A stretch of 64,000 nucleotides of DNA, from positions 372,001-436,000 of the forward strand of contig NZ_CP037895.1 of NCBI RefSeq assembly GCF_004634385.1, written 5' to 3'. The notes beneath the pieces are model-generated. The model did not search any database. It was not told where the DNA came from and saw nothing but the letters and a program-made list of their open reading frames with translations. Position 1 is the first letter of the stretch; the number at the start of each line of letters is the position of its first letter. A program made the position numbers and the translations under genes. Source of the DNA: Thermaerobacter sp. FW80 (GTDB taxonomy: Bacteria > Bacillota > Sulfobacillia > Thermaerobacterales > Thermaerobacteraceae). Of the stretch, positions 1-64,000 are shown in pieces.

Positions 1-768
1 GCCGGGCCCGCCCTGGGTGGCCGTGTACACCAGGTCGAAGATCTTCAGCTCCCAGAGCACCGTCATCGCCACGATGACGGCCGTCACCGGCCGGAGGGCG
101 GGCCAGGTGATGTGGCGGAAGCGCGCCCACCAGCCCGCGCCGTCGACGGCCGCCGCCTCGTAGTAGTCGCGGGGGATCGTGCCGAGGCCCGCCGCGTAGA
201 GGACCATGGCGAAGCCGGCCCAGAGCCACACGGAGCCGAGCACCAGGGCGGGCAGCGCCAGTTGGGGATAGGCCGTCCACGTCCGGGCCAGGGCGTCGAT
301 GCCCAGGGCGGCGAACAGGGCGGGGACCACGCCGGCGTTCTCGTCGAACAGGAACCGCACCAGCACGCCGCCGACGATCAGCGGCGTCACCATGCCCAGG
401 AAGACGAAGGCCCGCAGCAGCGCGGCTCCCCGCACCTCCCGCAGCACCAGGGCCAGGACGAGCCCGACCCCTACCGTCAGGGGGAGGTGGACGACGATCC
501 ACACCAGGTTGTGCAGCAGCGAGCCCCACGGCGGTGGTTGGCCGGGGAAGCGGCCGGGGGCATAGGTCTCCGGGTCCTGCAGCACGGCGGCGAAGTGCTG
601 CAGGCCCGCCCATCCGCCGCCGGGGGCGAGGAACGCCAGGACCAGCGTCTCGACCGCCGGCACGACGACCAGCAGCAGCACCAGGGCGAGGGCCGGCGCG
701 GCCAGCCACAAGGGGTCCCAGCCGCGCCGGCGCCGACGAGGGAGCGCTCCGTTCTCGGCCTTCGCCAC
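1..768 (-). CDS. Sugar ABC transporter permease, MalF/UgpA type (C-terminus beyond window)
   Basis: Inner subunit of a carbohydrate ABC importer that forms the membrane channel with a second permease. The frame is open from a GTG at 768 to the window edge (256 codons), so the end is missing. After a short basic N-terminus comes a hydrophobic helix rich in Leu and Val, then further membrane segments. The EAA loop that docks on the ATPase is visible near the edge (EAAAVDGAGWWARF), followed by a Pro-rich stretch typical of the family. The start is chosen because GGGAGGT lies about 6 nt upstream and the codon follows the binding-protein stop by only 6 nt, so the two are co-transcribed. A MalG-type partner is expected just outside the window. 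The substrate cannot be told from the sequence. Confidence 0.9.
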   Translation of the reverse strand, partial: MAKAENGALPRRRRRGWDPLWLAAPALALVLLLVVVPAVETLVLAFLAPGGGWAGLQHFAAVLQDPETYAPGRFPGQPPPWGSLLHNLVWIVVHLPLTVGVGLVLALVLREVRGAALLRAFVFLGMVTPLIVGGVLVRFLFDENAGVVPALFAALGIDALARTWTAYPQLALPALVLGSVWLWAGFAMVLYAAGLGTIPRDYYEAAAVDGAGWWARFRHITWPALRPVTAVIVAMTVLWELKIFDLVYTATQGGPG

Positions 769-774
769 GGACCG

Positions 775-1995
775 CTACCTCCCGCGCTCCTGCTCAAGGC
801 GCTCGAGGACCCCCTGCCACTGGTCGGGCTGGACCCACAGGAGCTTGAGCTGGTCCCAGAAGGTGCGCTGCCAGTCGCCGCCGATGGCGTCGTCCAGGTC
901 GGGCAGCAGCTCCACGCCCTCCAGCAGCTCCGCCACCTGCCGGTCCACATCGGGATGCGCATCGGCGGGCACGTCGGTGCGGTTCGACAGCTTGCCGCCC
1001 TGCTTGGCGCGTAGCTCCATGCCCTCGCGCCCGATCAGGAAGGCCAGCAGCTCCTTGGCCTTGTCGACCCGCGGGCTGTGGCGCGGGATGAAGGCGTAGT
1101 CCGTCGCCGCCACCATGCCCTTCGTCCCCGGCAAGGGGAACACGCCCAGATCCGAGGGGTCGTCCACCATGCCGGTCAGCCAGTTGCCCATGAAGTAGAG
1201 GCCGTACTCGCCCTGCCACCAGAGCTCCGCCGCCTGGGTCCAGTCCATGGGATCGCTGAAGTACTCCAGCGCCGGGACCAGGCGGTCGCGGAACACCGCC
1301 TGCACCTCGGGGTCGGTCCAGGCCACGCGCCCTTCGATCAGGCCGCGCTGCAGGTCGGGACCGCCGAAGGCGATGAGGAAGTGCTCCACCACGTCGGTCA
1401 GGGGCCAGCCGGTGCCGTCGCCGCTGACCACCGGGGCCTGGATGCCCTCGATCCGGTCCAGACGCTGGAGCAGGGCCATGAACTCCTCCCACGTCGTGGG
1501 CGGCTCGAGCCCGTGCTCGGCGAAGAACGACTTGCGGTACCAGAACCCCGGCTTGACGGTCAGGGCGTACGGCACCGCCACCACCTTTCCCTCGGCCTCC
1601 GCCGCCGGCATGCGGAAGGCGGAGGCCTCCGGCTCCCAGATGTCCTTGAGGTCGACGGCGTGATCGGCGTGCTCCTTGACCCACCAGTCCCACATGAAGA
1701 TCACGTCGCCCGGCGCCGTGCCGGCCTCGAACTGCGCCGGCAGCACCTGGGCGAGATCCTCGGCGCGCTGGGTCTGGTAGCGGATCGTGACGCCAAGGCG
1801 CTTCTCCGCCTCTTGCAGCACGGGCAGGAACTGCTCCATCTCGGGACCCGCCCAGGGCCCGATGACCGTCAGTTCACCCCCGCCTTCCCCGGCGGCACCC
1901 TGCTGGTCGCCGGCGCCTGTGCCACCCCGGCCGCAGGCCGTCACCACGAGCGCGACCGCCGCCAGGATGGCCAGCCATCGCCAGATTCCCCGCAT
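775..1995 (-). CDS. Sugar ABC transporter substrate-binding lipoprotein
   Basis: Extracellular solute-binding protein (family 1, MalE-like), 406 aa. It captures a carbohydrate and delivers it to the permease encoded immediately downstream. The N-terminus MRGIWRWLAILAAVALVV is a signal peptide ending in a VTAC lipobox, so the mature protein is lipid-anchored at Cys. A Gly-rich linker follows, then the binding fold (LTVIGPWAGPEMEQF and FMWDWWVKEHAD near the N-lobe, YGLYFMGNWLTG further on). The frame stays open far upstream, but the ATG at 1995 has GGAGGTGG at the right distance and directly precedes the signal peptide. It reads away from the divergent ATPase gene, across a control region with a dyad operator candidate. 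The ligand is unknown. Confidence 0.92.
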   Translation of the reverse strand: MRGIWRWLAILAAVALVVTACGRGGTGAGDQQGAAGEGGGELTVIGPWAGPEMEQFLPVLQEAEKRLGVTIRYQTQRAEDLAQVLPAQFEAGTAPGDVIFMWDWWVKEHADHAVDLKDIWEPEASAFRMPAAEAEGKVVAVPYALTVKPGFWYRKSFFAEHGLEPPTTWEEFMALLQRLDRIEGIQAPVVSGDGTGWPLTDVVEHFLIAFGGPDLQRGLIEGRVAWTDPEVQAVFRDRLVPALEYFSDPMDWTQAAELWWQGEYGLYFMGNWLTGMVDDPSDLGVFPLPGTKGMVAATDYAFIPRHSPRVDKAKELLAFLIGREGMELRAKQGGKLSNRTDVPADAHPDVDRQVAELLEGVELLPDLDDAIGGDWQRTFWDQLKLLWVQPDQWQGVLERLEQERGR

Positions 1996-2185
1996 GTTAC
2001 CACCTCCGGAGGGACTTGCCGAGGCGAAGGAGCACCCCCCAGGTCCTTTTACCACAAGCGGGCGGGAAGGCCTCTTCGCCCGGGGGGGCGCGTCGGCACG
2101 CGGAGGTCCGCGCCGGCGAGCCCGCGAGCTGACGGAATCCGCCGGAGGTCCCGGCCGCCGCGGGTCGTCGCAGCAGGAATCGACG

Positions 2186-2215
2186 CCGTTCCGTGCGAAT
2201 CCGTTCCGTGCGAAT
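2186..2215. repeat. Perfect 15-bp tandem repeat
   Basis: CCGTTCCGTGCGAAT occurs twice head to tail (2186-2200 and 2201-2215) in the leader of the binding-protein operon. It could be paired regulator sites or a slippage product. Confidence 0.85.
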
Positions 2216-2238
2216 GTTGCGATGGTGTGAAGCGCAGG

Positions 2239-2253
2239 TTGCGCCGATCGCAA
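2239..2253. promoter_or_regulatory. Dyad operator candidate (TTGCG-N5-CGCAA)
   Basis: TTGCGCCGATCGCAA is a dyad with 5-bp arms. It is nested in a wider one (GGTTGCGC at 2237-2244 and GCGCAACC at 2265-2272). It lies just downstream of the candidate promoter at 2273-2300, where a LacI-type repressor could block transcription of the binding-protein operon. The LacI assignment is inference; no such regulator is in the window. Confidence 0.45.
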
Positions 2254-2272
2254 GCTGCGACCGAGCGCAACC

Positions 2273-2300
2273 ATAGTATGGAGGCTGCGCTGTCCGTCAT
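2273..2300 (-). promoter_or_regulatory. Candidate sigma-A promoter of the sugar transporter operon
   Basis: On the minus strand ATGACG (2300-2295), a 16-bp spacer and TACTAT (2278-2273), each 4 of 6 to consensus. Transcription would start near 2266, inside the dyad region and about 270 nt ahead of the binding-protein start. Confidence 0.35.
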
Positions 2301-2330
2301 GCGGCACCCCCGTCGATCATGCGGCACCCC
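2297..2330. repeat. 14-bp direct repeat with 20-bp period
   Basis: TCATGCGGCACCCC occurs at 2297-2310 and 2317-2330, overlapping the -35 side of the candidate promoter. The 20-bp spacing, two helical turns, would suit two regulator molecules on one face of the DNA. Confidence 0.7.
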
Positions 2331-2599
2331 GCCCATGGGGGATGCCGCCGGGAGGGGGCTCTGGAAAGCCCTCGGTCGGCGTCGGGCGCCGCGACGGTGA
2401 AGAGCGCAAGGCGGCAAGGTGAAGGGCGCACGGCGTCAAGCCGGCACGGCTGTCCAGGCGCTTCGCTCCGCATCGGCTTCGGCTTCGTCGACGCGGCCGC
2501 GGGGGTGCACGGAGTCGACGCGATCGCTGGAGTGCGCGTAGCGCCTCGGCGGCGAACCCTTACGGCAAGACCGCTTGCCTGCAGATGGGGGATGGGTGG

Positions 2600-3817
2600 A
2601 TGGCACGGGTCCAGCTGGTGGAGGTGACCAAGCGCTTCGGTTCCACCGTCGCCGTCGACCGGGTGTCGCTGGACATCGCCGACGGCGAGTTCCTGGTGCT
2701 GGTGGGACCCTCGGGCTGCGGCAAGTCCACGCTCCTGCGGCTGATCGCGGGACTCGAGGACGTGACCGAGGGCGAGATCTACATCGACGATCGCAACGTC
2801 AACGACGTCCCGCCCAAGGATCGGGACGTGGCCATGGTCTTCCAGAACTACGCCCTCTACCCGCACATGACCGTCTACGACAACATGGCCTTCGGTCTGC
2901 GCATGCGCAAGGTCCCGCGGGACGAGATCGACCGGCGCGTCCGCCAGGCGGCGGAGACGCTGGGCCTCACCCACCTCCTGAAGCGCCGGCCGGCCCAGCT
3001 GTCCGGCGGTCAGCGCCAGCGCGTGGCCCTGGGGCGCGCCATCGTCCGCGATCCGAAGGTGTTCTTGATGGACGAACCCCTCTCCAACCTGGACGCCCAG
3101 CTGCGCGTGCAGATGCGCACGGAGCTGGCCCGCTTGCACCAGCGCCTGGGCACCACCACGATCTACGTCACCCACGACCAGGTGGAGGCCATGACCCTGG
3201 GCGACCGCATCGCCGTGCTCCGCGACGGCAAGCTGCAGCAGGTGGCCACGCCCCACGAGATCTACGCGCGTCCGGCCAACGTGTTCGTCGCCTCCTTCAT
3301 CGGCTCGCCGCCGATGAACTTCGTCCGGGGACAGGTGGAGAGCCGGGAGGACGGCGTCTGGTTCACCGGCGAGGGCCTGACGTGCCGGCTGGAGGGCGAG
3401 CTGGCGGAGGCGGCCGCCGCGTACCTGCGCACGGGCGACGGGCTCGGATCCTCGGACGGCGACCGTGCGGGCGCGTCCGGCCAAGGGCGTCGCGACGCCA
3501 TCCTGGGCGTCCGACCGGAGCACGTCCAGGCCCGCCTTGCGGACGAGGGGTCCGTCGCCGGGACGGGAGCCTCCGGGGGCGCAGCCGGCCAGGGTCCGCA
3601 CCTGGTGGCCACCGTGGAGGTGGTGGAACCGCTGGGGGCGGAGACGTACGTCTACGTCACGGCCGGGTCCCTGGCCCTCACGGTCCGGGTCGACCCCCGC
3701 ATGGTGTTGCGGCCGGGCGATCGGCTCGCCCTGACGCTGGAGACCGGCCACCTGCACCTGTTCGACGCCGCCACCGAGGCGTCGGTCTGGCAGCTGGCCG
3801 CAGCGGTGCCGGCGTAA
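2600..3817 (+). CDS. Carbohydrate ABC transporter ATP-binding protein, MsmK/UgpC family
   Basis: ATPase that powers sugar importers; in Gram-positives one such subunit often serves several transporters. 405 aa. Walker [10 protein letters not shown] lies near residue 40, the Q-loop in [11 protein letters not shown], the signature LSGGQRQR near 135, Walker [12 protein letters not shown] just after, and the switch His in VTHDQVEAM. The C-terminal TOBE-type domain, which starts around residue 230, is split by a Gly/Ala-rich insert (about 285-340) before GVRPEHV. ATG 2600 is preferred to the in-frame ATG at 2585 because a GGGGGA site precedes it. The gene is alone on the plus strand, divergent from its likely partners. 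Confidence 0.93.
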
Positions 3818-3829
3818 GCCCTCCTTGCC

Positions 3830-3855
3830 GGCCGCGGCCCCGCAGGGCTGCGGCC
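3830..3855. terminator. Hairpin between convergent ATPase and terC genes
   Basis: GGCCGCGGCCC, loop CGCA, GGGCTGCGGCC: an 11-bp stem with one G-U pair. No T-run follows on either strand, so its strength as an intrinsic terminator is uncertain. Its place between two convergent stops supports a bidirectional role. Confidence 0.55.
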
Positions 3856-3873
3856 CTCCGGGCGTTGCCGGGG

Positions 3874-4911
3874 TCACGTTTCCTCCGGCCCTGCCCCGGG
3901 ACGGGTCGGGTCGCCGACGGGACGGGCGGGCGGCGCGGTGGGTTGCGCCGCGTCCGCGGGCGCCGGTGCGGGGCGCCACCCCGCGGCCGCCGGCCGGCCG
4001 TCGGCCGAGCCGGTGTCGCCGCGGGCGGGTTCGTCCGCACGGGAAGGGCCGCTGGAGCTGGAGCCACCGCGCGGGATGGTTCCGTCCACCCGTCCCGCAG
4101 GGCCGGACCGCCCTTCCGATGGCGCGTCGCCTGCGGCCGCGCCGGTCCGCTTCAGCGCCTCGTCCGCCGGCACGGGAGCCTTGCCCGCGGGCACAGGAGC
4201 CTCGCCTGTTCCCACGGAAGCTTGGCCTGTTGGTGCGGGAGCCTCGCCGCTCCGCACGCCCTCCAGGATCAGCAGACCCGCCAGCAGCAGGGTCACCAGG
4301 ACGTGGGCGGTCAGGAGTACGCCTTCGGACACGCCGGCCAGCGCCTGGTGGACCACCCGGTCGTCCATCACCATCTCCACGGCGACCCACACCAGGATGG
4401 CGGCTCCGGCATAGACCAGCCACGGCCAGCGGTCCATCAGGCCGCTGAGGAGCGAGCTGCCCCAGACGATCAGGGGCACCGACAGCGCGAGGCCGGCGAG
4501 CAGGAGCCCCAGGTGGCCGCCTGAGACGCCCACCAGTGCCAGCACGTTGTCCAGGGACATCACCACGTCAGCCAGGATGATGGTCTGGACCGCCTCCCAG
4601 ACGCTCCCGGCCGCGCGCACCTCCTCGGGACCGCCCCGGTCGTCGGTCACCAGCTTGCGGGCGATCCATAGCAGCAGAAGACCGCCCAGCGCCTGCAGGA
4701 GCGGGACGTGCAGCAACCAGGTGATGGCGGCCGCCAGCACCAGCCGCAGCGCCACGGCGCCGCCGGCGCCCAGCCAGATGGCCTGGCGGCGCAGCCGCCC
4801 CTGCAGCCGCCGCGCCGCCAGGGCGATGACCACCGCGTTGTCCCCGGCCAACAGCAGATCGACGAACACCAAGCCCAGGAACCGGGCAGCGGACTCCCAG
4901 CCCTCCGTCAC
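3874..4911 (-). CDS. TerC/YjbE-family integral membrane protein with repetitive C-terminal tail
   Basis: 345 aa. TerC-family proteins are implicated in metal export or in metal loading of exported enzymes. About seven membrane helices span residues 10-230. The conserved acidic membrane motifs are present: LLLAGDNAVVIAL in helix 1 and VVMSLDNVLALVG in a later helix. The last 110 residues are a polar Ala/Gly/Pro tail built partly from a 7-residue repeat (EAPVPAG-like, DNA period 21 bp at 4166-4249); they also include SRADEPARG, encoded by a near copy of the dispersed GGACGAACC word. GTG 4911 follows the rfaE2 stop by 3 nt and has AGGAGG upstream, so it is translationally coupled to the heptose operon. 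A functional link to that pathway is not established. Confidence 0.85.
   Translation of the reverse strand: MTEGWESAARFLGLVFVDLLLAGDNAVVIALAARRLQGRLRRQAIWLGAGGAVALRLVLAAAITWLLHVPLLQALGGLLLLWIARKLVTDDRGGPEEVRAAGSVWEAVQTIILADVVMSLDNVLALVGVSGGHLGLLLAGLALSVPLIVWGSSLLSGLMDRWPWLVYAGAAILVWVAVEMVMDDRVVHQALAGVSEGVLLTAHVLVTLLLAGLLILEGVRSGEAPAPTGQASVGTGEAPVPAGKAPVPADEALKRTGAAAGDAPSEGRSGPAGRVDGTIPRGGSSSSGPSRADEPARGDTGSADGRPAAAGWRPAPAPADAAQPTAPPARPVGDPTRPGAGPEET
4166..4249. repeat. 21-bp tandem repeat, four copies, coding the TerC tail
   Basis: Four imperfect units start at 4166, 4187, 4208 and 4229. Each keeps a G-rich core like GGAGCCT and together they encode seven-residue repeats in the cytoplasmic tail. 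The period is a multiple of three, so copy-number change would keep the frame. Confidence 0.75.
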
Positions 4912-4914
4912 CCC

Positions 4915-5481
4915 TCATGCCTCCTGTGGGGAACCGTCCGCCTGCGGGACGGGATGGGGAGAAGCCCTGCCACGCCCCTCGCCCGCGGCGCCTTGCGCCA
5001 GGGCCCGCGCCAGCAGCCCGGTGGTGGACAGGCCGGGTTCGGGCGGGACCAGCACCACCCGCGCCCCCACCTGGCGGGCCGGCTCGGCCTCGGGGAGGGT
5101 CTCGAGGCGGTAGTCGCCCCCTTTGACGTACCACTGCGGGCGCACCGCGCGGACGAGCCCGGCGGCGGTGTCCTCGGCGAAGACTACCACCCAGTCCACG
5201 CATTCCAGCGCCGCCACCAGCAGGGCTCGCTGGCGGGCCGGGACCACGGGCCGCCCGGGCCCCTTGAGCCGACGTACGCTGGCGTCGTCGTTGACCCCCA
5301 CCACCAGGACGTCGCCCAGGGACCGGGCGTGCTCCAGGGTGCGCAGGTGGCCCACGTGGAGCCAGTCGAAGCAACCGTTGGTCAGGACCACCTGGGCCGC
5401 GGGCGGCAGGGCGTCCAGGTGCCGTCGCAGGGTGGCCAGGTCGACCACCTTCGTCGCGGCGGCCCGCGGGGCGGCGTTCAT
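4915..5481 (-). CDS. rfaE2: D-glycero-beta-D-manno-heptose 1-phosphate adenylyltransferase (RfaE2/HldE C-domain type)
   Basis: 188 aa cytidylyltransferase-like enzyme expected to convert heptose 1-phosphate and ATP to ADP-D,D-heptose. TNGCFDWLHVGHLRTLEHA carries the HxGH nucleotide-binding motif, and VVGVNDDASVRRLKG and YVKGGDY match the family. It corresponds to the second half of bifunctional HldE; here kinase and transferase are separate genes. ATG 5481 overlaps the rfaE1 stop (ATGA), so the two are coupled. The C-terminal 25 residues are variable. The name follows the neighbouring PfkB-type kinase; related enzymes use other sugar or alcohol phosphates, so substrate identity is inferred. 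Confidence 0.87.
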   Translation of the reverse strand: MNAAPRAAATKVVDLATLRRHLDALPPAAQVVLTNGCFDWLHVGHLRTLEHARSLGDVLVVGVNDDASVRRLKGPGRPVVPARQRALLVAALECVDWVVVFAEDTAAGLVRAVRPQWYVKGGDYRLETLPEAEPARQVGARVVLVPPEPGLSTTGLLARALAQGAAGEGRGRASPHPVPQADGSPQEA

Positions 5482-6830
5482 CCCGTGGCCCCTCCCGGCG
5501 CAGGGTGGGGCGTGCCGTGGGGGGCGTCCTGCAGCGGCCCGGCACCCGCGGCTGGGAGGGTCCCTGCATCGGCCGCCCCCACCCAGGCTTTCCAGGCCTC
5601 TTCCAGCTCTGCGGCCGTGACCGGCTCGGTGCCCGCCTTGCGGACGGCGAGGCTGCCGGCCAGGTTGGCGAGACGCGCTGCGCCCACCACGTCGAGCCCC
5701 GATCCCAGGGCCAGTGCCAGCACGGCGGCCACGGTGTCACCGGCCCCGGTGACGTCGTAGACGGCGGCCGGTCGCACCGCGGGGATGGCGATGGGCACGC
5801 CGTCGCCCGGATCGACCAGCATGCCCTCCGGTCCGCGGGTCACCACCAGGGCGCCGAAGCGCCCCCGCCCGCGGACGACGGCGGCGGCGCGGCCCAGGTC
5901 GTCAGCCGTCAGCGGGCGACCCCACACCTCGGCCAGCTCCTCCACGTTGGGCGTGGCCAGGGTGGCGCCGCGGAAGGCCAGCAGGCGGTGGCGGGAGTCG
6001 ACCACCACGGGTCGGCCCCGTGCCCACCGCGCCAGGCGCGGCCAGAGGCGGGGCGCCAGGTCGCTCAGGCCGTAGTCCGCCACCACCACCGCATCCGCCG
6101 CGCGCACCGCCTCGCGCAGAGACCGGGCGAAGGCGGCCCAGGCGGCTTCCTCGGGGTCGTTGCCCGCGCCCTGGGGCGGGACCGAACCGGCCGCCCGGCC
6201 CGCGGAGGCGAGCCACGCCCCGAGCCCGAAGCCGGCTCCCGCCCGCTGCGGCAGCACGTCGAGGCGGAGGACCTGCTGGGCCGGCGCCGCCGGCGGTGCG
6301 GCGACGAAGCGAGCCTTGAGGGGCGTCTGCCATCCCCGGGGCACGGGGGCGGCCAGCACCTCGACGCCCGCGCGCCCCAGGGCATCGACCACGGCCCGTC
6401 CCCACGGGTCGTCGCCGAAGGGCCCCGCCAGGACCACCTGCCCGCCCAGGGCAGCCAGGCTGCGGGCGCAGTGGGCGGCGCCCCCCGGCATGATCTCCTG
6501 CCGGTCGTACTCCAGGATCAGCACGGGCGCCTCGCGCGAGATGCGCCGCGGCACCCCGTACACCCACAGGTCGGCCACCGGGTCGCCGACCACCAGCACG
6601 CGGCAGGGGCGGGCGCGGGTCCGCCAGACCGGGTATGGGGTGGAGCCGGCCTCCCGGGCACCGCCGCCCGCCGTGGCAGGCGCCGTCGCCACCCCCGACT
6701 CGGCCTGGCCGGCGGCACCGCCGGCCAGGGGCGCGGGTTGTCCCGGGTGACCCTGCCCGCCGTGGGCCGGCGGCGCCGACCGCCCGGCCCCGCCCGGTGC
6801 CACCGGCCGCTGACGGCGTACCCCCGTCAT
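5478..6830 (-). CDS. rfaE1: D-glycero-beta-D-manno-heptose-7-phosphate kinase (RfaE1/HldE N-domain type, PfkB family)
   Basis: 450 aa PfkB sugar kinase, predicted to phosphorylate C1 of heptose 7-phosphate. After about 75 residues of variable Ala/Gly-rich leader the domain begins at CRVLVVGDPVADLWVYG. The N-terminal signature reads MPGGAAHCARSLAALGG, where HldE proteins I know have GGAANVA, so His-Cys replaces Asn-Val. The second PfkB signature with the catalytic Asp is VYDVTGAGDTVAAVLAL. ATG 6830 is chosen over the far-upstream open frame because it overlaps the preceding glycosyltransferase stop (ATGA). A phosphatase (GmhB) and isomerase (GmhA) are not in the window. A different sugar phosphate remains possible. 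Confidence 0.85.
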   Translation of the reverse strand: MTGVRRQRPVAPGGAGRSAPPAHGGQGHPGQPAPLAGGAAGQAESGVATAPATAGGGAREAGSTPYPVWRTRARPCRVLVVGDPVADLWVYGVPRRISREAPVLILEYDRQEIMPGGAAHCARSLAALGGQVVLAGPFGDDPWGRAVVDALGRAGVEVLAAPVPRGWQTPLKARFVAAPPAAPAQQVLRLDVLPQRAGAGFGLGAWLASAGRAAGSVPPQGAGNDPEEAAWAAFARSLREAVRAADAVVVADYGLSDLAPRLWPRLARWARGRPVVVDSRHRLLAFRGATLATPNVEELAEVWGRPLTADDLGRAAAVVRGRGRFGALVVTRGPEGMLVDPGDGVPIAIPAVRPAAVYDVTGAGDTVAAVLALALGSGLDVVGAARLANLAGSLAVRKAGTEPVTAAELEEAWKAWVGAADAGTLPAAGAGPLQDAPHGTPHPAPGGATG

Positions 6831-8323
6831 CCGCCGGCACCCCCGTCGCCGGCCGAACCACCGGTCGCCTCGGCGGCCGCCGGGCCAGGCGCCCCGGGCC
6901 GGCGGCCAGCGCCCAACAGCTCGCCGGCCGCCGCCACCACCGCCTCCACGCCGATGGTGGCCATCGCCTCGCAGCGACACTCCGCCGCCTGCAGGTAGGC
7001 GAGGGGGCCGTTGAGCCAGCGCACGCAGCGGCGGCCCCGCAGGCATGGGCCCACCAGCACCCGGTGCCGCGGGTCGAGGGGAGCGAAGTGCCGCGGCTCG
7101 GAGGGGCCGAAGAGGGCCACCACCGGCGTGCCCACGGCGACGGCCATGTGCAGGGGGCCGCTGTCGTTGCCCACCATGAGGTCGACCCGCTCCAACACCG
7201 CCGCCGTCTCCAGGAGGGCCAGGCGTCCCGTCAGGTCCAGCAGCGGTGCCCGCTGGACCCGCTCCCGGATGGCCGCCGCCAGCGGCACGTCGCCGGGGCC
7301 GCCGACCAGGACCACCCGGGCGCCGTAACGCTCCGCCAGGCGGTCCGCCAGCAGGGCGAACCGATCCACGGGCCAGCGCTTGGCGGGGAAGTGGTCGGCA
7401 CCCGGGTGCAGGGCCACCACGGGCCCGTCCCCCGGCAGGCCGGCCAGCAGCGCCGCGGCGCGGCCGCGTTCGTCCGGACCGGTGACCAGCTCCATCTCCA
7501 ATCCACAGGGCGCGCAACCGAGGCGCGCCACCACCTGGAGGCAGTACTCGATGGCGTGGAGCTCCCGGTCGGGCGCGGTGCCGCCGAGGGCGGCCAGGCG
7601 GCGCCAGGGCCAGCGCCAGGCGCGCTCGGTCCCCCCGTCATCCGCCCGGCCGAAGCGCCGGCGCAGGTGGACGGAACGGCCCACCGGGGTCCCGCCGAAC
7701 TCTGCACCCCCACAGCCCTCCGTCGCCCCGCGTCCGTGCCGAGCCCACCACCCCTGGACCGCCGCGACCGGACCCGGCCCTGCCGGCGGTCCGACGAGTC
7801 GCCAGCGACGGCCGCCCGCCACCGGCAGCCGTCCCAGGGACGCCCGCAAACCCGTCCGTCGGTCGGCGGATCGCGCCGCACCCCTGGCGGGGGGCAGCCG
7901 ACCGGGACGGCGGAAGCGGCCGAGACCATGGAAGCCCACCCGCACCCGGGCGCGGAAGAAGGGCGTCACCCAGCTGCCGAAGTGGGACAGGCCGACGCCG
8001 ATGTCGAAGCGCCGGTCCAGCATCCGGACGGTGGACAGGGCCAGGTCCCAGGCGCCGGGGCAGGCCACCACCTCGTCCAGGTGCGGGTTGTGGCGCAACA
8101 GCGGCTCGTTGGCGGTCCAGCACAGCGCGGTGATGTGGGCGCGCGGGAAGTGCCGCCTCAGGGCACGCAGGGCCGGGGTGGCGAAGAGGGTGTCACCCAG
8201 CGGGCAAAGCAAAACGACCAGGATGTCGGGAGCCGCCCGGGTGCCGTCCGGTATCCCGTCGGCACCGGTGACGTCCCGGGAGGATGCCTGCGAGGATGCC
8301 GGCAGCGTCCGGCGCCCCGTCAT
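6827..8323 (-). CDS. Glycosyltransferase family 9, heptosyltransferase-like
   Basis: 498 aa GT-B enzyme, predicted to transfer heptose from ADP-heptose to a glycan acceptor at the cytoplasmic face. The N-domain starts at DILVVLLCPLGDTLFATPALRAL; the C-domain holds ALHPGADHFPAKRWPVDRF and the family motif GNDSGPLHMAVAVGTPVVALFG. Between the lobes an Arg/Gly/Trp-rich insert of roughly 100 residues has no counterpart in ordinary family members. ATG 8323 has GGAGGT 7 nt upstream; the GTG at 8332 lies inside that ribosome site and is rejected. It is the first gene of a coupled operon with rfaE1, rfaE2 and terC. In a Gram-positive the acceptor would be a surface glycan or S-layer, not lipid A. Confidence 0.85.
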   Translation of the reverse strand: MTGRRTLPASSQASSRDVTGADGIPDGTRAAPDILVVLLCPLGDTLFATPALRALRRHFPRAHITALCWTANEPLLRHNPHLDEVVACPGAWDLALSTVRMLDRRFDIGVGLSHFGSWVTPFFRARVRVGFHGLGRFRRPGRLPPARGAARSADRRTGLRASLGRLPVAGGRRWRLVGPPAGPGPVAAVQGWWARHGRGATEGCGGAEFGGTPVGRSVHLRRRFGRADDGGTERAWRWPWRRLAALGGTAPDRELHAIEYCLQVVARLGCAPCGLEMELVTGPDERGRAAALLAGLPGDGPVVALHPGADHFPAKRWPVDRFALLADRLAERYGARVVLVGGPGDVPLAAAIRERVQRAPLLDLTGRLALLETAAVLERVDLMVGNDSGPLHMAVAVGTPVVALFGPSEPRHFAPLDPRHRVLVGPCLRGRRCVRWLNGPLAYLQAAECRCEAMATIGVEAVVAAAGELLGAGRRPGAPGPAAAEATGGSAGDGGAGG

Positions 8324-8404
8324 CGGTGGCACCTCCAGAGCGATGGCTCGTCCGCACGACGTCGGGCCGGGGGGAAGGATCCCACCCCGGCCAGGCGCTC
8401 CCTA

Positions 8405-8446
8405 CCATTTTAGCAGGGTTGCCGCCCGGCCATTTTCGCAGGGTTG
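8405..8446. repeat. 17-bp direct repeat, 25-bp spacing, containing an extended -10
   Basis: CCATTTTAGCAGGGTTG (8405-8421) is repeated with one mismatch at 8430-8446. On the minus strand the proximal copy reads TGCTAAAAT, an extended -10 (8415-8407), placing a start near 8400 and a leader of about 75 nt before the glycosyltransferase. The distal copy may be an old duplicate promoter. Confidence 0.5.
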
Positions 8447-8678
8447 GCGGGTTGGCCCCCGGCCACCGCGACGAGCGGGTCGCCACCGGGGAGGGGGCCA
8501 CTGGCGATGTCCCGCGGACCGGGGCCGGCTGCGACGGACGGCCGCCGCCGGTGCCGCGGGCGAAGGCGGCGCCGCCCGTGACCACGACGGCGCCACCGCC
8601 AGCACCGCCCCGCGCGCCTGGCCGCCGGGTGAAGAGCCCGTGCGCGGTTGGCGAGCTGGCGCTGGACGGATGAACCGC

Positions 8679-8722
8679 TGGACGGAGCGACGCACGCTCC
8701 TGGACGGCACGACGCACGCTCC
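8679..8722. repeat. 22-bp tandem repeat
   Basis: Two adjacent units, 8679-8700 and 8701-8722, share 20 of 22 bases and both end in CGACGCACGCTCC. No function is apparent. Confidence 0.7.
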
Positions 8723-9142
8723 GGCTGCCGTCGCCGGTCGGGAGGCTGCACGCCGACCGGGGCAGGATCGAATGGGGAAGGCTCTGCCGCTCTGGGGAAG
8801 GTTGGGGGGAAGAACGAACCGGCTCGCAGCACGAACCGGACCCCGTGAGGCACGCCGCGTTGCGGGTGAGGACCGGGGGCGGGGCGGCCCGCCGGGTGTC
8901 CGGGCGGCCCCGCCCCGAGCTCCATGTCCCATGATAGGCGGACTCGCGCCGTCCAGCCACGGATCGGCGGCAAAGGGTGGCCCGGCGCCGGCCAGCGGCC
9001 GGCACCAGGGGGTCAGCGGCGGGCGGCACCGGCGTCCCGCGACCCGGGGCCCATCGAATCGATGGCGATGCCCTGTGCGATCGCCGCGGCCCGGCGGTGC
9101 AGACTGGAGACGGCGCACCCTAGACGGAGAGGAGCGGTGGGC

Positions 9143-10024
9143 ATGGCCGGAGCGGTAGGCATGGCCGAGGGATCGCGAACGGACGCGACGGGCGGGTCGA
9201 CGGCGTTCCGGCAGGCCGGCTGGCTCCTGCTGGTCGGCGGCGTCTTGGCGGCCGCCAGCACGGCCCTCCACCCGGTCACCCTGAACCCGCGCGATTCGGC
9301 GGCCGTGCTCGACGCGGTGCGCGCCAATTCGACGCGGTGGATCGCCGTCCACGTGACCCTCGGCGTCGGCGTCGCCGCGTGGTCGCTGGGGTGGTTCGCC
9401 GTCTACCAGGGGCTGCGGGACGCGGGCCGCGCCCGCTGGAGCGGGGCCGGCGCCATGCTGGCGGTGGCGGCGCTGGCCGTTTGGATCCCGCTGCTGGCCC
9501 TGGAGGCGGCGGGGCTACCGCTGATCGCCCGGGCCACGCCCCCGGGCCACAGTCCCCTGGGGTGGAACGCGGCCTGGCCGGCGACGCTGGCTGGCGGCTA
9601 CGTGGCCACGGGGCTCTACTGGCTCGCCGGCATCGCGGCCGCGTGGGATCTGGCCGCGCCCCCGGCCGGCACCCCGGGGGGCGTCGCGACGTCCCCGGCT
9701 GCGGCCCCGGCGGGCTCCTCCCGCCCCGAGGCGGATGGCCCTGCGGGTGCCCGGCCGTTGCCGCCGGCCGACGCCGGCGGCAACGGCCGGCGGGAGCCAC
9801 GCCGGCAGGGGGCGGGGGGTCCCGCCGTGCCCCTCGGGATCTCGCTGGCCGCGCTGCTGCCCGGCCTCCCGGGCATGGCCATCGCCTGGTTCATCCCGGC
9901 CGTCGCCGTGCCCGTGCTGCTGGCGACGCTGCTCCCGGGAGCCCTGTGGGCGCTGCTCCTCGCCTGGCGGATGGTCATGCGCCGCGGCGGGCCGCCCGGC
10001 GCGGTGCGGGGCCGCCCGCGGTGA
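9143..10024 (+). CDS. Hypothetical multi-pass membrane protein
   Basis: 293 aa, not recognised. Hydrophobic segments appear at about residues 23-42 (GWLLLVGGVLAAASTALH), 68-90, 100-125 and 140-165, then after a 70-residue Ala/Pro/Gly linker two more at the C-terminus (LGISLAALLPGLPGMAIAW and VPVLLATLLPGALWALLLAW). The order LHP before the first loop and conserved Trp/Gly helices suggest a small integral membrane protein, loosely DUF4386-like, but I cannot name a family. ATG 9143 is preferred to the upstream ATG at 8924 because AGGAG precedes it and the upstream part reads as intergenic DNA. It stands alone, with a hairpin after it. Confidence 0.65.
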   Translation: MAGAVGMAEGSRTDATGGSTAFRQAGWLLLVGGVLAAASTALHPVTLNPRDSAAVLDAVRANSTRWIAVHVTLGVGVAAWSLGWFAVYQGLRDAGRARWSGAGAMLAVAALAVWIPLLALEAAGLPLIARATPPGHSPLGWNAAWPATLAGGYVATGLYWLAGIAAAWDLAAPPAGTPGGVATSPAAAPAGSSRPEADGPAGARPLPPADAGGNGRREPRRQGAGGPAVPLGISLAALLPGLPGMAIAWFIPAVAVPVLLATLLPGALWALLLAWRMVMRRGGPPGAVRGRPR

Positions 10025-10062
10025 GGCGCCCTCCCCTGAACCATCACTATCTGATTCAGACA

Positions 10063-10082
10063 GCCGATCCTTGCGGATCGGC
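10063..10082. terminator. Perfect 8-bp hairpin after the hypothetical membrane protein
   Basis: GCCGATCC, loop TTGC, GGATCGGC, 39 nt after the stop. There is no T-run, so it may be a weak or Rho-assisted terminator, or an operator. Confidence 0.5.
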
Positions 10083-10455
10083 GGTGCCGGTCTTCCCCGG
10101 CCATGAGCCGGTGCCGGCTTCCCGCTTCCTCTGGGAGCACCTGCCGGGCCGCAGGACTTCCGTCCCGTCCACGGGCGTTTTCCGTCTCCGGACCACTCCC
10201 CGCACGCGCTGTTCTCAGCCCCGATCGGGCGGGAAGGGACCCCCGGGCAGGCACCCGATCGCTGACCGATCCCAGGTCGCCCCCCTCGGTACCGGCCGCT
10301 CCGACCCCAGCCTGGCCGCCATCTCGCAGCCGGCAGCCACCCCATCCATTTCCGACTCGGAAGGGCAGACGCCCGGCAGGAACCCAGCCCCTGGGCAGCG
10401 AAAGAAACGAACACCAACGTACATTTTCGCATCTTATCGCACAGTCTATGTTACA

Positions 10456-10465
10456 TGTGCGCACA
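10456..10465. promoter_or_regulatory. TGTGCGCACA palindrome, possible autoregulatory operator
   Basis: A perfect 10-bp palindrome in the A+T-rich stretch upstream of the DeoR-type gene. DeoR regulators commonly repress their own operon; binding here is inferred from position only. Confidence 0.35.
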
Positions 10466-10691
10466 AATGCGGGCTCCAGGCTGGACACAGGCCGGGCACC
10501 AAGGGGCCAACCCGAGGGCCCAGCCGGGGCTGCGGCCAGCACGCCGCCCGAGGGGCGACCGGCGGCGGGCACCAACGGGACGCGCGGGGCCGGCGGCGGG
10601 TCGGGGCCTGGTCTCGCGGTCGGTCGTGCACCCTGCGCGCGGCGATGCCGGCGGGGGTGACGGCTCGAGCGTCCAGGAGGCGGTGGGTCCG

Positions 10692-11468
10692 GTGCTCGCG
10701 GAAGAGCGGCGCCGTCAACTGCTGCAGTGGCTCGAGGAAGAGGGACGCATCCAGGTGACCGACGCCGCCCGACGGTTGGCCGTCTCGCCGATGACGGTGC
10801 GCCGCGACCTGGAACGGCTGGAGGCCGACGGGCTGCTGGTCCGTACCCGCGGCGGGGCGCTGCCGGTGGGCACCGCCACGCCCCGGGAGCTGCCCTACGC
10901 CTCCAAGCGCGCCCGGCAGGTCGAGGCGAAGCGCAAGATCGGCCGGCTGGCGGCGAGCCTGGTGCAAGCCGGGGAGACGGTGGTCCTCGATGCCGGTTCG
11001 ACCACCCTGGAGATCGCCCGCCACCTGCCACCCCGGGTGGCGCTGAAGGTGGTCACCAACGACCTGCTCATCGCCCGGGAACTGGCGGACCGCGAGGACA
11101 TCGACGTCTACGTGACCGGCGGGCTGGTGCGGCGGGGCGTCTACAGCCTGCAGGGACCCGAGACGGAGGCCTATCTGCGGGCGACCCACGTGGACCGCGC
11201 CTTCCTGGGCGCCGACGGCGTCGACGCCGTCTACGGCCTCTCGACCACCAACCGGCAAAAGGTCCCCGTCAAGCAGGCGATGCTCGCCGCCGCCGAGCAC
11301 ACCTACGTGGTCGCCGACCACACCAAGCTGGGCCGGCGCGCCTTCGCCCGGTTCGCAGCCGTCGGCGAAGTAGGCGCGTTGATCTGCGACGAGGAGGCCC
11401 GCACCGCGTGCCCGTCCCAGCTGGCAGCCCTGGAGGAGGCGGGACTCGCCATCCTGCTGGCGACGTGA
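10692..11468 (+). CDS. DeoR-family transcriptional regulator
   Basis: 258 aa repressor expected to sense a phosphorylated sugar intermediate. The N-terminal winged helix-turn-helix starts at RRRQLLQWLEEEGRIQV and has the family signature VSPMTVRRDLERLEADGLLVRTRGGAL. The sensor domain, an ISOCOT-like fold, includes VVLDAGSTTLEIARHL, VVTNDLLIARELADR and FLGADGV. The open frame begins at 10455, but GTG 10692 gives the usual family length and has AGGAGG at 10675-10680, a slightly long spacing; GTG 10683 is too close to it. Four-carbon acid sugar genes follow on the same strand, so it probably controls them. Confidence 0.88.
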   Translation: MLAEERRRQLLQWLEEEGRIQVTDAARRLAVSPMTVRRDLERLEADGLLVRTRGGALPVGTATPRELPYASKRARQVEAKRKIGRLAASLVQAGETVVLDAGSTTLEIARHLPPRVALKVVTNDLLIARELADREDIDVYVTGGLVRRGVYSLQGPETEAYLRATHVDRAFLGADGVDAVYGLSTTNRQKVPVKQAMLAAAEHTYVVADHTKLGRRAFARFAAVGEVGALICDEEARTACPSQLAALEEAGLAILLAT

Positions 11469-11584
11469 CGACGAGACCCGCCCGCGACGGGCATGACGGG
11501 TAGGGGGCGGCGCTCGCGGCGGGGAGGGGAAGGCCTTGGAACCAGGCGCAGGAGGGCCAGCCCACCGGGCAAAGGAGGGCCAGC

Positions 11585-13069
11585 ATGTTTGGGCTCGTGG
11601 CCGACGACGTGACGGGAGCCAACGCCACCGCGGCCCGGGTGGCGGCCCGGACCGGCATCCCAGGTCGGGTGGTGCTGGATCCCGGGACGTGGACGGCACC
11701 GGCGGCAACGGATGACGCAGACCCCCTTGCAGCCGCGGCGGACGCCGAGCCGTCCCTGCACGTGGTCCCCACCCACTCCCGGACGGTGGAACCGGCCGAG
11801 GCCCGCCGGCGCGTGCGCACCGCGTTCCTCGGCCTGCGCCGGCGAGGATGTCGACGCTTCGGCAAGCGCATCGACAGCACCCTGCGCGGCAACCTGGGCG
11901 CCGAACTGGCGGGGGCCCTCGATGCCCTCCCCGGCCACCTGGCCGTGGTGGTCGCGGCCTTCCCCGCCTCCGGCCGGGCCACCGTCGCGGGTCGCCTGCG
12001 GATCCACGGCGTCCCCCTCTTGGACACCGAGGCGGCCCGGGACCCCGTCACGCCCGTCACCGACGACGACGTGGCCCGGCTGCTGGTCGCCCAGAGCGGG
12101 CTCGACGTCCGGTATCTCCCGCCCGGGCCCGCCGGGTACGGCGACGACCTGCCGGAGCGGCTGGCGAGGCTGCACGGCGCAGGGGTCCGCGCCGTGGTCC
12201 TCGACGCCACCACCGACGACGACGTCGAGACCCTGGCTGCCCTGGTCGCCCGCGCACCCGTGCCCGTGCTGGCGGTGGATCCCGGTCCGTTCTTCGCCGC
12301 CTGGCTCGCCCACCAGCCCGAGGTGGGCGCAGCCGGGGCGGGGACGCGGACCCCTCCCGCCCTGGCGGCCGCGACCAGCCCACCGCCGCTCCGGGAACGG
12401 GGCCCCTGGCTCGTGGTGGCGGGCAGCCTCACCACCCTGACGGACCGGCAGCTCGCCGCCCTCTGCCGCCGCTGGCCGGTGGCCCGTCTCCGTGCCCCGC
12501 TGGACCAGCTGCTGGCGGACCCGGAAGGCTGCGCCGCGACCCTGCTCCCGGCCGTGAACGCCGCCCTCGAGCGGTGGGGGCTGGCCGTCGTCGAGACGGA
12601 TCGCCGGCAGGTGCTGGGCGGAACGCAGACCGGTGGGTCGGTGAGCGGTGGGGCCGCCCAGCGGGTGGCCCACGCCCTGGGACGGATGGCAGCCCAGCTG
12701 ACGGAACGGCTGCCCCCGCTGGCCGGGCTCGTCCTGACGGGTGGCGACACCGCGGCGGCGGTGGCCACCGCCCTGGGGGCGGGCGGACTGCACATCACCA
12801 GCGAGCTGGCGCCCCTGGTGGCGGGCGGCTCGTTGGAAGGCGGCCGCCGGTCGGGGCTCGCCGTGATCACCAAGGGCGGGCTGGTCGGCGACGACCATCT
12901 GCTCATCCGGCTCCTGGAGCACCGGGTGGGTCGCGCCGATCCCGCCACGGCCCCCTCCCACGCCGGGGAGGGCGCGGACCGGTCGGACCCGCGCGCGGGG
13001 GCCGGTTCATCCGACCCGGGGGCCGGGCCGGTCCCTGGGAGATTGACGACGGAGGTGCAAGGCCGGTGA
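11585..13069 (+). CDS. Four-carbon acid sugar kinase (DUF1537; DtnK/DenK/OtnK type)
   Basis: 494 aa kinase of the family shown to phosphorylate D-threonate, D-erythronate or 3-oxo-tetronates at C4. The N-domain opens with FGLVADDVTGANATAARVA, the signature of the sugar-binding half, with FGKRIDSTLRGNLGAEL and FPASGRATVAGRLRI after it. The C-terminal nucleotide-binding half carries GLVLTGGDTAAAVATALGAGG and the closing AVITKGGLVGDDHLLI. It is longer than usual because of a variable tail after residue 460, which includes the near-motif GGCCGGTTCATCCG at about 13003. ATG 11585 has AGGAGG 6 nt upstream. Its stop overlaps the pdxA2 start (GTGA). With no tetronate 2- or 3-dehydrogenase nearby, D-threonate or D-erythronate is the likelier substrate. 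Confidence 0.87.
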   Translation: MFGLVADDVTGANATAARVAARTGIPGRVVLDPGTWTAPAATDDADPLAAAADAEPSLHVVPTHSRTVEPAEARRRVRTAFLGLRRRGCRRFGKRIDSTLRGNLGAELAGALDALPGHLAVVVAAFPASGRATVAGRLRIHGVPLLDTEAARDPVTPVTDDDVARLLVAQSGLDVRYLPPGPAGYGDDLPERLARLHGAGVRAVVLDATTDDDVETLAALVARAPVPVLAVDPGPFFAAWLAHQPEVGAAGAGTRTPPALAAATSPPPLRERGPWLVVAGSLTTLTDRQLAALCRRWPVARLRAPLDQLLADPEGCAATLLPAVNAALERWGLAVVETDRRQVLGGTQTGGSVSGGAAQRVAHALGRMAAQLTERLPPLAGLVLTGGDTAAAVATALGAGGLHITSELAPLVAGGSLEGGRRSGLAVITKGGLVGDDHLLIRLLEHRVGRADPATAPSHAGEGADRSDPRAGAGSSDPGAGPVPGRLTTEVQGR

Positions 13070-14166
13070 AGGTGGAGCCTCGGGACCCGGCAGTGGATGC
13101 GGAGCGGCCGCTGGTGGCTGTCACGCTGGGCGATCCGGCCGGCATCGGACCGGAGATCGTGGTCAAGGCCTTGACGGACCCGGAGGTCTACCGGGTGCTG
13201 CGGCCCGTGGTCATCGGCGACCGGGGGGCGGTCGAGCGGGCCCGCGCCCTGGTGCCGGACGCCCCCGCCGTGCGAATGGTGGCAGACCCTGCCGAGGGTG
13301 CCTACGCACCCGGCACCCTGGATCTGGTCGACCTGGCCAACGTGCCGGCCGACCTCCCCCTGGGAAGGGTGCAGGCGGCGGCGGGGCGCGCCGCCTACCA
13401 GTTCATCGAGCGGGCGGTCGCCTGGGCCCTCGCCGGCAAGGTCGACGCCGTCGCCACGGCCCCGATCCACAAGGAGGCCCTGCGGGCGGCGGGCGTGCCC
13501 CACATCGGCCACACGGAGATCTTCGCGGAGCTGACGGGCTCGCCCGAGCCCCTGACGATGTTCGAGGTGGCGGGCATCCGCATCTTCTTCCTGACGCGTC
13601 ACGTCGCCCTGCGGGACGCCCTGGACCTGATCCGCAAGGACCGGATCGTCGCCACCGCCCGCGCGGCGTTGGCCCACCTCCGCGCCCTGGGCCTCGCCGA
13701 ACCGCGGCTGGCCGTGGCGGCGCTCAATCCTCATGCCGGCGACGGAGGTCTGTTGGGCCGGGAGGAGATCGACGAGATCGCGCCGGCGGTGGAGGCCCTC
13801 CGTCGGGAGGGGCATCGGGTCGCGGGTCCCGTACCGGCCGACTCCGTGTTCCACCTGGCGCGACAGGGGGCCTTCGACGCGGTGCTGTCGCTCTATCACG
13901 ACCAGGGCCACATCGCCGCCAAGAGCATGGACTTCGAGGGCACCGTCAGCGTGACCCTCGGCCTGCCGTTCATCCGGACGTCGGTGGACCACGGCACCGC
14001 CTTCGACATCGCCGGCACCGGCAAGGCCAACGCCGTGAGCATGAAGCGGGCGATCCTGACGGCCGGTGAACTGGCCCGGCGGTGGGCGACCCATGGCAGC
14101 GCCGCCCGGGCTGCGGCCGGTTCGACCGCCGTTGGCCCTACGGCCACCGTCGAGAGGGGAGGGTGA
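13066..14166 (+). CDS. pdxA2: 4-phospho-D-threonate/4-phospho-D-erythronate dehydrogenase, PdxA2
   Basis: 366 aa NAD-dependent oxidative decarboxylase of the PdxA family. In four-carbon acid sugar catabolism PdxA2 turns the 4-phosphate made by the kinase into dihydroxyacetone phosphate and CO2. Family motifs are VAVTLGDPAGIGPEIVVKAL, ATAPIHKEAL, IGHTEIFAELTG, ALNPHAGDGG, SLYHDQGHIAAK and TSVDHGTAFDIAG. The His residues in GHTE, HDQGH and VDHG are the expected metal ligands. GTG 13066 overlaps the kinase stop and has GGAGGT 8 nt before it; the longer open frame starting at 11848 runs inside the kinase gene and is rejected. Operon context, and not sequence alone, separates this from vitamin B6 PdxA. 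Confidence 0.9.
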   Translation: MKVEPRDPAVDAERPLVAVTLGDPAGIGPEIVVKALTDPEVYRVLRPVVIGDRGAVERARALVPDAPAVRMVADPAEGAYAPGTLDLVDLANVPADLPLGRVQAAAGRAAYQFIERAVAWALAGKVDAVATAPIHKEALRAAGVPHIGHTEIFAELTGSPEPLTMFEVAGIRIFFLTRHVALRDALDLIRKDRIVATARAALAHLRALGLAEPRLAVAALNPHAGDGGLLGREEIDEIAPAVEALRREGHRVAGPVPADSVFHLARQGAFDAVLSLYHDQGHIAAKSMDFEGTVSVTLGLPFIRTSVDHGTAFDIAGTGKANAVSMKRAILTAGELARRWATHGSAARAAAGSTAVGPTATVERGG

Positions 14167-15692
14167 TGGCCATGCTGTCGGACGGAGCGCAGATGGTGCT
14201 GGGCCTGGTCGTCGGGGTTTCGGCCCTCATCCTGATGATCCTGCGGACGAAGATCCACACCTTCCTGGCGCTGATCGCCGCCGCGGCCCTGACGGGCCTG
14301 GTCGGTGGCATGGCGCCCGGCGACCTGGCCCAGGCCATCACTCAGGGGTTCGGCAACACCCTGGGCAGCATCGGCATCGTCATCGGCTTCGGCGTGATGC
14401 TCGGGCGGATCCTGGAGGTCACGGGCGCCGCCCAGCGCATGGCGCTGACCTTCCTGCAGCTGTTCGGCCGCGGACGCGAGGAGTGGGCCCTGGGTGCCAC
14501 CGGGGCCGTGGTGTCGATCCCGATTTTCTGCGACTCCGGGTTCGTCATCCTCTCGCCCTTGGCCCGGGCCCTGGCCCGGGAGGCCGGCAAGCCGGCCCTG
14601 GGACTGGGCGTCGCGCTGGCAGCCGGCCTCATGGCGACCCACCACCTGGTTCCGCCCACGCCAGGTCCCCTGGCGGCGGCCGGCACCTTCGGGGTGGACC
14701 TCGGGCTGATGATCTTCTGGGGGCTGGTGATCGCCGTCCCCGTGTACCTCGTGACGATGCTGTACGCCCGCTGGCTGGGCCGCTGGGCAGCCACCCGGGG
14801 CATCACCCTGGAGGCCGGCCCGCGGCATGACCCCACCACCGCCGGGAGCGGGGCGCGGGCGCAGCACGGGGCTACCGCAGGGCCTTCCGCGGCCGGACCG
14901 GCGGGGCTGCCGCCCATCACCGGGGGCTCCGAGGTCAGCGCGGCCGTGAACCGCGGCACCCTGGCCGGTGGTGCGGCCGGGGCGGGAACCGCCGGCGCCG
15001 GGAGCCTCGGCGGGACAGGGGATCCGGACGAGCTGCCCAGCGCTTGGCGTGCCTTCGCACCCATCCTGGTCCCCGTCCTGTTGATCTTCCTCAACACCAC
15101 CCTGTCGGCGATGGGCGCCCAGGGACCGGTGGCGGCGTACCTGATCTTCCTGGGCAACCCCGTGATCGCCGTGGCCATCGGTCTCTTGCTGGCGGTGTAC
15201 GGTCTGATGGGTCGCGCCTCGCGGGACGAGGTGCTGCAGCGCGTGGAGGAAGGGGTGGCTTCGGCCGGGATCATCATCCTGGTGACCGGCGCGGGAGGCG
15301 CGCTCGGCAACGTGCTGCGGGCCAGCGGCACAGGCGACTTCATCGCCCAGCAGATCGCCCAGATGCCGCTGCCGCCGCTGCTGCTGCCCTTCCTGGTCGC
15401 CACCCTCGTCCGCCTGGTCCAGGGGAGCGGCACCGTCGCCATGGTGACGGCCGCGTCCATCACCGCACCGATCCTGGCCTCCCTGGACGTGGCGCCGGTG
15501 ATGGCGGCCCAGGCGGCGGCCGTGGGATCGATGGTGTTCTCGTACTTCAACGACAGCTACTTCTGGGTCATCAACCGCACCCTGGGCATCACCGACGTCA
15601 AGACCCAGCTCCTCACCTGGTCCGTGCCGTCGACCCTGGGCTGGCTCACCGGCTTGCTGGCGCTGCTGGTGGTCAACGGCCTGTTCTTCTGA
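14166..15692 (+). CDS. GntP-family permease, probably importing a four-carbon sugar acid
   Basis: 508 aa proton-coupled sugar-acid transporter of the gluconate permease family. About twelve helices: the first near residues 5-30 (VLGLVVGVSALILMILRTK), then conserved GFGVMLGRILEVTGAAQRMAL, IPIFCDSGFVILSPLARALAR, LMATHHLVPPTPGP and near the end GSMVFSYFNDSYFWVINRTLG. A central cytoplasmic loop (about residues 215-300) is expanded by an Ala/Gly-rich insert. ATG 14166 overlaps the pdxA2 stop (TGATG); ATG 14172 is better spaced from GGGGAGGG and may be the true start. As last gene of the operon it supplies the substrate of the kinase and PdxA2. Confidence 0.9.
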   Translation: MAMLSDGAQMVLGLVVGVSALILMILRTKIHTFLALIAAAALTGLVGGMAPGDLAQAITQGFGNTLGSIGIVIGFGVMLGRILEVTGAAQRMALTFLQLFGRGREEWALGATGAVVSIPIFCDSGFVILSPLARALAREAGKPALGLGVALAAGLMATHHLVPPTPGPLAAAGTFGVDLGLMIFWGLVIAVPVYLVTMLYARWLGRWAATRGITLEAGPRHDPTTAGSGARAQHGATAGPSAAGPAGLPPITGGSEVSAAVNRGTLAGGAAGAGTAGAGSLGGTGDPDELPSAWRAFAPILVPVLLIFLNTTLSAMGAQGPVAAYLIFLGNPVIAVAIGLLLAVYGLMGRASRDEVLQRVEEGVASAGIIILVTGAGGALGNVLRASGTGDFIAQQIAQMPLPPLLLPFLVATLVRLVQGSGTVAMVTAASITAPILASLDVAPVMAAQAAAVGSMVFSYFNDSYFWVINRTLGITDVKTQLLTWSVPSTLGWLTGLLALLVVNGLFF

Positions 15693-15751
15693 TCTGAGCA
15701 TCCTGTTCCCCGGACGAACGGCGCCCGGCGCGGGTCGCCGGTAGAACGGCC

Positions 15752-15786
15752 GGCGGGGCGGGTCTCCCCCGGAGACCCGCCCCGCC
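15752..15786. terminator. 16-bp perfect hairpin ending the gntP operon
   Basis: GGCGGGGCGGGTCTCC, loop CCC, then its exact complement to 15786. It sits between gntP and the convergent coat gene and could stop both. There is no T-run. A CGGACGAACGGCG word lies about 40 nt before it. Confidence 0.75.
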
Positions 15787-16008
15787 GCATCCTGGGGTCA
15801 CGCCGGCGGGCGTCCGGCGCCGGCAGCCCTTGGCCCGTCCGGCGGCGACCCGCGGCCGGTTCCGGCCCCGACGCCGACGGGAGATCCGGCGAGCGCCCGC
15901 CCTGGCCAGCGGCCGGCGGCTAGGGCGGCCGCCGGCAACCCACCCGCAGGCCACCGCGATCCCCGCGACCGGCCGGTGGCGTCGCCGCACGGTGGACGCC
16001 GGTTCCCC
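15787..16008. other. Short intergenic region downstream of the hairpin
   Basis: About 220 bp between the terminator hairpin and the coat gene stop. G+C-rich; no gene, promoter or repeat is seen. Confidence 0.4.
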
Positions 16009-16896
16009 TCACACCCGCGCGTACGCAGAGGGCGTGGCGTACGCGTGGTGGGTACCCGCCACCCGGGAGCCCGGGTGCTGGCCGTAGCCGGCCTGGTGAT
16101 CGGCCGGGTGGGCGAAGGACGAACCGGCGTACCCGCCGCCCTGTCCCGCCGCCGTCGCCGCGGCCATCCCGGCGGGGGCGGCCACCCGGTTGGCCGGCGC
16201 CAGCCCCTGGGCCGCCACCGCCTGGCCCACCTGCACCAACTGGCCGAGCTTCTGCACGTATTCCTGCGCCGCCTGCGGGTCGATCCGCGGCGAGGCGTAC
16301 ACCTGGTGCTGCTCCAGCCAGCGGTAGTGGTCCATGGCCATCTGCAGGTGCTGGCCCGCCAGCTGGTAGAGGTAGGAGCGGGCCGGCTCCGCGCACTCGG
16401 TGGCCCCCCAGATGCACTGGACGGCGAAGGTCTTGCACATCCGCAGGCAGTCGGAGGCCAGGGCGATGTCCAGGGGCTGGGCCTGCACGCCCGCCGGGTG
16501 GAACTGATTCGTCCCGTGGATCGGCGGGTTCGTCCCGTAGCCGGCCGTCTGGGCCTGCCAGGTCGCCCCGGCGCCCGGGCCGGCCTGCCACTGGGCCTGG
16601 TACGGGCTTTGCCACGAAGCCGCCCCCTGCCACTGCCAGGTGCCGGCGGTCCCCTGGCCGTACGGATGGGCGGTCTGGCCGTACACGCCGGCATGCGCGC
16701 CGTAGGACCCTTCCTGTAGGAAGCTCATGAGCCGCTGGGCGGCCTGCTGGAACGCGCCGGCGTGCCGCTCGATGGTCTGCCGCAGCGAGGCGTCCTGGCA
16801 GGACGACGCCAGGGCGCGCAGCTTCGCGCCGGCCACCGCGTGGTCCCGGCAGAGCTCCCAGAGCTCGGCCGCCTGGTGTTGCGCCATCTGGGGCAT
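16009..16896 (-). CDS. Spore coat protein, CotF-like, with Gln/Gly/Tyr-rich linker
   Basis: 295 aa. Two helical segments resemble halves of the CotF/ferritin-like coat family: residues 5-55 (ELWELCRDHAVAGAKLRALA and onward) and about 140-200 (DIALASDCLRMCKTFAVQC, then ECAEPARSYLYQLAGQHLQM and HYRWLEQHQVY). Between and after them are low-complexity Gln, Gly, Tyr, Trp and His-rich stretches of the kind found in cross-linked coat layers. Five Cys lie in or near the helical parts. ATG 16896 has AGGAGG 7 nt upstream. It implies an endospore-forming host. Expression would be by mother-cell sigma factors; a CATACTA box near 17091-17085 on the minus strand is suggestive but distant. Confidence 0.72.
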   Translation of the reverse strand: MPQMAQHQAAELWELCRDHAVAGAKLRALASSCQDASLRQTIERHAGAFQQAAQRLMSFLQEGSYGAHAGVYGQTAHPYGQGTAGTWQWQGAASWQSPYQAQWQAGPGAGATWQAQTAGYGTNPPIHGTNQFHPAGVQAQPLDIALASDCLRMCKTFAVQCIWGATECAEPARSYLYQLAGQHLQMAMDHYRWLEQHQVYASPRIDPQAAQEYVQKLGQLVQVGQAVAAQGLAPANRVAAPAGMAAATAAGQGGGYAGSSFAHPADHQAGYGQHPGSRVAGTHHAYATPSAYARV

Positions 16897-17213
16897 GGGC
16901 ACCCCTCCTCGCGGGATGTGACGTCTGCAGGCATGGCCTGCGGCCCGCGATCCTGCCGCGGCGGGGACGCCGCACCAGCGGGCGGGCCCGCGCCCGCCGG
17001 GGCACCGTCGCCCGCATCGCCCGGGGCGGCCGATGCCAACGCAGCGCGCTCCGTCCCCGGCCGGATCGGGACCGTGGCCGCCCCTAGTATGCGTCCGGCC
17101 GCCAGGGAGGAACCGGCATGAGGCCAAGGGGTCGAAGGGGGCCGACGAACGCCCGTGGGGTGGTATGATGGAGGCGACTCACGCCGTCGGGCGGACGCCG
17201 GGGAGGTCGGGAC
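16897..17213. promoter_or_regulatory. Divergent region between coat and DUF1614 genes
   Basis: About 320 bp. On the plus strand TGGTATGAT (17161-17169) is an extended -10 that would start transcription near 17176, 38 nt before the DUF1614 start. On the minus strand CATACTA (17091-17085) resembles sigma-E/K -10 elements, but no -35 is clear. No gene is supported. Confidence 0.4.
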
Positions 17214-17876
17214 GTGCCCCTGTTGCCCCTCTTGCTGTTCTTCCTGCTCTCGCTGCCGATGCTGTTCTTCTTCACCTATGCCCAGGTGGCGGCGCTGTCC
17301 TTCGCACGCCTCGGCCTCAGCCCGGGCGGCGCGTTCCTGCTCTTCACCCTCTCGCTGATCGGCAGCGGCATCAACGTGCCCATCCGGCGCCAGCGGGTGC
17401 CCGTGGACCCGCCGCCGGTGCCGCCCATCGCCTTCTTCTGGCTCTTCCCGATGGTCCAGCCGCCGCGGGTGGCGGAGCGCGTCCTGGCCATCAACGTCGG
17501 CGGTGCGGTGATCCCGGCGCTGTTCAGCCTCTACCTGCTCGGCGCCGGCCGCGCGCCCCTGGCGGCCGCCGTCCTGGCCACCGTCCTGGTGGCGGCGGTG
17601 GCCAAGGCCCTGGCCCGCCCCGTGCCCGGCCGCGGCATCGTGCTGCCCGCCTTCATCCCGCCGCTGGCGGCGGCCGTGATCGCCCTCCTGGTGGCGCCGC
17701 CCGGCAGCCGTGCGGCCGTGGCGTACGTATCCGGAACCCTGGGCACGCTGATCGGCGCCGACCTGCTCAACCTGCGGGCGCTGGACCGCATGGGTCCGGG
17801 CATGCTGAGCATCGGCGGGGCCGGGGTGTTCGACGGCATCTTCCTGGTGGGCGTGCTGGCCGCCTTCCTGGCGTGA
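17214..17876 (+). CDS. DUF1614 family integral membrane protein
   Basis: 220 aa hydrophobic protein of unknown function, found in archaea and thermophilic Firmicutes. Six or seven helices are apparent; the first is very hydrophobic (PLLPLLLFFLLSLPMLFFF). Family-like features are the first extramembrane segment with FARLGLSPGGAFLLF, GSGINVPI, and the end LGTLIGADLLNL followed by MLSIGGAGVFDGIFLVG. GTG 17214 is chosen because GGAGGT lies 7 nt upstream and an extended -10 element precedes that. Single-gene unit; no function can be inferred from neighbours. Confidence 0.8.
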   Translation: MPLLPLLLFFLLSLPMLFFFTYAQVAALSFARLGLSPGGAFLLFTLSLIGSGINVPIRRQRVPVDPPPVPPIAFFWLFPMVQPPRVAERVLAINVGGAVIPALFSLYLLGAGRAPLAAAVLATVLVAAVAKALARPVPGRGIVLPAFIPPLAAAVIALLVAPPGSRAAVAYVSGTLGTLIGADLLNLRALDRMGPGMLSIGGAGVFDGIFLVGVLAAFLA

Positions 17877-18138
17877 CGAACGCGGCCTCCCGCGACGGCC
17901 ATGGCCCGGCCATGGCCGCGCGGCCCCCCGCGCCATCGCCCGCGAGCGGGCCGGACGAACCCGGCTGGGCGCGCCGCCGGCGGGGACGGGGGCGAACCGG
18001 CCGGCCGCGACGCGCCGACGCCCGGGGGTGCGCCGCGCCTCCCCATTTAAGCCGGATCCCCCCGCAAGGGATGGGAGCGGGGCGGAGCCACGGGTCGCGC
18101 CGCCCGGCCGGGCCGGCGGGGGAAGGGGGCGGTCCACG

Positions 18139-19494
18139 ATGCGGGTGCGCTACGTGGTGACGACGGCCGACGAGGGCCAACGGCTCCATCGCCTGGCCCG
18201 CCGCTGGCTGCGCGACGTGCCGCTGAGCGCCGTCTTCCGCCTGCTCCGTCAGGGGCGGATCACCGTCAACGGCCGGCGCGCACCCCACAACGCCGTGGTG
18301 CGGGCGGGCGACGTCATCGAGGCGGAGCTGGACGCGACCCCATCGCCGAGCCGGCCGCCCGTCGCGTCCCCTCGGGTCCCGCGCGGACGACCGGATCCGC
18401 CCGAGGCTGGCTCGATGGCGCCCTTGCGGCAGGCGGGCCCGCCGCGCCGTCCCGACGCGCCGACCATCGCCCGCCCTGGCCGGCTGGGGCCAGGACCGGC
18501 AGGGGATCGGACCCCGGCCATCGTCTACGAGGACCCCGACATCCTCGTCGTCCACAAGCCGGCAGGACTCCTCACGCACGGGGCGGACCACGCCCGCCGC
18601 CAGGAGCCGACCCTGGTGGACTGGGTGCGGGAGGAGCTGGCGCGCCGGGGGGCGCTGCCGCAGGGCAGCCTCTTCCAGCCCTCGCCCGCCCACCGGCTGG
18701 ACCGGAACACCTCGGGGCTTGTCGCCTTCGGCAAGACGCGCCGGGGTGCGGCCCGCCTCGCGGCCTGGCTCCGCAGCCGCCAGGCGGTCAAGGAGTACGT
18801 GGCGGTGGTCTCGGGTCGCCCGCCGGAAGGCCTCGTCCACCACCGCCTGCGGCGGGATCGGCAGCGGCGGCTGACCCTAGCCCTGGAGCCATCGCCGCGG
18901 CCTGGGGCGGCGGGGACCGCGCCGCCCCAGGCCGCGGCCCCCCGGGCCGCAGCGCCCCGGGCCGGGTCCGCGGACGGCGGACCCGGCCCGGGGGCCTGGG
19001 ATGCCCACCGGGCCGGCCATGGGGGGCGGTCCGCCGCCGGGCAGTGGGCCGGGGCCCCGGCGGGCTCGGGCGGCGCCCAAGGGGGCCGCGGCGCCCGGCC
19101 TGACGGGGACGCGGGCCATGACGCGGGGGCGCAAGCGGCCCCCCTCCATGACGCCGGGGCGCAAGAGGCCGCCCTCCGGGACGCCGAGACCCGGGAGGCC
19201 TCGCTCCGGGTGCGGGTCCTGGACTCGCGGCACGGCTTCAGCCTGTGCCGCATCCAGCTGCTGACGGGCCGGAGCCACCAGATCCGCGCCCAGCTGGCGG
19301 CGACGGGTCATCCCCTGGCGGGCGACGCGAAGTACGGCGGCCCCCGCGTGGAGGGGCTCCACCGGCCCGCCCTGCACGGCTACCGGCTGGTTCTTCCGAA
19401 CGGGGTCGACGTGGTGGCGCCCCTGCCCGCCGACCTCACGCGGCTCTGCCGGCGGCTGGGGCTCTCGTTGCGGGGCATCCGCACAGAGGGCTAG
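18139..19494 (+). CDS. RluA-family 23S rRNA pseudouridine synthase with repetitive insert
   Basis: 451 aa. The N-terminal S4 RNA-binding domain (residues 1-65, RLLRQGRITVNGRRA) is followed by a 55-residue Pro/Arg linker and the synthase core from IVYEDPDILVVHKPAGLLTHG. The catalytic Asp lies in PAHRLDRNTSGLVAFGK. After ALEPSPRP a low-complexity insert of about 100 residues interrupts the core; its end consists of three 10-residue repeats (HDAGAQAAPL-like). The fold then resumes with LLTGRSHQIRAQLAATGHPLAGDAKYGG. ATG 18139 directly precedes the S4 domain with a G-rich ribosome site; the upstream open frame is noise. Which uridine is modified (RluC/D-type sites) cannot be told. Confidence 0.88.
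   Translation: MRVRYVVTTADEGQRLHRLARRWLRDVPLSAVFRLLRQGRITVNGRRAPHNAVVRAGDVIEAELDATPSPSRPPVASPRVPRGRPDPPEAGSMAPLRQAGPPRRPDAPTIARPGRLGPGPAGDRTPAIVYEDPDILVVHKPAGLLTHGADHARRQEPTLVDWVREELARRGALPQGSLFQPSPAHRLDRNTSGLVAFGKTRRGAARLAAWLRSRQAVKEYVAVVSGRPPEGLVHHRLRRDRQRRLTLALEPSPRPGAAGTAPPQAAAPRAAAPRAGSADGGPGPGAWDAHRAGHGGRSAAGQWAGAPAGSGGAQGGRGARPDGDAGHDAGAQAAPLHDAGAQEAALRDAETREASLRVRVLDSRHGFSLCRIQLLTGRSHQIRAQLAATGHPLAGDAKYGGPRVEGLHRPALHGYRLVLPNGVDVVAPLPADLTRLCRRLGLSLRGIRTEG
19117..19206. repeat. 30-bp tandem repeat, three copies, inside the pseudouridine synthase gene
   Basis: Units at 19117-19146, 19147-19176 and 19177-19206 encode 10-residue repeats; the first two differ at about 4 positions and the third is more diverged. 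The period keeps the reading frame. Confidence 0.8.
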
Positions 19495-19714
19495 GGCGTC
19501 TCCGCCTCGCTGCGGCGTTGCGCCGGTCGCCGCGACGTCTCCCAGAAGGTGCCTGCTTCCCCGCGCCGTGGCTCGAGGTGGATCCTCGGCGTCGGGGCTT
19601 CCCGGGGCGATGGGCATCGTCCGCGCTACGGCGGTGGGCCGCTGCCGACGAGCCCCTCCCACCGAGGGGCCGCCGGACGGCGGTCGCCGAGCGGCGCGGC
19701 CGGACGGGCGTCGG

Positions 19715-20164
19715 TCATGCCCCTTCCTGATGGGGATCGACGGGTCCCTGCCACCGGCCCTCGTTCCGCAGCCGGCGCCGGTACTGGCGCACCGCCTCCT
19801 TCAGCGTGCTCAAGGCGAGGGTGGCACAGCGGGGCCGGGTGGCCAGGGCCGATTCGCCGACGAACTGCTTCATGTCCTCGCCCCGCAGGTCGAGGACCTG
19901 GTCCATGGTGAGCCCCTCGTCGACCACCTTCTGGAGCAGCATGGACGCCGCCGCCTGGCTGACGTTGCAGCCGCTGCCCTCGAACCGGACGTCGGCGATG
20001 CCGTGGCCGTCGCCGGTGCCCTTGAGGTAGATGTGCACCACGTCCCCGCACCCCGGGTTGCCGCCCGAGACCGTGACGTCCGCGTCCTGCAGCCGGCCGC
20101 GCATCCGCGGGTTGCGGGCCTCCTCGATCAGGATCTGGATCAGCGTCTCCCGGTCCCACTCCAC
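19715..20164 (-). CDS. SufU/IscU-like iron-sulfur scaffold or sulfur acceptor protein
   Basis: 149 aa NifU N-domain protein. In Firmicutes SufU takes sulfur from the SufS desulfurase for cluster assembly; IscU types scaffold the cluster. The three conserved Cys are present: GGNPGCGD, FEGSGCNVSQAAASML and RPRCATLALSTLKEA. A Gly-Asp ligand pair surrounds the first Cys. GTG 20164 is the start consistent with the conserved N-terminus, with a GGGGGG ribosome site. Its gene stands alone, divergent from a rhodanese that could also move sulfane sulfur. The desulfurase and SufC/D are not in the window; sufB lies 29 kb away. The exact sub-class (SufU or IscU) is uncertain. Confidence 0.85.
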   Translation of the reverse strand: MEWDRETLIQILIEEARNPRMRGRLQDADVTVSGGNPGCGDVVHIYLKGTGDGHGIADVRFEGSGCNVSQAAASMLLQKVVDEGLTMDQVLDLRGEDMKQFVGESALATRPRCATLALSTLKEAVRQYRRRLRNEGRWQGPVDPHQEGA

Positions 20165-20417
20165 CGTTGCGTCCCCCCTGGCGCGATCCCTTTTACTTTA
20201 TCACGGGTGCTCGGGGGTGCGACGGGGGGTGCGACCCGCCCCCCGGCGGCCGCCGCCTCGGTCTGCCGCCTCGACCCCGGGATCGCGGGGACACGGGCGG
20301 CAGCCGGCGCCGCGGCCGGTTCGTCCGCGAAGAACGGCGCCATCCTGGTTGCTGGTCCGGCTTTCTTTAGCTTACAATCCCGTTTAGGTAACTCAGTATT
20401 CCCGAGGAGGGGTTGCC
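20165..20417. promoter_or_regulatory. Divergent promoter region: sufU-like gene and rhodanese
   Basis: For the rhodanese, TTGCTG (20349-20354), an 18-bp spacer and TACAAT (20373-20378) make a good sigma-A promoter. For the minus strand, an A+T-rich TGATAAAGTAAAAG patch near 20207-20194 may hold the -10. The sequence between is G+C-rich, with two GGGGTGCGAC copies and an exact copy of the dispersed word at 20316-20326 (minus). Confidence 0.6.
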
Positions 20418-21311
20418 GTGTCGGAGGCGGTGGAGAAGGTCTTCCAGGAGCGGGGCTACGCCCACCCCGAGGTGCTGGTCAGCACCCAATGGGTGGCGGA
20501 TCACCTGGACGAGCTGACCGACCCCAACAGCACCAAGTACCGCCTGGTGGAAGCCGACGAGGACGTGACCCTCTACGACGCCGGCCACATCCCGGGGGCC
20601 GTCAAGATCGACTGGCAGACGGACCTGCAGGACCCCGTGGTGCGCGACTACCTCTCGCCCGAGCAGTTCGCCAGGCTGATGTCCGAGAAGGGGATCGACA
20701 ACGACACCACGGTGATCTTCTACGGCGACAAGAACAACTGGTGGGCGGCCTACACCTTCTGGGTCTTCCAGCTCTTCGGGCACAAGAACCTGAAGATCAT
20801 GGACGGCGGCCGCGCCAAGTGGGAGGCCGAGGGCCGGCCCCTGACCAAGGAGGTCCCGCGCTTCCCCAAGACCGACTACAAGGCGGTCACCCGCTACGAC
20901 CCGTACATCCGCGCCTTCAAGGAGGACGTGTTCCGCCACATCGAGTTCGGCAAGCCGCTGATCGACGTGCGCTCGCCGGAGGAGTACTCCGGGAAGCTCT
21001 TGCACATGGAGAACTACCCGCAGGAGGGCGCGCAGCGGGGCGGCCACATCAAGGGCGCCAAGAACGTGCCCTGGGCGAAGGCCGTGAACCCCGACGGCAC
21101 CTTCAAGTCCGCCGACCAGCTGCGCAAGATCTATCTGGAGGAACAGGGCCTCAAGCCCGACGACGACATCATCGTCTACTGCCGGATCGGCGAGCGCTCC
21201 TCCCACACCTGGTTCGCGCTCAAGTACCTGCTGGGGTTCGAGCGCGTCCGCAACTACGACGGCTCCTGGACCGAGTGGGGCAACCTGGTGCGGGCGCCCA
21301 TCGAGCGGTGA
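20418..21311 (+). CDS. Thiosulfate sulfurtransferase with two rhodanese domains
   Basis: 297 aa cytoplasmic sulfurtransferase (no signal peptide) that would move sulfane sulfur from thiosulfate or a related donor to a thiol acceptor. The N-terminal rhodanese domain (residues 20-140) includes [13 protein letters not shown] and the degenerate active loop YGDKNNWWA, which lacks Cys. The C-terminal domain (about 165-295) carries [21 protein letters not shown] and the catalytic loop [13 protein letters not shown] with its Cys. GTG 20418 has GAGGAGGGG upstream and a clear promoter. Divergent from a sufU-like gene, so a role near iron-sulfur or sulfur metabolism is plausible. The coding sequence is less G+C-biased and well conserved, suggesting high expression. 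Confidence 0.92.
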
Positions 21312-21835
21312 GGGGTGCCCCCTGGCCGACGGGCACGCTTCGGCCGTGGTAGCGATCGCTCGGCCGGTGGCGCCCGCCGCGCCGCCGGCCGCTCCAGCGG
21401 AAGTGTCCGCCCATCGCTGACGCAGCGCCCTTCGAAACAGGAGGTCGACACCTTCGACGCCGGACCGAGCGGGCGGTCCGCTCCGGATCCGCCCCGCGGC
21501 CCGGCGTCGCGTCGTCCCCCGGTCTCTGCGCGGTCCAGGGGTCCGTCCCGCTGCCATCCTGCTCCTGCCATCCGTGCCACCCCGTGACGCGGCACGTCCC
21601 ACCCCCTGACGCGGCACGTCCCACCCGCGGCACGCGAATCGCTCCCGTGCCGCCGACTTGCCCGCGCCGGCGTCGACCGGGAGACGTTGCGGCGCTGGCG
21701 GGACGGCGGTGCGGGGGGTCTCTCTGCATGGCGCCGACGGCGCCGCCTCATGCTAACCCTGCCTAACCCCTGCGGACCCGGAGCGCGACCGGCGGGCCAT
21801 CCCGCCCCCTGCGCTCCACGAGGAGGGACCCCACC
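21312..21835. other. Intergenic region with a 22-bp tandem repeat
   Basis: About 520 bp between two plus-strand genes, without a supported gene. It contains the tandem repeat at 21585-21628. No clear hairpin terminator is visible after the rhodanese. Confidence 0.45.
21585..21628. repeat. 22-bp tandem repeat
   Basis: TGACGCGGCACGTCCCACCC occurs at 21585 and again at 21607, with a third partial GCGGCACG copy after. Upstream of the GerD-like gene; no known function. Confidence 0.8.
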
Positions 21836-22642
21836 GTGATCCGACGCCTCGCCCCCGGCTCCCGCCGTACGCCGCCCGATGGCAACGCGGCCATGCCGTG
21901 CCGCGATCCCATGGCGTCGCCCCGCACCGCCCCGACGACGCCCGGCCTGACCCCGACCCAGGGCGGGCCGGCGTCGCCGCGTCCCCGCCGACCGACCGCC
22001 CTCGCGGCGGTGCGCCTCCTGGCCCTGGTGGTGACCGCCACCGTCACCGTGGCGGCCGGCGGCTGCACCCCCGCCGCCAAGCCCGGCCCGACCGAGAACC
22101 GGCGGATGATCACGTCCCTGGCCAGCGACCCCCAGGTGCAGCAGGCCTTCGCCCGCGGACGGGGGGAGGTGATCGCCCGCGATGCGGAGGCCCGTCGGAC
22201 GATCCTGGCCCAGGTGGTGCGCGAGCAGCGCCGCATCCTGGACGAACCGGCGGTCCGCGACGACGCCCTGCGGGTGAACGCCGACCTCACCCGGGCAACC
22301 GCCACCGCGCGGGAGACCCGGCCCGCGATGTTGGAGAACACGGTGGACCTGCTGGAGGGCATCCCCGACGATCCGGAGCTCCGCCGCCGCATGGTCGCCG
22401 TCATGCGGAGGCTCCTCCAGGACCCCGCCATCCGTGCCGACCTCGTCGCCCTGATCCAGTCGACGATGGCCCAGTCGGGCGGCTCGGGCGGCGGTGCGGC
22501 CGGTGGGAGCGGGGGCGGTGCCGGCGCCGGGGCTGGCGGCGGTTCCGGCGGCACCACCACCGGCAGCGGTGGTGACCGCGGCGCAGCGGCGGGCGGCCCC
22601 GCAGGGAGCGGAAGCGCCGGTGGTGCAGGCGCCGGGCGTTGA
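21836..22642 (+). CDS. GerD-like spore germination lipoprotein (tentative)
   Basis: 268 aa. After a Pro/Arg-rich leader of about 50 residues comes a hydrophobic segment (LAAVRLLALVVTATVTVAAG) ending in a lipobox-like AAGGC, so it is probably a lipoprotein. The mature part is helical, with repeated acidic DP motifs (ASDPQVQQAF, IPDDPELRRRM, LQDPAIRADL), the pattern seen in GerD, which clusters germinant receptors in the spore inner membrane. A 60-residue Gly/Ala/Ser tail ends it. GTG 21836 has GAGGAGGG 8 nt upstream. The long pre-lipobox leader is odd; an internal start nearer the hydrophobic segment is possible. An alternative is an uncharacterised Firmicute lipoprotein. Confidence 0.6.
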   Translation: MIRRLAPGSRRTPPDGNAAMPCRDPMASPRTAPTTPGLTPTQGGPASPRPRRPTALAAVRLLALVVTATVTVAAGGCTPAAKPGPTENRRMITSLASDPQVQQAFARGRGEVIARDAEARRTILAQVVREQRRILDEPAVRDDALRVNADLTRATATARETRPAMLENTVDLLEGIPDDPELRRRMVAVMRRLLQDPAIRADLVALIQSTMAQSGGSGGGAAGGSGGGAGAGAGGGSGGTTTGSGGDRGAAAGGPAGSGSAGGAGAGR

Positions 22643-22966
22643 TCGCACCCGGCGCCCCCGCACCCCAGCCCCGGCGGCCGGCGCGGTGCCGCGCCCGGCG
22701 CGCCGCGAACCGGCCCCACCCCGGGGACCGGACGGCGCCCGCAATGACCCTTGGCGCGCCTCGGCGCCCCGTGGCGCCGTCGGCCTCTCCGACCATCGGA
22801 CGGCGAACGTCGGGGAACGTCCGGCGAACGTCGGGGAACGTCGATGCGACCGGCGCGGTCCGCGCCGGTCGCCGAAGCCGGCCACGCGGTCCGTCCGGGA
22901 GTCCGGCCACGTGGTCCATCCGGCGGCCGCCGGTCGCCGCCGGCGCCCGGCGGCCGCCGGCGCCCG
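22643..22966. other. Convergent intergenic region with 21-bp tandem repeat and G+C-rich palindromes
   Basis: About 320 bp between the GerD-like and trpS stops. It contains the repeat at 22801-22842 and a run of GGCGGCCGCCGG palindromes near 22930-22965, which may act as a terminator for either gene. No gene is supported. Confidence 0.45.
22801..22842. repeat. 21-bp perfect tandem repeat
   Basis: Two identical adjacent units start at 22801 and 22822; each holds CGAACGTC and GGGGAACGTC. Non-coding. Confidence 0.85.
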
Positions 22967-24049
22967 TCAGCGACGCTCCACGGCCTCGGGGGCCTGCTCG
23001 CCCGCCGCCTTCGACCCGGCCGCTGCGGCCACCCCGGCCTCCCCGAGGCCGGGTTCGTCCCGCAACAGCCCACAGGCCTCCTTCACCTCGGCCATGGTCT
23101 CGCGGGCGATGGCGCGGGCGCGACGGATGCCATCGCGCAGGACGCGATCGAGATAGGCCGGGTCGTTCTCCAGCTCCGCGCGGCGTCGGCGGAAGGGCTC
23201 CAAGCTGCGGATGATGGCGTCCGCCAGGGTCCGCTTCAGGTTCACGTAACGCAGCGTGCCCGCGTCGTACTCGGCCCGCAGCGAGCGGTACTCCTCCTCG
23301 GTGCCGAAGATCTTCAGCAGCTGGAAGAGGTTGGCCACGCCCGGGCTCATCCGTTCGCCGCTGGGCCCGGTGTCGGTGACCGCCTTCATGATCTTGTCGC
23401 GGATCGCCTCCGGCGGGTCGGAGAGGGCGATCAAGCTGCGCGGGCCCAGGGTCTTGCTCATCTTCTTCTCGGGGTCGGTCAGGCTCATGATGCGCGCCGT
23501 CTCCTGCGCCACCAGCGCCTGGGGCTCGGGGAAGATCTTGACCCCGAACAGGTGGTGGAACCGGCGCACGATCTCGCGGGTGAGCTCGAGGTGCGGCAGC
23601 TGGTCCTCGCCCACGGGGACGACCTCGGCCTTGTATAGCACGATGTCGGCGGCCATGAGCACGCCGTAGGAGAGAAGGCCCAGGTGGACGTAGTCCGGGT
23701 GTTGCTCGGCCTTCTCCTTGAAGGTGGGCACCCGCTCCAGCCACGCGATCGGGGTCACCGTGCCCAGGATCCACGCCAGCTCCGTGTGCTCGGGCACGGC
23801 GGACTGGACCATCAGGATCGAGCGCTCCGGGTCGACGCCCGCAGCCAGGTAGTCGATGAGCAGCTCGCGGACGTTGGCGCGCATCTCCGCCGGATGGTAC
23901 GGCGTGGTCATGCCGTGGTAGTCGACGATGGCGTAGATGCACTCGTACCGGTCCTGGAGCTGGATCCAGCTCTTGATCGCCCCGAGGTAGTTGCCCAGGT
24001 GGATCGGCCCCGTGGGCCGGATGCCGCTGAAGACCCGCTTCCGCCCCAC
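22967..24049 (-). CDS. trpS: Tryptophanyl-tRNA synthetase
   Basis: 360 aa class I aminoacyl-tRNA synthetase charging tRNA-Trp. The HIGH-equivalent is RPTGPIHLGNYLGA, with FSGIRPTG before it, and the KMSKS loop is KKMSKTLG. Substrate-site segments such as MVQSAVPEHTELAWIL, GVLMAADIVLYKAEVVPVGEDQ and TDTGPSGERMSPGVANLFQL are intact. The C-terminus has a variable 35-residue tail including LRDEPGLGEAG, encoded by a near copy of the dispersed word. GTG 24049 is chosen because GGGAGGG lies 7 nt upstream and the core begins right after it; the open frame upstream covers the promoter. No T-box leader was found. Confidence 0.95.
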   Translation of the reverse strand: MGRKRVFSGIRPTGPIHLGNYLGAIKSWIQLQDRYECIYAIVDYHGMTTPYHPAEMRANVRELLIDYLAAGVDPERSILMVQSAVPEHTELAWILGTVTPIAWLERVPTFKEKAEQHPDYVHLGLLSYGVLMAADIVLYKAEVVPVGEDQLPHLELTREIVRRFHHLFGVKIFPEPQALVAQETARIMSLTDPEKKMSKTLGPRSLIALSDPPEAIRDKIMKAVTDTGPSGERMSPGVANLFQLLKIFGTEEEYRSLRAEYDAGTLRYVNLKRTLADAIIRSLEPFRRRRAELENDPAYLDRVLRDGIRRARAIARETMAEVKEACGLLRDEPGLGEAGVAAAAGSKAAGEQAPEAVERR

Positions 24050-24135
24050 CGTTCGCGCCCTCCCGTCGCCCAAGGCTCGACCCAGGTCGCCGACTCGCAG
24101 CCGGGTGCCGAACGATCGCAACCGGTGCGTCCTCC

Positions 24136-24164
24136 ATCTTACTCGTTGCGCCGGACCGTGTCGA
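24136..24164 (-). promoter_or_regulatory. sigma-A promoter of trpS
   Basis: Minus strand: TCGACA (24164-24159, 5 of 6), a 17-bp spacer, TAAGAT (24141-24136, 4 of 6). The start would fall near 24129, giving an 80-nt leader. Confidence 0.65.
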
Positions 24165-24269
24165 CCGGCAGCGCCGCGGGCGGCCTCACGGCCTCCGGCC
24201 CCCGGCCCTCGACCCCCGTCGGCTCCCCCCAGGCCTACCGTCCCGCCATCGCGCATACCGTGGAGTGCC

Positions 24270-25442
24270 ATGACCGCGCACCGGGGACCAGCCTACGCGG
24301 CCGCTCCACCGGCGCCCGGCCCCTGGACCGTGGCCGCCACCTTCATCGGCACGGTGGTGGGAGCCGGCTTCGCGTCCGGCCAGGAGATCCTGTCGTTCTT
24401 CACCCTGTACGGCTGGCCGGGCACCGCCGGCATCGTGCTGGTGGCGGCGGCCTTCGCCGCGGGGGGACGGTGGTGGCTGGAGCTGGGCGCCCGCACCCGC
24501 GCCCCCTCGTATCGGGAGGCCCTGGCGCTGGCGGCGGGACCGTGGGCCGGCGCCGTCCTGGACGGCCTGCTGGTGGCCTCCCTCTTCGCCGGCGTCGGCG
24601 TGATGACGGCAGGAGCCGCGGCCGTCACCGCCGACCAGCTGGGGTGGTCCCCGTGGACCGGCCGGCTGGTGTTCGCGGCGCTCTGCGCCGCCACGGTGTG
24701 GCGCGGGCTGCCCGGCGTGCTGGCCGCCAACGCCGTGGTGGTGCCGGTCCTGGTGCTGGCCGTGGTCGTCGTCGCCGTGCACGGCCTCAGCCACGCCGCG
24801 GCACCGCTGCCGCCGCCTCCCGCCGAACCGCGGCTGCCGGAGGCCGTACCCTTGGGACGGACCCTCCCGCCCCCATCCCCCGGCGGGGCCCCGGGGCGCG
24901 GCTCCCCGGCCCTGGCGCCGGTGGCGACGGCGCTGCCGGCCGCGCCCGCCGCCCACTGGCTCCTGGCGGCCCTGCTCTACGCCGGCTTCAACCTGCTGCT
25001 GGCCTTGCCGGTGCTGGTGCCGCTGGGCGGCGTCGCGCCTCCGGCCGCCCGTCGGCAAGGCAGCCTGATGGGCGGTGTCGGGCTGGCCGGCCTGGCCATG
25101 CTGCTGCACCTGGCCATGCTGGTCCACATGCCGGCCCCGGCGACCCGGGAGATCCCGGTGCTGTACCTGGCCGGCGGCCTGCCGGCGTGGTTCCGCGGCG
25201 GGGTCGCCGCGGTGCTCTGGACGGAGATCTTCACCACCGCGGTGGGCAGCCTCTACGGGCTGGCCAGCCGGCTCGCCCCGCCGGGCAGCGGATCCTACCG
25301 GCTCGCGGTGGTGGCGGCGGCCGCGGCGGCGACCACCGTCGCGGGGGCCGGCTTCGCGGCGCTGGTGCGTGTCCTCTACCCGCTGATGGGCTGGCTGGGC
25401 CTCGGCCTGATGGGGTGGCTGCTGGCGGCGCCGCGCCGTTGA
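24270..25442 (+). CDS. YkvI-like membrane protein, amino acid permease-like fold
   Basis: 390 aa polytopic protein resembling the uncharacterised YkvI group of the amino acid transporter superfamily. The first helix has the characteristic TFIGTVVGAGFASGQEILSFF, with an unwound GAGFASGQE segment as in LeuT-fold carriers. About ten helices follow; a Pro-rich loop of 50 residues (about 185-235) breaks the middle. Later helices include LLYAGFNLLLALPVLVPLG and WTEIFTTAVGSLYGLA. ATG 24270 has GGAG 5 nt before it and diverges from trpS with a 220-nt gap. A substrate has not been shown for the family; proximity to trpS is not proof of tryptophan transport. Confidence 0.75.
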   Translation: MTAHRGPAYAAAPPAPGPWTVAATFIGTVVGAGFASGQEILSFFTLYGWPGTAGIVLVAAAFAAGGRWWLELGARTRAPSYREALALAAGPWAGAVLDGLLVASLFAGVGVMTAGAAAVTADQLGWSPWTGRLVFAALCAATVWRGLPGVLAANAVVVPVLVLAVVVVAVHGLSHAAAPLPPPPAEPRLPEAVPLGRTLPPPSPGGAPGRGSPALAPVATALPAAPAAHWLLAALLYAGFNLLLALPVLVPLGGVAPPAARRQGSLMGGVGLAGLAMLLHLAMLVHMPAPATREIPVLYLAGGLPAWFRGGVAAVLWTEIFTTAVGSLYGLASRLAPPGSGSYRLAVVAAAAAATTVAGAGFAALVRVLYPLMGWLGLGLMGWLLAAPRR

Positions 25443-25574
25443 GCGGCCCGGGGGTCCGGTCGCGGCACCGCCGGTCCGCGCATCCACCCCGCGGCCCGAG
25501 GGCCCGCGCCTTCCCAGACCGGCCCGCTCCCGCTACCATGGGACTAGCCGAGCCCTGACGAAAGGATGGGGAGC

Positions 25575-26396
25575 GTGACGTCCAAGTCGACCCCGCCGCC
25601 GGGCGCGGACCGCAGCCGCCACCGCGGCGCGGCGGCCGCTACGCCGTCCAGCGGGCGGCGATCCGGTCCCTCCGCGCGCCTCGCCTCCCGGGAGGCGGAG
25701 GCCCGTCGGCGGCGCCTGCGCTGGCTGACCCTGGGGACCGCCGCGGTGGTGGTGCTGGCCGTCGCCCTGGCCGTGGCCGCCACCCGTCAACCCGAGCCCG
25801 GCGAGGGCGCCGTCCCCGCCGACGTGTTCCAGTTGGAGCGCCAGCCGATGCTGGGGTCGCCCGACGCCCCGGTGACGGTGGTGGAGTTCGCCGACTTCAA
25901 GTGCCCCTACTGCCGGGACTTCACTCTCCACGAGTTCCCGCGCTTCAAGGCGGCCTACGTCGACACCGGCAAGGTGCGCTTCTACTTCATCAACTACCCC
26001 TTCATCGGACCCGACTCGGACACCGCCGCCGAGGCGCTGGAGGCGGTCTACGCCCAGGACCCCGAGGGCGCGTGGGCCTTCATCGAGCGGGTGATGCAGC
26101 GCCAGGGTCCGGAGGACCAGCAGTGGGCGACGCCCGAGTTCCTGGTCGAGCTGGCCCGCGAGGCCGTACCCTCCATCGATGCCGAGCGGCTCGCCGCCGA
26201 CCTCCGGGCCCGCCGGTATCGGGACGAGGTGGAGGCGGACCGGGCCATCGCCCGCCAGGTGGGGGTGCAGGGGACGCCGGCCATCTTCGTCGACGGCCGG
26301 TTCGTCGACGACTGGTCCTTCGAGGGCCTGCAGGCCGCCGTCGAAGAGGCGCTGGCCCGGAGGCAGGGCGGCGCCGCCCCGGGCGACGCGGAGTAG
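25575..26396 (+). CDS. DsbA-family thiol-disulfide oxidoreductase, membrane-anchored (BdbD-like)
   Basis: 273 aa. A basic N-terminal tail of about 55 residues precedes one membrane helix (TLGTAAVVVLAVALAVAA), and the catalytic domain lies outside. The thioredoxin-like domain begins at MLGSPDAPVTVVEFADFKCPYC; CPYC is the redox centre. A helical insertion follows, then VGVQGTPAIFVDGRFV, whose cis-Pro follows Thr as in DsbA. It should oxidise paired Cys in exported proteins and be re-oxidised by the DsbB-like protein encoded 310 nt downstream. GTG 25575 is preferred because AAAGGA precedes it at 8 nt; ATG 25566 overlaps that site. Confidence 0.88.
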   Translation: MTSKSTPPPGADRSRHRGAAAATPSSGRRSGPSARLASREAEARRRRLRWLTLGTAAVVVLAVALAVAATRQPEPGEGAVPADVFQLERQPMLGSPDAPVTVVEFADFKCPYCRDFTLHEFPRFKAAYVDTGKVRFYFINYPFIGPDSDTAAEALEAVYAQDPEGAWAFIERVMQRQGPEDQQWATPEFLVELAREAVPSIDAERLAADLRARRYRDEVEADRAIARQVGVQGTPAIFVDGRFVDDWSFEGLQAAVEEALARRQGGAAPGDAE

Positions 26397-26708
26397 GGTC
26401 CAGCGGCCGCAGCCCGGGGAACGGGCGCGGGCGGGTCGGGGAACGGGACCCGGGCGGCGGGTTGGACCAGGGCGGGTTCAGGGGCGGGACCGGGCGGGGC
26501 CAGGGCCCCGGTGCCGCCGGGACTTCGTGCCGCCCGCCGGGGCCGCCGAACCGCGGCCGGACGGGACCCGGGGGACACGCGGGGATCCCCCGCCCTGATC
26601 TGGGCCGCGGCGCCGGGCGAGGACGGACGCGGCGGCCCGGCGGCCGAACGCGGGACCGCGGGGCGCCGCGAGGCGGCCTGGCGCCGCGACGTCCGACGGA
26701 GGTCGCCG
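26397..26708. other. Spacer between dsbA-like and dsbB-like genes
   Basis: About 310 bp, very G+C-rich, with repeated GCGGGTCGGGGAACGGG-like runs. No hairpin or gene is convincing, so the two genes may still be one transcript. Confidence 0.4.
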
Positions 26709-27200
26709 ATGCGCCGGTTCTTCCAGATCTACGGGCTCTATCTGGCGTGGGTCGTGGCCACGGTGGCGACGCTGGGGAGCCTCTACTTCAGCGAGGTCCT
26801 GGGCTTCGTCCCCTGCGAGCTCTGCTGGTGGCAGCGGATCTTCATGTATCCGCAGGCGCTGCTCCTGGGCCTCGCCAGCTACCGGGACGACCGCCGGATC
26901 ATCCCCTATCTCCTGCCGCTGAATGCCGCAGGCGGGTGCATCGCGGCCTTCCACTACCTGCAGGAGCAGGTGCCCGGGTTGCGCCTGCCCGTCTGCGGGG
27001 CCGACGCCCCGTGCTTCACGCCCTGGATCGACTGGTTCGGGTTCATCACCATCCCCTTCATGGCGCTCACCGCCTTCACCCTGATCCTGATCTGCCTCGG
27101 GCTGGCCCGGTCGGCGGCCGACGCGGCGGACGAACCGGCCCCGGCTGGCGCCGGGGAGGGGCCCCCGGCAGGCACCGGCGAGTGGGGGGACACGCCCTGA
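26709..27200 (+). CDS. DsbB-family disulfide oxidoreductase (BdbC-like)
   Basis: 163 aa, four-helix membrane protein that passes electrons from DsbA-type proteins to quinone. The first extracytoplasmic loop has the CxxC pair in FVPCELCWWQRIFMYP, with the conserved Trp and Arg just after. The second pair is in LPVCGADAPCFTPW. Helices occur around 8-28, 38-55, 65-82 and 110-132. The C-terminal 30 residues (AADAADEPAPAGAG and onward) are low complexity and are encoded by an exact GGACGAACCGGCCCC. ATG 26709 has GGAGGT just upstream. It is convergent with the CopD-like gene, 15 nt apart. Confidence 0.9.
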   Translation: MRRFFQIYGLYLAWVVATVATLGSLYFSEVLGFVPCELCWWQRIFMYPQALLLGLASYRDDRRIIPYLLPLNAAGGCIAAFHYLQEQVPGLRLPVCGADAPCFTPWIDWFGFITIPFMALTAFTLILICLGLARSAADAADEPAPAGAGEGPPAGTGEWGDTP

Positions 27201-27215
27201 GGGATCCTGGCGACG

Positions 27216-29147
27216 TCAACGGTCCCGGGGATCGAGGCGGCGGATGAACCGGATCACCGCCCAGCGCTCCTCCTCCGTGAGGACGTCCTCGAAGGCCGGC
27301 ATGGCGGTGCCCTCGATGCCGTGGGTGATCCACCAGTAGAGGTCGCCGTCGGTGTGCTGCCGTACGTGGACGCCGGTCAGGTCGGCGGGTGGGGGCAGCA
27401 TGCCCGCCGCGGCCGGGCCGTCGCCCCGTCCCTCGGGCCCGTGGCAGGCGGCGCAGTGGGTCTCGTAGACGCGGCGGCCCTGCGCGACGACCGCCGGGCT
27501 GTCGGGCAGCGGGTTGGGCACGTACGTGGTGGGGTAGGCGTCGATCCAGGCCACCTGTCCCAGGAGCCAGGCGGCCAGGGCCAGGGCGATCAGGCCCGCC
27601 CCGAAGGGGATCGGCCACAGCCGCCGCCACCCGATGGCCACCAGGGCCGCCGCCTCGACCAGGCCCAGCAGGGCCACCGTCGCCTGGATCGCCCCGCCCG
27701 TCGACTGGAAGGCCGCGCGCAGGCTGAGCCGCCCCTGACGCTGGTTGCCCGGCGCACCCGCCGCCTCGAAGTCCGTGGTCACCGTGGCCTGGGCCCCGTT
27801 CTCCAGCGCCAGGGTCCACGTGAGGCGCCAGAGCCCCGGCATGGGCAGCACCGCGCGGGCCTCCAGGGTCCCGGTGCTCCCCGCGCCGCGATCCGCCGGC
27901 GGGCTCAGGGCGATCTGATACAGGCCCATGGGGTGCTCGGGCATGTCCAGGCGCACCAGCCCGCGGGCCAGCGGCACCCGGCCCAGCGACCGGGCGGAGA
28001 GGGTCACGGCCCCGCGCTGGCCGGGCTGCAGCGCCAGTTCCACCGGTTCGCCGCCCACCTCGGCCCGCCAGGTGACCGGTTCCGTGGCCGCGGCGGGGCG
28101 ATCGGCCGGCGGCAGCACCGCCAGGATGCCGGAGGCCAGGAGGACCGCCACCGCGGCGACGGCCTCGGCGCGAACCAGGCGCCGCACCACGACGGCCGGC
28201 CGGCGACCCGCCGCCGGCGGCGGGTCGCCGGCGCCCCCCGCCCCGTGCCCCGCGCCGACGGCATCGGCCGCGTCGCGGCCCGGCCCGTCGGCGCTCCAGG
28301 CACCCGCCCCGCCCAGCGCCCCGCGGCGACGCCTGGCGCCTCCGGTCCGGCGCGTGACCGCCCCGGCGGCGCGCTCCAGCCACGGCCGCAGGGCGAAGAG
28401 GTTGACCGCGGCGATGGCCAGCAGCACGGCCACCAGGGCCAGCTTGGCCAGCAACGCCTGGCCGTAGGGGCTGCGGATCAGGGCGTCGGCGCCGTAGAGG
28501 TTGCGCCGGGCGGCCAGGATGCCGCTGACGGCTGTCGCCAGGACGGCCAGCGCCCCCAGATCGGAGAAGCGACGGATCAAGGCGGCCAGGACCCGCGGCG
28601 ATCCCAGCTCCCCACGGTGCTCCAGCGCACGCCAGTCCAGGAGCGCCAGGCGCAGGAGGCCGCCGATCCAGAGGGCGACCGCCGCCACGTGCAGGCCGTC
28701 GACCACCAGCGCCGAACCGCCGCGGATGCCGGCGTGGCTGTTCCACACCACCGCGGCGACGGCGGCGAGGGCCACCAGGACCCACGTCCGGCCCGCCGGC
28801 AGCCCGCCGGGCCAGCATCGCCAGGCCAGGACCGCGCCAGCCAGGCCCACCGCCGCCTGGATCAGGGCCGCGCGCCCGGCGTGGGTGCCCACGAGGAACC
28901 GGCCCAGCGACGCGGGACGGGCCTGGGTGAGCTCCCACGCGGCGACCACGGCCGCCGCCAGGGCGCTGGCGGCCAGCAGGAGCCCGCCCGTGACGGCCAG
29001 GCGGCGGCTGCGCCGGGCGTGACCCGGCCCCGGGTCGAGCCCGGGGCGGCCGCGGAGGATCCAGCCGTCCAGGATGGCGGGCCCGGCGAGACCCATCAGG
29101 CCCAGCAGGCCGATCCAGCGGAGGATTCCGGCCGCCAGCTCGGGCAC
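27216..29147 (-). CDS. CopD-family copper protein fused to a C-terminal cytochrome c domain
   Basis: 643 aa. The N-terminal 270 residues form about eight membrane helices of the CopD type, including GLHVAAVALWIGGLLRLALLDW with a His likely to bind copper, and RFSDLGALAVLATAVSG. After an Arg-rich linker and further helices comes an extracellular beta-rich domain (about 340-500), two helices, and a cytochrome c domain (about 550-643): VAQGRRVYETHCAACHGPEG carries the CxxCH heme site and GTAMPAFEDVL the Met ligand. Such fusions suggest copper handling tied to respiratory electron transfer; the actual role is inferred. GTG 29147 has GGGGGAGGGG upstream. It follows copC in the same operon after a 61-nt gap. 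Confidence 0.85.
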   Translation of the reverse strand: MPELAAGILRWIGLLGLMGLAGPAILDGWILRGRPGLDPGPGHARRSRRLAVTGGLLLAASALAAAVVAAWELTQARPASLGRFLVGTHAGRAALIQAAVGLAGAVLAWRCWPGGLPAGRTWVLVALAAVAAVVWNSHAGIRGGSALVVDGLHVAAVALWIGGLLRLALLDWRALEHRGELGSPRVLAALIRRFSDLGALAVLATAVSGILAARRNLYGADALIRSPYGQALLAKLALVAVLLAIAAVNLFALRPWLERAAGAVTRRTGGARRRRGALGGAGAWSADGPGRDAADAVGAGHGAGGAGDPPPAAGRRPAVVVRRLVRAEAVAAVAVLLASGILAVLPPADRPAAATEPVTWRAEVGGEPVELALQPGQRGAVTLSARSLGRVPLARGLVRLDMPEHPMGLYQIALSPPADRGAGSTGTLEARAVLPMPGLWRLTWTLALENGAQATVTTDFEAAGAPGNQRQGRLSLRAAFQSTGGAIQATVALLGLVEAAALVAIGWRRLWPIPFGAGLIALALAAWLLGQVAWIDAYPTTYVPNPLPDSPAVVAQGRRVYETHCAACHGPEGRGDGPAAAGMLPPPADLTGVHVRQHTDGDLYWWITHGIEGTAMPAFEDVLTEEERWAVIRFIRRLDPRDR

Positions 29148-29208
29148 GCCGCACCCCTCCCCCGATGGCGCTCCCGCCCCGTCGCCGGCGGTCGCCGCGG
29201 TCGTCCCC

Positions 29209-29922
29209 TCACCGCCGGGTGCGACGGCGCAGGGTCATGAGGCCGGCCGCCAACGCGGCGACGACGGCCACCGCCGCCGCCCACAGCCACCGCGGTGTGC
29301 CACCGCCTGGCGGCGCCGGCTGCGGCGAGGCCGGGGGGGCGGCACCGCCGGGTTCGTCCGGCTCGGCCGCCGGCGGAGCGGGCTGCTGATCGGTGGTCCC
29401 CGCGCCCGGTGACGGCGCCGCCGCCGTCACGGAGAAGGGCACCTCCCCCTCCACGGGGTGGCCGTCCTGGGAGAGCACGCGGTAACGCAGGACGTAGTCG
29501 CCCGCGGGCATGGGACCGCGGACCTCGGCGCGCAGGGTCTCCCCCTCCGCCCGCACCGGCCCCAGCTCCACCGCACCGCCGCCCTCGCGGCTCAACGTGA
29601 GCTCGCTGAATTCGGCCTCCACCGGCTCCGAGAAGGTCAGCGCCACCTCCCGCGGCGGCTCCTCGAGGCGGGCTCCCCGCTCCGGCTCGCTGCCCACCAG
29701 GGCGGCGTGGGCCTCGGCCCGCCCGGTTCCGAACCCCGCGGCGAACCCCGCCACCACCAGCAGGACCGCCAGGCCGGCGGCGGCCCGCAGGACCGCGCCT
29801 GCCCATGGTCTGCGCCGACAGCGCGGCGGGCGCCGCGACCCGCCGCCGGTGCCGCCGTCGCCCGACGCCACCCTCGCTCCCGTCGGGCAAAGACCCGGGG
29901 CTCCGATGATTCCGGTGATCAT
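29209..29922 (-). CDS. CopC-domain copper-binding protein, exported and C-terminally anchored
   Basis: 237 aa. A long N-region with twin-Arg-like basic stretches (SRRPPRCRRRPW) leads to a hydrophobic signal segment (AAAGLAVLLVVAGFAAGF) ending at AEAHAALVGSEPERGARL, so the mature CopC domain would begin with the His used for Cu(II) in known CopC. The second His is in VLSQDGHPVEGEVPF. A Pro-rich linker with AAEPDEPGG and a C-terminal helix (WLWAAAVAVVAALAAGLMTL) anchor it, as in Gram-positive YcnJ/CopC proteins. ATG 29922 has GGGGAGGG upstream. The next gene, a CopD fusion, is its probable membrane partner. Confidence 0.87.
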   Translation of the reverse strand: MITGIIGAPGLCPTGARVASGDGGTGGGSRRPPRCRRRPWAGAVLRAAAGLAVLLVVAGFAAGFGTGRAEAHAALVGSEPERGARLEEPPREVALTFSEPVEAEFSELTLSREGGGAVELGPVRAEGETLRAEVRGPMPAGDYVLRYRVLSQDGHPVEGEVPFSVTAAAPSPGAGTTDQQPAPPAAEPDEPGGAAPPASPQPAPPGGGTPRWLWAAAVAVVAALAAGLMTLRRRTRR

Positions 29923-30469
29923 GACAAGCCCTCCCCTCGCGGTCGCGGGCCGACGGGCCCGTCGCCGTCCGGATCGGATCCCGGCCCCTCCCGCGGTCCC
30001 CTGCCCGTCCCGGGTCGCCCCGTTCCCGGAGCCTTCCCGTCGCCGGGGGAATCCATGGGTGGACCGGGGTGCCGCTCTCCACCGGCATAGCACAACGGCC
30101 GGCGCCCTCGCATCGGGGGCCGACCCGGGGCCGGGGCCGGCCGCCTCGGGCCGGGCATCGACCCGTCCGCCACCACCCCGACCCCGGGCCGGGGAGTGCG
30201 ATGCGCAGGGGATCGTCGCCCCGCCACCCCGGTCCGGAGACGTGACCCGCGCAGCCGCCCTCCTCCGCAGCGGTGGGTCCCGCCCGCCCCCGGGGAGCGA
30301 CCCCGCCGGATCGCCCTCGCAAGCCGCGCAGCCCGTCCTCGTCCCGGCAGCCACCCGCCCCGCCCGGTCCACGCCGTCGAGGACCGCCCCGCCCGTCCCC
30401 GCCGCGAGAGCCCCTCGCCCTGTCCTCCCTCCGGGAGCCCCGCCCCTCGCCGCCCGGCCTGGCACCGCG
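29923..30469. other. Intergenic region upstream of copC, no gene supported
   Basis: About 550 bp between the propeller stop and copC start, both minus strand. Frames crossing it in either direction lack ribosome sites and domains. It presumably includes the copC promoter, but no clear -10/-35 pair is visible in this G+C-rich stretch. Confidence 0.4.
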
Positions 30470-32194
30470 TCATGCGGGGTCCGCCTCGTCGCCGGGCGGG
30501 TCGCCGCCGGCAGCGCCTGCCGGCGACGAGCGGCTCGCCCACCGGCGCGCCCGCTCGCCCCGGATCCCGGCCAGCACGCCGATCCAGCCCACGGTCAAGG
30601 CCCCCACCAGGGCACCGAAGCCGGCCAGGGTGGCCCACGGCAGGGCGGCCTCCGGCGCCACCTCGAGGCGCACGGTGCGGGTGACGACCCGTCCGTCCCC
30701 CAGGCGCGCCGCCACCACCACGGGGTAGACCCCCGCCTCCGCCCCGCGCTCCACGACCAGGCGCACCCGCGCCGCCCCGGGGCCGCGTTCCTCCCACCGG
30801 GCCTGCCAGCCGCGGGGCAGGTCGGCCACCTCCCAATCCACGCGGCCGCCCCCGATGCGCTGCGGGTCCACCAGGGCGAGGCGCACCCCCACCGTCGCCC
30901 CCGGCGCCACCCGCACCGCCTCCGCCGTGGCCGCGAGCTGCACCAGGGGCAGGGCGGCGGGATCCGCCCGGCCCACGTAGTCGCGGCCGTAGGCGGCGAA
31001 CCAGAGGGCGCCGTCCGGGGCCCGGGCCAACCACTGGACCCACGTCTTCGGCTCCGTCGCCGGGAAGGGGAAGAGCTCCAACGTCGCGCTGGTGGGATCG
31101 ATCCGCGCCAGGGCGTTGCCGGTGTGCAGCGCCACCCACAGGCGGCCCTCGGCGTCCCACTCCAGGTCGTTGGGACGGGTGGCCTGGATCTCCTCGCCGG
31201 GCGGCGCCGGCGGCGTCAGGAGCGGCACCCAGGCCCGCGTCGCCACGTCGAGCCGGCCGATGGTGCGGCCGCCGTGCTCGGTCACCCACACGCCGGTGCC
31301 GTCCGGCGTCACCGCCACCCCCGCCGGTCCCGCCACGTCGGGCGGCAACGCGAAGGACGCCCAGGTCGCGTCCCGCGGGTCGAACCGGTACACGGTGCCG
31401 GTGCGCGGGCTGACGGTCCACAGCCGCCCGTCGGCGTCCCGGTCCAGGTCCCAGGTGGAGGGCCACGGGTGCTCGGGCAGCGGCATCCTGTGCGTCTCCA
31501 CGCGGCCCGTGGCCGGGTCCAGCCGGGCCAGGCGGTTGCCCTGGAACTGGATGACCCAGACCCCCTCCCGCGTCGGCAGGGCCGCCGAGGCGCCGGCGAA
31601 GGGAAGCGGATAGGCCCGCCACCTCCCCGACGCCCGCCCTCCCCCGGGGCCGGCCCGCGCCGCGGCCGGCTCGTAGCGGTAGAGCACCGCCGGGGGATCC
31701 TGGCCGAAGTCGTTGTCGGTCAGCCACAGGGCGCCGTCCGGCCCGGCGGCCAGCCGGGCGGGTTGCCTCACCGCCGGCGGGAGGTCGACGAACCGCCACC
31801 GGCCCGTGACCGGGTCCAGGGCGCCGAGCCGCCGGGTCCCGGTCAACGTCACCCATACGGTCCCGTCGGGCGTCACCGCCAGGCTCCAGGGCTGGCTCCC
31901 CGCCGGCAGCGGGTAGCGTCGGAACCAGGACCCGTCCCCGTCCCGCGCCACCGCGGGTCGCGACAGGACCGCGAGCAGGACGGCGGCCACGACCACAGGC
32001 CCCAGGGGCCGCAGGGCGCCCAGGGAACCGAGGGTCCGCAGGCCCGTGGGGCCGCGGCTCGATGGCGCCCTGCGCCACGGGCGCAACCCGTCGGGCGCCC
32101 TGCGCCACGGGCGAAACCCCTCGGGCACCTTGCGCCACGGGCGCGACCCGACGTCCCTGCACCGCATCCCCGTCGCCGCCGTTCCGGCTGTCAT
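30470..32194 (-). CDS. Membrane-anchored streptogramin lyase-like beta-propeller protein
   Basis: 574 aa. The start region has three 10-residue repeats (RPWRRAPDGL-like), then a signal/anchor helix (PLGPVVVAAVLLAVLSRPAVA). Outside follows a propeller of repeated blades with a consensus such as VTPDGTVWVT, AGPDGALWLTDN, RDADGRLWTVSP and EWDAEGRLWVAL; these resemble virginiamycin B lyase/SMP-30-like propellers. An Ig-like domain (about 420-510, VRVAPGATVGVRLALVD) and a C-terminal helix (TLAGFGALVGALTVGWIGVLAG) end it. Catalytic residues of Vgb could not be verified, so an enzymatic role is not claimed. ATG 32194 is the best start, though its ribosome site is distant; ATG nine codons later is possible. 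Confidence 0.7.
   Translation of the reverse strand: MTAGTAATGMRCRDVGSRPWRKVPEGFRPWRRAPDGLRPWRRAPSSRGPTGLRTLGSLGALRPLGPVVVAAVLLAVLSRPAVARDGDGSWFRRYPLPAGSQPWSLAVTPDGTVWVTLTGTRRLGALDPVTGRWRFVDLPPAVRQPARLAAGPDGALWLTDNDFGQDPPAVLYRYEPAAARAGPGGGRASGRWRAYPLPFAGASAALPTREGVWVIQFQGNRLARLDPATGRVETHRMPLPEHPWPSTWDLDRDADGRLWTVSPRTGTVYRFDPRDATWASFALPPDVAGPAGVAVTPDGTGVWVTEHGGRTIGRLDVATRAWVPLLTPPAPPGEEIQATRPNDLEWDAEGRLWVALHTGNALARIDPTSATLELFPFPATEPKTWVQWLARAPDGALWFAAYGRDYVGRADPAALPLVQLAATAEAVRVAPGATVGVRLALVDPQRIGGGRVDWEVADLPRGWQARWEERGPGAARVRLVVERGAEAGVYPVVVAARLGDGRVVTRTVRLEVAPEAALPWATLAGFGALVGALTVGWIGVLAGIRGERARRWASRSSPAGAAGGDPPGDEADPA
32071..32160. repeat. 30-bp tandem repeat, three copies, at the 5' end of the propeller gene
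   Basis: Units at 32071, 32101 and 32131 each begin TGCGCCACGGGCG and encode RPWRR-type 10-residue repeats ahead of the signal anchor. The third copy diverges in its second half. Confidence 0.85.
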
Positions 32195-32489
32195 GGCCGA
32201 TCCCCGCCTCCGCCTCCTCCATGGCCGGCCGCCGCCCCGCCTCCGGCCCCGGACGGCCTTCCCGCCGCCCCCGCCGGCCCGACGGCCGGGAGCCGCAACG
32301 GGGCCCCGGCCGCGACGACCCGAGGCCCGATCCCGAAACGAGCCCCCGGCCCGCACCCCCAGGCGGGCCGGCGGTCCGTTGGCACCGGCCGCGCCCTCCG
32401 TCCCTCCGAAACCTATCTCCAGGGTAGCGCACCGCCGGGAGGGTCGCGCGCCGCCGTGCGGCGCGCCGCGAGAAGGCGAGAAAAGCAAA
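32195..32489. other. Spacer between cold-shock gene terminator and propeller gene
   Basis: About 300 bp on the 5' side of the propeller gene. It should contain its promoter; GATAGGTTT near 32420 on the minus strand is the only A+T-rich patch. No gene is seen. Confidence 0.35.
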
Positions 32490-32513
32490 GGCGCCGCACC
32501 AACGTGCGGCGCC
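32481..32513 (-). terminator. Intrinsic terminator of the cold-shock gene
   Basis: GGCGCCGCAC, loop CAAC, GTGCGGCGCC (32490-32513): a perfect 10-bp stem. On the minus strand it is followed by TTTGCTTTTC, the clearest U-tract in the window. It lies 22 nt past the cold-shock stop. Confidence 0.9.
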
Positions 32514-32535
32514 CGCGGGCTTCCGGTGCCTGGAC

Positions 32536-32736
32536 TTACAGAACGATGACGTTCTGGGCCTTCGGCCCCTTCTCGCCCTCGACGACGTCGAAGGTGACCT
32601 TCTGGCCCTCTTCCAGGGTCCGGTAACCGGTGCCGACGATCGCGGAGAAGTGGACGAAGACGTCACCCTGGCCATCGTCGCGGGTGATGAAGCCGTAGCC
32701 CTTCTCCGCATTGAACCACTTGACTGTCCCGGTCAA
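32536..32736 (-). CDS. Cold-shock protein (CspA/CspB family), TTG start
   Basis: 66 aa single-domain RNA chaperone. [20 protein letters not shown] contains RNP1 (KGYGFI), and DVFVHFSAI is RNP2; the five-strand fold is complete to the C-terminal QNVIVL. Start TTG 32736 is deduced because the family begins exactly here and GGAGGT lies 8 nt upstream; no ATG or GTG fits. The surrounding long open frame up to 34143 is a shadow of the neighbouring gene. It forms its own unit ending at an intrinsic terminator, and a leader of unknown length may give cold or growth-phase control. Confidence 0.95.
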
Positions 32737-33122
32737 ACCGCGGATACCTCCGTACAGATGATGAGACTCGCTAGCCGGGACGCTCCCGGGATCCCGCCCC
32801 GTCGGCGGCGGGTGCCGGCTCCCCGCTGCCCCCGATGGCCGGGTCCTGGTCGCGACGGTGAAGCCCGATCGTCGAGACCGGCCTACCGAACGGCTAACTG
32901 GAGGTAGTGTACCACGTCCCGCGGTCCCGCAAAAGACCCCTCGCCGCCGATTTTCGCGCCCCGCCCCCCGTCGCCGGGCCCTCGGCCGCCGCCCACCCGC
33001 CACGCCGCTTGGCCGCCAACGGAACGGCCCGCGCCGACCCCGATCCCGCGACGTCCCGTCCGGCCGGTCGCGGCTGCAAGCCCGCGGGCCCAAGCGGTCA
33101 ACGCCGGCGCCCGCTCCATCGC
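32737..33122. other. Intergenic region upstream of the cold-shock gene
   Basis: About 390 bp between the NDH-2 stop and the cold-shock start. The A+T-containing part (32740-32780 and 32895-32945) probably includes promoter and leader; GGTACACTACC near 32905 on the minus strand is the likeliest -10 area. No gene is seen. Confidence 0.4.
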
Positions 33123-34394
33123 TCACGGCTCCGGCCGGCCGGGTAGCGGCTGGAGCGGCGCGCCCCCCAGGACCCGCATCAGCAGCCGCGCCCCGCCGAT
33201 CCGATACAGGTATCGCCACAGCGTGGCCGATTTGAGCACCCGGGCCGCCCGCCCCGTCACCCGGTACCCCCTCCCCAGCAAGCCAACCCCGTCCCGCCGG
33301 CCGAGGCTGATCACCGTGCCCAGGACGCGCGGCCGGAAGGGCTCCACCGGCAGCCCCCGCAGCCGGCGCGCCAGGGCGCGCCCCAGGTACTCGCCCTGTT
33401 GCAGGGCCACCTGGGCGGTGGGCGGCAACGGGCGACCGTCGTCGCCCGGAAAGGCGGCCGCATCGCCCGCCAGGTACACCCCTTCGAACCCGCGCGCCTG
33501 GAGGTGGCCGTCGACCCACGCCCGACCGCGCCGGTCCACCTCGAAGCCGGCCTGCTCCACCAGCCGGTGGGCCCGCACGCCCCCGGTCCAGATCACCGTG
33601 CCGGCCTCCAACCGGCGCCCGTCGGCCAGCACCACGTGGCGCGGCGTCACCTCGGCGATGGGGGTGCCGGTGATCACCCGCACCCCCGCGCGTTCGAGGA
33701 ACCGAGTGACGTAGCGCGTCAACGCCGGGTCGAATCCCGGCAGCAGGGTGGGCGCCGCCTCGACGAGGTAGATCTCGATGGCGTGGGCCGCCACCCCCGT
33801 CGCCCGCGCCAGGTCGTCCCGCGCCTCGGCCAGCTCCGCAGCCAGCTCGACCCCGGTGTAACCGCCGCCGCCGACGACGATGCGGCGCCCCTCGGCGCCC
33901 ATCGCCCCCGCCGCGTAGCGCGCCAGGCGATGCTCCACCGTGCTGCGGATCAGGGGCCCGGAGGTCAGGTCGCGGACGGTCAGCGCCCGCTCCTCGAGCC
34001 CGGCGATGCCGAAGAACAACGGCTCGCTGCCCACCGCCACCACCAGCCGGTCGGCCTCGAGCCAGCGCCGACTGCCCGTCGCCCGTTCCTCCACCTCCAC
34101 CGCCCGCCGGCGCGGATCGATGGCCACGGCTCGACCCAGCCAAAGCCGCACGTTCGGCGGCAGGTAGGGCGCCAGGGGCAGGGCGATCCGCTCCCGTTGG
34201 CGCGGTCGCGCCACGGGCTCGTGGAGGAGTGTTGTAAAGTAGTGATACGGATAGGGGTTGACCAGGGTTACCCGGGCGGGCGCCGCCCGCAGCCGGCGGG
34301 CTGTGGCGAACCCCGCGTAACCCGCCCCCACGATCACCACATGGGGTGCGCCGTCCCGGGATGCCCCGGCTGGGCCCGTGGCCCGTTCGTCCAC
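33123..34394 (-). CDS. Type II NADH:quinone oxidoreductase (NDH-2)
   Basis: 423 aa flavoprotein that oxidises NADH and reduces quinone at the membrane without pumping protons. The FAD dinucleotide fold is [18 protein letters not shown] at the N-terminus; the NAD fold is [20 protein letters not shown] near residue 170. Conserved NDH-2 parts are [26 protein letters not shown] and YLAGDAAAF, then [18 protein letters not shown], the quinone-site region. The C-terminus ([19 protein letters not shown]) is amphipathic, fitting membrane attachment. GTG 34394 has AGGAGG 7 nt upstream; the gene is divergent from ptsH with only 64 nt between. Its first codons overlap a CGTTCGTCC word. Confidence 0.9.
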
Positions 34395-34458
34395 GGCACT
34401 CCCTCCTCGCCCTCTAGGGTGTCCCGCCCGCGGCGCCGCCCCCGGAAAGGGGTTCTCC

Positions 34459-34728
34459 ATGGCGGAGGTCACCGTCACCATCCAGCATCCCACGGGCCTG
34501 CACGCCCGTCCGGCGGCGCTCTTCGTCCAGGCCGCCAGCCGCTTCCGCAGCCAGATCGAGGTCCAGGCCAACGGCAAGACGGCCAACGCCAAGAGCATGA
34601 TGGCCATCCTCGGCCTGGGGGCGCGCCAGGGCACCGTGCTGACCATCCGCGCCGAGGGCGACGACGCCGCCGAGGCCGTGGCGGCGCTCAAGGAGCTCGT
34701 GGAGACCAACTTTGGCGAAGGGTCGTGA
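34459..34728 (+). CDS. ptsH: Phosphocarrier protein HPr
   Basis: 89 aa. It accepts phosphate from enzyme I on His15 (PTGLHARPAALFVQ) and passes it to EIIA domains. The regulatory Ser46 loop is present (NAKSMMAILGLGA), the site used by HPr kinase for carbon catabolite control in Firmicutes. ATG 34459 has AAAGGGG upstream. The next gene encodes enzyme I, 4 nt after the stop, a standard ptsHI pair. No EII gene occurs in the window, and the only sugar importer seen is an ABC system. Confidence 0.95.
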   Translation: MAEVTVTIQHPTGLHARPAALFVQAASRFRSQIEVQANGKTANAKSMMAILGLGARQGTVLTIRAEGDDAAEAVAALKELVETNFGEGS

Positions 34729-34732
34729 TGCC

Positions 34733-36685
34733 GTGCGGGACGAACCGGCCCCAACGCCCAGCGCACCCAGCCAGCCGCCAAAGGGGGAGGCCGGAGCCCG
34801 CGGCACGGTGCCGGCCGAGGCCGGCGGCTGGGCGCAGGCCGCGGACGCCCAGGACGGAGCCGCCACGGACCGGACGCCGGCGGCCGCGGGGAATGGCGCC
34901 GGCGCGGCCGACGCCGCGCAGGAGGCCGCTGCGCGGGCGCCGGAACCGGCGGACGAGCGCATCATCGAGGGGATCGCCGCCGCACCGGGGCTCGCCCTGG
35001 GCCCGGCCTGGGTCTACAAACCGCCCGACCTGACGGTACCACCGCCCGCCGGTCCCGTCGAGCCCGAGGCGGAGGTGGCCCGCTGGGAGGCCGCCCGCCA
35101 GCAGGTGCGGACGCGGCTGGACCACCTGGCCGCTCGCGCCCGGGAGCAGGCCGGCGAGGAGGAGGCGGCGATCTTCGCCGCCCATCAGTTGCTGGTGGAC
35201 GATCCCGAACTGGATCAGCGGGTGCGCCAGGCGATCACCGCCGAGGGGCGCACCGCCGCGGCGGCGGTCGCCGCGGTCACCGAGTCCTTCGCCCAGGCCC
35301 TCGAGCAGCTGGACGACGAGTACCTGCGCGGCCGCGCCGCCGACGTCCGCGACGTGGGCCGCCAGCTGCTGGCCGCCTTGCTGGACGTGCCGCTGGACCT
35401 GGCCCCCGAGGAGCCCAGCGTCATCGTCGCCCACGACCTGGCCCCCTCGGACACCGCCCGCTGGCCGCGGGAGCGGGTGCTCGGTCTGGTGACGGAGGCC
35501 GGCGGCGCCACCTCCCACGTGGCCATCCTGGCGCGCGGGGCCGGGGTCCCGGCGGTGGCAGGTGCCGCCGGCGCCGTGGCCGCCGTCACCCCCGGGCAGC
35601 CGGTGGTGGTCGACGGCTCGGCCGGCCGCGTCATCCTCAACCCGAGCCCGGAGCGGCGGCGCGCGGTGGAACAGGCCACCGCCGCCCAGGCCGAGCGGGC
35701 CCGCCGCCTGGCGGCCTTGCGGGACCTGCCCGCCGTGACGCGGGACGGTCGCCGGATCGAACTGGCCATCAACATCGGCCGACCGGAGGAGATCGGCGCC
35801 GCCGAGGCCTACGGCCCCGAGGGCGTGGGCCTCTTCCGCACGGAGTTCCTGTTCCTGGACCGGTCGCGCCCGCCCGGGGAGGAGGAGCAGCGGCAGGCGT
35901 ATGCCGCCGCCGTCCGGGCCTTGCGGGGGCGGCGGCTGGTGCTGCGCACGCTGGACGTGGGCGCCGACAAGCGGCTGCCCTTCATCGATTGGCCCGAGGA
36001 GATGAACCCCGCCCTGGGCCTGCGGGGTGCGCGCCTCGGCCTGGCGCGCCCGGACCTCTTGCGCACCCAGCTCCGCGCGGTGCTGCGGGCCGCGGCGGAG
36101 GGCCCCATCAGCGTGATGTTCCCCATGGTCACCACCCGGGAGGAGGTGCGGCGCCTGCGCCAGGCGGTGGAGGAGGCCGCCGCCTCCCTGGACCGGGAGG
36201 GGATCCCCCGCGGCCGGGTGGAAGTCGGGATCATGGTGGAGACGCCGGCGGCCGCCCTCGCAGCCCGCGCCCTGGCCCGCGAGGTCGACTTCTTCTCGGT
36301 GGGGACCAACGACCTGACCCAGTACACCCTGGCCGTGGACCGCACCAGCCAGGAGGTCGCCGCCCTCTACGACGCCCTCCACCCGGCGGTGTTGCGCCTG
36401 ATCCTGGAGGTGGGCCGGGCGGCCGAGGAGGCGGGCATCTGGGCCGGGGTGTGCGGCGAGCTGGGGGGCGAGCCCCTGGCGACGCCCTTCCTGGTCGGCG
36501 CGGGGATCACCGAGCTGAGCATGCACCCGCGGGCGCTATGGGAGGTCAAGCAGGTGGTCCGGGGGATCCGCTACGACGAGGCGCGCCAGCTGGCCGAGGA
36601 GCTGGTGGCCCTGGCCACCGGCGAGGAGGTGCGAAGGCGGCTGCGCGGCTTTCTCGAGGAGCGCGGCTTGACGGTGGAGGGGTGA
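34733..36685 (+). CDS. ptsI: Phosphoenolpyruvate-protein phosphotransferase (enzyme I)
   Basis: 650 aa. It autophosphorylates with PEP and charges HPr. The core starts at ERIIEGIAAAPGLALGPAWV; the phospho-His lies in EAGGATSHVAILARGAGVPAV, and the PEP-binding barrel has GVGLFRTEFLFLDR, LRTLDVGADKRLPF and SVGTNDLTQYTLAVDR, with the catalytic Cys in GVCGELGG. Before the core is a 75-residue Ala/Pro-rich extension beginning VRDEPAPTPSAPS, encoded by an exact GGACGAACCGGCCCC. GTG 34733 follows the HPr stop; TTG 34712, inside ptsH, also has a ribosome site and is an alternative. Ordinary enzyme I is about 570-580 aa, so the extension is unusual. Confidence 0.93.
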   Translation: MRDEPAPTPSAPSQPPKGEAGARGTVPAEAGGWAQAADAQDGAATDRTPAAAGNGAGAADAAQEAAARAPEPADERIIEGIAAAPGLALGPAWVYKPPDLTVPPPAGPVEPEAEVARWEAARQQVRTRLDHLAARAREQAGEEEAAIFAAHQLLVDDPELDQRVRQAITAEGRTAAAAVAAVTESFAQALEQLDDEYLRGRAADVRDVGRQLLAALLDVPLDLAPEEPSVIVAHDLAPSDTARWPRERVLGLVTEAGGATSHVAILARGAGVPAVAGAAGAVAAVTPGQPVVVDGSAGRVILNPSPERRRAVEQATAAQAERARRLAALRDLPAVTRDGRRIELAINIGRPEEIGAAEAYGPEGVGLFRTEFLFLDRSRPPGEEEQRQAYAAAVRALRGRRLVLRTLDVGADKRLPFIDWPEEMNPALGLRGARLGLARPDLLRTQLRAVLRAAAEGPISVMFPMVTTREEVRRLRQAVEEAAASLDREGIPRGRVEVGIMVETPAAALAARALAREVDFFSVGTNDLTQYTLAVDRTSQEVAALYDALHPAVLRLILEVGRAAEEAGIWAGVCGELGGEPLATPFLVGAGITELSMHPRALWEVKQVVRGIRYDEARQLAEELVALATGEEVRRRLRGFLEERGLTVEG

Positions 36686-36722
36686 ACACGATGCCCGCGG
36701 GCATGGTCGAGGGGGTGACGCG

Positions 36723-38069
36723 GTGGCGCAGCGCGTGGTCATCGCCGGCGGCGGGTGGGGCGGCATCAAGGCCGCCCTGGAGCTGCGCGCCCGGCTGGAT
36801 CCAGGTCACGAGGTGGTGCTCGTCGACCCCAACCCCACCTTCCGCCTGGGGTTCCGCAAGACGTGGCTCCTCGTGGGCAAGACGCGGCCCGGCGAGGCCA
36901 CCCGGTCCAAGCACGCCCTGGCCGCGCGCGGCATCCGGTACCTGCAGGCGCACGTCACCGCCATCGACCCCGAAGGGCGGTGGGTGGAGGTGGAACCGGC
37001 GGGCGGCGCCGCGGGGGGCGCCGCGGCGTCCCCCGCGGCCGCCGGGGACCGGCGCCGGCTGGAGTGGGACTACCTGATCGTCGCCCTGGGGGCCCAGCCA
37101 CGGCCGGACCGGGTCCCCGGCTTCCTGGAGGCACCGAACGCCTTCAACCTGTACGATCCCGACGGCGCCCTGGCCGCCGGCCGGCGACTGGCGGCCTTGA
37201 CGGGCGGGCGCATCGTGGTGGCCATCCTCGGTCTGCCCTACAAGTGCCCGCCGGCTCCCTACGAGGCGGCCCTGTTGGTTGACGACTACCTGCGCCAGGG
37301 ATGGCGCCGACCCCCCGGTCCGGGGCAGGACGGGGCCACCGCTGCCGACGCCGCGGGCCAAGAGCTCCAGGATGGGCGGCCCGCCGCGGCGGGGACCGGC
37401 ATCCCCGCGCGCCAGGCTGGGGACCGGGCCGCCTTCGAGATCGCCGTCTTCACCCCGCAGCCGAGCTCCCTGCCCGTGGCGGGCCCCGCCGGCTGTCAGG
37501 CCATCGAATCCAGCCTGGCCTTGCGCCAGATCGCCTTCCACCCCAACCGCCGGTTCGTCCGGGTCGAACCGGGGGCGCTGGTGGACGCCGAGGGGAACCG
37601 GGAGCCCTACGATCTCCTGCTCGGCGTGCCGCCCCACCGGGTGCCGCAGGTCGCCGTCGATGCCGGCCTGGCGCCGGCCGACGGGTGGATCGCGGTGGAT
37701 CCGGCCACCCTGCGCACGCGCCATCCGCGGGTGTACGCCATCGGCGACTGCACCCAGATCGCCATGGCCAACGGCCAGCCCTTGCCCAAGGCGGGCATCT
37801 TCGCCGAGGGCGAGGCCGCGGTGGCGGCCGCGGCCATCGCGGCCGAGATCACCGGCGGCCCGCCGCCGGAGCGCTATCGCGGCGAGGGCTACTGCTTCCT
37901 CGAGCTGGGCGGCGGGCTGGCGACGGTGGTGCGCGGCGAGTTCCTGGCCGAACCCGCGCCGCGGGTCGAGGTGGCGTCCCCTTCCCGGGAGTTCCTGGCC
38001 CGCAAGCTGGCGTTCGAGCGGGAACGCCTCGAGGGCTGGTTCGGCGCGGATGCTGGGGGCGGCCGCTGA
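36723..38069 (+). CDS. FAD-dependent pyridine nucleotide-disulfide oxidoreductase, sulfide:quinone reductase-like
   Basis: 448 aa. N-terminal FAD motif RVVIAGGGWGGIKAALELRA and a second nucleotide region IVVAILGLPYKCPPAPYEAAL. The Cys in PYKCPPAPYE is at the position conserved in sulfide:quinone oxidoreductases and flavocytochrome c sulfide dehydrogenases; AIGDCTQIA with its Cys and LPKAGIFAEGEA match the same group. Two Ala/Gly inserts (about 85-105 and 200-230) enlarge it. Only some of the SQR Cys residues are certain, so the electron donor could be sulfide or another reductant. GTG 36723 has GAGGGGG upstream and follows ptsI by 37 nt. The closely placed NDH-2 suggests several quinone-reducing enzymes in one neighbourhood. 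Confidence 0.78.
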   Translation: MAQRVVIAGGGWGGIKAALELRARLDPGHEVVLVDPNPTFRLGFRKTWLLVGKTRPGEATRSKHALAARGIRYLQAHVTAIDPEGRWVEVEPAGGAAGGAAASPAAAGDRRRLEWDYLIVALGAQPRPDRVPGFLEAPNAFNLYDPDGALAAGRRLAALTGGRIVVAILGLPYKCPPAPYEAALLVDDYLRQGWRRPPGPGQDGATAADAAGQELQDGRPAAAGTGIPARQAGDRAAFEIAVFTPQPSSLPVAGPAGCQAIESSLALRQIAFHPNRRFVRVEPGALVDAEGNREPYDLLLGVPPHRVPQVAVDAGLAPADGWIAVDPATLRTRHPRVYAIGDCTQIAMANGQPLPKAGIFAEGEAAVAAAAIAAEITGGPPPERYRGEGYCFLELGGGLATVVRGEFLAEPAPRVEVASPSREFLARKLAFERERLEGWFGADAGGGR

Positions 38070-38138
38070 CGCGGCCGACGGCGCCGCTGGGCAGCGGGGC
38101 CGCCCCCGCCGCTTGGTGGGCCGCTCCTTCCGCGCTAA

Positions 38139-38161
38139 AATACTTTGGGTACCGAAGTATT
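38139..38161. promoter_or_regulatory. Palindromic operator overlapping the MFS promoter
   Basis: A 23-bp dyad with arms AATACTT and AAGTATT around TGGGTACCG; 9 of 11 base pairs match. It overlaps a TAAAAT -10 (38136-38141), so a bound regulator would block transcription of the exporter gene 70 nt downstream. It is the most A+T-rich spot for several kb. TetR, MarR or HxlR-type repressors use sites of this size; none is encoded nearby. Confidence 0.6.
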
Positions 38162-38229
38162 CGCCGAGGTGCGGTCTTCCAGGCCCACCGCGCCTCGCGA
38201 GCTCGTGGGCATCCCCGCGGAGGTCGGCC

Positions 38230-39720
38230 ATGCCGGAGCGGAGCGCACCCATCGTGACCCCGCAGGAAGCGGCACCCGCTGGCGGCGATCTCTCCCGCCA
38301 CGGGTTTTTCGTTCTCCTGCTGACCATGTTCCTGACGGTGGCGGGATTCGGCATCGTCCTCCCGGTGCTGCCCTACTTCGCCCGCCAGATGGGCGCCAGC
38401 AGCGTGGAGATGGGCCTGATGGTCTCCCTCTACGCCCTGGCCCAGTTCCTCTTCGCGCCGATGTGGGGGTCGCTGTCCGACCGCATCGGCCGCAAACCCG
38501 TGCTGATCGCCGGCATGACCGGCTTCGGCCTCTCCTTCACGGCGATGGCCTTCGTCCACTCCGTGGCCGCGCTGATCGCCGTCCGGTTCCTCGGCGGGAT
38601 GCTCTCGGCCTCGACCTTCCCCGCCGCCCAGGCGCTGGTCGCCGACCTGACGCCACCGGAGCGGCGGGGCCCGGCGCTGGCGATGATGGGCGGCGCCAGC
38701 AACCTCGGCTTCGTCCTGGGGCCCCTCCTCGGCGTGCCCATCATCGCCCTGGGCTACGGCTTCCCGGGCCTCGCCCTGACCGGGGGCCTCGCGATCCTCC
38801 TGACGGCCGTCCTGGCCGCCTTCGTCCTGCCCGCGCCGCCACCCCGCGCCGCTGGCGGCGGACGCCGCCCGCCGTTGCCGCAGGCCCTCCAGCTGGCGGT
38901 GGCGAGCCCGGAGGCGCCCTGCTATTGGCTGGTGCTGGTCGCGGCCGTGGCGGGCTCCAGCGTCTTCTCCATGCTGGGCTACTACTTGATGGAGCGGATG
39001 GGCGCGCCGGAGTCCGCCAATCAGATGGCGTTCTCGGTCATGGGGATCGCCTCCGCCGCCGTCCAGTTCACCGTCGTGGGCTCGGCCATGGGCCGGTGGG
39101 GGGAGACGCGGACGGCCAGCGCAGGCTTCCTGGCCGGGGCGGTGGCCTTCCTCCTGCTGCTCCTGGCCGGCGACGTCGGCCAGGCCACCGCCGCCGTGGC
39201 CGTCTGGGGCGTGGCGCTGGCGATGATCCGGCCGCCGCTGACCACGCTGGTCTCCCGTCGGACCCGCCTGGGCCAGGGCACCGCCCTCGGCATACAGGCG
39301 TCCTTCGAGAGCATGGGTCGGATGGCCGGACCGCTTGTGGCCGGCACCCTGTTCGACCTCCACCCCCAGCTGCCCTATGGGGTCGTCGAGGGGCTCTTGC
39401 TGCTGGCCCTGTTCGCGGGCAGCCGGGCCTTGCGACGTCTGGAAGCAGGCGAGGCGGGAGGGCCCGGGGATGCGGCGGCCGCGGCCGAGGAGCGGGCGGA
39501 ACCGGCGGCGAGCGTCGTCACCCGCCCCGCGGCCGGAAACCCGGTGGTCACCGCCGAGCGGCCCCTCCCCTCGCCCCGGCAGCCTTCGCACCAGCGTCCA
39601 CCATCTCGCCAACGGGTCGCCCCCGCCCAAGCGGGCGACCCGTCCCACCCGGCCAGGGAACCGTCGCCACCGTGCGGCGCGCGGGCGCCCGGGGCGCCAG
39701 CCCCGGCCCGCGACCGGTGA
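38230..39720 (+). CDS. Major facilitator superfamily exporter, TetA/multidrug (DHA1) type
   Basis: 496 aa. Twelve-helix H+ antiporter: helix 1 is FFVLLLTMFLTVAGFGIVLPVLPYFA, the motif A loop is PMWGSLSDRIGRKPVLIAG, and motif C is GGASNLGFVLGPLLGVPI; together these mark 12-helix drug exporters. Transport halves are joined by a Pro/Arg loop near 205. The last 90 residues (from about 410) form a polar low-complexity tail whose DNA contains a terminator-like hairpin, suggesting the original stop was lost upstream or that the tail is a recent extension. ATG 38230 has GGAGGT 7 nt before it. An operator-like dyad in the promoter implies inducible expression. Confidence 0.87.
   Translation: MPERSAPIVTPQEAAPAGGDLSRHGFFVLLLTMFLTVAGFGIVLPVLPYFARQMGASSVEMGLMVSLYALAQFLFAPMWGSLSDRIGRKPVLIAGMTGFGLSFTAMAFVHSVAALIAVRFLGGMLSASTFPAAQALVADLTPPERRGPALAMMGGASNLGFVLGPLLGVPIIALGYGFPGLALTGGLAILLTAVLAAFVLPAPPPRAAGGGRRPPLPQALQLAVASPEAPCYWLVLVAAVAGSSVFSMLGYYLMERMGAPESANQMAFSVMGIASAAVQFTVVGSAMGRWGETRTASAGFLAGAVAFLLLLLAGDVGQATAAVAVWGVALAMIRPPLTTLVSRRTRLGQGTALGIQASFESMGRMAGPLVAGTLFDLHPQLPYGVVEGLLLLALFAGSRALRRLEAGEAGGPGDAAAAAEERAEPAASVVTRPAAGNPVVTAERPLPSPRQPSHQRPPSRQRVAPAQAGDPSHPAREPSPPCGARAPGAPAPARDR
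39612..39643. terminator. Hairpin inside the MFS gene's 3' end
   Basis: ACGGGTCGCCC, 10-nt loop, GGGCGACCCGT: an 11-bp perfect stem lying within the coding tail of the MFS gene, 77 nt before its stop and near the convergent gene's end at 39728. No T-run. It may act as a bidirectional terminator or be incidental. Confidence 0.4.
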
Positions 39721-39727
39721 GTCCGCC

Positions 39728-40690
39728 CTACCCGGCCAGGCGGCTGTGGGACGGCGGCGGGCCGAGTTCGTCCAAGATGCCCACGGCCTCCGGCGCCCGT
39801 TCGTAGGCCAGCAGGATCCCGTCGGCGTAGGCATCGGCCACCCGGGCCGCCTTGAGCAGCCCCTTGCGATCGACGTTCAGCGCGTAGAGCTCCGCCACGA
39901 AGGGGACGTCCCCCAGCAGGTCGCGGAATCCCCACGCCAGCGCCTCGACCCAATAGGTGGTGCTGTAATGCAGGTCGTAGATGGGCACCACGAAGAAGTC
40001 CACCAGGCGGCCCAGCTGGGCCACGTCGAGGCCGAAGCGGCGAAACAGATGGTCGCCAAAGGGATCGGGGTACAGGGTGACGGACACGGGCCGGGGCGCC
40101 GGCGCGGGCTCCGGCGGGGGGACGGATCCCGAGGGGGTCGGATTCCCGCCGTCAGCGCGCGGGGCCGCACCCCCACCGGCGTCCGCCGCGGCGCGCGGCG
40201 TCCGCGCCCGGGCCACCGCTTCGCGGATGAACGCGGTCATGGTGGCCGCCCGCCACGTCTCCTCGTCCAGGCCCGAGGCCCGCTGGGCCGCCTGGCAGCG
40301 GGGGCAGCGGCAGAAGCCCTCCCGGGGGAAGCCCACCGTGTCCAGGCGGATCCCGGCCACGGCCTGGGCCGCGGCTCGCGCCACCAGGTCCAGCAGGCTC
40401 CGGCGATAGCCCTCGTCGCTGGGGCAGACCCAGTCCCAGTCGAAGTAGGGCGTCCCGCGGACCGCCCGCATCCCCCCGGGTCCCACGGCCGCCAGGCCCG
40501 GGTCGCGCTGGACGGCGCGGTTGTCGCCGAAGCAGCTGATCATGTTGTGCACGCCGGGAACCGGCGGATCGGTCCGACCGAGGACGCTCTTGATCTCGTA
40601 GAACACGTGGAGGCGAGGGCGCCGGTCCAACAACCCCATCTCGCGCAGCGTCCGCAGGTCCCGTCGGTCGTAGGTCACGATCCCGCGCAC
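39728..40690 (-). CDS. Hypothetical protein, possible TIM-barrel glycoside hydrolase-like fold
   Basis: 320 aa, not confidently recognised. It starts MRGIVTYDRRDLRTLREMG and has LHVFYEIKSVLG. In the middle, AGIRLDTVGFPREGFCRCPRC looks like the strand with acidic residue seen in barrel hydrolases, with a CxCxxC cluster that could bind metal. A Pro/Ala-rich insert (about 165-200) is followed by VSVTLYPDPFGDHLFRRF and FFVVPIYDLHYSTTYWVEAL. No signal peptide, so it is cytoplasmic. GTG 40690 has GGGGGGAG upstream. It lies 43 nt downstream of ychF on the same strand and may be co-transcribed. The hydrolase idea is inference from pattern only. Confidence 0.6.
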   Translation of the reverse strand: MRGIVTYDRRDLRTLREMGLLDRRPRLHVFYEIKSVLGRTDPPVPGVHNMISCFGDNRAVQRDPGLAAVGPGGMRAVRGTPYFDWDWVCPSDEGYRRSLLDLVARAAAQAVAGIRLDTVGFPREGFCRCPRCQAAQRASGLDEETWRAATMTAFIREAVARARTPRAAADAGGGAAPRADGGNPTPSGSVPPPEPAPAPRPVSVTLYPDPFGDHLFRRFGLDVAQLGRLVDFFVVPIYDLHYSTTYWVEALAWGFRDLLGDVPFVAELYALNVDRKGLLKAARVADAYADGILLAYERAPEAVGILDELGPPPSHSRLAG

Positions 40691-40733
40691 GCCCGCTCCC
40701 CCCTGATCGACCGCAGCCCCGACGGGTCCATGG

Positions 40734-41804
40734 TCAGACGTTGAAGCGGAACAGGATCACGTCGCCATCCTGCACCACGTAGTCCCGGCCCTCGAGGCGC
40801 AGCAGCCCCGCCTCGCGGACCGCGGCCATGGACCCCAGCCGGATCAGGTCGTCGTAGGCCACCACCTCGGCGCGGATGAAGCCGCGCTCCATGTCGGAGT
40901 GGATCTTCCCCGCCGCCTCCTTGGCCGTGGTGCCGCGACGGATCGGCCAGGCGCGGACCTCCTCCTCCCCGGCGGTGAAGAAGCTGATCAGCCCGCTGGC
41001 CTCGTAGGCCGCCCGGGCGAGCCGCGCCACCCCCGGCTCGGCGATGCCGTACTCCGCCATGAACGGCTCCCGCTCCGCGGGCTCGAGTTCCGCGATCTCC
41101 GCCTCCACCGGCCCGCAGAAGGTGATCACCGGCTCACCCCACCCGGCGGCTGCCTCCCGTAGGGCGCTCTCCCCGGGGAACGTGCCCGCCTGGAGCTGTG
41201 CCTCGTCCACGTTGACGGCCAGCACCATGGGCTTCAGGGTGAGCAGGCCGAAGCCCCTGACGCGGCGCAGGTCCTCGTCGCTCCACTCCAGCTCCCGCAG
41301 CGGCCGCTCCTGCTCCAAGGCCGCCTGCAGGAGCGGCAGGCGCTCCAGCAGGGCCTCGTCATCCGGGCGGCGCTTGCGGGGCGGCAGGGCCTCCAGGCGG
41401 TTCCGGGCGCTCTCCACCACGGCCAGGTCCGTCAGGATCAGCTCGTCGCGGATCAGGCGCGCGTCGCGCAGCGGATCCACGTCGCCCAACACGTGGGGAA
41501 GGGTCTCGTCCGCGAAGGCGCGAATGACGTGGACCAGCACGTCGGCGCCGCGCACCGCCTCGAGGAAGCGGTTCCAGCGCGCCCGATCGTCGCCGGGGAC
41601 GGCACCGGGGACGTCGGTGACGCGCAGGGCGGCCGGCGTCACCTTGCGGGGCTTGTAGAGCGCAGCCAGGCGATCGAGGCGGGGATCGGGGATGGGCGCC
41701 ATGCCGACGGTGGTCTGGCCGGGGCCGCCCCGCCCTTCACCGGCCAGCAGCCGGAACAACAAGGACTTCCCCACCTGGGGAAGGCCGATCAAGCCGATGT
41801 CCAC
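40734..41804 (-). CDS. ychF: YchF/OLA1-family nucleotide-binding protein
   Basis: 356 aa ribosome-associated P-loop protein of the Obg-related group; family members hydrolyse ATP more readily than GTP. G1 is GLIGLPQVGKSLLFRLL, G3 DVPGAVPGD, and the G4 position reads NVDE in place of NKxD, the hallmark of altered base specificity. The C-terminal TGS domain spans about 270-356 (LISFFTAGEEEVRAWPIRRGTT, GFIRAEVVAYDDL and VQDGDVILFRFNV). GTG 41804 has GAGGAGG upstream. G1 has Gln where many YchF have Asn (PNVGKS). Function is probably in translation or stress control; single gene or paired with the hypothetical gene downstream. Confidence 0.94.
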   Translation of the reverse strand: MDIGLIGLPQVGKSLLFRLLAGEGRGGPGQTTVGMAPIPDPRLDRLAALYKPRKVTPAALRVTDVPGAVPGDDRARWNRFLEAVRGADVLVHVIRAFADETLPHVLGDVDPLRDARLIRDELILTDLAVVESARNRLEALPPRKRRPDDEALLERLPLLQAALEQERPLRELEWSDEDLRRVRGFGLLTLKPMVLAVNVDEAQLQAGTFPGESALREAAAGWGEPVITFCGPVEAEIAELEPAEREPFMAEYGIAEPGVARLARAAYEASGLISFFTAGEEEVRAWPIRRGTTAKEAAGKIHSDMERGFIRAEVVAYDDLIRLGSMAAVREAGLLRLEGRDYVVQDGDVILFRFNV

Positions 41805-41910
41805 GGGATGGCCTCCTCGACGCGGCATCCTGCGGGCCCAGGGGAGCGAGGGGGAACGCCCGCCCCGCATCGTGACGTGACGGCGCGCGCCGCTGCGCGG
41901 CCGGTCTCGC

Positions 41911-43605
41911 TCAGCGCCCCAGGGCCGTGATGGCCGAAATGCGGACCGCCGGGTGGCCGTCGGGGCCCGGCTCTTCGGCAAAGGCGACGGCGACGCGCCT
42001 CCCGTCGCCGCGGGTGACCACCAGCGGTCCCCCACCGCCGCCACCGGCGGCCGGTTCGACCCGCCAGCCCTGGCCCAGGGGCTCTTGGGCCAATAGCGCA
42101 CGCCCGGCCGCCACCAGGGTCGGGTCCTGCCGCTCCACCAGGCCCGCGGCCTGCTCCAGGTCCCCCCGGCTCACCAGCGTAATGAAGGCCCGCAGCACGC
42201 TCAAGGGCTGCGCCGCCGGCCCCGCGGCGCTCAGCACGTAGGTCCCGGTTCGCGGCGACCAGGTCCACCGCTGGTACCAGCGAGCCGGCACGGGACCCTC
42301 CGCGGTGACCAGGACCGGAGGCTCCGCAGCGCCGAGGGTCGCTGCCGCGGCAGGGGGCGCGGCCAGGCCGCCGGGCGGACCGCCGGGGGCTTCGCCGGCG
42401 GCCATCCGCCCCGGAGGAACCGGCCGCCCCTCGGCCACCACGCGGATCCACGTGCCGTCGGGGGCGACCTCGACCCGCCGCACGATGCCCTCCCCTCCCG
42501 TCGGCACCGCCGGCCTTGCCGCCCACTGCTGCCGATCCAGGGCGTCCTGGTCCGCCTTGGCGGCGGCCGCCCCGGGCTCCCCGCCGTCGGTGGGGCTGGA
42601 CGCCGCGCCGGCAGCCAGCACCGTACCCTCCGCCCCCGTGCGCCCCGGCACGGCCTCCCCGCGGGCGGCAGGCAACGAGGCCGCCGCCGCCACCTTCGGC
42701 CCCAGGCTCCACACCGGCCGCCACTGGTCGTGCCGTCGTTCCAGCAGCGTGATGGCGAGCGCGGGCCCGGCGCCCGCCGGATCGTGGTCCGTCACCACCA
42801 GGAGCCGCGGGGGCGCGCCGTCGCCCCCCGGCCAAAGCCAGGCCTGCTCGACCAGCCCGGTCGCCCACGACGCCTGGGGGGCCGGGGATGGCTCGGATCC
42901 CGCCCCGGCCCCCCCGACCGCAGCTCGGGGCGGCGACGGCTCGACCACCTGGAGGTGCACGCCGCCGGGCCCACCGGTCCACGTGGCGATGAGGTGCCCC
43001 GCCGTCTCCGGGAAGCGGGGACCGAAGGCCACCAACAGCACCGCCCGGGGAACACCGGGCCCAGGGTCCGCCCCGTGCGGCGAGGTGGGCTGGGCGGACA
43101 CGACCACCTTCACGAAGGGCATCTCGGGAGTGGCGAGCTCCAGCTCCAGGAGGGACGGTTCCAGAGGTGCGACGGCGGGTTCCAGGCGCTCGAGTCGGAA
43201 GAGCATCCGTTGCACCGCGCGGGCCACGGCATCACCCGACCGGGGCGGGAGCTCGCGTTCGCCCGGTTCCAAGGCGAGGGAGCCGGTCCCTGGGCCGACG
43301 GGGTCGGCGTGAGCCAGGGTGGGGTTCGGATGGCGGCCGTCCTTGGCAGGTGCCGGGGCCTGGGTGGTCCCGCCCGCGACCGCCCCTCGCTGGTCGGCGC
43401 CCCCCGTCACCGGCGACGCCACCCCCGGCACAGGTCGACCCGCCGCCCCGGCCCGCGCGTCGCCGGGTTGAACCCCCACCGCCGCCTGGTGGCAGAAAAG
43501 CACGGCCATCAGGGCCGCCAGCCCGATTCCCCAGAGCCTCGACGAGCGGGGCCGCGGGACCGGGGCCCCGGGCACCGTCGCGATCGCCGGCCCGCAGTCC
43601 TTCAT
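41911..43605 (-). CDS. Hypothetical exported protein
   Basis: 564 aa, no family recognised. Residues 23-45 (LWGIGLAALMAVLFCHQAAVG) form a signal peptide or anchor. The rest is extracytoplasmic, rich in Ala, Gly, Pro and Val, with beta-type stretches (PFVKVVVSAQP, AVLLVAFGPRF, LVVTDHDPAGAG, PLVVTRGDGRRVAVAFAEEP). VLRAFITLVSRGDLEQAAGLVE near the C-terminus resembles a helix in NTF2-like or stress-response lipoproteins. ATG 43605 is used because the frame and signal start there; its ribosome site is weak (AAGG, long spacing). A TTGACA (43641-43636) lies upstream but no good -10 accompanies it. Confidence 0.6.
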   Translation of the reverse strand: MKDCGPAIATVPGAPVPRPRSSRLWGIGLAALMAVLFCHQAAVGVQPGDARAGAAGRPVPGVASPVTGGADQRGAVAGGTTQAPAPAKDGRHPNPTLAHADPVGPGTGSLALEPGERELPPRSGDAVARAVQRMLFRLERLEPAVAPLEPSLLELELATPEMPFVKVVVSAQPTSPHGADPGPGVPRAVLLVAFGPRFPETAGHLIATWTGGPGGVHLQVVEPSPPRAAVGGAGAGSEPSPAPQASWATGLVEQAWLWPGGDGAPPRLLVVTDHDPAGAGPALAITLLERRHDQWRPVWSLGPKVAAAASLPAARGEAVPGRTGAEGTVLAAGAASSPTDGGEPGAAAAKADQDALDRQQWAARPAVPTGGEGIVRRVEVAPDGTWIRVVAEGRPVPPGRMAAGEAPGGPPGGLAAPPAAAATLGAAEPPVLVTAEGPVPARWYQRWTWSPRTGTYVLSAAGPAAQPLSVLRAFITLVSRGDLEQAAGLVERQDPTLVAAGRALLAQEPLGQGWRVEPAAGGGGGGPLVVTRGDGRRVAVAFAEEPGPDGHPAVRISAITALGR

Positions 43606-43665
43606 GGCGGCAGCTTAACCTTTTTGTAATCGTTTTGTCAAACTTTTCAGGAGGTCTCTGTCGGC

Positions 43666-43928
43666 ATGGTGGAATCAAGCCCCCGCCGGGCGGCCAGGTC
43701 GGCCAGCCGCTGCGCTACAACGTCCTCTATCGCTCCTTCTGCCGTATGGGCTGGGAGGACGCGATTCCCGACGACACGACGCGGGTGCGGTTTCGGCAGC
43801 GGTTGGGGGAGGCACGGAACAGTATCCCATCCAATCGCTGGCAACTCCCTTCGGCCCCATGGGCCCCAGCTTCCCTCCCCTTTTTCAGCGATCTCGACAA
43901 AAGACGCCTCGAGAAAGCCGGTGACTAG
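43666..43928 (+). pseudogene. Transposase remnant, IS5/IS1182-like N-terminal fragment
   Basis: In the frame ending at 43928, PLRYNVLYRSFCRMGWEDAI and PDDTTRVRFRQRLGEA match the N-terminal pattern of IS5-type transposases (target Arg-Phe-Arg after a PD-T-T motif). After GEA the match stops and random codons run to a stop. A good AGGAGG site with ATG 43666 precedes it, but that ATG is in another frame, implying frameshift as well as truncation. No terminal repeats were identified. It is evidence of an older insertion at the edge of the island. Confidence 0.55.
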
Positions 43929-43948
43929 GTGCCCTGACGCGGAAAGGC

Positions 43949-43984
43949 GGGGCAGGACCCGGCACTCCGGCCGGGTCCTGCCCC
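43949..43984. terminator. 15-bp hairpin after the P-type ATPase gene
   Basis: GGGGCAGGACCCGGC, loop ACTCCG, then its exact complement to 43984. On the minus strand it lies 14 nt past the ATPase stop and is followed by GCCTTTCC, a weak U-tract. Confidence 0.75.
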
Positions 43985-43997
43985 TTCGTCGATGCCT

Positions 43998-45680
43998 CTA
44001 ACGGGCACGAAGGCCGTTGGCGACGGCCAGTAGCTCACTCACCTCGTGAGCGGCAACGGCCAGCGTGACACCAAGCCAGCCTGTCAGCGCGCCCGGGATC
44101 AAGATCGCCAGAACGGCTAGCGAGAAGATGATGTTTTGGCGGCTGATGGCACGCGCCCGGCGCCCCAGGCGGACAGCGTAGGCCACTTTTCTCAGATCGT
44201 CGGCCATCAGGGCGACGTCGGCGGCTTCGATCGCGGCGTCGGTACCCGCGGTGCCCATGGCCATCCCGACCGTGGCAGCGGCTAGGGCCGGCGCGTCGTT
44301 GATGCCGTCGCCGACCATGATCACACCGCCATACTCTTCAGCCAGCGCCTTCACGATCCTCGCCTTATCGTCCGGCTTCAGTTCCGCCCGGACATCGTCG
44401 ATGCCAAGTTCCCGGGCGATGGCGTTCGCCGTCCGCTGATTGTCGCCGGTTAGCATGATGAAGTGCTCGATACCCGCTTCGCGCAATGCCTGTAGAGCGT
44501 CTTTTGCCTCGGGCCGGATCTCATCGCGGATGGCCAGCAGCCCCTTCACTTCGTCATCGGTGCCCACGAAGACGACCGTATGCCCGCTGTCCCGCAGCTC
44601 GTCGATCTTGTCCGACAGCTCCGCGGGGACCCGGGCTCCCAGCTGTTGAAAGAGAGCGGGGCTCCCAACATAGAGGCTCACCTCGCCGACCACCGCCCTG
44701 GCCCCGGCTCCGGGTAGAGCCTGAAAGTCCCCGGCCTCGGGTACCTCGATCCCTTCATTCTGGGCCTTGGCCATGACGGCTCGGGCCAGGGGGTGCTCGG
44801 AGAAACGCTCAATCGCGGCCGCTCGCGCCAGCACTTCCCGCTCCGTCCATCCGGGCGCTGCGACAATGGTAGTCACCACGGGCTCTCCGCGCGTCAGCGT
44901 TCCGGTCTTGTCGAGGGCCACTGCGCGGACCGTGCCGAGGTTCTCAAGATGGATGCCCCCCTTGATGAGCACGCCGTTCTTGCCGGCTGTACCGATGGCG
45001 GAAGCCATGGCCACGGGCGTCGACATGACAAGGGCGCAAGGTGCCGCTGCTACCAGGAGGACCACAGCGCGGGTGGCCCAGGTCGACCAGTCGAGACCGA
45101 TCAGGGGCGGGAGCAAGACCAAGGCCACGGCTGCAAGCAGGACAACAGGGCTGTAACGCCTACCAAACCGCTCGATGAAGCGCTGAGCCCGCCCTTTTTC
45201 TGATTGAGCCTGTTCGACCAGGCGGATGATCTTGGACAGGGTATTGTCCTCGAAAGTAGCCGTGGCCTCCAGAACAAGGGCGCCCTCACCGTTCACTGTG
45301 CCGGCAAAGACCCGGTCGCCTGGGCCCTTTGCCACAGGCACCGACTCGCCTGTGACCGCAGCTTCGTTAATGCTCGACCGCCCTTCACGAATGATGGCGT
45401 CGGTGGCGATGGATTCGCCCGGCCGCACCAGGAACCGATCGCCCGGTTTCAGGGAGCTCGCCGGCACCATGCGCTCCCGGCCGTTCTCGAGGAGCCGCGC
45501 CTCCTTGGGGGCCAAATCGAGCAACGCCTTGATGGCGGAGCGGGTGCGAGCGAAGGTGTACTCCTCCAGGCCTTCTGCCAGCCCGTAGAGAAAGACAAGG
45601 AAGGCGGCCTCAAACCACTGGCCGAGAAGGACGGCTCCCAGGTCAAGTCCCGAACTGTCTGTAAAAGCGGTCTGGGTCAT
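43998..45680 (-). CDS. P1B-type heavy-metal ATPase, C-terminal part cut off by IS insertion
   Basis: 560 codons. It contains most catalytic elements of a metal-efflux ATPase: actuator SINEAAVTGESVPV, the ion-site helix VAAAPCALVMSTPVAMA (APC where zinc/cadmium pumps often have CPC), phosphorylation site ALDKTGTLTRGEP, the HP signature FSEHPLARAV, and hinge GDGINDAPAL. The first two or so helices are missing: codons 1-14 of this frame come from the IS end, and native sequence resumes at LGAVLLGQWFEAA. The start ATG overlaps the transposase stop (ATGA), so reinitiation could yield this truncated protein. Joined to the fragment at 47403-47076 without the IS it forms one 656-aa pump. Metal specificity (Zn, Cd, Co or Cu) is unproven. 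Confidence 0.88.
   Translation of the reverse strand: MTQTAFTDSSGLDLGAVLLGQWFEAAFLVFLYGLAEGLEEYTFARTRSAIKALLDLAPKEARLLENGRERMVPASSLKPGDRFLVRPGESIATDAIIREGRSSINEAAVTGESVPVAKGPGDRVFAGTVNGEGALVLEATATFEDNTLSKIIRLVEQAQSEKGRAQRFIERFGRRYSPVVLLAAVALVLLPPLIGLDWSTWATRAVVLLVAAAPCALVMSTPVAMASAIGTAGKNGVLIKGGIHLENLGTVRAVALDKTGTLTRGEPVVTTIVAAPGWTEREVLARAAAIERFSEHPLARAVMAKAQNEGIEVPEAGDFQALPGAGARAVVGEVSLYVGSPALFQQLGARVPAELSDKIDELRDSGHTVVFVGTDDEVKGLLAIRDEIRPEAKDALQALREAGIEHFIMLTGDNQRTANAIARELGIDDVRAELKPDDKARIVKALAEEYGGVIMVGDGINDAPALAAATVGMAMGTAGTDAAIEAADVALMADDLRKVAYAVRLGRRARAISRQNIIFSLAVLAILIPGALTGWLGVTLAVAAHEVSELLAVANGLRAR
45632..45640. repeat. Target-site duplication, left copy
   Basis: CGGCTCCCA, identical to 47067-47075, directly flanks the IS. 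The 9-bp length fits the IS256 family (8-9 bp). Confidence 0.9.
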
Positions 45681-47066
45681 GCCACGGTGGCAGCGGGTGA
45701 AACCTCTTTCTGCGCCGCTCTTTGCCGTTGCCGCTCCTCGATGTAGCGCTCCAGCTGCTTTCGTTCGTGCTCGCTGAACTGCACCCGCCGCCAGCGCTCA
45801 CTCGCCCGCCACAGCACGGCGAAGACTAGCTTCAGGCACTCCCGCTCGCTCCGAAACCGCGGGATCACCTTGGCGCGCCGCCGCTCCTCCTCGAAGCTGC
45901 GCTCCACCAGGTTGGTGGTCCGGACATGCTTGCGGTGGGCGGCGGGTAGCCGCAGGTGCGCCAGGCTCGCTTCCAGGTCCTCCTGCAGGCTCCGCATGGC
46001 CGAGGGATACTCCCGCCCGAACCGCTCCACCACCTCGGCCACCAGCCGCCGGCCCTGCTCGATATCCGGTGCGTCCCGGATCGCCTCCAGGTAGGGCTTG
46101 AGCACGGGCCGCGCCTCCTCCGGCACCTTGTCCAGCACGTTCCGCATCTTGTGCACCCAGCAGCGGATGCGCTCCGCCTCCGGCCACATGGCTTCCACCG
46201 CCTGGATCAGCCCCGGCGCCCCGTCCGTCGTCACCGTCAGCGGCGTCTTCAGCCCCCGGCGCACCAGATCCCGGAAGTGCTCCAGCCAGTCCTCGTAGCG
46301 CTCCTTGTTGCCCAGGCTCAGGTGCACCAGCACCTTGCTGCCGTCGCTCAAGATGGCCCAGGTGACCAGGATGCCCTCACGGCAGCCCGCCTGCCGGCGC
46401 AGCGACTCGTAGATGGCGTCGGCGAACAGGTACACCACGTCGAGGCCTGACAGGTCCCGCTGGGCAAAGGCCTCGAACTCCTCGTGGAGCGCCTCGGTGA
46501 TCCGGCTCACGGTGGACCGGCTCAAAAGCGGCGCTTCGCTGCCCGCCAGCTCCGCCAGCGCATCCTCGATGTCCCGGCTAGAGAGGCCCCGGGCGTACAT
46601 CTCCACCACCAGGCGCTCCAGCACGTCCGTCCGCCGCTTGAGGGCCCTCCACAGCGTGGGCTGGCACAGTCCCTCCATGCCCCGCACCTGGGGGACGTCG
46701 ATCTCGAGCCGCCCCTCGGCGCAACGCAGCGTCCGCGGCTTGTAGCCGTTGCGGGCGCCTTCCTGGCCAGGCTCGCGCCGCTCGTAGCGTCCGCGCCCCA
46801 AAAGCTCCGTGACCTCTGCCTCCAGCAGCTCCTGGATGAGCTTGCGGGCGCCCAGGCGGACGAGGGCATGGGTCAGGTCCTCGACCTCCGTACCCTCCCG
46901 GGCCTGCGCGGCCAGCTGCCGGGCCAGCTCCGCCAACTGCTGGCTGGGTGGTATCCTGGACATAGGTCTGGGTCCTCCTCGGTGTGCCCCAGCTGGGGCG
47001 AGTTTTCCGACGCCACCGATGGTAGCCCAGACCGCTTCGCGTTTACAGACAGTTTAGGACGTCACC
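45641..47066 (-). mobile_element. IS256-family insertion sequence, intact, 1426 bp
   Basis: The ends are imperfect inverted repeats of about 25 bp: the left begins GGTCAAGTCC and the right, read inward, GGTGACGTCC; both continue to AACTGTCTGTAAA, with 21 of 25 bases matching. A second block (AGCGGTCTGGG) recurs a few bases further in on both sides. It is bordered by the 9-bp duplication CGGCTCCCA and encodes one complete transposase. Deleting the element plus one duplication copy restores an in-frame ATPase gene, so the insertion is simple and probably recent. More copies are likely elsewhere in the genome. Confidence 0.93.
45677..46963 (-). CDS. IS256-family (Mutator-type) transposase
   Basis: 428 aa, full length, no frameshift. 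The DDE catalytic residues are visible: first Asp in VVYLFADAIYESL, second in LTVTTDGAPGLIQAVEAMWP, Glu in RTTNLVERSFEEERRR. The family C/D-x2-H signature follows the second Asp (RCWVHKMRNVLDKVP). The N-terminal region contains the domain with RNGYKPRTLRCAEGRLEI and VPQVRG typical of the family. ATG 46963 has GAGGAGG upstream. Its stop overlaps the ATG of the truncated ATPase frame. Confidence 0.95.
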   Translation of the reverse strand: MSRIPPSQQLAELARQLAAQAREGTEVEDLTHALVRLGARKLIQELLEAEVTELLGRGRYERREPGQEGARNGYKPRTLRCAEGRLEIDVPQVRGMEGLCQPTLWRALKRRTDVLERLVVEMYARGLSSRDIEDALAELAGSEAPLLSRSTVSRITEALHEEFEAFAQRDLSGLDVVYLFADAIYESLRRQAGCREGILVTWAILSDGSKVLVHLSLGNKERYEDWLEHFRDLVRRGLKTPLTVTTDGAPGLIQAVEAMWPEAERIRCWVHKMRNVLDKVPEEARPVLKPYLEAIRDAPDIEQGRRLVAEVVERFGREYPSAMRSLQEDLEASLAHLRLPAAHRKHVRTTNLVERSFEEERRRAKVIPRFRSERECLKLVFAVLWRASERWRRVQFSEHERKQLERYIEERQRQRAAQKEVSPAATVA

Positions 47067-47403
47067 CGGCTCCCAACGTGGCGAAGGCCATGAGAGCTTC
47101 GATGCCTACTTCCCGCTCTTCAAGGAACTCTTCCCAACCCTCGCGTACCCAGAAGTAGCCCCCGAGGGCCATGGCAACGAGGTACAAGGGGATCTGGAGC
47201 GCAGGGCCAAGGCTTAGCTTCCCGGCCAACCAGCCCAAGCCCAGCACGATGCCTCCGAGGCCAGCATTACGGATGGGGGGGAAGCGGTACCAGGGGCCTT
47301 CGAAGCCTTCTTCCTCCTCTTCAGCGTCCTCATCTTCTCGGCTCGAGGAATGGCGTTCCGCCTCCTCGGTGACGGCGCGCGTGGTAAGGCTCTTTTCGTC
47401 CAT
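47062..47403 (-). pseudogene. P1B-type heavy-metal ATPase, N-terminal fragment
   Basis: The 5' part of the interrupted ATPase gene. ATG 47403 has AAGGAGG at good distance. An acidic, His-containing N-terminus (RHSSSREDEDAEEEEEGFEG) precedes two helices (GLGGIVLGLGWLAGKL and IPLYLVAMALGGYFWV) and GWEEFLEEREVGIEALMAF, the usual entry to the next helix pair. Native codons end at 47076; the frame then reads a few residues of duplication and IS and stops. There is no classic GMTCxxC metal-binding domain; the acidic stretch may substitute. It follows arsR by 18 nt, so the intact gene was metal-inducible. Confidence 0.85.
47067..47075. repeat. Target-site duplication, right copy
   Basis: CGGCTCCCA, the partner of 45632-45640. 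Confidence 0.9.
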
Positions 47404-47421
47404 GACAATTCCTCCTTCGCA

Positions 47422-47823
47422 CTACTTCCGCACACGGACGTTGGGGGCCAGGTGCTTCTTCTGAATCCCCGCACGGCACCGGCCGCCGACGCGCAAGGTC
47501 ATCCGTTGCTCGAAGTTTTTCTGGTCTTCACGGAACAAGTCGGCAGGGAGCCGCCTGACGACCTCTGCCAGCTCCTTCACGACCGGGTCCGTGAGATCGA
47601 GCGAATAGTAGACCCACCGGCCGTCTCGTCGTGCCCGCAGTAGCCTGGCGTTGCGGAGCTCTTTCAAGTGCCGTGACACGTGGTATTGGGGTACCTCAAG
47701 GGAGTCGACGAGTTCGCAGACACACACCTCCTCATCATTCGCGGCCATGAGCCGGACGATCCGAAGGCGCGTAGGATCCGACAGTGCCTTGAAAACATCC
47801 GTGATTCGCGAGAGTTCCGTCAC
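47422..47823 (-). CDS. ArsR/SmtB-family metal-sensing repressor
   Basis: 133 aa winged-helix repressor. The DNA-binding part is EVPQYHVSRHLKELRNARLL with wing GRWVYYSLD; upstream DEEVCVCELVDSLEV carries the CVC metal or metalloid site of the alpha-3 class (ArsR/CadC). The C-terminal tail (QRMTLRVGGRCRAGIQKK) adds a Cys. GTG 47823 has AGGGGG before it. It is first in an operon with the split P-type ATPase. Its own promoter contains a matching palindrome, so autoregulation with release by metal is likely. Which metal (Cd, Zn, Pb or As) is not decided by sequence. Confidence 0.92.
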   Translation of the reverse strand: MTELSRITDVFKALSDPTRLRIVRLMAANDEEVCVCELVDSLEVPQYHVSRHLKELRNARLLRARRDGRWVYYSLDLTDPVVKELAEVVRRLPADLFREDQKNFEQRMTLRVGGRCRAGIQKKHLAPNVRVRK

Positions 47824-47898
47824 GGGTCAACCCCCTGCTTCCCGCCCGTCCTGTTCTCCAGTTCTACCGGCGCATGGCCGGGCCCCGCCGCTTTAAGA

Positions 47899-47928
47899 AG
47901 TATATATGTGCATATGCGCATATTTCAA
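47899..47928 (-). promoter_or_regulatory. arsR promoter with embedded palindromic operator
   Basis: Minus strand: TTGAAA (47928-47923), an 18-bp spacer, TATACT (47904-47899). The spacer is filled by a near-perfect palindrome, plus-strand ATATGTGCATATGCGCATAT (47904-47923), one mismatched pair. ArsR-family repressors typically bind such A+T-rich dyads between -35 and -10, and this one fits exactly. Confidence 0.85.
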
Positions 47929-48043
47929 GGCGGGGGCGCAGTCCTTTCACGCTTTCCTTTCCCATGCGCTTTGGTGAGTGGTCGGCGCCCGTGAGGAACC
48001 GTGGTGAAGTCAATGTCGCGTCCTCGACGCCCCGTCCTCGACG

Positions 48044-48931
48044 TCACGACCACGCCGCCGGGAAGCCCTCCCCGAGGACCTCGGCCGCGTCGGTCACCGC
48101 CACGAAGGCGTGGGGGTCGATGTCCCGGATCAGCTGCTTGAGCCGGGCCAGCTCCCTGCGGTTCAGCACCACCATGACCACCGCGCGCTCCTCCCCCGTC
48201 CAGGCGCCCGTGGCGCGGAGCAGGGTGGCGCCGCGTCCCAGGCGGGTCGTCACCGCCTGTGCCACGTCCCGCGGGCGGGTGGTGATGATCCAGGCGCTCT
48301 TGGCCCGCAACGGCCCCTCCTGGACGATGTCGGCCAGCCGACCGCCCAGGAAGGTGACCAGGATGGAGTAGAGGGCGGTATCTGCACCCAAGGTCAGCCC
48401 GATGGCGGCCAGCACCAGGCTGTCGACGACCAGGAACGTCTCGGCGATGCCGATGCCGTACCGCTCCTTGAGGAAGCGGGCGACGATGTCGATGCCGCCG
48501 CTGGATGCCCCGGCCCGGAACAGGAGCCCGATGCCGGTGCCGATGAAGGCACCCCCGTACAGGCTGGCCAGCAGCGGCTCGCCCACCCGGAAGGCCACGC
48601 CCTCCGTGAGGCGCAGGGCCAGGGTCACCAGCAGCGTCGCCAGCCCGGTGCGGAGGATGAACGCCCGCCCGATGCCCCACCACCCGAAGGCGAAGAGCGG
48701 CACGTTGAGCAGCAGGTAGACCAGGGAGACCGGCAGGCCCGTGGCATAGTGGACCAGCAGCGAGATGCCGCTGAGACCGCCCTCGCCCAGGCGGGCGGGC
48801 ACCAGGAAGCCGTTGATGCCCAGGCTGAACAGGATTGCCCCTGCGGCCAGGTGCGCCGTCTGGACGAACCGGCCCGCCGGGGCCGGTCCCGCGCCCTCCA
48901 GCAGCCGACGGAGTGCACCGCCTGCGGCCAC
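48044..48931 (-). CDS. YitT-family membrane protein (DUF2179 C-terminal domain)
   Basis: 295 aa. Five or six helices in the first 200 residues: AGAILFSLGINGFLVPARLGEGGLSG opens the family motif, with LVHYATGLPVSLVYLLLNVPL and GGAFIGTGIGLLFRAGASSGG further on. The cytosolic C-terminal DUF2179 domain (about 215-290, AWIITTRPRDVAQAVTTRLGRG and IRDIDPHAFVAVTDAAEVLGEG) resembles ligand-binding ferredoxin-like folds. Function is not established; related proteins are proposed exporters. GTG 48931 has GGGAGGGAG upstream. The N-terminus overlaps an exact GGACGAACCGGCCCG (48862-48876) on the plus strand. It follows the Rieske gene with 82 nt between. Confidence 0.87.
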   Translation of the reverse strand: MAAGGALRRLLEGAGPAPAGRFVQTAHLAAGAILFSLGINGFLVPARLGEGGLSGISLLVHYATGLPVSLVYLLLNVPLFAFGWWGIGRAFILRTGLATLLVTLALRLTEGVAFRVGEPLLASLYGGAFIGTGIGLLFRAGASSGGIDIVARFLKERYGIGIAETFLVVDSLVLAAIGLTLGADTALYSILVTFLGGRLADIVQEGPLRAKSAWIITTRPRDVAQAVTTRLGRGATLLRATGAWTGEERAVVMVVLNRRELARLKQLIRDIDPHAFVAVTDAAEVLGEGFPAAWS

Positions 48932-49013
48932 GGACCCGCTCCCTCCCGCTGGATTCCCTCGCGCCGCTACCAAGGTTCCCCGCTCGGTCCCCCGCTCCCG
49001 CCGTTCCCAGCGG

Positions 49014-49328
49014 TCAGTCGGTCCAGTCGATGAGGATCGCGTCGCCCTCCACCCGCACCGGGTACGTGCGCAGCGGCACCACGGCGGGCAGCGCGCGGAC
49101 GGCGCCCGTGCGCACGTCGAATCGCGCCCCGTGGCGCGGGCAGATGCAGAGGTAGCCCTCCAGGCCCCCCTCGCTGAGGGACGCCTGCGCGTGGGTGCAC
49201 GTGTCGTCGGTGGCGTAGAACTCGCCGCCCTCGGTGTGCCAGATGGCCACGGGATGGCCGTCCACCTCGACGCGGAAGCCGGTGCCCGCCGGCACCTGGT
49301 CCCGCGTCGCCACTTGCCGCCAGGCCAT
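49014..49328 (-). CDS. Rieske-type [2Fe-2S] ferredoxin (NirD/BphF-like)
   Basis: 104 aa soluble electron carrier. The cluster ligands are in TCTHAQASLSEG and CICPRHGARFDVRTG: C-x-H and C-x2-H, the Rieske pattern. It lacks a signal or membrane segment. ATG 49328 has GGGGGG upstream. It lies downstream of sufB on the same strand, separated by a 15-bp hairpin, so it may be made with SufB at lower level, perhaps supplying electrons or receiving clusters; this is inference. Similar small Rieske proteins accompany suf genes in several Gram-positives. Confidence 0.92.
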   Translation of the reverse strand: MAWRQVATRDQVPAGTGFRVEVDGHPVAIWHTEGGEFYATDDTCTHAQASLSEGGLEGYLCICPRHGARFDVRTGAVRALPAVVPLRTYPVRVEGDAILIDWTD

Positions 49329-49347
49329 GCTGCGTTCCCCCCGCACG

Positions 49348-49380
49348 CGAAGGCCGGTGGCCGCCGGCCACCGGCCTTCG
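49348..49380. terminator. 15-bp perfect hairpin between sufB and the Rieske gene
   Basis: CGAAGGCCGGTGGCC, loop GCC, then its exact complement to 49380, followed directly by an exact copy of the dispersed word (CCGGTTCGTCC, 49381-49391). It is a possible terminator or processing/attenuation site that lowers Rieske expression relative to sufB. No T-run. Confidence 0.65.
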
Positions 49381-49612
49381 CCGGTTCGTCCCGACACCGT
49401 CTCGACGCCCTCTCGCCTGCCGCCCGCCGGTCCCGCAGCCGCCGCAGCGCTCCCCGCGCCGCTGCGGGATGGGGCGCGGTGCGGCGCCGCCAACGGGCCC
49501 GCCAGCGGGCGGACGGGATGCCGCACCCGCCGCGGACCGCGTCCATCGGCACCGGACCGCGTCCAGGTCGCGCGCCGGCGCGCCCCGCGGCCGCCTCCCG
49601 GCCGCCTGTCGA

Positions 49613-51013
49613 TCAGCCGACCGAGCCCTCCATCTCCAGCTGGATCAGCCGGTTCATCTCGATGGCGTACTCCATCGGCAGCTCCTTGGTGAAGGGCTCG
49701 ATGAAGCCGCTGACGATCATCGTCGTCGCCGTCTGCTCGTCGATGCCGCGGCTCATCAGGTAGAAGAGCTGCTCCTCGCTGACCTTGGACACCGTCGCCT
49801 CGTGCTGGATGGTGACGCTGTCCTCGTTGATCTCGATGTAGGGGAAGGTGTCGGTCTTGGAGTACGGGTCCAGGATCAGCGCGTCGCACTGGACGTTGAC
49901 CTTGGCCCGCTCCGCCCCCTCGTGCACCTGCACCAGGCCGCGGTAGGTCTGGATGCCGCCGTCCTTGCAGATGCCCTTGGACACCACGGTGGAGGAGGTG
50001 TCCGGGGCCACGTGGATCACCTTGCTGCCGGCGTCCTGATGCTGGCCGCGGCCGGCGAAGGCGATGGAGAGGATGTCGGCCTTGGCGCCGCGACCCAGCA
50101 GGTACACGCTGGGGTACTTCATGGTGACCTTCGAGCCGATGTTGCCGTCGACCCACTCCATGGTCGCCTCTTCGTAGGCCACGGCCCGCTTGGTCACCAG
50201 GTTGTAGACGTTGTGGGACCAGTTCTGGATCGTGGTGTAGCGGCAACGGCCGCCCTTCTTGACGATGATCTCCACCACCGCCGAGTGCAGCGAGTCGGTG
50301 GAGTAGATGGGCGCGGTGCAGCCCTCCACGTAGTGGACGAAGGCCCCCTCGTCGACGATGATCAACGTCCGCTCGAACTGGCCGACGTTCTGGGCGTTGA
50401 TGCGGAAGTAGGCCTGCAGCGGGATCTCGACCCGCACGCCCGGCGGCACGTAGATGAAGCTGCCGCCGGACCACACCGCCGTGTTGAGGGCGGCGAACTT
50501 GTTGTCCTCCGCCGGCACCACGGTGCCGAAGTACTCCCGCACCAGGTCGGGGTACTCCTTGACCGCGGTGTCCGTGTCGCAGAAGATCACGCCCTGCCGC
50601 TCCAGGTCTTCCCGGATGCTGTGGTACACGACCTCCGACTCGTACTGGGCGCTGACGCCGGCCAGGAACTTGCGCTCCGCCTCGGGGATGCCCAGCCGGT
50701 CGAAGGTGCGCTTGATGTACTCCGGCACCTCGTCCCAGCTGCGCCCCTGGCGCTCCGTCGGCTTGATGTAGTAGTGGATGTCCTCGAAGCGCAGGCCGGA
50801 GAGGTCGGGACCCCAGGTCGGCATGGGCTTCTTCTGGAAGACCTCGAAGGCCTTGAGGCGGATCTCCCGCATCCAGTCGGGCTCGTCCTTGTAGTGGGAG
50901 ATGCTCTCCACGATCTCCCGCGTCAGCCCCTTGGGAGACTTGAAGACGTACTCCTCGGGGTCGCGGAAGCCGTACTTGTACTCACGGCCGAGTTCGACCA
51001 GCTCCTTGGCCAC
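49613..51013 (-). CDS. sufB: Fe-S cluster assembly scaffold subunit SufB
   Basis: 466 aa core subunit of the SufBC2D scaffold for de novo iron-sulfur cluster assembly. The beta-helix core is well conserved ([75 protein letters not shown]); the Cys in EGCTAP corresponds to the residue used in cluster chemistry. The N-terminus [15 protein letters not shown] is typical. GTG 51013 is preferred to GTG 51022 because the latter lies within the GGAGGTG ribosome site. No sufC, sufD or sufS adjoins it, which is unusual; they must be elsewhere. An upstream dyad may bind an iron or cluster sensor. Confidence 0.95.
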
Positions 51014-51431
51014 CCAGCTCACCTCCGGGCGTGGCCCCGTGGGCGATGGCGGACCAACCGTCCATGGGGTGTTTTTGCGAATCCATCCTTATTTGGTTCT
51101 GGTCTAAGGTTACTCGCGGGCCGTCGCGGCTGTCAACCGCGGCCGGTCCACCGTCCCCCGGGTACTTCGGCCGTCCGTCCCCAGGCGGGTCGCACCCCAG
51201 GCGCACGGACTCGTCCATCGCCTTCCCGGCGGTCCCCCGGCGCCCCCGTGGGTCCGGCCGGGCCATCGCGGCGCGGAGCCGGGACACCGAGGATCGCGTC
51301 CCCCTCGCCTCAGCCGGTGTCACGGTCGCGCAGGCGTGCGTGGAAAAGCGCCGCCCCGGGCCAGGCGTGCCGGTCCACCGTCCCCACCGCCGCATAGGTT
51401 GCCCGCAGGATCGCGAAAGGAGCGGATCGCC
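51014..51431. promoter_or_regulatory. Divergent region between sufB and the CHRD gene
   Basis: About 420 bp. The sufB-proximal part (51070-51115) is A+T-rich and holds the promoter and a dyad. The rest is G+C-rich without a supported gene; a GAAAGGAG site precedes the CHRD start. Confidence 0.5.
51087..51109. promoter_or_regulatory. Dyad CCTTA-N13-TAAGG in the sufB promoter
   Basis: Arms at 51087-51091 and 51105-51109, 75-95 nt upstream of the sufB start in the only A+T-rich stretch. Size and place suit a dimeric regulator such as an Rrf2-type (IscR-like) Fe-S sensor; the link is inference. Confidence 0.45.
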
Positions 51432-51868
51432 ATGGTGTCCGTCGTGGAGTTCGCGGCGAGGCTGGACGGTTCCCAGGAGGTCCCTCCCGTCGCCACGCCG
51501 GCCGAGGGGCGCGCGCACCTGTTCTTCATCGACCGCCCCGACAAGCCCGACCTGCTGCTGGTGCTGCTCAGCGTCCGCAACACCCGGGGGTCTTCGCCGC
51601 TCACATCCACCTGGGACGACCGGGCGTGAACGGCCCCATCGTGATGAATCTCTACGGGCCCACGGATCCCGTCGACATCGGCCCCGAGACGCAGATCGTC
51701 AACCGCGCCTTCACCCGGGCGGACCTGGTCGGCCCGCTGGCCGGACGGCCGCTCTCGGACCTGCTGCAGAACATGCTGGCCGGGAACGCCTACGTCAACG
51801 TGCACACCGTCCAGCACTTCGAGGGGGAGATCCGCGGTCAGATCTTCCTGGCCCGCCACGGGCGGTAG
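51432..51868 (+). pseudogene. CHRD-domain protein, interrupted by a frameshift in a G5 run
   Basis: The CHRD fold is split over two frames: MVSVVEFAARLDGSQEVPPV to VRNTRG in the first, then GVFAAHIHLGRPGVNGPIV to EGEIRGQIFLARHG in the second. The break is at the five G of 51586-51590; a sixth G would join both into one 145-aa CHRD protein with all usual parts (HIHLG with the conserved His, VNVHT, EGEIRGQI). ATG 51432 has AGGAG upstream. Either a sequencing error, a real inactivating mutation, or slippage-dependent expression. CHRD domains occur in surface or chordin-like proteins of unknown role; no signal peptide is seen here. Confidence 0.8.
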
Positions 51869-51976
51869 GGCCGTCGCGCCGCCGGCCCCAGCCGCCACGA
51901 GAGCGCCGGCGGCCGGCGCGTCCTCGGCGCGGCCGTGGCGTCGCGCCGCCAGCCCCGGGCGACGCCGACGGGGGCA

Positions 51977-52009
51977 GGGGGCGGTGGCCGATGGGAGGCC
52001 ACCGCCCCC
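51977..52009. terminator. 13-bp hairpin between convergent CHRD and pyrE genes
   Basis: GGGGGCGGTGGCC, 7-nt loop, GGCCACCGCCCCC. It probably ends the long pyr transcript (minus) and the CHRD transcript (plus). No T-run on either side. Confidence 0.7.
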
Positions 52010-52140
52010 GTTGGCCGCCCGCAGGCGCCCGCCGCCCCCCAGGCGACCGCCGGGAAAGAGGCGCGGGTGGGCGCGGCGAGAGGGGCGGGTCCGCGCGGAC
52101 CCCGCGGCGTGGCTCGCCGCCGGAGCGACCGGCTGCGAAC

Positions 52141-52857
52141 TCAGATCTCCTTGGGCGCGACCAGGGGTACGCCGCGGGCGCAGAGGGGGCATTCCTCCGG
52201 GCGAAAGACGGCGGCCGAACGGGTCAGCAGGGCCACCATGGGTACGCCGAAGGCCACCCGGCCTCCGCTGCGGTCGACCACGGCCCCCACCGCTACCACC
52301 CGGCCGCCCGCGGCGGCGACGGCCGCCATGGTCTTGCGGACCGATCCGCCGGTGGTGACCACGTCTTCCACCACGACCACCGGCTCGCCGGGCGCCAACC
52401 GGAACCCGCGCTTGAGGCGCATGGAGCCGTCGGCCTCCTTCTCGGCGAAGAGCGAACGGGCGCCGAGCGCGCGGGCCACCGCGTGGGCCAGGAGCACGCC
52501 CCCCATGGCGGGACCCACCACGGCTCCGTGGGCGGTGCCGGGCCCGGCGGCGCGGCGCGGGTGGCCGGAGGCGACCTCCGGCGGCAGGACGGCCCGCAGC
52601 CGCGCGGCCAGGGCCGCACCCAGGTGCTCGAGCACCGCGGGGTACTGAAAGGCGCGCGCCAGCAGGAAGAACTCGTCGCTGTGGAGGCCTGTGGTCAGCC
52701 GGAAGTGGCCGATCCGATGGGCGCCGGTTTGCTCGAGCAAACCCGCGATGGCGCCGGCCGGGGCGGCCCCGTCGGGCGCCGCCGCCGATGGCGTCCCGCC
52801 CGCGACCGGCGCCGCCCGCTCCGTCGTCGCGTCCCTCGCACCGTCTCCACCAGCCAT
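52141..52857 (-). CDS. pyrE: Orotate phosphoribosyltransferase
   Basis: 238 aa. Makes orotidine monophosphate from orotate and PRPP. The PRPP-binding signature is VVVVEDVVTTGGSVRKTMAAV; substrate parts RIGHFRLTTGLHSDEFFLLA and VVGPAMGGVLLAHAVAR and the mobile loop FAEKEADGSMRLKRGF are intact. The last residues (FRPEECPLCARGVPL) include a C-x2-C pair seen in the longer Thermus/Firmicute PyrE. The first 35 residues are a variable Ala/Gly extension. ATG 52857 is chosen; ATG 52881 is in frame and also possible. Last gene of the operon, 209 nt after pyrF. Confidence 0.92.
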   Translation of the reverse strand: MAGGDGARDATTERAAPVAGGTPSAAAPDGAAPAGAIAGLLEQTGAHRIGHFRLTTGLHSDEFFLLARAFQYPAVLEHLGAALAARLRAVLPPEVASGHPRRAAGPGTAHGAVVGPAMGGVLLAHAVARALGARSLFAEKEADGSMRLKRGFRLAPGEPVVVVEDVVTTGGSVRKTMAAVAAAGGRVVAVGAVVDRSGGRVAFGVPMVALLTRSAAVFRPEECPLCARGVPLVAPKEI

Positions 52858-53003
52858 GCCGCTGCCGCCCTCCCCGTCCATGGGTGACCCGTCGCCCCCA
52901 TCCCGGCATGCCGTCCGCGGGAGGGGTCGGCTCCGGGCCCGTGACGTTGCCGAACCGGATGCCGCCCTCGTCCCGCTCGGGGCAGGCGCCGGCTTCCCGG
53001 TCC

Positions 53004-53129
53004 TCACCCCTGGCCCACCCGAGGCGGTCTTTTGGCGCCGGCCCCGGCGGGCGGGTGCCCCGGCCCTCACCCCTGGCCCGCCCCGGGCGTCGTCCTGGCG
53101 TCGACTCCGGCGGGAGGGTGCCGTGGAGC
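53004..53129. repeat. 63-bp tandem repeat spanning the pyrF stop
   Basis: Two imperfect units, 53004-53066 and 53067-53129. The second is the last 21 codons of pyrF, including the stop; the first is a decayed copy beyond it, so the 3' end of pyrF was duplicated. Each starts TCACCCCTGGCCC and ends near GGCGGG(C/A)GGGTGCC. Confidence 0.75.
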
Positions 53130-53978
53130 CCCGCCGTCGGGGGTGCCGCCGTCCAGGGCCTGCGCGACCTCGCCGGCGATGGCCTCCAGTGCGGCCACGG
53201 GATCCGCCGCGGCGGTCACGGGCCGTCCCACCACCAGGTAGTCCGCCCCGGCGGCGATGGCCTCGGCCGGCGTGGCCACCCGCTGCTGGTCGCCCCGCGG
53301 GCTGCCGGCAGGGCGGATGCCCGGGGTCACCAGCCACACGCCAGGCCCCACCGTGGCCCGCACCACCCGCAACTCCGCCGGCGAGCAGACGACGCCGGCC
53401 AACCCCCATGCCCGGGCGTTGCCGGCACGGCGCGCCGCCTCCGCCCCGAGGGGCAGGCGGGCACCGGTGGCCTCGGCGTACGCCGCTCCTGCCAAGCTGG
53501 TGAGCACCGTGACCCCGATCACCCGCGGTGCGGGGACGCCCGCGGCGGCGGCTCCCGCGGCCGCTCCCTCCACCGCCGCCCGGCACATGTCGCGCCCGCC
53601 CGCCAGATGCACCGTCAGCAGCCAGGCGCCGCGAGCCCCCAGGGCGCGGGCCGCGCCGTAGACGGTATGGGGGATGTCGTGCAGCTTGGCGTCGACGAAG
53701 ACCCGCAGCCCCCGCCCGGCCAGCCGGTCGATCCAGCCCGGACCCTGGGCGTAGAGCATCTCCAGGCCGATCTTGAAGGCGCAGCCCGCCGGGGCGAGCT
53801 GGTCCACCAGCGCCTGGGCCCGCCCCGCGTCGGCCACGTCCAGCGCGACGATCAGCCGTTCCGCCCCCGGCACGGTGCCCCCCATCGCCGGCTTCCCCCT
53901 TCCCGGTCGTCCCCCGCCGCGGTCCGGCGGCATCCCCGCTCCGCCGCCGATGCCCTCCGCGGTCGCGTCCTCCGGCAT
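53067..53978 (-). CDS. pyrF: Orotidine 5'-phosphate decarboxylase
   Basis: 303 aa barrel enzyme making UMP. The catalytic Asp-Lys-Asp set lies in VFVDAKLHDIPHTVYGAA; LIVALDVADAGRAQALVDQL opens the barrel, and VTPGIRPAGSPRGDQQRV with DYLVVGRPVTAAADP bind phosphate. The core starts only at residue 40; before it is a Gly/Pro-rich leader that differs from usual 230-240-aa enzymes, and the C-terminus has about 30 extra residues, partly from a 63-bp duplication. ATG 53978 overlaps the pyrD stop (TGATG) and has GGAGGG upstream; an internal start at MGGTVPGAERL would give the standard length. Confidence 0.94.
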   Translation of the reverse strand: MPEDATAEGIGGGAGMPPDRGGGRPGRGKPAMGGTVPGAERLIVALDVADAGRAQALVDQLAPAGCAFKIGLEMLYAQGPGWIDRLAGRGLRVFVDAKLHDIPHTVYGAARALGARGAWLLTVHLAGGRDMCRAAVEGAAAGAAAAGVPAPRVIGVTVLTSLAGAAYAEATGARLPLGAEAARRAGNARAWGLAGVVCSPAELRVVRATVGPGVWLVTPGIRPAGSPRGDQQRVATPAEAIAAGADYLVVGRPVTAAADPVAALEAIAGEVAQALDGGTPDGGAPRHPPAGVDARTTPGAGQG

Positions 53979-55063
53979 CAACCGCCGTCCCTCCAGGAGC
54001 ACCCGGTCAGCGGGCTCCGTTCCCCGGCGGGCGCGGCGGCGCCGGCGCGCCCGCCGGCCGCCGCTCCGGCCGGCCCTGAAGGCGCCGTTCCGCCGGGCTC
54101 CTCGCGGCGGTGGGCGCGCCCGGTCAGCTCGGCGGCGCCGATCCCCTTGGCGGCCAGGATCGCGGCCAGTTCGTCCAGCACCCGCACCGGCGCCCGGGGG
54201 TCGACGAGGGCGGCGGTGCCCACCGCGACCGCCGCCGCCCCGGCCAGCATCAGCTCGGCCGCATCGCGGCCCGAGGCCACGCCGCCCATGCCCAGGATGG
54301 GCGCCCGCAGCCGCCGGTAGACCTCCCAGATGCACCGCACCGCCACCGGCCGGATGGCCGGACCCGACAGACCGCCCGTCACCGCCGCCAGGGCCGGCCG
54401 CTCCCCCTCGACGTCGATGGCGGCCCCGCGCACCGTGTTGATCAGCGACAGCGCATCCGCGCCCGCCTCCAGCACCGCCGCGGCCAGCGCGGGCAGGTCG
54501 CCCGCCTCGGGGGACAGCTTGACCAGCAGGGGCCGCTGCGTGACGCGCCGCACCGCCCGCACCAGGGAAGCGGCCACGGCCGGGTCGCTGCCGAACTCGA
54601 GCCCCCCGGCCTTGACGTTGGGACAGGACACGTTGAGCTCCAGGGCGTCGACCCCGGCGGCATCGAGCCGCCGGGCCACCTCCACGTACTCGGCCTCCGT
54701 CTTGCCGACCACGTTGGCGATGACGGGCACGTCGAAGCGGCGCAGCCAGGGCAGGTCGTTGTGGACGAAGTGATCGACGCCCGGGTTCTGCAGGCCGATG
54801 GCGTTGAGCATCCCCGCCGGCGTCTCCACGGCCCGCGGCGGGGGGTTGCCGGGCCAGGGCTCCAGGCTGAGGCCCTTGACGGTGACCGCCCCGAGGACAC
54901 CCAGGTCGTAGAAGGCGGCCGCCTCGCGGCCGTAGCCGAAGGTGCCGGCGGCGGTCACCACCGGGTTCTTCAGGCGGAGAGGGCCCAGGCGCACCTCGAG
55001 CCGCGGTCGCCGCGCCCCGTCCCCGTCGCCGGGCCCGTGGTGCGGGGCCTGTCGATCCCTCAC
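53978..55063 (-). CDS. pyrD: Dihydroorotate dehydrogenase B, catalytic subunit
   Basis: 361 aa FMN enzyme oxidising dihydroorotate to orotate; class 1B partners with PyrK to use NAD. Conserved segments are NPVVTAAGTFGYGREAAAF, GLQNPGVDHFV, LELNVSCPNVKAGGLEFG with the catalytic Cys of class 1B, KLSPEAGDL, and GMGGVASGRDAAELMLAGA. The C-terminal 45 residues are a low-complexity extension. GTG 55063 overlaps the pyrK stop (GTGA) with GGGGAGGT just upstream, showing tight coupling with its electron-transfer partner. Confidence 0.95.
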   Translation of the reverse strand: MRDRQAPHHGPGDGDGARRPRLEVRLGPLRLKNPVVTAAGTFGYGREAAAFYDLGVLGAVTVKGLSLEPWPGNPPPRAVETPAGMLNAIGLQNPGVDHFVHNDLPWLRRFDVPVIANVVGKTEAEYVEVARRLDAAGVDALELNVSCPNVKAGGLEFGSDPAVAASLVRAVRRVTQRPLLVKLSPEAGDLPALAAAVLEAGADALSLINTVRGAAIDVEGERPALAAVTGGLSGPAIRPVAVRCIWEVYRRLRAPILGMGGVASGRDAAELMLAGAAAVAVGTAALVDPRAPVRVLDELAAILAAKGIGAAELTGRAHRREEPGGTAPSGPAGAAAGGRAGAAAPAGERSPLTGCSWRDGG

Positions 55064-56184
55064 AGGACCACCTCCCCGGCGGCGAACCAGCGCCCCTCCC
55101 GGCAAGCCCGGACGTAGCGGGTCCCCCCTCCGCCCCGCACCGGGACCGCGCACGCCAGGCACGCGCCGTACCCGCAGGGCATGTAGGCGTCGACCACCAG
55201 GAAGGCATCCACCGGCCGACCGTCCACGGCCCGCTGGACCTGCCGCAGGAACGGGGGCGGCCCGGCGGCAAACAGCCGCGGGCGCGGGCCGCCTGCGCTC
55301 CCGGGCGGCGGGGCGGGCCCGGTGGTGCCGGGGGCCGCGCCCGACCCCCCGACGCGGGGGTCGTCGCCCGCGGCGAGGCCGCCATCCGCCGGCACGACCG
55401 CGGCGATCCGACCCGGGGCACCGGTCCCGCACCCGACGCCGGACGAACCGGCCGCCCCGGTGGCACCCGCCCTGTCGCCGAAGGCGGACGCCAGCAGGCT
55501 CAGGACCTGGCGCGGCGGCAGGACGGTGAGATGGCCCGGCACCGGGGCGGCCCGCACCCCTTCCTCCCCCGCGGCCGCAGCCCCCGCGGCCCCGGCGCCC
55601 GCGGCGGGCGCCCGCGGGAGCAGGGTCGACCACAGGTCCGCCAGCGCCGCCGCGTCGTCCCCCTCGGCGGCCAGCAGGACCGTCACCGGCACCCCCGCCG
55701 CCACGGCCCGGGCGGCCAGGAGCCGCAGGGCGACCGCCTGCCAGCCCAGGGCGGCAAGCCACAGGGGCGCAGGGCCATCCCCCGCCGCGCGCACCGGCGC
55801 GGGCCGGCCCAGCGGCCCCAGCAGCGCGACCGCGGTGCCGGGGGCGAGGCCCGCCAGCTGGGCGGTCCCCGGCCCGACGACCCGGTAGACCAGGACGATG
55901 CGACCCGTGTCGGGATCGGCATCCGCGATGGAGAAGGGCCGGCCCAGGTAGGGGCGCCCCGCCTCCGCGGCGCCCGGCCGCACCTGGACGAACTGCAGGG
56001 GCCCGGCCGCCGCGGCCACGGCGGGAGCCTCCAGGATCGTGGAGGCCACGCCCGGAGCCACGGACCGCGTGCGCACCACCCGGGCCGTGACCGCCCACGG
56101 CGGCCCGCCGGCCCCGGGTACCCGCGCCCCGCCGGCCGATGGTCCCGATCCGACGGGCGGCCGACCGGGCCCCTCGTCCCTCAT
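55060..56184 (-). CDS. pyrK: Dihydroorotate dehydrogenase B, electron transfer subunit
   Basis: 374 aa; the usual length is about 260. Carries FAD ([16 protein letters not shown]) and a [2Fe-2S] cluster near the C-terminus ([16 protein letters not shown], then VRACREG), passing electrons from PyrD to NAD. Between the nucleotide domain and cluster domain sits an Ala/Gly/Pro insert of roughly 90 residues (about 200-290) containing an exact GGACGAACCGG word (55441). A variable 30-residue leader precedes [17 protein letters not shown] 56184 overlaps the carB stop (ATGA). Confidence 0.93.
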
Positions 56185-59100
56185 CGCAGCAGCACCTCGG
56201 CGCGGGCCACCGGTTCCAGGTCCTGGAGCGCCCGCACCGTGGCGGCCAGGGCCCGCCGGTCCGGATGGCGCATCAGCACCTCCACCAGGGCGGCGGCGGT
56301 GTCCAGCGAGGTCAGGCACGGGATGCCGCGCTCCACCGCCGTCCGCCGGATCCGGAACCCGTCCCGCTCCGGCCGGCGCCCCTCCGTCAGGGTGTTGATC
56401 ACCAGCCGCACGCGGCCGTCGCGCAGGGCATCGAGCAGCGGCGCGCCGCCCGACCGGGCCCCGCCGCCGGGCGCCGGCTCGGCCGCGCCGCCGGCGGACG
56501 CCGCCGCATCGACGGCCCGGCCGCCGTTGGGGGCGGCGCCCGCCGTCGGGTCCCCCGCGGCGCGGGACGCGACCGGCCGGCGGGCGGGGCTGCCCGGTTC
56601 CGCCGTCCCGGCGCCCGAGATCTTGGGCAGCACCGTGACCTCCAGGCCCGCGGCGCGCAGGGCGGCCGCCGTCCCCGGTGTGGCGTACAGCCGGTAGCCC
56701 GCCGCCGCCAGCCGCCGGCCCAGTTCCACCGCGGCCGGCTTGTCGGCGTCGGCCACCGTCAGCAGCACCCCCTCCCCCGGGGCCGGCAGCTTCATCCCCG
56801 CCGCCAGCAGCCCGCGGGCCAGGGCGCCCTCCAGCGTGGTGTCGACGCCCATGACCTCGCCGGTGGACTGCATCTCCGGCCCCAGCGAGGGATCGACCCC
56901 GGGCAGCTTGTTCCACGAGAACACCGGCAGCTTCACCGCCACGTGGCCCGGCGGCGGCAGCAGGCCGGTGCGCCAGCCCAGGTCCGCCAGCCGCTCCCCC
57001 AGCGCCGCGCGGGTGGCCAGCTCGGTCAGGGGCACCCCGGTGGCCTTGGTGATGAAGGGCACGGTGCGGCTGGCCCGCGGGTTCACCTCCAGCACGTACA
57101 GGTCGCACCCGTCCCAGACGAACTGCAGGTTGATCACGCCGCGCACCCCGAGGGCTCGGGCCAGGGCGACGGTGGCCGCCTCCACCTGGGCCAGCACCGC
57201 CGGGGGCACCCCTGGCGCCGGCACCACGGCGATGGAGTCGCCCGAGTGGACCCCCGCCCGCTCGATGTGGCGCATCACCGCGGGGATCACCACCGTCTCC
57301 CCGTCGGCCACGGCGTCGACCTCCAGCTCCATCCCGGCGATGTACCGGTCGACCCACACCGGCCGGTCGCCGGCCACCCGGGCCGCCGTCTCCAGATAGC
57401 GGGCCAGTTCCTCCGGCGAGCGGGCCACCTGCATGGCACGGCCCCCCAGCACGTAGGAGGGCCGGACGATCACCGGGTAGCCGATGCGGTCCGCCGCCGC
57501 GAGGGCCTCCGCCACCGACCGCGCCGCCGCCCCCGGCGGCCGCCGCAGCCCGAGCCGGGCTAGCAGCTGGTCGAACCGCTCACGGCTCTCCGCCACGTCG
57601 ACGGCGTCGGGGGCGGTGCCCAGGATGCGCACCCCGGCCGCCGCCAGGGGCGCCACCAGGTTGACCGCCGTCTGCCCGCCGAACTGGGCCAGCACCCCCA
57701 CGGGCCGTTCCAGGTCCAGCACGTTGCGCACGTCCTCCGCCGTCAGGGGCTCGAAGTAGAGCCGGTCGGCGGTGTCGAAGTCGGTGCTCACCGTCTCCGG
57801 GTTGTTGTTGACGATCACCGCCCGGTAACCCAGGGCGCGCAGGGTGCGGACGGCGTGGACCGAGCTGTAGTCGAACTCGATGCCCTGGCTGATGCGGATG
57901 GGCCCCGCGCCCAGCACCACCACCACGGGGCGGTCGCCGTCCTCGGCCTTGCGCGGCCCCGCCTCGTCGGCCTCGCCGTAGGTCGAGTAGAAGTAGGGCG
58001 TCAGCGCCTCGAACTCCGCCGCGCAGGTGTCGACCATCTTGTACCCGGCGCGGATGCCCGCCGCGAGCCGCGCCCGCCGCACCGCCTCCTCGGACGAACC
58101 GGCCAGCTGGGCGATGCGGCGGTCCGTCAGACCCAGGCGCTTGGCCTCGAGGAGCAGATCCGGCGGCAGCCCGGGTACGGCGCCGGTGGCGGTGGCGCCG
58201 CCTCCCCGCCGCCCCACCTGCCGCAGCCGCTCCTCCAGCGCCACCACCCGGGCGATGCGGTGCAGGAAGAACCGGTCGATGCCGGTCCACCGGTGGAGCT
58301 CCTCCACGCTGTGGCCGCGGCGCAGCGCCTCCGCCAGGAGGAACAGCCGCCGGTCGTCGCCCTCCCGGATGGCTGCCTCCAGGGCCGGTTCGTCCAGATC
58401 GCGGGCCTCGGGCCACTCCAGGGCGTCGACCCCGATCTCCAGCGACCGCACCGCCTTGAGCAGCGCCCCCTCGAAGCTGCGGTCGATGGCCATGACCTCG
58501 CCCGTCGCCTTCATCTGGGTGCCCAGGCGCCGGTCGGCGGTGGCGAACTTGTCGAAGGGCCAGCGGGGGATCTTGACCACGACATAGTCCAGGGCCGGCT
58601 CGAAGAGGGCCGAGGTGCCCGTGATGGGGTTGCGGATCTCGTCCAGCCGGCGGCCCAGGGCCACCCGCGCCGCCACCTTGGCGATGGGGTAGCCCGTGGC
58701 CTTGGACGCCAGGGCGCTGGAGCGGCTGACCCGGGGGTTGACCTCGATGACCCGGTACTCCGCCCCGTCGGGCCGCAGGGCCAGCTGGACGTTGCAGCCT
58801 CCCTCCACCCCGATGGCGTCGACGATGCGCAGGGACGCCGAGCGCAGTCGCTGCAGCTGCCGGTCGGTCAGGGTCAGGGCGGGCGCCACCACGATGCTGT
58901 CGCCGGTGTGCACGCCGACGGGGTCCACGTTCTCCATGCTGCAGATGGCGATGGCGTTGCCGGCCCCGTCGCGGATGACCTCGAACTCGATCTCCTTCCA
59001 GCCCAGCAGGCTCTCTTCCAGGAGGACCTGGCCGATGGGGCTGGCCGTCAGGCCGCGGTCGACCAGCGCCGCAAGCTCCCGCTCGTCCCGGGCGATGCCG

Positions 59101-59729
59101 CCGCCGGTGCCGCCCAGGGTGTAGCCGGGCCGCGCGATGACGGGGAAGCCCACCTGCCGGGCGAAGGCCAGCGCCTCCTCGTAGGAGCGCACGATGGTGC
59201 TGCGGGGGACGGGCTCGCCGATGGCGAGCATCAGCCGCTTGAAGGCATCGCGGTCCTCCGCCCGCTGGATCGCCTCGGGCGGCGTGCCCAGCAGCCGCAC
59301 CCCGTACCGCTCCAGCACCCCCGACCGCACCAGCTCCATGGCCAGGTTGAGGCCCACCTGGCCGCCCAGGGTGGGCAGCACGGCGTCGGGCCGCTCCTTG
59401 CGGATCACCGCCTCGGCGAACTCCGCCGTCAAGGGCTCGACGTAGACCCGGTCGGCGGTGCCGGGGTCCGTCATCACCGTGGCGGGGTTGGAATTGAGCA
59501 GGACCACCTCCAGGCCCTCTTCCTTGAGGGCGCGGCACGCCTGGGTGCCCGAGTAGTCGAACTCCGCCGCCTGGCCGATGATGATGGGGCCCGAGCCGAT
59601 GACCAGCACCTTGCGCACGCCGGCGGGCGCGCCGGCGGCCGTGCCGGCCGCGGCCCGGCGCCCGGTCGCCGTCCCCGCCCCGGCACCCGCCGCCGGGGAT
59701 CGATCCCGGTGCGGACCCGCCTCAGGCAC
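56181..59729 (-). CDS. carB: Carbamoyl-phosphate synthase large subunit
   Basis: 1182 aa; typical length is about 1070. Makes carbamoyl phosphate from bicarbonate, ammonia and two ATP. Two ATP-grasp halves: the first opens [20 protein letters not shown], with [10 protein letters not shown] and [20 protein letters not shown]; the second starts [20 protein letters not shown], with [12 protein letters not shown] and [20 protein letters not shown]. The C-terminal regulatory MGS-like domain ([16 protein letters not shown] to [11 protein letters not shown]) is split by a 60-residue Ala/Gly insert. The first 30 residues are variable. GTG 59729 overlaps the carA end by 8 nt, with GAAGGGGGG upstream. 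Two exact copies of the dispersed word lie inside (58092, 58385). Confidence 0.96.
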
Positions 59730-61287
59730 CGGCGATCCCCCCTTCCACCGCCCCCGGCGCCGCCGCCAGCCATCGCCCCGCTGCGGCCGGTGCAGGCCCG
59801 GTCCCCCCGGCCGGCCGCTCCGCACCCGCCGCGCGTCCCGCGCCGGTCGCCGGAGCCGCGGCGGACCCCCGCCCCGCGCCGACGGCCGCTCCTTCGGCCG
59901 CCCGCGCCGGCGCCCCGCCGGTCACCTGGCGGAGGAACTCGGCCAGCAGCGGCGCCGCGTCCCGCGGACCGGGCGCCGCCTCGGGGTGGAACTGCAGGCC
60001 GCGCACCGGCAGGTGGGGGTGGCACAGCCCCTCCACCGTGCCGTCGTTGAGGTTGACGTGGGTGACGATCAGGCCCGCCGCCTCGAGGGATTCGGCGTCC
60101 AGGGCGTAGCCGTGGTTCTGGGAGGTCATGAAGACCCGCCCCTCGCCGCCCCCCGCGCCGGCCCAGGCCGCCACCGCGATCTCCTTCACCGGGTGGTTGG
60201 CGCCGCGGTGGCCGAAGGGCAGCTTGTAGGCGCGGCCGCCGAAGGCCAGGCCGAGCAGCTGGTGGCCAAGACAAATGCCGAAGGTGGGCACCGCCTCGGC
60301 GACGCGCCGCACGGTGCCCAGCACCTCGCCCAGGTCCCGCGGGTCGCCGGGGCCGTTGGACAGGATCACCACGTCGGGCCGCAGGGCCAGGATGTCGTCG
60401 GCGGGGGTGCGCGCGGGGACCACGGTCACGCGCCAGCCCTGGGCCACCAGCGCCCGGAGGATGTTGCGCTTGACGCCGAAGTCCACCAGGACGGCGTGGT
60501 GCCCGGCCCCGGCCGGCACCGCGGGTCCGGCCGACCCGACGCCGTCCGGCGCGGGGATCGCGCCGTCAGGGGTGGCGGTGGCTGCCCGAGGCGGTTCGAG
60601 CCGGTACGGCCGGCGGGTGCCCGCCTCCAGGGCGGACGGCGGCCGCCAGCGGGCGGCGCGCGCCGCCAGCTCCTCCACGGGGACGCCGAAGTCGGTGGTG
60701 AGCACCCCCCGCAGCGTGCCGTGGCGCCGCAGGTGCCGGGTCAGGGCCCGGGTGTCGAACCCGTCGGCCGCCGGCACGCCGGCGGCCGCCAGGTGCGCCG
60801 CCAGCGGCTGGAGCCCGACGGCGCCGGCGTCGAACAACTCGCGGGCGATCAACGCCTGGACCCGCGGACCGGCCGACTCGTCCTCGCCGTCGTGCACACC
60901 GTAGTTGCCCACCAACGGGTAGGTCAGGACCACGATCTGTCCGTCGTAGGAGGGATCCGACAGCAGCTCCTGGTAGCCCGTCATCGCGGTGTTGAAGACC
61001 ACCTCGCCGGTCACGGCCCAGGCCCCTCCCGCGCCGCCGCGCCCGGGGCCCGGCCCCGCCACCAGGCGGCCGAACCACTGGGTGCCGTCTTCCAGCACCA
61101 GCCGGGCGGGGACGACGTCCGCGCGGGCCGGGGCCGCCGCCCCATCGGCGCCCCTGCCGGCCACCCGAGCGGCGCCTCGCCCGGCCACCGGCGCCACCTG
61201 TGCGCTCGCACCCCGCACGGCCGCGTGGGGGGCAGGGTCGCCGTCGCGGAGCGCCGGCGCAGGGGGGACGGGCTCACCGCAGTCCAT
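59722..61287 (-). CDS. carA: Carbamoyl-phosphate synthase small (glutaminase) subunit
   Basis: 521 aa; typical length is about 360-380. Supplies ammonia from glutamine to CarB. The N-domain begins at [14 protein letters not shown] after a 60-residue leader, with [20 protein letters not shown] and [10 protein letters not shown]. The class I amidotransferase domain has [11 protein letters not shown], the nucleophile in [15 protein letters not shown], and the His-Glu pair in [13 protein letters not shown] Pro/Ala insert near 270-295 and a 65-residue Ala/Gly tail account for the rest. ATG 61287 is chosen over the open frame to 61449 because AGGAGG lies 8 nt upstream. A separate promoter with an ARG-box-like site precedes it. 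Confidence 0.95.
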
Positions 61288-61420
61288 CCTTCGTGCCTCC
61301 TTTGCCCGGATCGGCTCGCGGGTCGCACGGGCCGCGCCTCCGGCCGTGGCGTCGTGCACGTCGTCCCTGGTGCCGTGCACGTCCTTCATGGGCGAGGCGA
61401 CGGCCGCGGTACGAGCGGTC

Positions 61421-61475
61421 TGCATAAATATACACGCACTCTTTAACATTATACAAACCTCCGCCAGCCCGTCAC
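61421..61475 (-). promoter_or_regulatory. Internal promoter before carA with ARG-box-like operator
   Basis: Minus strand: GTGACG (61475-61470), a 16-bp spacer, perfect TATAAT (61453-61448). About +7 to +20 is TGTATATTTATGCA (61434-61421), an exact fit to the arginine repressor pattern TGNATWWWWATNCA. Carbamoyl phosphate feeds both arginine and pyrimidines, so ArgR control of carAB is biochemically sensible. The -35 overlaps the last codons of pyrC. Confidence 0.75.
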
Positions 61476-63058
61476 GGGCCGGCCTGCCCGGCCGCGTCCG
61501 TCTGGCCTGCCGGCCGCCCCGCCGGCGACGCCGGCGTCGCTGGCGTCGCTGGCGTCGCCAGCCCCACCGCGACGGGCTCGGGCACCGGACAGCCCGGCAG
61601 CCGGAACACCGCCCGGCCGCCCACCAGCGTGCACACCGCCCGGCCCCGCAGGTTCCACCCGGCGAAGGGCGTATTGCGGCCGAGGCTCGCGAAGCGCTCC
61701 GGTTCGACCACCCACCGGTACCCGGGGTCGATCAGCGTCACGTCGGCCGCCGCGCCGGGCCGCAGGGTGCCGCCGGGGACCCCCAACACGCGGGCGGGGC
61801 CGGTGGACATGAGCTGGACGAGCCGCGCGGGCGGCAGCGGGTCGGGGACCAGGTGGGTAAGCAGCAGGCCGAGGGCCGTCTCCAGTCCCACCACCCCGAA
61901 GGCGGCCTCCGGGAAGGGCGCGTCCTTGTCCAGGGGATGGTGGGGGGCGTGGTCGGTGGCGATGGCGTCCACGGTCCCGTCCGCCACCGCCTCCAGCAGG
62001 GCCTCCCGGTCCCGCCGCGAGCGCAGCGGCGGGTTCATCTTCCAGTGGGGGTGGAACCCGGCCGCCGCCACGTCCTCGTCGCAGAGCAGCAGGTGGTGGG
62101 GCGTGACCTCCACGGTCACCGGGATGCCCCGCGCCTTGCCCCAGCGCACCAGATCCAAGGTGGCGGCGGCGCTGGCGTGGAGCACGTGCAGGCGCGCCCC
62201 CGCCCGCTCGGCCAGCAGCAGGTCCCGGGCCACCATCACCGTCTCGGCGGTGTCCGGGATGCCGGGCATCCCCGCGGCCGCCGCCACCGCCCCGGCATGC
62301 ATGGCGCCGCCAGCGCTGAGCTCCGGTTCCTCGGCATGGACCAGGACGGGCAGCCCCGCCGCCGCCGCCCCCTCCAGCACCCGCGCCATGACGCCGGCCC
62401 GCGCGATGGGCCGGCCGTCGTCGGTGACGGCCACCGCCCCCGCCGCCTTCAGGGCGCCGTAGGGGGCGGGCTCGTCCCCGGCCAGGCCGCGGGTGGCGGC
62501 GGCCACGACGTGGACGCGCACCGGCGCCTCGGCCGCGGCCTTCATGGCGAGCCATTCCACGCGGATGGCGTCGTCCAGCGGCGGGCGGGTGTTGGGCATG
62601 CAGGCCACCGCCGTGAAGCCCCCCGCCGCCGCCGCGGCGCCGCCCGTCGCCAGCGTCTCCTTGTGGGTCTCACCGGGCGTGCGCAGGTGGACGTGGGGGT
62701 CGATGAGCCCGGGCACCACCCAGAGCCCGCGGGCGTCGAGGACGTGGACCGAAGGGGATGCGCCGGTCGACCCGGCGGGTGCGACGGCGGCAGCCCGGGC
62801 CGGCCGCCCGTCCCCGTCGGCTCCCCGTGCGCGGCGGGTGCCGATCCCGCCGGCGGCGGGGGCGGCAGGGGCCGGTTCGTCGGATGGGCTCGGAGGAGCC
62901 GATCCGCCGGGGACCGTCACCCGGGCGACCGCCTCCGCGTTCGGCAAGGGCGCGCCGGCGTAGACGATGCGTCCCGCCTCGATCACCACGTCGCCGGGAC
63001 CGTCCAGGCCCTGGCTGGGGTCGATCACCCGGCCGCCGCGGATCCACAGGCGCGTCAT
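61472..63058 (-). CDS. pyrC: Dihydroorotase (class I)
   Basis: 528 aa; the usual length is about 425-430. Zinc amidohydrolase closing carbamoyl aspartate to dihydroorotate. Metal and substrate residues are visible in PGLIDPHVHLRTPGETHKET, ACMPNTRPPLDD, VLVHAEEPELS, VTPHHLLLCDE and DAIATDHAPHH. The N-terminal sheet is interrupted by a 60-residue insert (about 50-110) that includes PSPSDEPAPAAPAAGG, from a near copy of the dispersed word. The C-terminus has a 9-bp tandem repeat giving ATPATPATP. ATG 63058 overlaps the pyrB stop (ATGA). Confidence 0.94.
   Translation of the reverse strand: MTRLWIRGGRVIDPSQGLDGPGDVVIEAGRIVYAGAPLPNAEAVARVTVPGGSAPPSPSDEPAPAAPAAGGIGTRRARGADGDGRPARAAAVAPAGSTGASPSVHVLDARGLWVVPGLIDPHVHLRTPGETHKETLATGGAAAAAGGFTAVACMPNTRPPLDDAIRVEWLAMKAAAEAPVRVHVVAAATRGLAGDEPAPYGALKAAGAVAVTDDGRPIARAGVMARVLEGAAAAGLPVLVHAEEPELSAGGAMHAGAVAAAAGMPGIPDTAETVMVARDLLLAERAGARLHVLHASAAATLDLVRWGKARGIPVTVEVTPHHLLLCDEDVAAAGFHPHWKMNPPLRSRRDREALLEAVADGTVDAIATDHAPHHPLDKDAPFPEAAFGVVGLETALGLLLTHLVPDPLPPARLVQLMSTGPARVLGVPGGTLRPGAAADVTLIDPGYRWVVEPERFASLGRNTPFAGWNLRGRAVCTLVGGRAVFRLPGCPVPEPVAVGLATPATPATPASPAGRPAGQTDAAGQAGP
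61524..61559. repeat. 9-bp tandem repeat in the pyrC 3' end
   Basis: Four units of GGCGTCGCT or close variants encode an Ala-Thr-Pro tripeptide repeat in the PyrC tail. Confidence 0.8.
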
Positions 63059-64000
63059 CGGCGGCCCACCTCCGCCCCGGCCCGCCCCCGGCCGTTGGCC
63101 ACGACCGGCCTGCGGGCCCCGGCCGCGCATTCCGGCGGGGCCACAGCGACGCCGCCCGCCTCCGCGCGGTGCGACTCCGCACGCTGACCTGCCGCCGCCC
63201 ATGGGGCCTCCGCGGCGCGTTCGTCCGCCCCAAGGCGTTCGGCTGCTCCGGAACCGGACGGTTCGTCCTCGTCCCCGGCGGGTCCGTCCTCACCACCCGC
63301 GGGCTCGTCCACCGCTCCTTCCGGACGAACCGGCCCCAGGGCCCACTCCAGCACGGCCATGCGCGCCGCCACGCCGCAGCGCACCTGGTCTTCGACGACG
63401 CAACGCGGGTCGTCCATCACCGCGGGGTCGAGCTCGATGCCGCGGTTCACCGGGCCGGGGTGCATCAGGATGGCATCGGGCCGGGCCCGTTCCAGTTGCC
63501 GGGGGCCGATGCCCCAGCCGCGGCGGTATTCCCCCAGGTCGGGCAGCACCCCCGCCAGGCGCTCCCGCTGGATCCGCAAGGCCATCACCACGTCGGCCGC
63601 GTCCAGGGCCTCGTCGAGGCAGGTCGTGACGGTCACGCCCGGGCAGGGCGGGGCCGCGGGCACGAGGCCGGGAGGACCGCAGAGCCAGACCTCGGCACCC
63701 AGCCGCGCCAGCAACAGGGCGTTGGACCGCGCCACCCGGCTGTGGCGCACGTCGCCGACGATGGCGACCTTGAGCCCTGCCAGTCGCCCCTTGTGGCGGA
63801 GGATGGCCAGGGCGTCCAGGAGGGCCTGGGTCGGGTGCTCGCCGGTGCCGTCGCCGGCGTTGATCACCGGGACGCCGAGCACCGTCGCCGCGTACGCCGC
63901 GGCCCCCGTCACGGGGTGACGCAGGATCACCGCGTCGAACCCGAGGGCCTCGCAGGTGCGCAAGGTGTCGCGCAGCCCCTCGCCCTTCTGCACGCTGCTG
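63055..64000 (-). CDS. pyrB: Aspartate carbamoyltransferase catalytic subunit (N-terminus beyond window)
   Basis: About 315 codons, open to the window edge; the first 70-80 residues with the STRTR motif are missing. The visible part starts SSVQKGEGLRDTLRTCEALG and continues with AVILRHP, GDGTGEHPTQALLDALAIL, VAIVGDVRHSRVARSNALLL and LMHPGPVNRGIELDPAV, all diagnostic. After residue VLEWAL near 63340 a tail of about 95 residues is added, rich in Ala, Glu and Gly (AVDEPAGGEDGPAGDEDEPS), beginning in an exact GGACGAACCGGCCCC (63323-63337). No pyrI gene is seen, as expected for Firmicutes. pyrR is expected just outside. Confidence 0.95.
   Translation of the reverse strand, partial: SSVQKGEGLRDTLRTCEALGFDAVILRHPVTGAAAYAATVLGVPVINAGDGTGEHPTQALLDALAILRHKGRLAGLKVAIVGDVRHSRVARSNALLLARLGAEVWLCGPPGLVPAAPPCPGVTVTTCLDEALDAADVVMALRIQRERLAGVLPDLGEYRRGWGIGPRQLERARPDAILMHPGPVNRGIELDPAVMDDPRCVVEDQVRCGVAARMAVLEWALGPVRPEGAVDEPAGGEDGPAGDEDEPSGSGAAERLGADERAAEAPWAAAGQRAESHRAEAGGVAVAPPECAAGARRPVVANGRGRAGAEVGRR

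Follow-up and report, generated by a model that had tools for sequence, protein, structure and literature searches.

Two neighbouring genes of Thermaerobacter sp. FW80, copC and a gene for a CopD–YtkA-like–cytochrome c fusion protein (copD-cytc), appear from their sequences to form the core of a copper-handling system with the architecture of the Bacillus subtilis copper importer YcnJ (CopC–CopD–YtkA) plus a heme. We put at about even the chance that this pair constitutes a YcnJ-type copper-acquisition module in which the heme exchanges electrons with copper in transit, the likely outcome being reduction of Cu(II). The original prediction, made from the 64,000-nucleotide stretch of DNA that was analysed (the window), had tied copper handling here to a heme electron carrier, and this finds support, at the level of sequence, in a recurrent architecture and in the occurrence of copC with copD-cytc elsewhere.

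CopC, the CopD–cytochrome c fusion and a surface β-propeller had been proposed to be encoded in one direction, and the open reading frames of the window do place all three on the minus strand, with every product scoring above its profile cut-off: the propeller (574 aa; 30470..32194), copC (237 aa; 29209..29922) and the fusion (643 aa; 27216..29147), whose reading frame starts with GTG and is preceded by GGGGGAGGGG. The GC content of the three frames, 0.59–0.66 at codon position 2 and 0.89–0.95 at position 3, is of the coding type. The family scores and the orthologues in two congeners rule out chance; the latter are 66–81% identical by segment for copD-cytc, 68–70% for the propeller and 45–46% for copC. 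The spacing between copC and copD-cytc is 61 nt, and that between the propeller gene and copC is 547 nt (29923..30469), of non-coding composition (GC 0.81/0.82/0.81 at the three positions) and with no terminator-like site detected by our scan. A promoter scan of the locus returned no promoter, the sole match of an Rfam scan was a sub-threshold cspA, and in an NCBIfam scan only the subfamily model PRK03113 (DsbB) exceeded its cut-off.

The N-terminal part of the fusion (residues 1–345; 28113..29147, minus strand, as are all segments of the locus given below) is a CopD membrane domain of some eight transmembrane helices (PF05425, 59.6 bits against a cut-off of 32.1). It carries H138 and H153, which are invariant in all 13 fusions compared and shared with E. 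coli YebZ; one of the two may be the counterpart of H295 in YcnJ. (The membrane part also has a weak fold match to cytochrome bd oxidase 5doq, with a TM score of 0.23 on the query.) Between CopD and the cytochrome lies an element that the original prediction lacked, an extracytoplasmic YtkA/CrdA-like β-sandwich (residues 358–462; 27762..28076), the predicted model of which matches Helicobacter pylori CrdA (9ll2, E 5.4e-4). Although the window copy has no Pfam match here, the homologous region of the relative L164 matches PF13115 (YtkA) at 27.5 bits and that of L163 reaches 21.3 bits, respectively above and below the cut-off of 25.9. The sandwich carries M402-x2-H405-x-M407, a pattern that is readable in the window copy, L163 and L164 and is absent from the Thermomicrobiota homologues. 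Two extra predicted transmembrane helices (residues 487–535; 27543..27689), modelled with low confidence (pLDDT < 50), would bring the chain back outside.

The fusion ends, as had been claimed, in a complete cytochrome c domain (residues 551–643; 27219..27497; PF13442/PF00034), which scores 56.1 bits against a PF13442 cut-off of 27 over residues 554–635 of 643. With the heme-binding motif CAACH (residues 565–569; 27441..27455) and M616 as candidate axial ligand, the domain has the hallmarks of a class I cytochrome c (CXXCH, axial Met, PF00034/PF13442) and is predicted to be loaded with heme. Both its best fold match (9vr0; 38% identity, TM 0.79 on the target) and its best single-stretch sequence match (58.5 bits) are to the Thioalkalivibrio paradoxus cytochrome c552. 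Ahead of the axial methionine lies H594-x3-H598 (27354..27368), a motif that is typical of CopD-linked cytochromes c and rare among stand-alone relatives. Of 33 aligned fusions, near-duplicates included, all keep H598 and 32 keep H594. In the form H-x3..5-H-x-D/E, the motif is present in 39 of the 42 distinct cytochromes that are fused (the exceptions include the close relative L164), in 3/3 cytochromes encoded beside CopC–CopD and in two of the 15 stand-alone relatives; of these two, L042 is the cut-off end of an apparent fusion. The sequences behind these counts are phylogenetically non-independent. By our alignment, H594 would be the equivalent of His83 of the T. paradoxus protein, which the available text of PMC9456337 describes as the last relay, in a model, between the Cu2 ion of thiocyanate dehydrogenase and a heme propionate.

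The product of copC comprises a signal peptide, a CopC domain (PF04234, 83.6 bits; cut-off 23.3) and a C-terminal transmembrane anchor, and is the only CopC match in the genome. H72, D153 and H155 (ORF numbering) align with the His-brace residues of YcnJ CopC (9c14), H72 opposite His1 and DGHPV opposite DGHPV, so placed that cleavage at the predicted signal site would expose an N-terminal His brace. Inspection of the CopC sequence revealed no Met-rich Cu(I) site.

Within the genus, the propeller gene, copC and copD-cytc occur together, on the same strand and in the same order, in three of four genomes. In the fourth (G002) exactly these three genes are absent between dsbB and csp and the flanks are collinear, which points to loss or gain of all three in a single block. 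A terminator-like hairpin 3′ of csp (32489..32514) marks one edge of this block (approximately 27201–32488), and csp of G002 is followed by a similar hairpin. The DsbA/DsbB pair that had been drawn into the system is indeed adjacent (DsbA-like thioredoxin, 25566..26396; DsbB-like, 26709..27200; both plus strand), with the stop codons of dsbB and copD-cytc 15 nt apart, tail to tail. Because the pair is on the plus strand, convergent with copD-cytc, it belongs to a different transcription unit, and its opposite strand and its retention in G002, which lacks the three genes, are the grounds on which it was rejected as a partner. About 1.1 Mb from the locus, FW80 (G000) encodes a full SCO1 protein and PCuAC, both of which are present in all three genomes with the cassette and absent from G002, where a marginal SCO1-family match (23.0 bits against 22.8) covers part of the domain. 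This co-loss amounts to about one event, given four genomes of which two are 97.9% identical over the flanking proteins. Without cassette, PCuAC or a full Sco, G002 still has three oxidases that carry CuA-type motifs, and the module is therefore non-essential for them. The suggestion that the locus serves to build or feed a copper enzyme agrees with the role published for YcnJ (PMC13344008, in its available text) but sits less easily with these oxidases.

Outside the genus, two other families of the same phylum also have the copC/copD-cytc pair or a single-protein form of it; at least two further genomes among the 348 of that phylum carry the fusion, in both cases with CopC adjacent. Within the phylum of Thermalbibacter (G062) the core occurs in at least 51 of the 301 genomes, and within the class of an alphaproteobacterial MAG (G065) in at least 3 of 289. 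These are lower bounds, since at most three candidates were scored per genome, and the figure of 51 is the number of distinct genomes among 53 listed matches that reach model position 740, in a listing that stops at weak matches. All 20 of the fused matches examined from these 53 contain CXXCH. A partner protein is encoded at 15 of the 20 loci. The expected co-occurrence of the gene families thus holds for all three genes in the genus, together in three congeners and missing together in the fourth, and for copC and copD-cytc beyond it, but not for the propeller beyond it. CopD-cytc, PCuAC and SCO1 stand in a row at one locus (L036) only; around the 20 fused loci, none of the 25 most frequent of the 75 Pfam families is SCO, PCuAC or an oxidase family, and linkage of the fusion to SCO/PCuAC was rejected as a general rule. 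(This survey took in 111 of 112 neighbouring ORFs, all but a 1,896-aa frame in L133, and families seen once may be hidden in it.) A full-text literature search found no description of a CopD–cytochrome c fusion; we regard the protein as a probable variant of the known CopCD importers.

The propeller was described as anchored and as bearing an Ig-like domain, and a single-sequence model (mean pLDDT 74.9, pTM 0.72) agrees with this, showing a β-propeller, a second β domain whose fold could be Ig-like and, at the C terminus, a helix of 33 residues. By profile (PF24684 Vgb_lyase, 104.9 bits; cut-off 50) and by best fold match (2z2p, TM 0.83 on the target) the exported protein belongs with virginiamycin B lyase (Vgb). 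The catalytic histidine of Vgb is H270, the structure entry for H270A being titled "catalytically inactive"; in a weak alignment, the His positions of the PHA/PHG segments of the Vgb homologue 2qc5 are occupied by other residues in the propeller. Homologues at E ≤ 1e-15 occur in 3 of 154 genomes of the class, all within this genus. There is none at the fused loci examined outside it (10 + 2 + 20; in the last set, from the phylum of G062, no match at E ≤ 0.01), and a weak relative lies 3.4 kb from the non-fused gene at L143. Propellers of other families are found near fused genes (PD40 in 3 and phytase in 1 of 111 neighbours) and near non-fused genes (BNR in 5 and Cytochrom_D1 in 3 of 117). The propeller would be at most a genus-specific accessory, perhaps a surface protein for docking or ligand sensing.

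In the mechanism that we favour, exported CopC would take up Cu(II) through its N-terminal histidine brace and pass it to CopD, where the two invariant membrane histidines would form the entry site, and a Met/His site in the YtkA-like sandwich would be fit to hold Cu(I). Lying on that same outer side, the C-terminal cytochrome c would exchange electrons with the copper by way of the H594/H598 heme edge. The likeliest direction would be from a respiratory cytochrome or the quinol pool to Cu(II), so that copper would be reduced while being imported, or while being passed to Sco/PCuAC for CuA oxidases. Import as such can dispense with the cytochrome, because YcnJ and YebZ work without one. Class I cytochromes c typically have a high redox potential, which might leave them unable to reduce Cu(II) bound by a His brace with sub-femtomolar affinity. 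More tentatively, and as something we think rather improbable, the fusions could represent a widespread, undescribed class of importers with their own cupric reductase, a respiratory-fed heme c that reduces Cu(II) via H594/H598 during transfer from CopC to CopD/YtkA.

Electrons might also flow the opposite way, the cytochrome c oxidising Cu(I) on the outer face and handing the electrons to a terminal oxidase, which would protect the surface or keep copper as Cu(II) for CopC. The high potential of such cytochromes favours electron acceptance, CopC and CopD were originally named as resistance proteins, and a copper centre is the electron source of the nearest solved cytochrome, that of T. paradoxus, in the published model by way of the equivalent histidine (PMC9456337, available text). 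The YcnJ data, however, indicate uptake at copper limitation (PMC13344008, in its available text), and the single CopC is without a visible Met-rich Cu(I) site; we consider this direction unlikely. More doubtful still is that the cytochrome never touches the transiting copper and instead, as tether or electron donor, docks a CopCD–YtkA chaperone to Sco or to the CuA subunit in the manner of caa3 oxidases; new CuA would then be reduced, or an assembly factor placed at the oxidase. The functional overlap of the YcnJ YtkA domain with CtaK in CuA assembly (PMC13344008, available text), the presence of cassette and sco–pcuAC together in the genus and the gene order at L036 would suit such a role, but it is hard to square with the CuA-type oxidases that G002 keeps without the cassette and with the commonest neighbours of 20 other fused loci, which include no oxidase, Sco or PCuAC family.

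Two further explanations concern the propeller. Copper sites made of several histidines are typical of TcDH and N2OR. That the propeller is itself a copper enzyme of this kind, served by the cassette genes, is very improbable and was rejected: across three orthologues only H307 and H357 are conserved and the one Cys varies, too few ligands for such a site, the best fold match is virginiamycin B lyase, and the core occurs elsewhere without this propeller. In its favour are the propeller's presence only with the cassette, in three of four congeners, the TcDH partner as the closest solved cytochrome, and a gene inventory resembling that of the Thioalkalivibrio TcDH cluster (PMC5744179, available text). 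It is only slightly short of an even bet, on the other hand, that the propeller is an unrelated neighbour caught inside one deletion and that copC and copD-cytc alone belong together. The 547-nt non-coding gap and the absence of a propeller homologue from the tested fused loci outside the genus accord with this, and a single deletion could remove neighbours whatever their function. Against it, the block edges match the three genes, and other-family propellers do occur near fused and non-fused loci; the conserved order in three genomes says little, as the whole region is collinear.

If the importers do carry their own cupric reductase, copper acquisition would be coupled to electron flow and the site of reduction in CopD-dependent import explained. 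The fusion of importer and cytochrome c, known from three or more bacterial groups and marked by a largely specific cytochrome motif, provides a candidate reductase and residues to mutate. Copper import from CopC to CopD supports heme-copper oxidases in the YcnJ and YebZ literature. According to the available text of two recent YcnJ papers, YcnJ has no known associated reductase; they do not settle whether import involves reduction of Cu(II), nor what would carry it out (PMC13344008, PMC12362106).

Among known systems, YcnJ shares the order of its three domains with the pair, counting the split-off copC, along with the CopC His brace, the conserved CopD histidines and, probably, the YtkA-like outer domain. 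It differs in that copC is here a separate gene and a two-helix hairpin and a cytochrome c have been added, and, unlike the YcnJ locus, the six proteins of this locus scanned with Pfam include no YcnI (DUF1775) or YcnK. In E. coli YobA–YebZ, CopC and CopD are likewise two genes and H138 and H153 are shared, but YebZ (290 aa) has neither YtkA domain nor cytochrome c. Virginiamycin B lyase is the propeller's best match by profile and fold; the protein here, however, is membrane-anchored, has an Ig-like domain and is not classed as a lyase. The Thioalkalivibrio TcDH cluster encodes a propeller copper enzyme, CopC and CopD, with the gene for cytochrome c552, a related cytochrome bearing both histidines, upstream (PMC5744179, PMC9456337; available text); its cytochrome is unfused and TcDH is a multi-copper enzyme, whereas our propeller has just two conserved histidines. 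Finally, in Corynebacterium CtiP too, CopD is fused with another domain that is linked to the copper of oxidases, in an operon that includes the CopC Cg1884 and the PCuAC-type Cg1883 (PMC9145763, in its available text), but there the partner domain is CtaG rather than a cytochrome c.

Three minus-strand genes run in one direction at 27216–32194 of the window (372001–436000 of contig C1 in a 3.04 Mb genome; GC ~75%), as the original prediction held. In transcription order they encode an exported propeller protein (30470–32194), CopC (29209–29922) and a CopD protein that ends in a cytochrome c (CopD-cytc; 27216–29147), and in a profile scan the family scores of all three well exceeded the curated cut-offs. 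The copC and copD-cytc genes are 61 nt apart; the 547-nt propeller–copC interval has non-coding composition, and a terminator scan found no terminator-like site in it, the same scan placing one between csp and the propeller gene. The dsbA and dsbB genes do adjoin the block as predicted, but on the plus strand, tail to tail with copD-cytc and 15 nt away. (An Rfam cspA thermoregulator match at 32485–32759 on the minus strand, at 40.6 bits against a cut-off of 78, overlies the cold-shock gene. Further along, a frame at 45677–46963, in a lower-GC stretch (66% at 44–48 kb), shares its N-terminal residues with a second frame of this genome, L076:1539–2825; both are transposase-like as judged by eye.)

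The AlphaFold model of CopD-cytc (mean pLDDT 70, pTM 0.55, 10-row alignment) has roughly eight helices in the membrane, then a sandwich of eight strands (residues 358–462), a pair of helices modelled at low confidence and a cytochrome c; family scores and model thus bear out the predicted cytochrome c ending. In a fold comparison with the whole model, the top match was Thioalkalivibrio paradoxus cytochrome c552, aligned to the cytochrome domain; it was also the top single-stretch sequence match, the two-domain protein 6h5l having a higher total score. The sandwich matched the fold of the Helicobacter pylori copper-resistance protein CrdA; Pfam YtkA scored the same region just over its cut-off in L164 and under it in L163 (the two other fusion loci of this phylum), and did not match the window copy. 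Because of the CrdA match and the YtkA call in L164, the modelled architecture is CopD–YtkA-like–cytochrome c, with CopC adjoining.

Of 61 genomes, comprising the window genome and its near relatives, three had the full fusion, all of this genus, and the 29 matches listed elsewhere covered CopD or cytochrome, never both in one place. A search of 348 genomes of the phylum gave two further carriers, L163 and L164; in both, CopC is encoded on the same strand in a directly adjoining gene. In the phylum of Thermalbibacter longus (Thermomicrobiota in NCBI; Chloroflexota in GTDB), 160 of 301 genomes gave a match at 1e-25, and at least 51, by hand count, had one match spanning through to the cytochrome; nearly all of these start in CopC, and CXXCH was present in all 20 spanning frames opened, while many other matches end before the cytochrome, like YcnJ. 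CopD–cytochrome fusions were also found in 3 of 289 genomes of the class of an alphaproteobacterial MAG. At most three candidates were scored per genome in the 301-, 348- and 289-genome searches, making these counts lower bounds. CopC and CopD-cytc, separate genes in the window, thus form a single protein in other genomes, direct evidence of a joint function. Co-occurrence beyond this genome therefore holds for all three genes within the genus (G001 and G003) and, outside the genus, for CopC with CopD-cytc (L163, L164 and the phylum of T. longus), but not for the propeller at the loci tested. Full-text searching, with most subscription papers outside its coverage, returned no published description of a CopD–cytochrome c fusion. 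In one Thermomicrobiaceae MAG (L036:3–5073), a CopD-cytc truncated at the end of the contig stands in one row with PCuAC, SCO1 and another CopC...cytochrome protein.

In the fused cytochromes, an H-x3-H-x-D motif separates CXXCH from the axial Met, with H598 in 33/33 and H594 in 32/33 aligned fused copies, near-duplicates included. H-x3..5-H-x-D/E occurred in 39 of 42 distinct fused cytochromes (exceptions: the second copy in L036, L092 and L164) versus 2 of 15 stand-alone relatives, one of these two resembling the truncated end of a fusion; since the sequences are related, these counts are descriptive and carry no significance test. The pattern is also present in the three alphaproteobacterial fusions, outside the 42, and in all three separate cytochromes beside CopC or CopC-CopD genes (L144, L148, L149). 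A split version, with a lipoprotein-like cytochrome c (H-x3-H), separate CopC and CopC-CopD in one row, is seen at L144:6131–9725, L148:8015–11475 and L149. H594 aligns with His83 of T. paradoxus cytochrome c552, through which, in a docking model, electrons pass to the heme propionate from the Cu2 ion of thiocyanate dehydrogenase (PMC9456337). It is therefore plausible that electrons can also move between copper and the fused heme, the direction not being fixed by the alignment.

We propose that CopC would take Cu(II), that CopD and the YtkA-like domain would receive copper from it, and that the cytochrome would exchange electrons with the copper, most likely reducing Cu(II). The sandwiches of the window protein, L163 and L164 contain M-x2-H-x-M, which would suit Cu(I) but is missing from the Thermomicrobiota homologues. 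Less probably, the cytochrome oxidises Cu(I), or docks to an oxidase or Sco. A further exported, C-terminally anchored protein of ~220 residues, with a predicted mature N-terminal His (ASA|HEHR...), is encoded at L120:7566–8240 (plus strand); it had no Pfam match. Across the stretches compared (L120–L159), 15 of 20 fused loci (counting L120 itself) had a homologue, against 5 of 20 CopC-CopD loci without the fusion. The protein may act like YcnI, binding Cu(II) through a His brace in place of DUF1775 in these bacteria.

In the congeners G001 and G003 the whole region from trpS through the MFS gene is collinear with the window (labels read from translations by eye, Pfam-scanned genes excepted), which says little. 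In the third congener, G002, the csp terminator and csp come directly after dsbB; the genes for the propeller, CopC and CopD-cytc are jointly missing there, and a genome search found neither copD-cytc nor the propeller elsewhere in it. Seven flanking proteins (1,677 aligned positions) group the window genome with G002 against G001 with G003 (108 supporting positions versus 2), so a single loss in G002 would be the simplest account, unless the root lies on its branch. PCuAC was not found in G002, where SCO1 gave one marginal partial match (23.0 bits, cut-off 22.8); the other three genomes have full SCO1 and PCuAC side by side, Pfam-checked in the window genome and there ~1.1 Mb from the block. 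Because G001 and G003 are 97.9% identical over the flanking alignment, this joint absence amounts to about one event. In G002, three heme-copper oxidases accompanied by CuA-type motifs are retained, which counts against a tight need for the block.

The propeller is of Vgb-lyase type by profile and fold, its model showing in addition a second beta domain and, at the C-terminus, a membrane helix, in agreement with the predicted anchoring. Homologues (E ≤ 1e-15) occurred in 3 of 154 class genomes, all of this genus and in the block with copC; none matched at L163, L164 or the other fused loci tested outside the genus. That it is an accessory of copC and copD-cytc is slightly likelier than that an adjacent gene was merely caught in one deletion. 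Propellers of other families were found in neighbours of fused (PD40, 3/111; phytase, 1/111) and non-fused genes (BNR, 5/117; Cytochrom_D1, 3/117). Propeller proteins near other CopC-CopD loci include one of phytase type with carbohydrate-binding modules (L137:5468–7819) and one weakly related to the window propeller (L143:3499–4653).

A Thioalkalivibrio cluster likewise combines a propeller with copC and copD (PMC5744179), and the cytochromes are related. However, its propeller is a copper enzyme, whereas H307 and H357 are the only conserved His of the window propeller, making a thiocyanate dehydrogenase-like copper enzyme unlikely. The Bacillus subtilis copper importer YcnJ, with CopC, CopD and YtkA domains (PMC13344008, PMC12362106), resembles the window pair in its domain set, the sandwich of the pair being YtkA-like; both papers state the site and means of Cu(II) reduction to be open, and the window pair adds a heme domain to that set.
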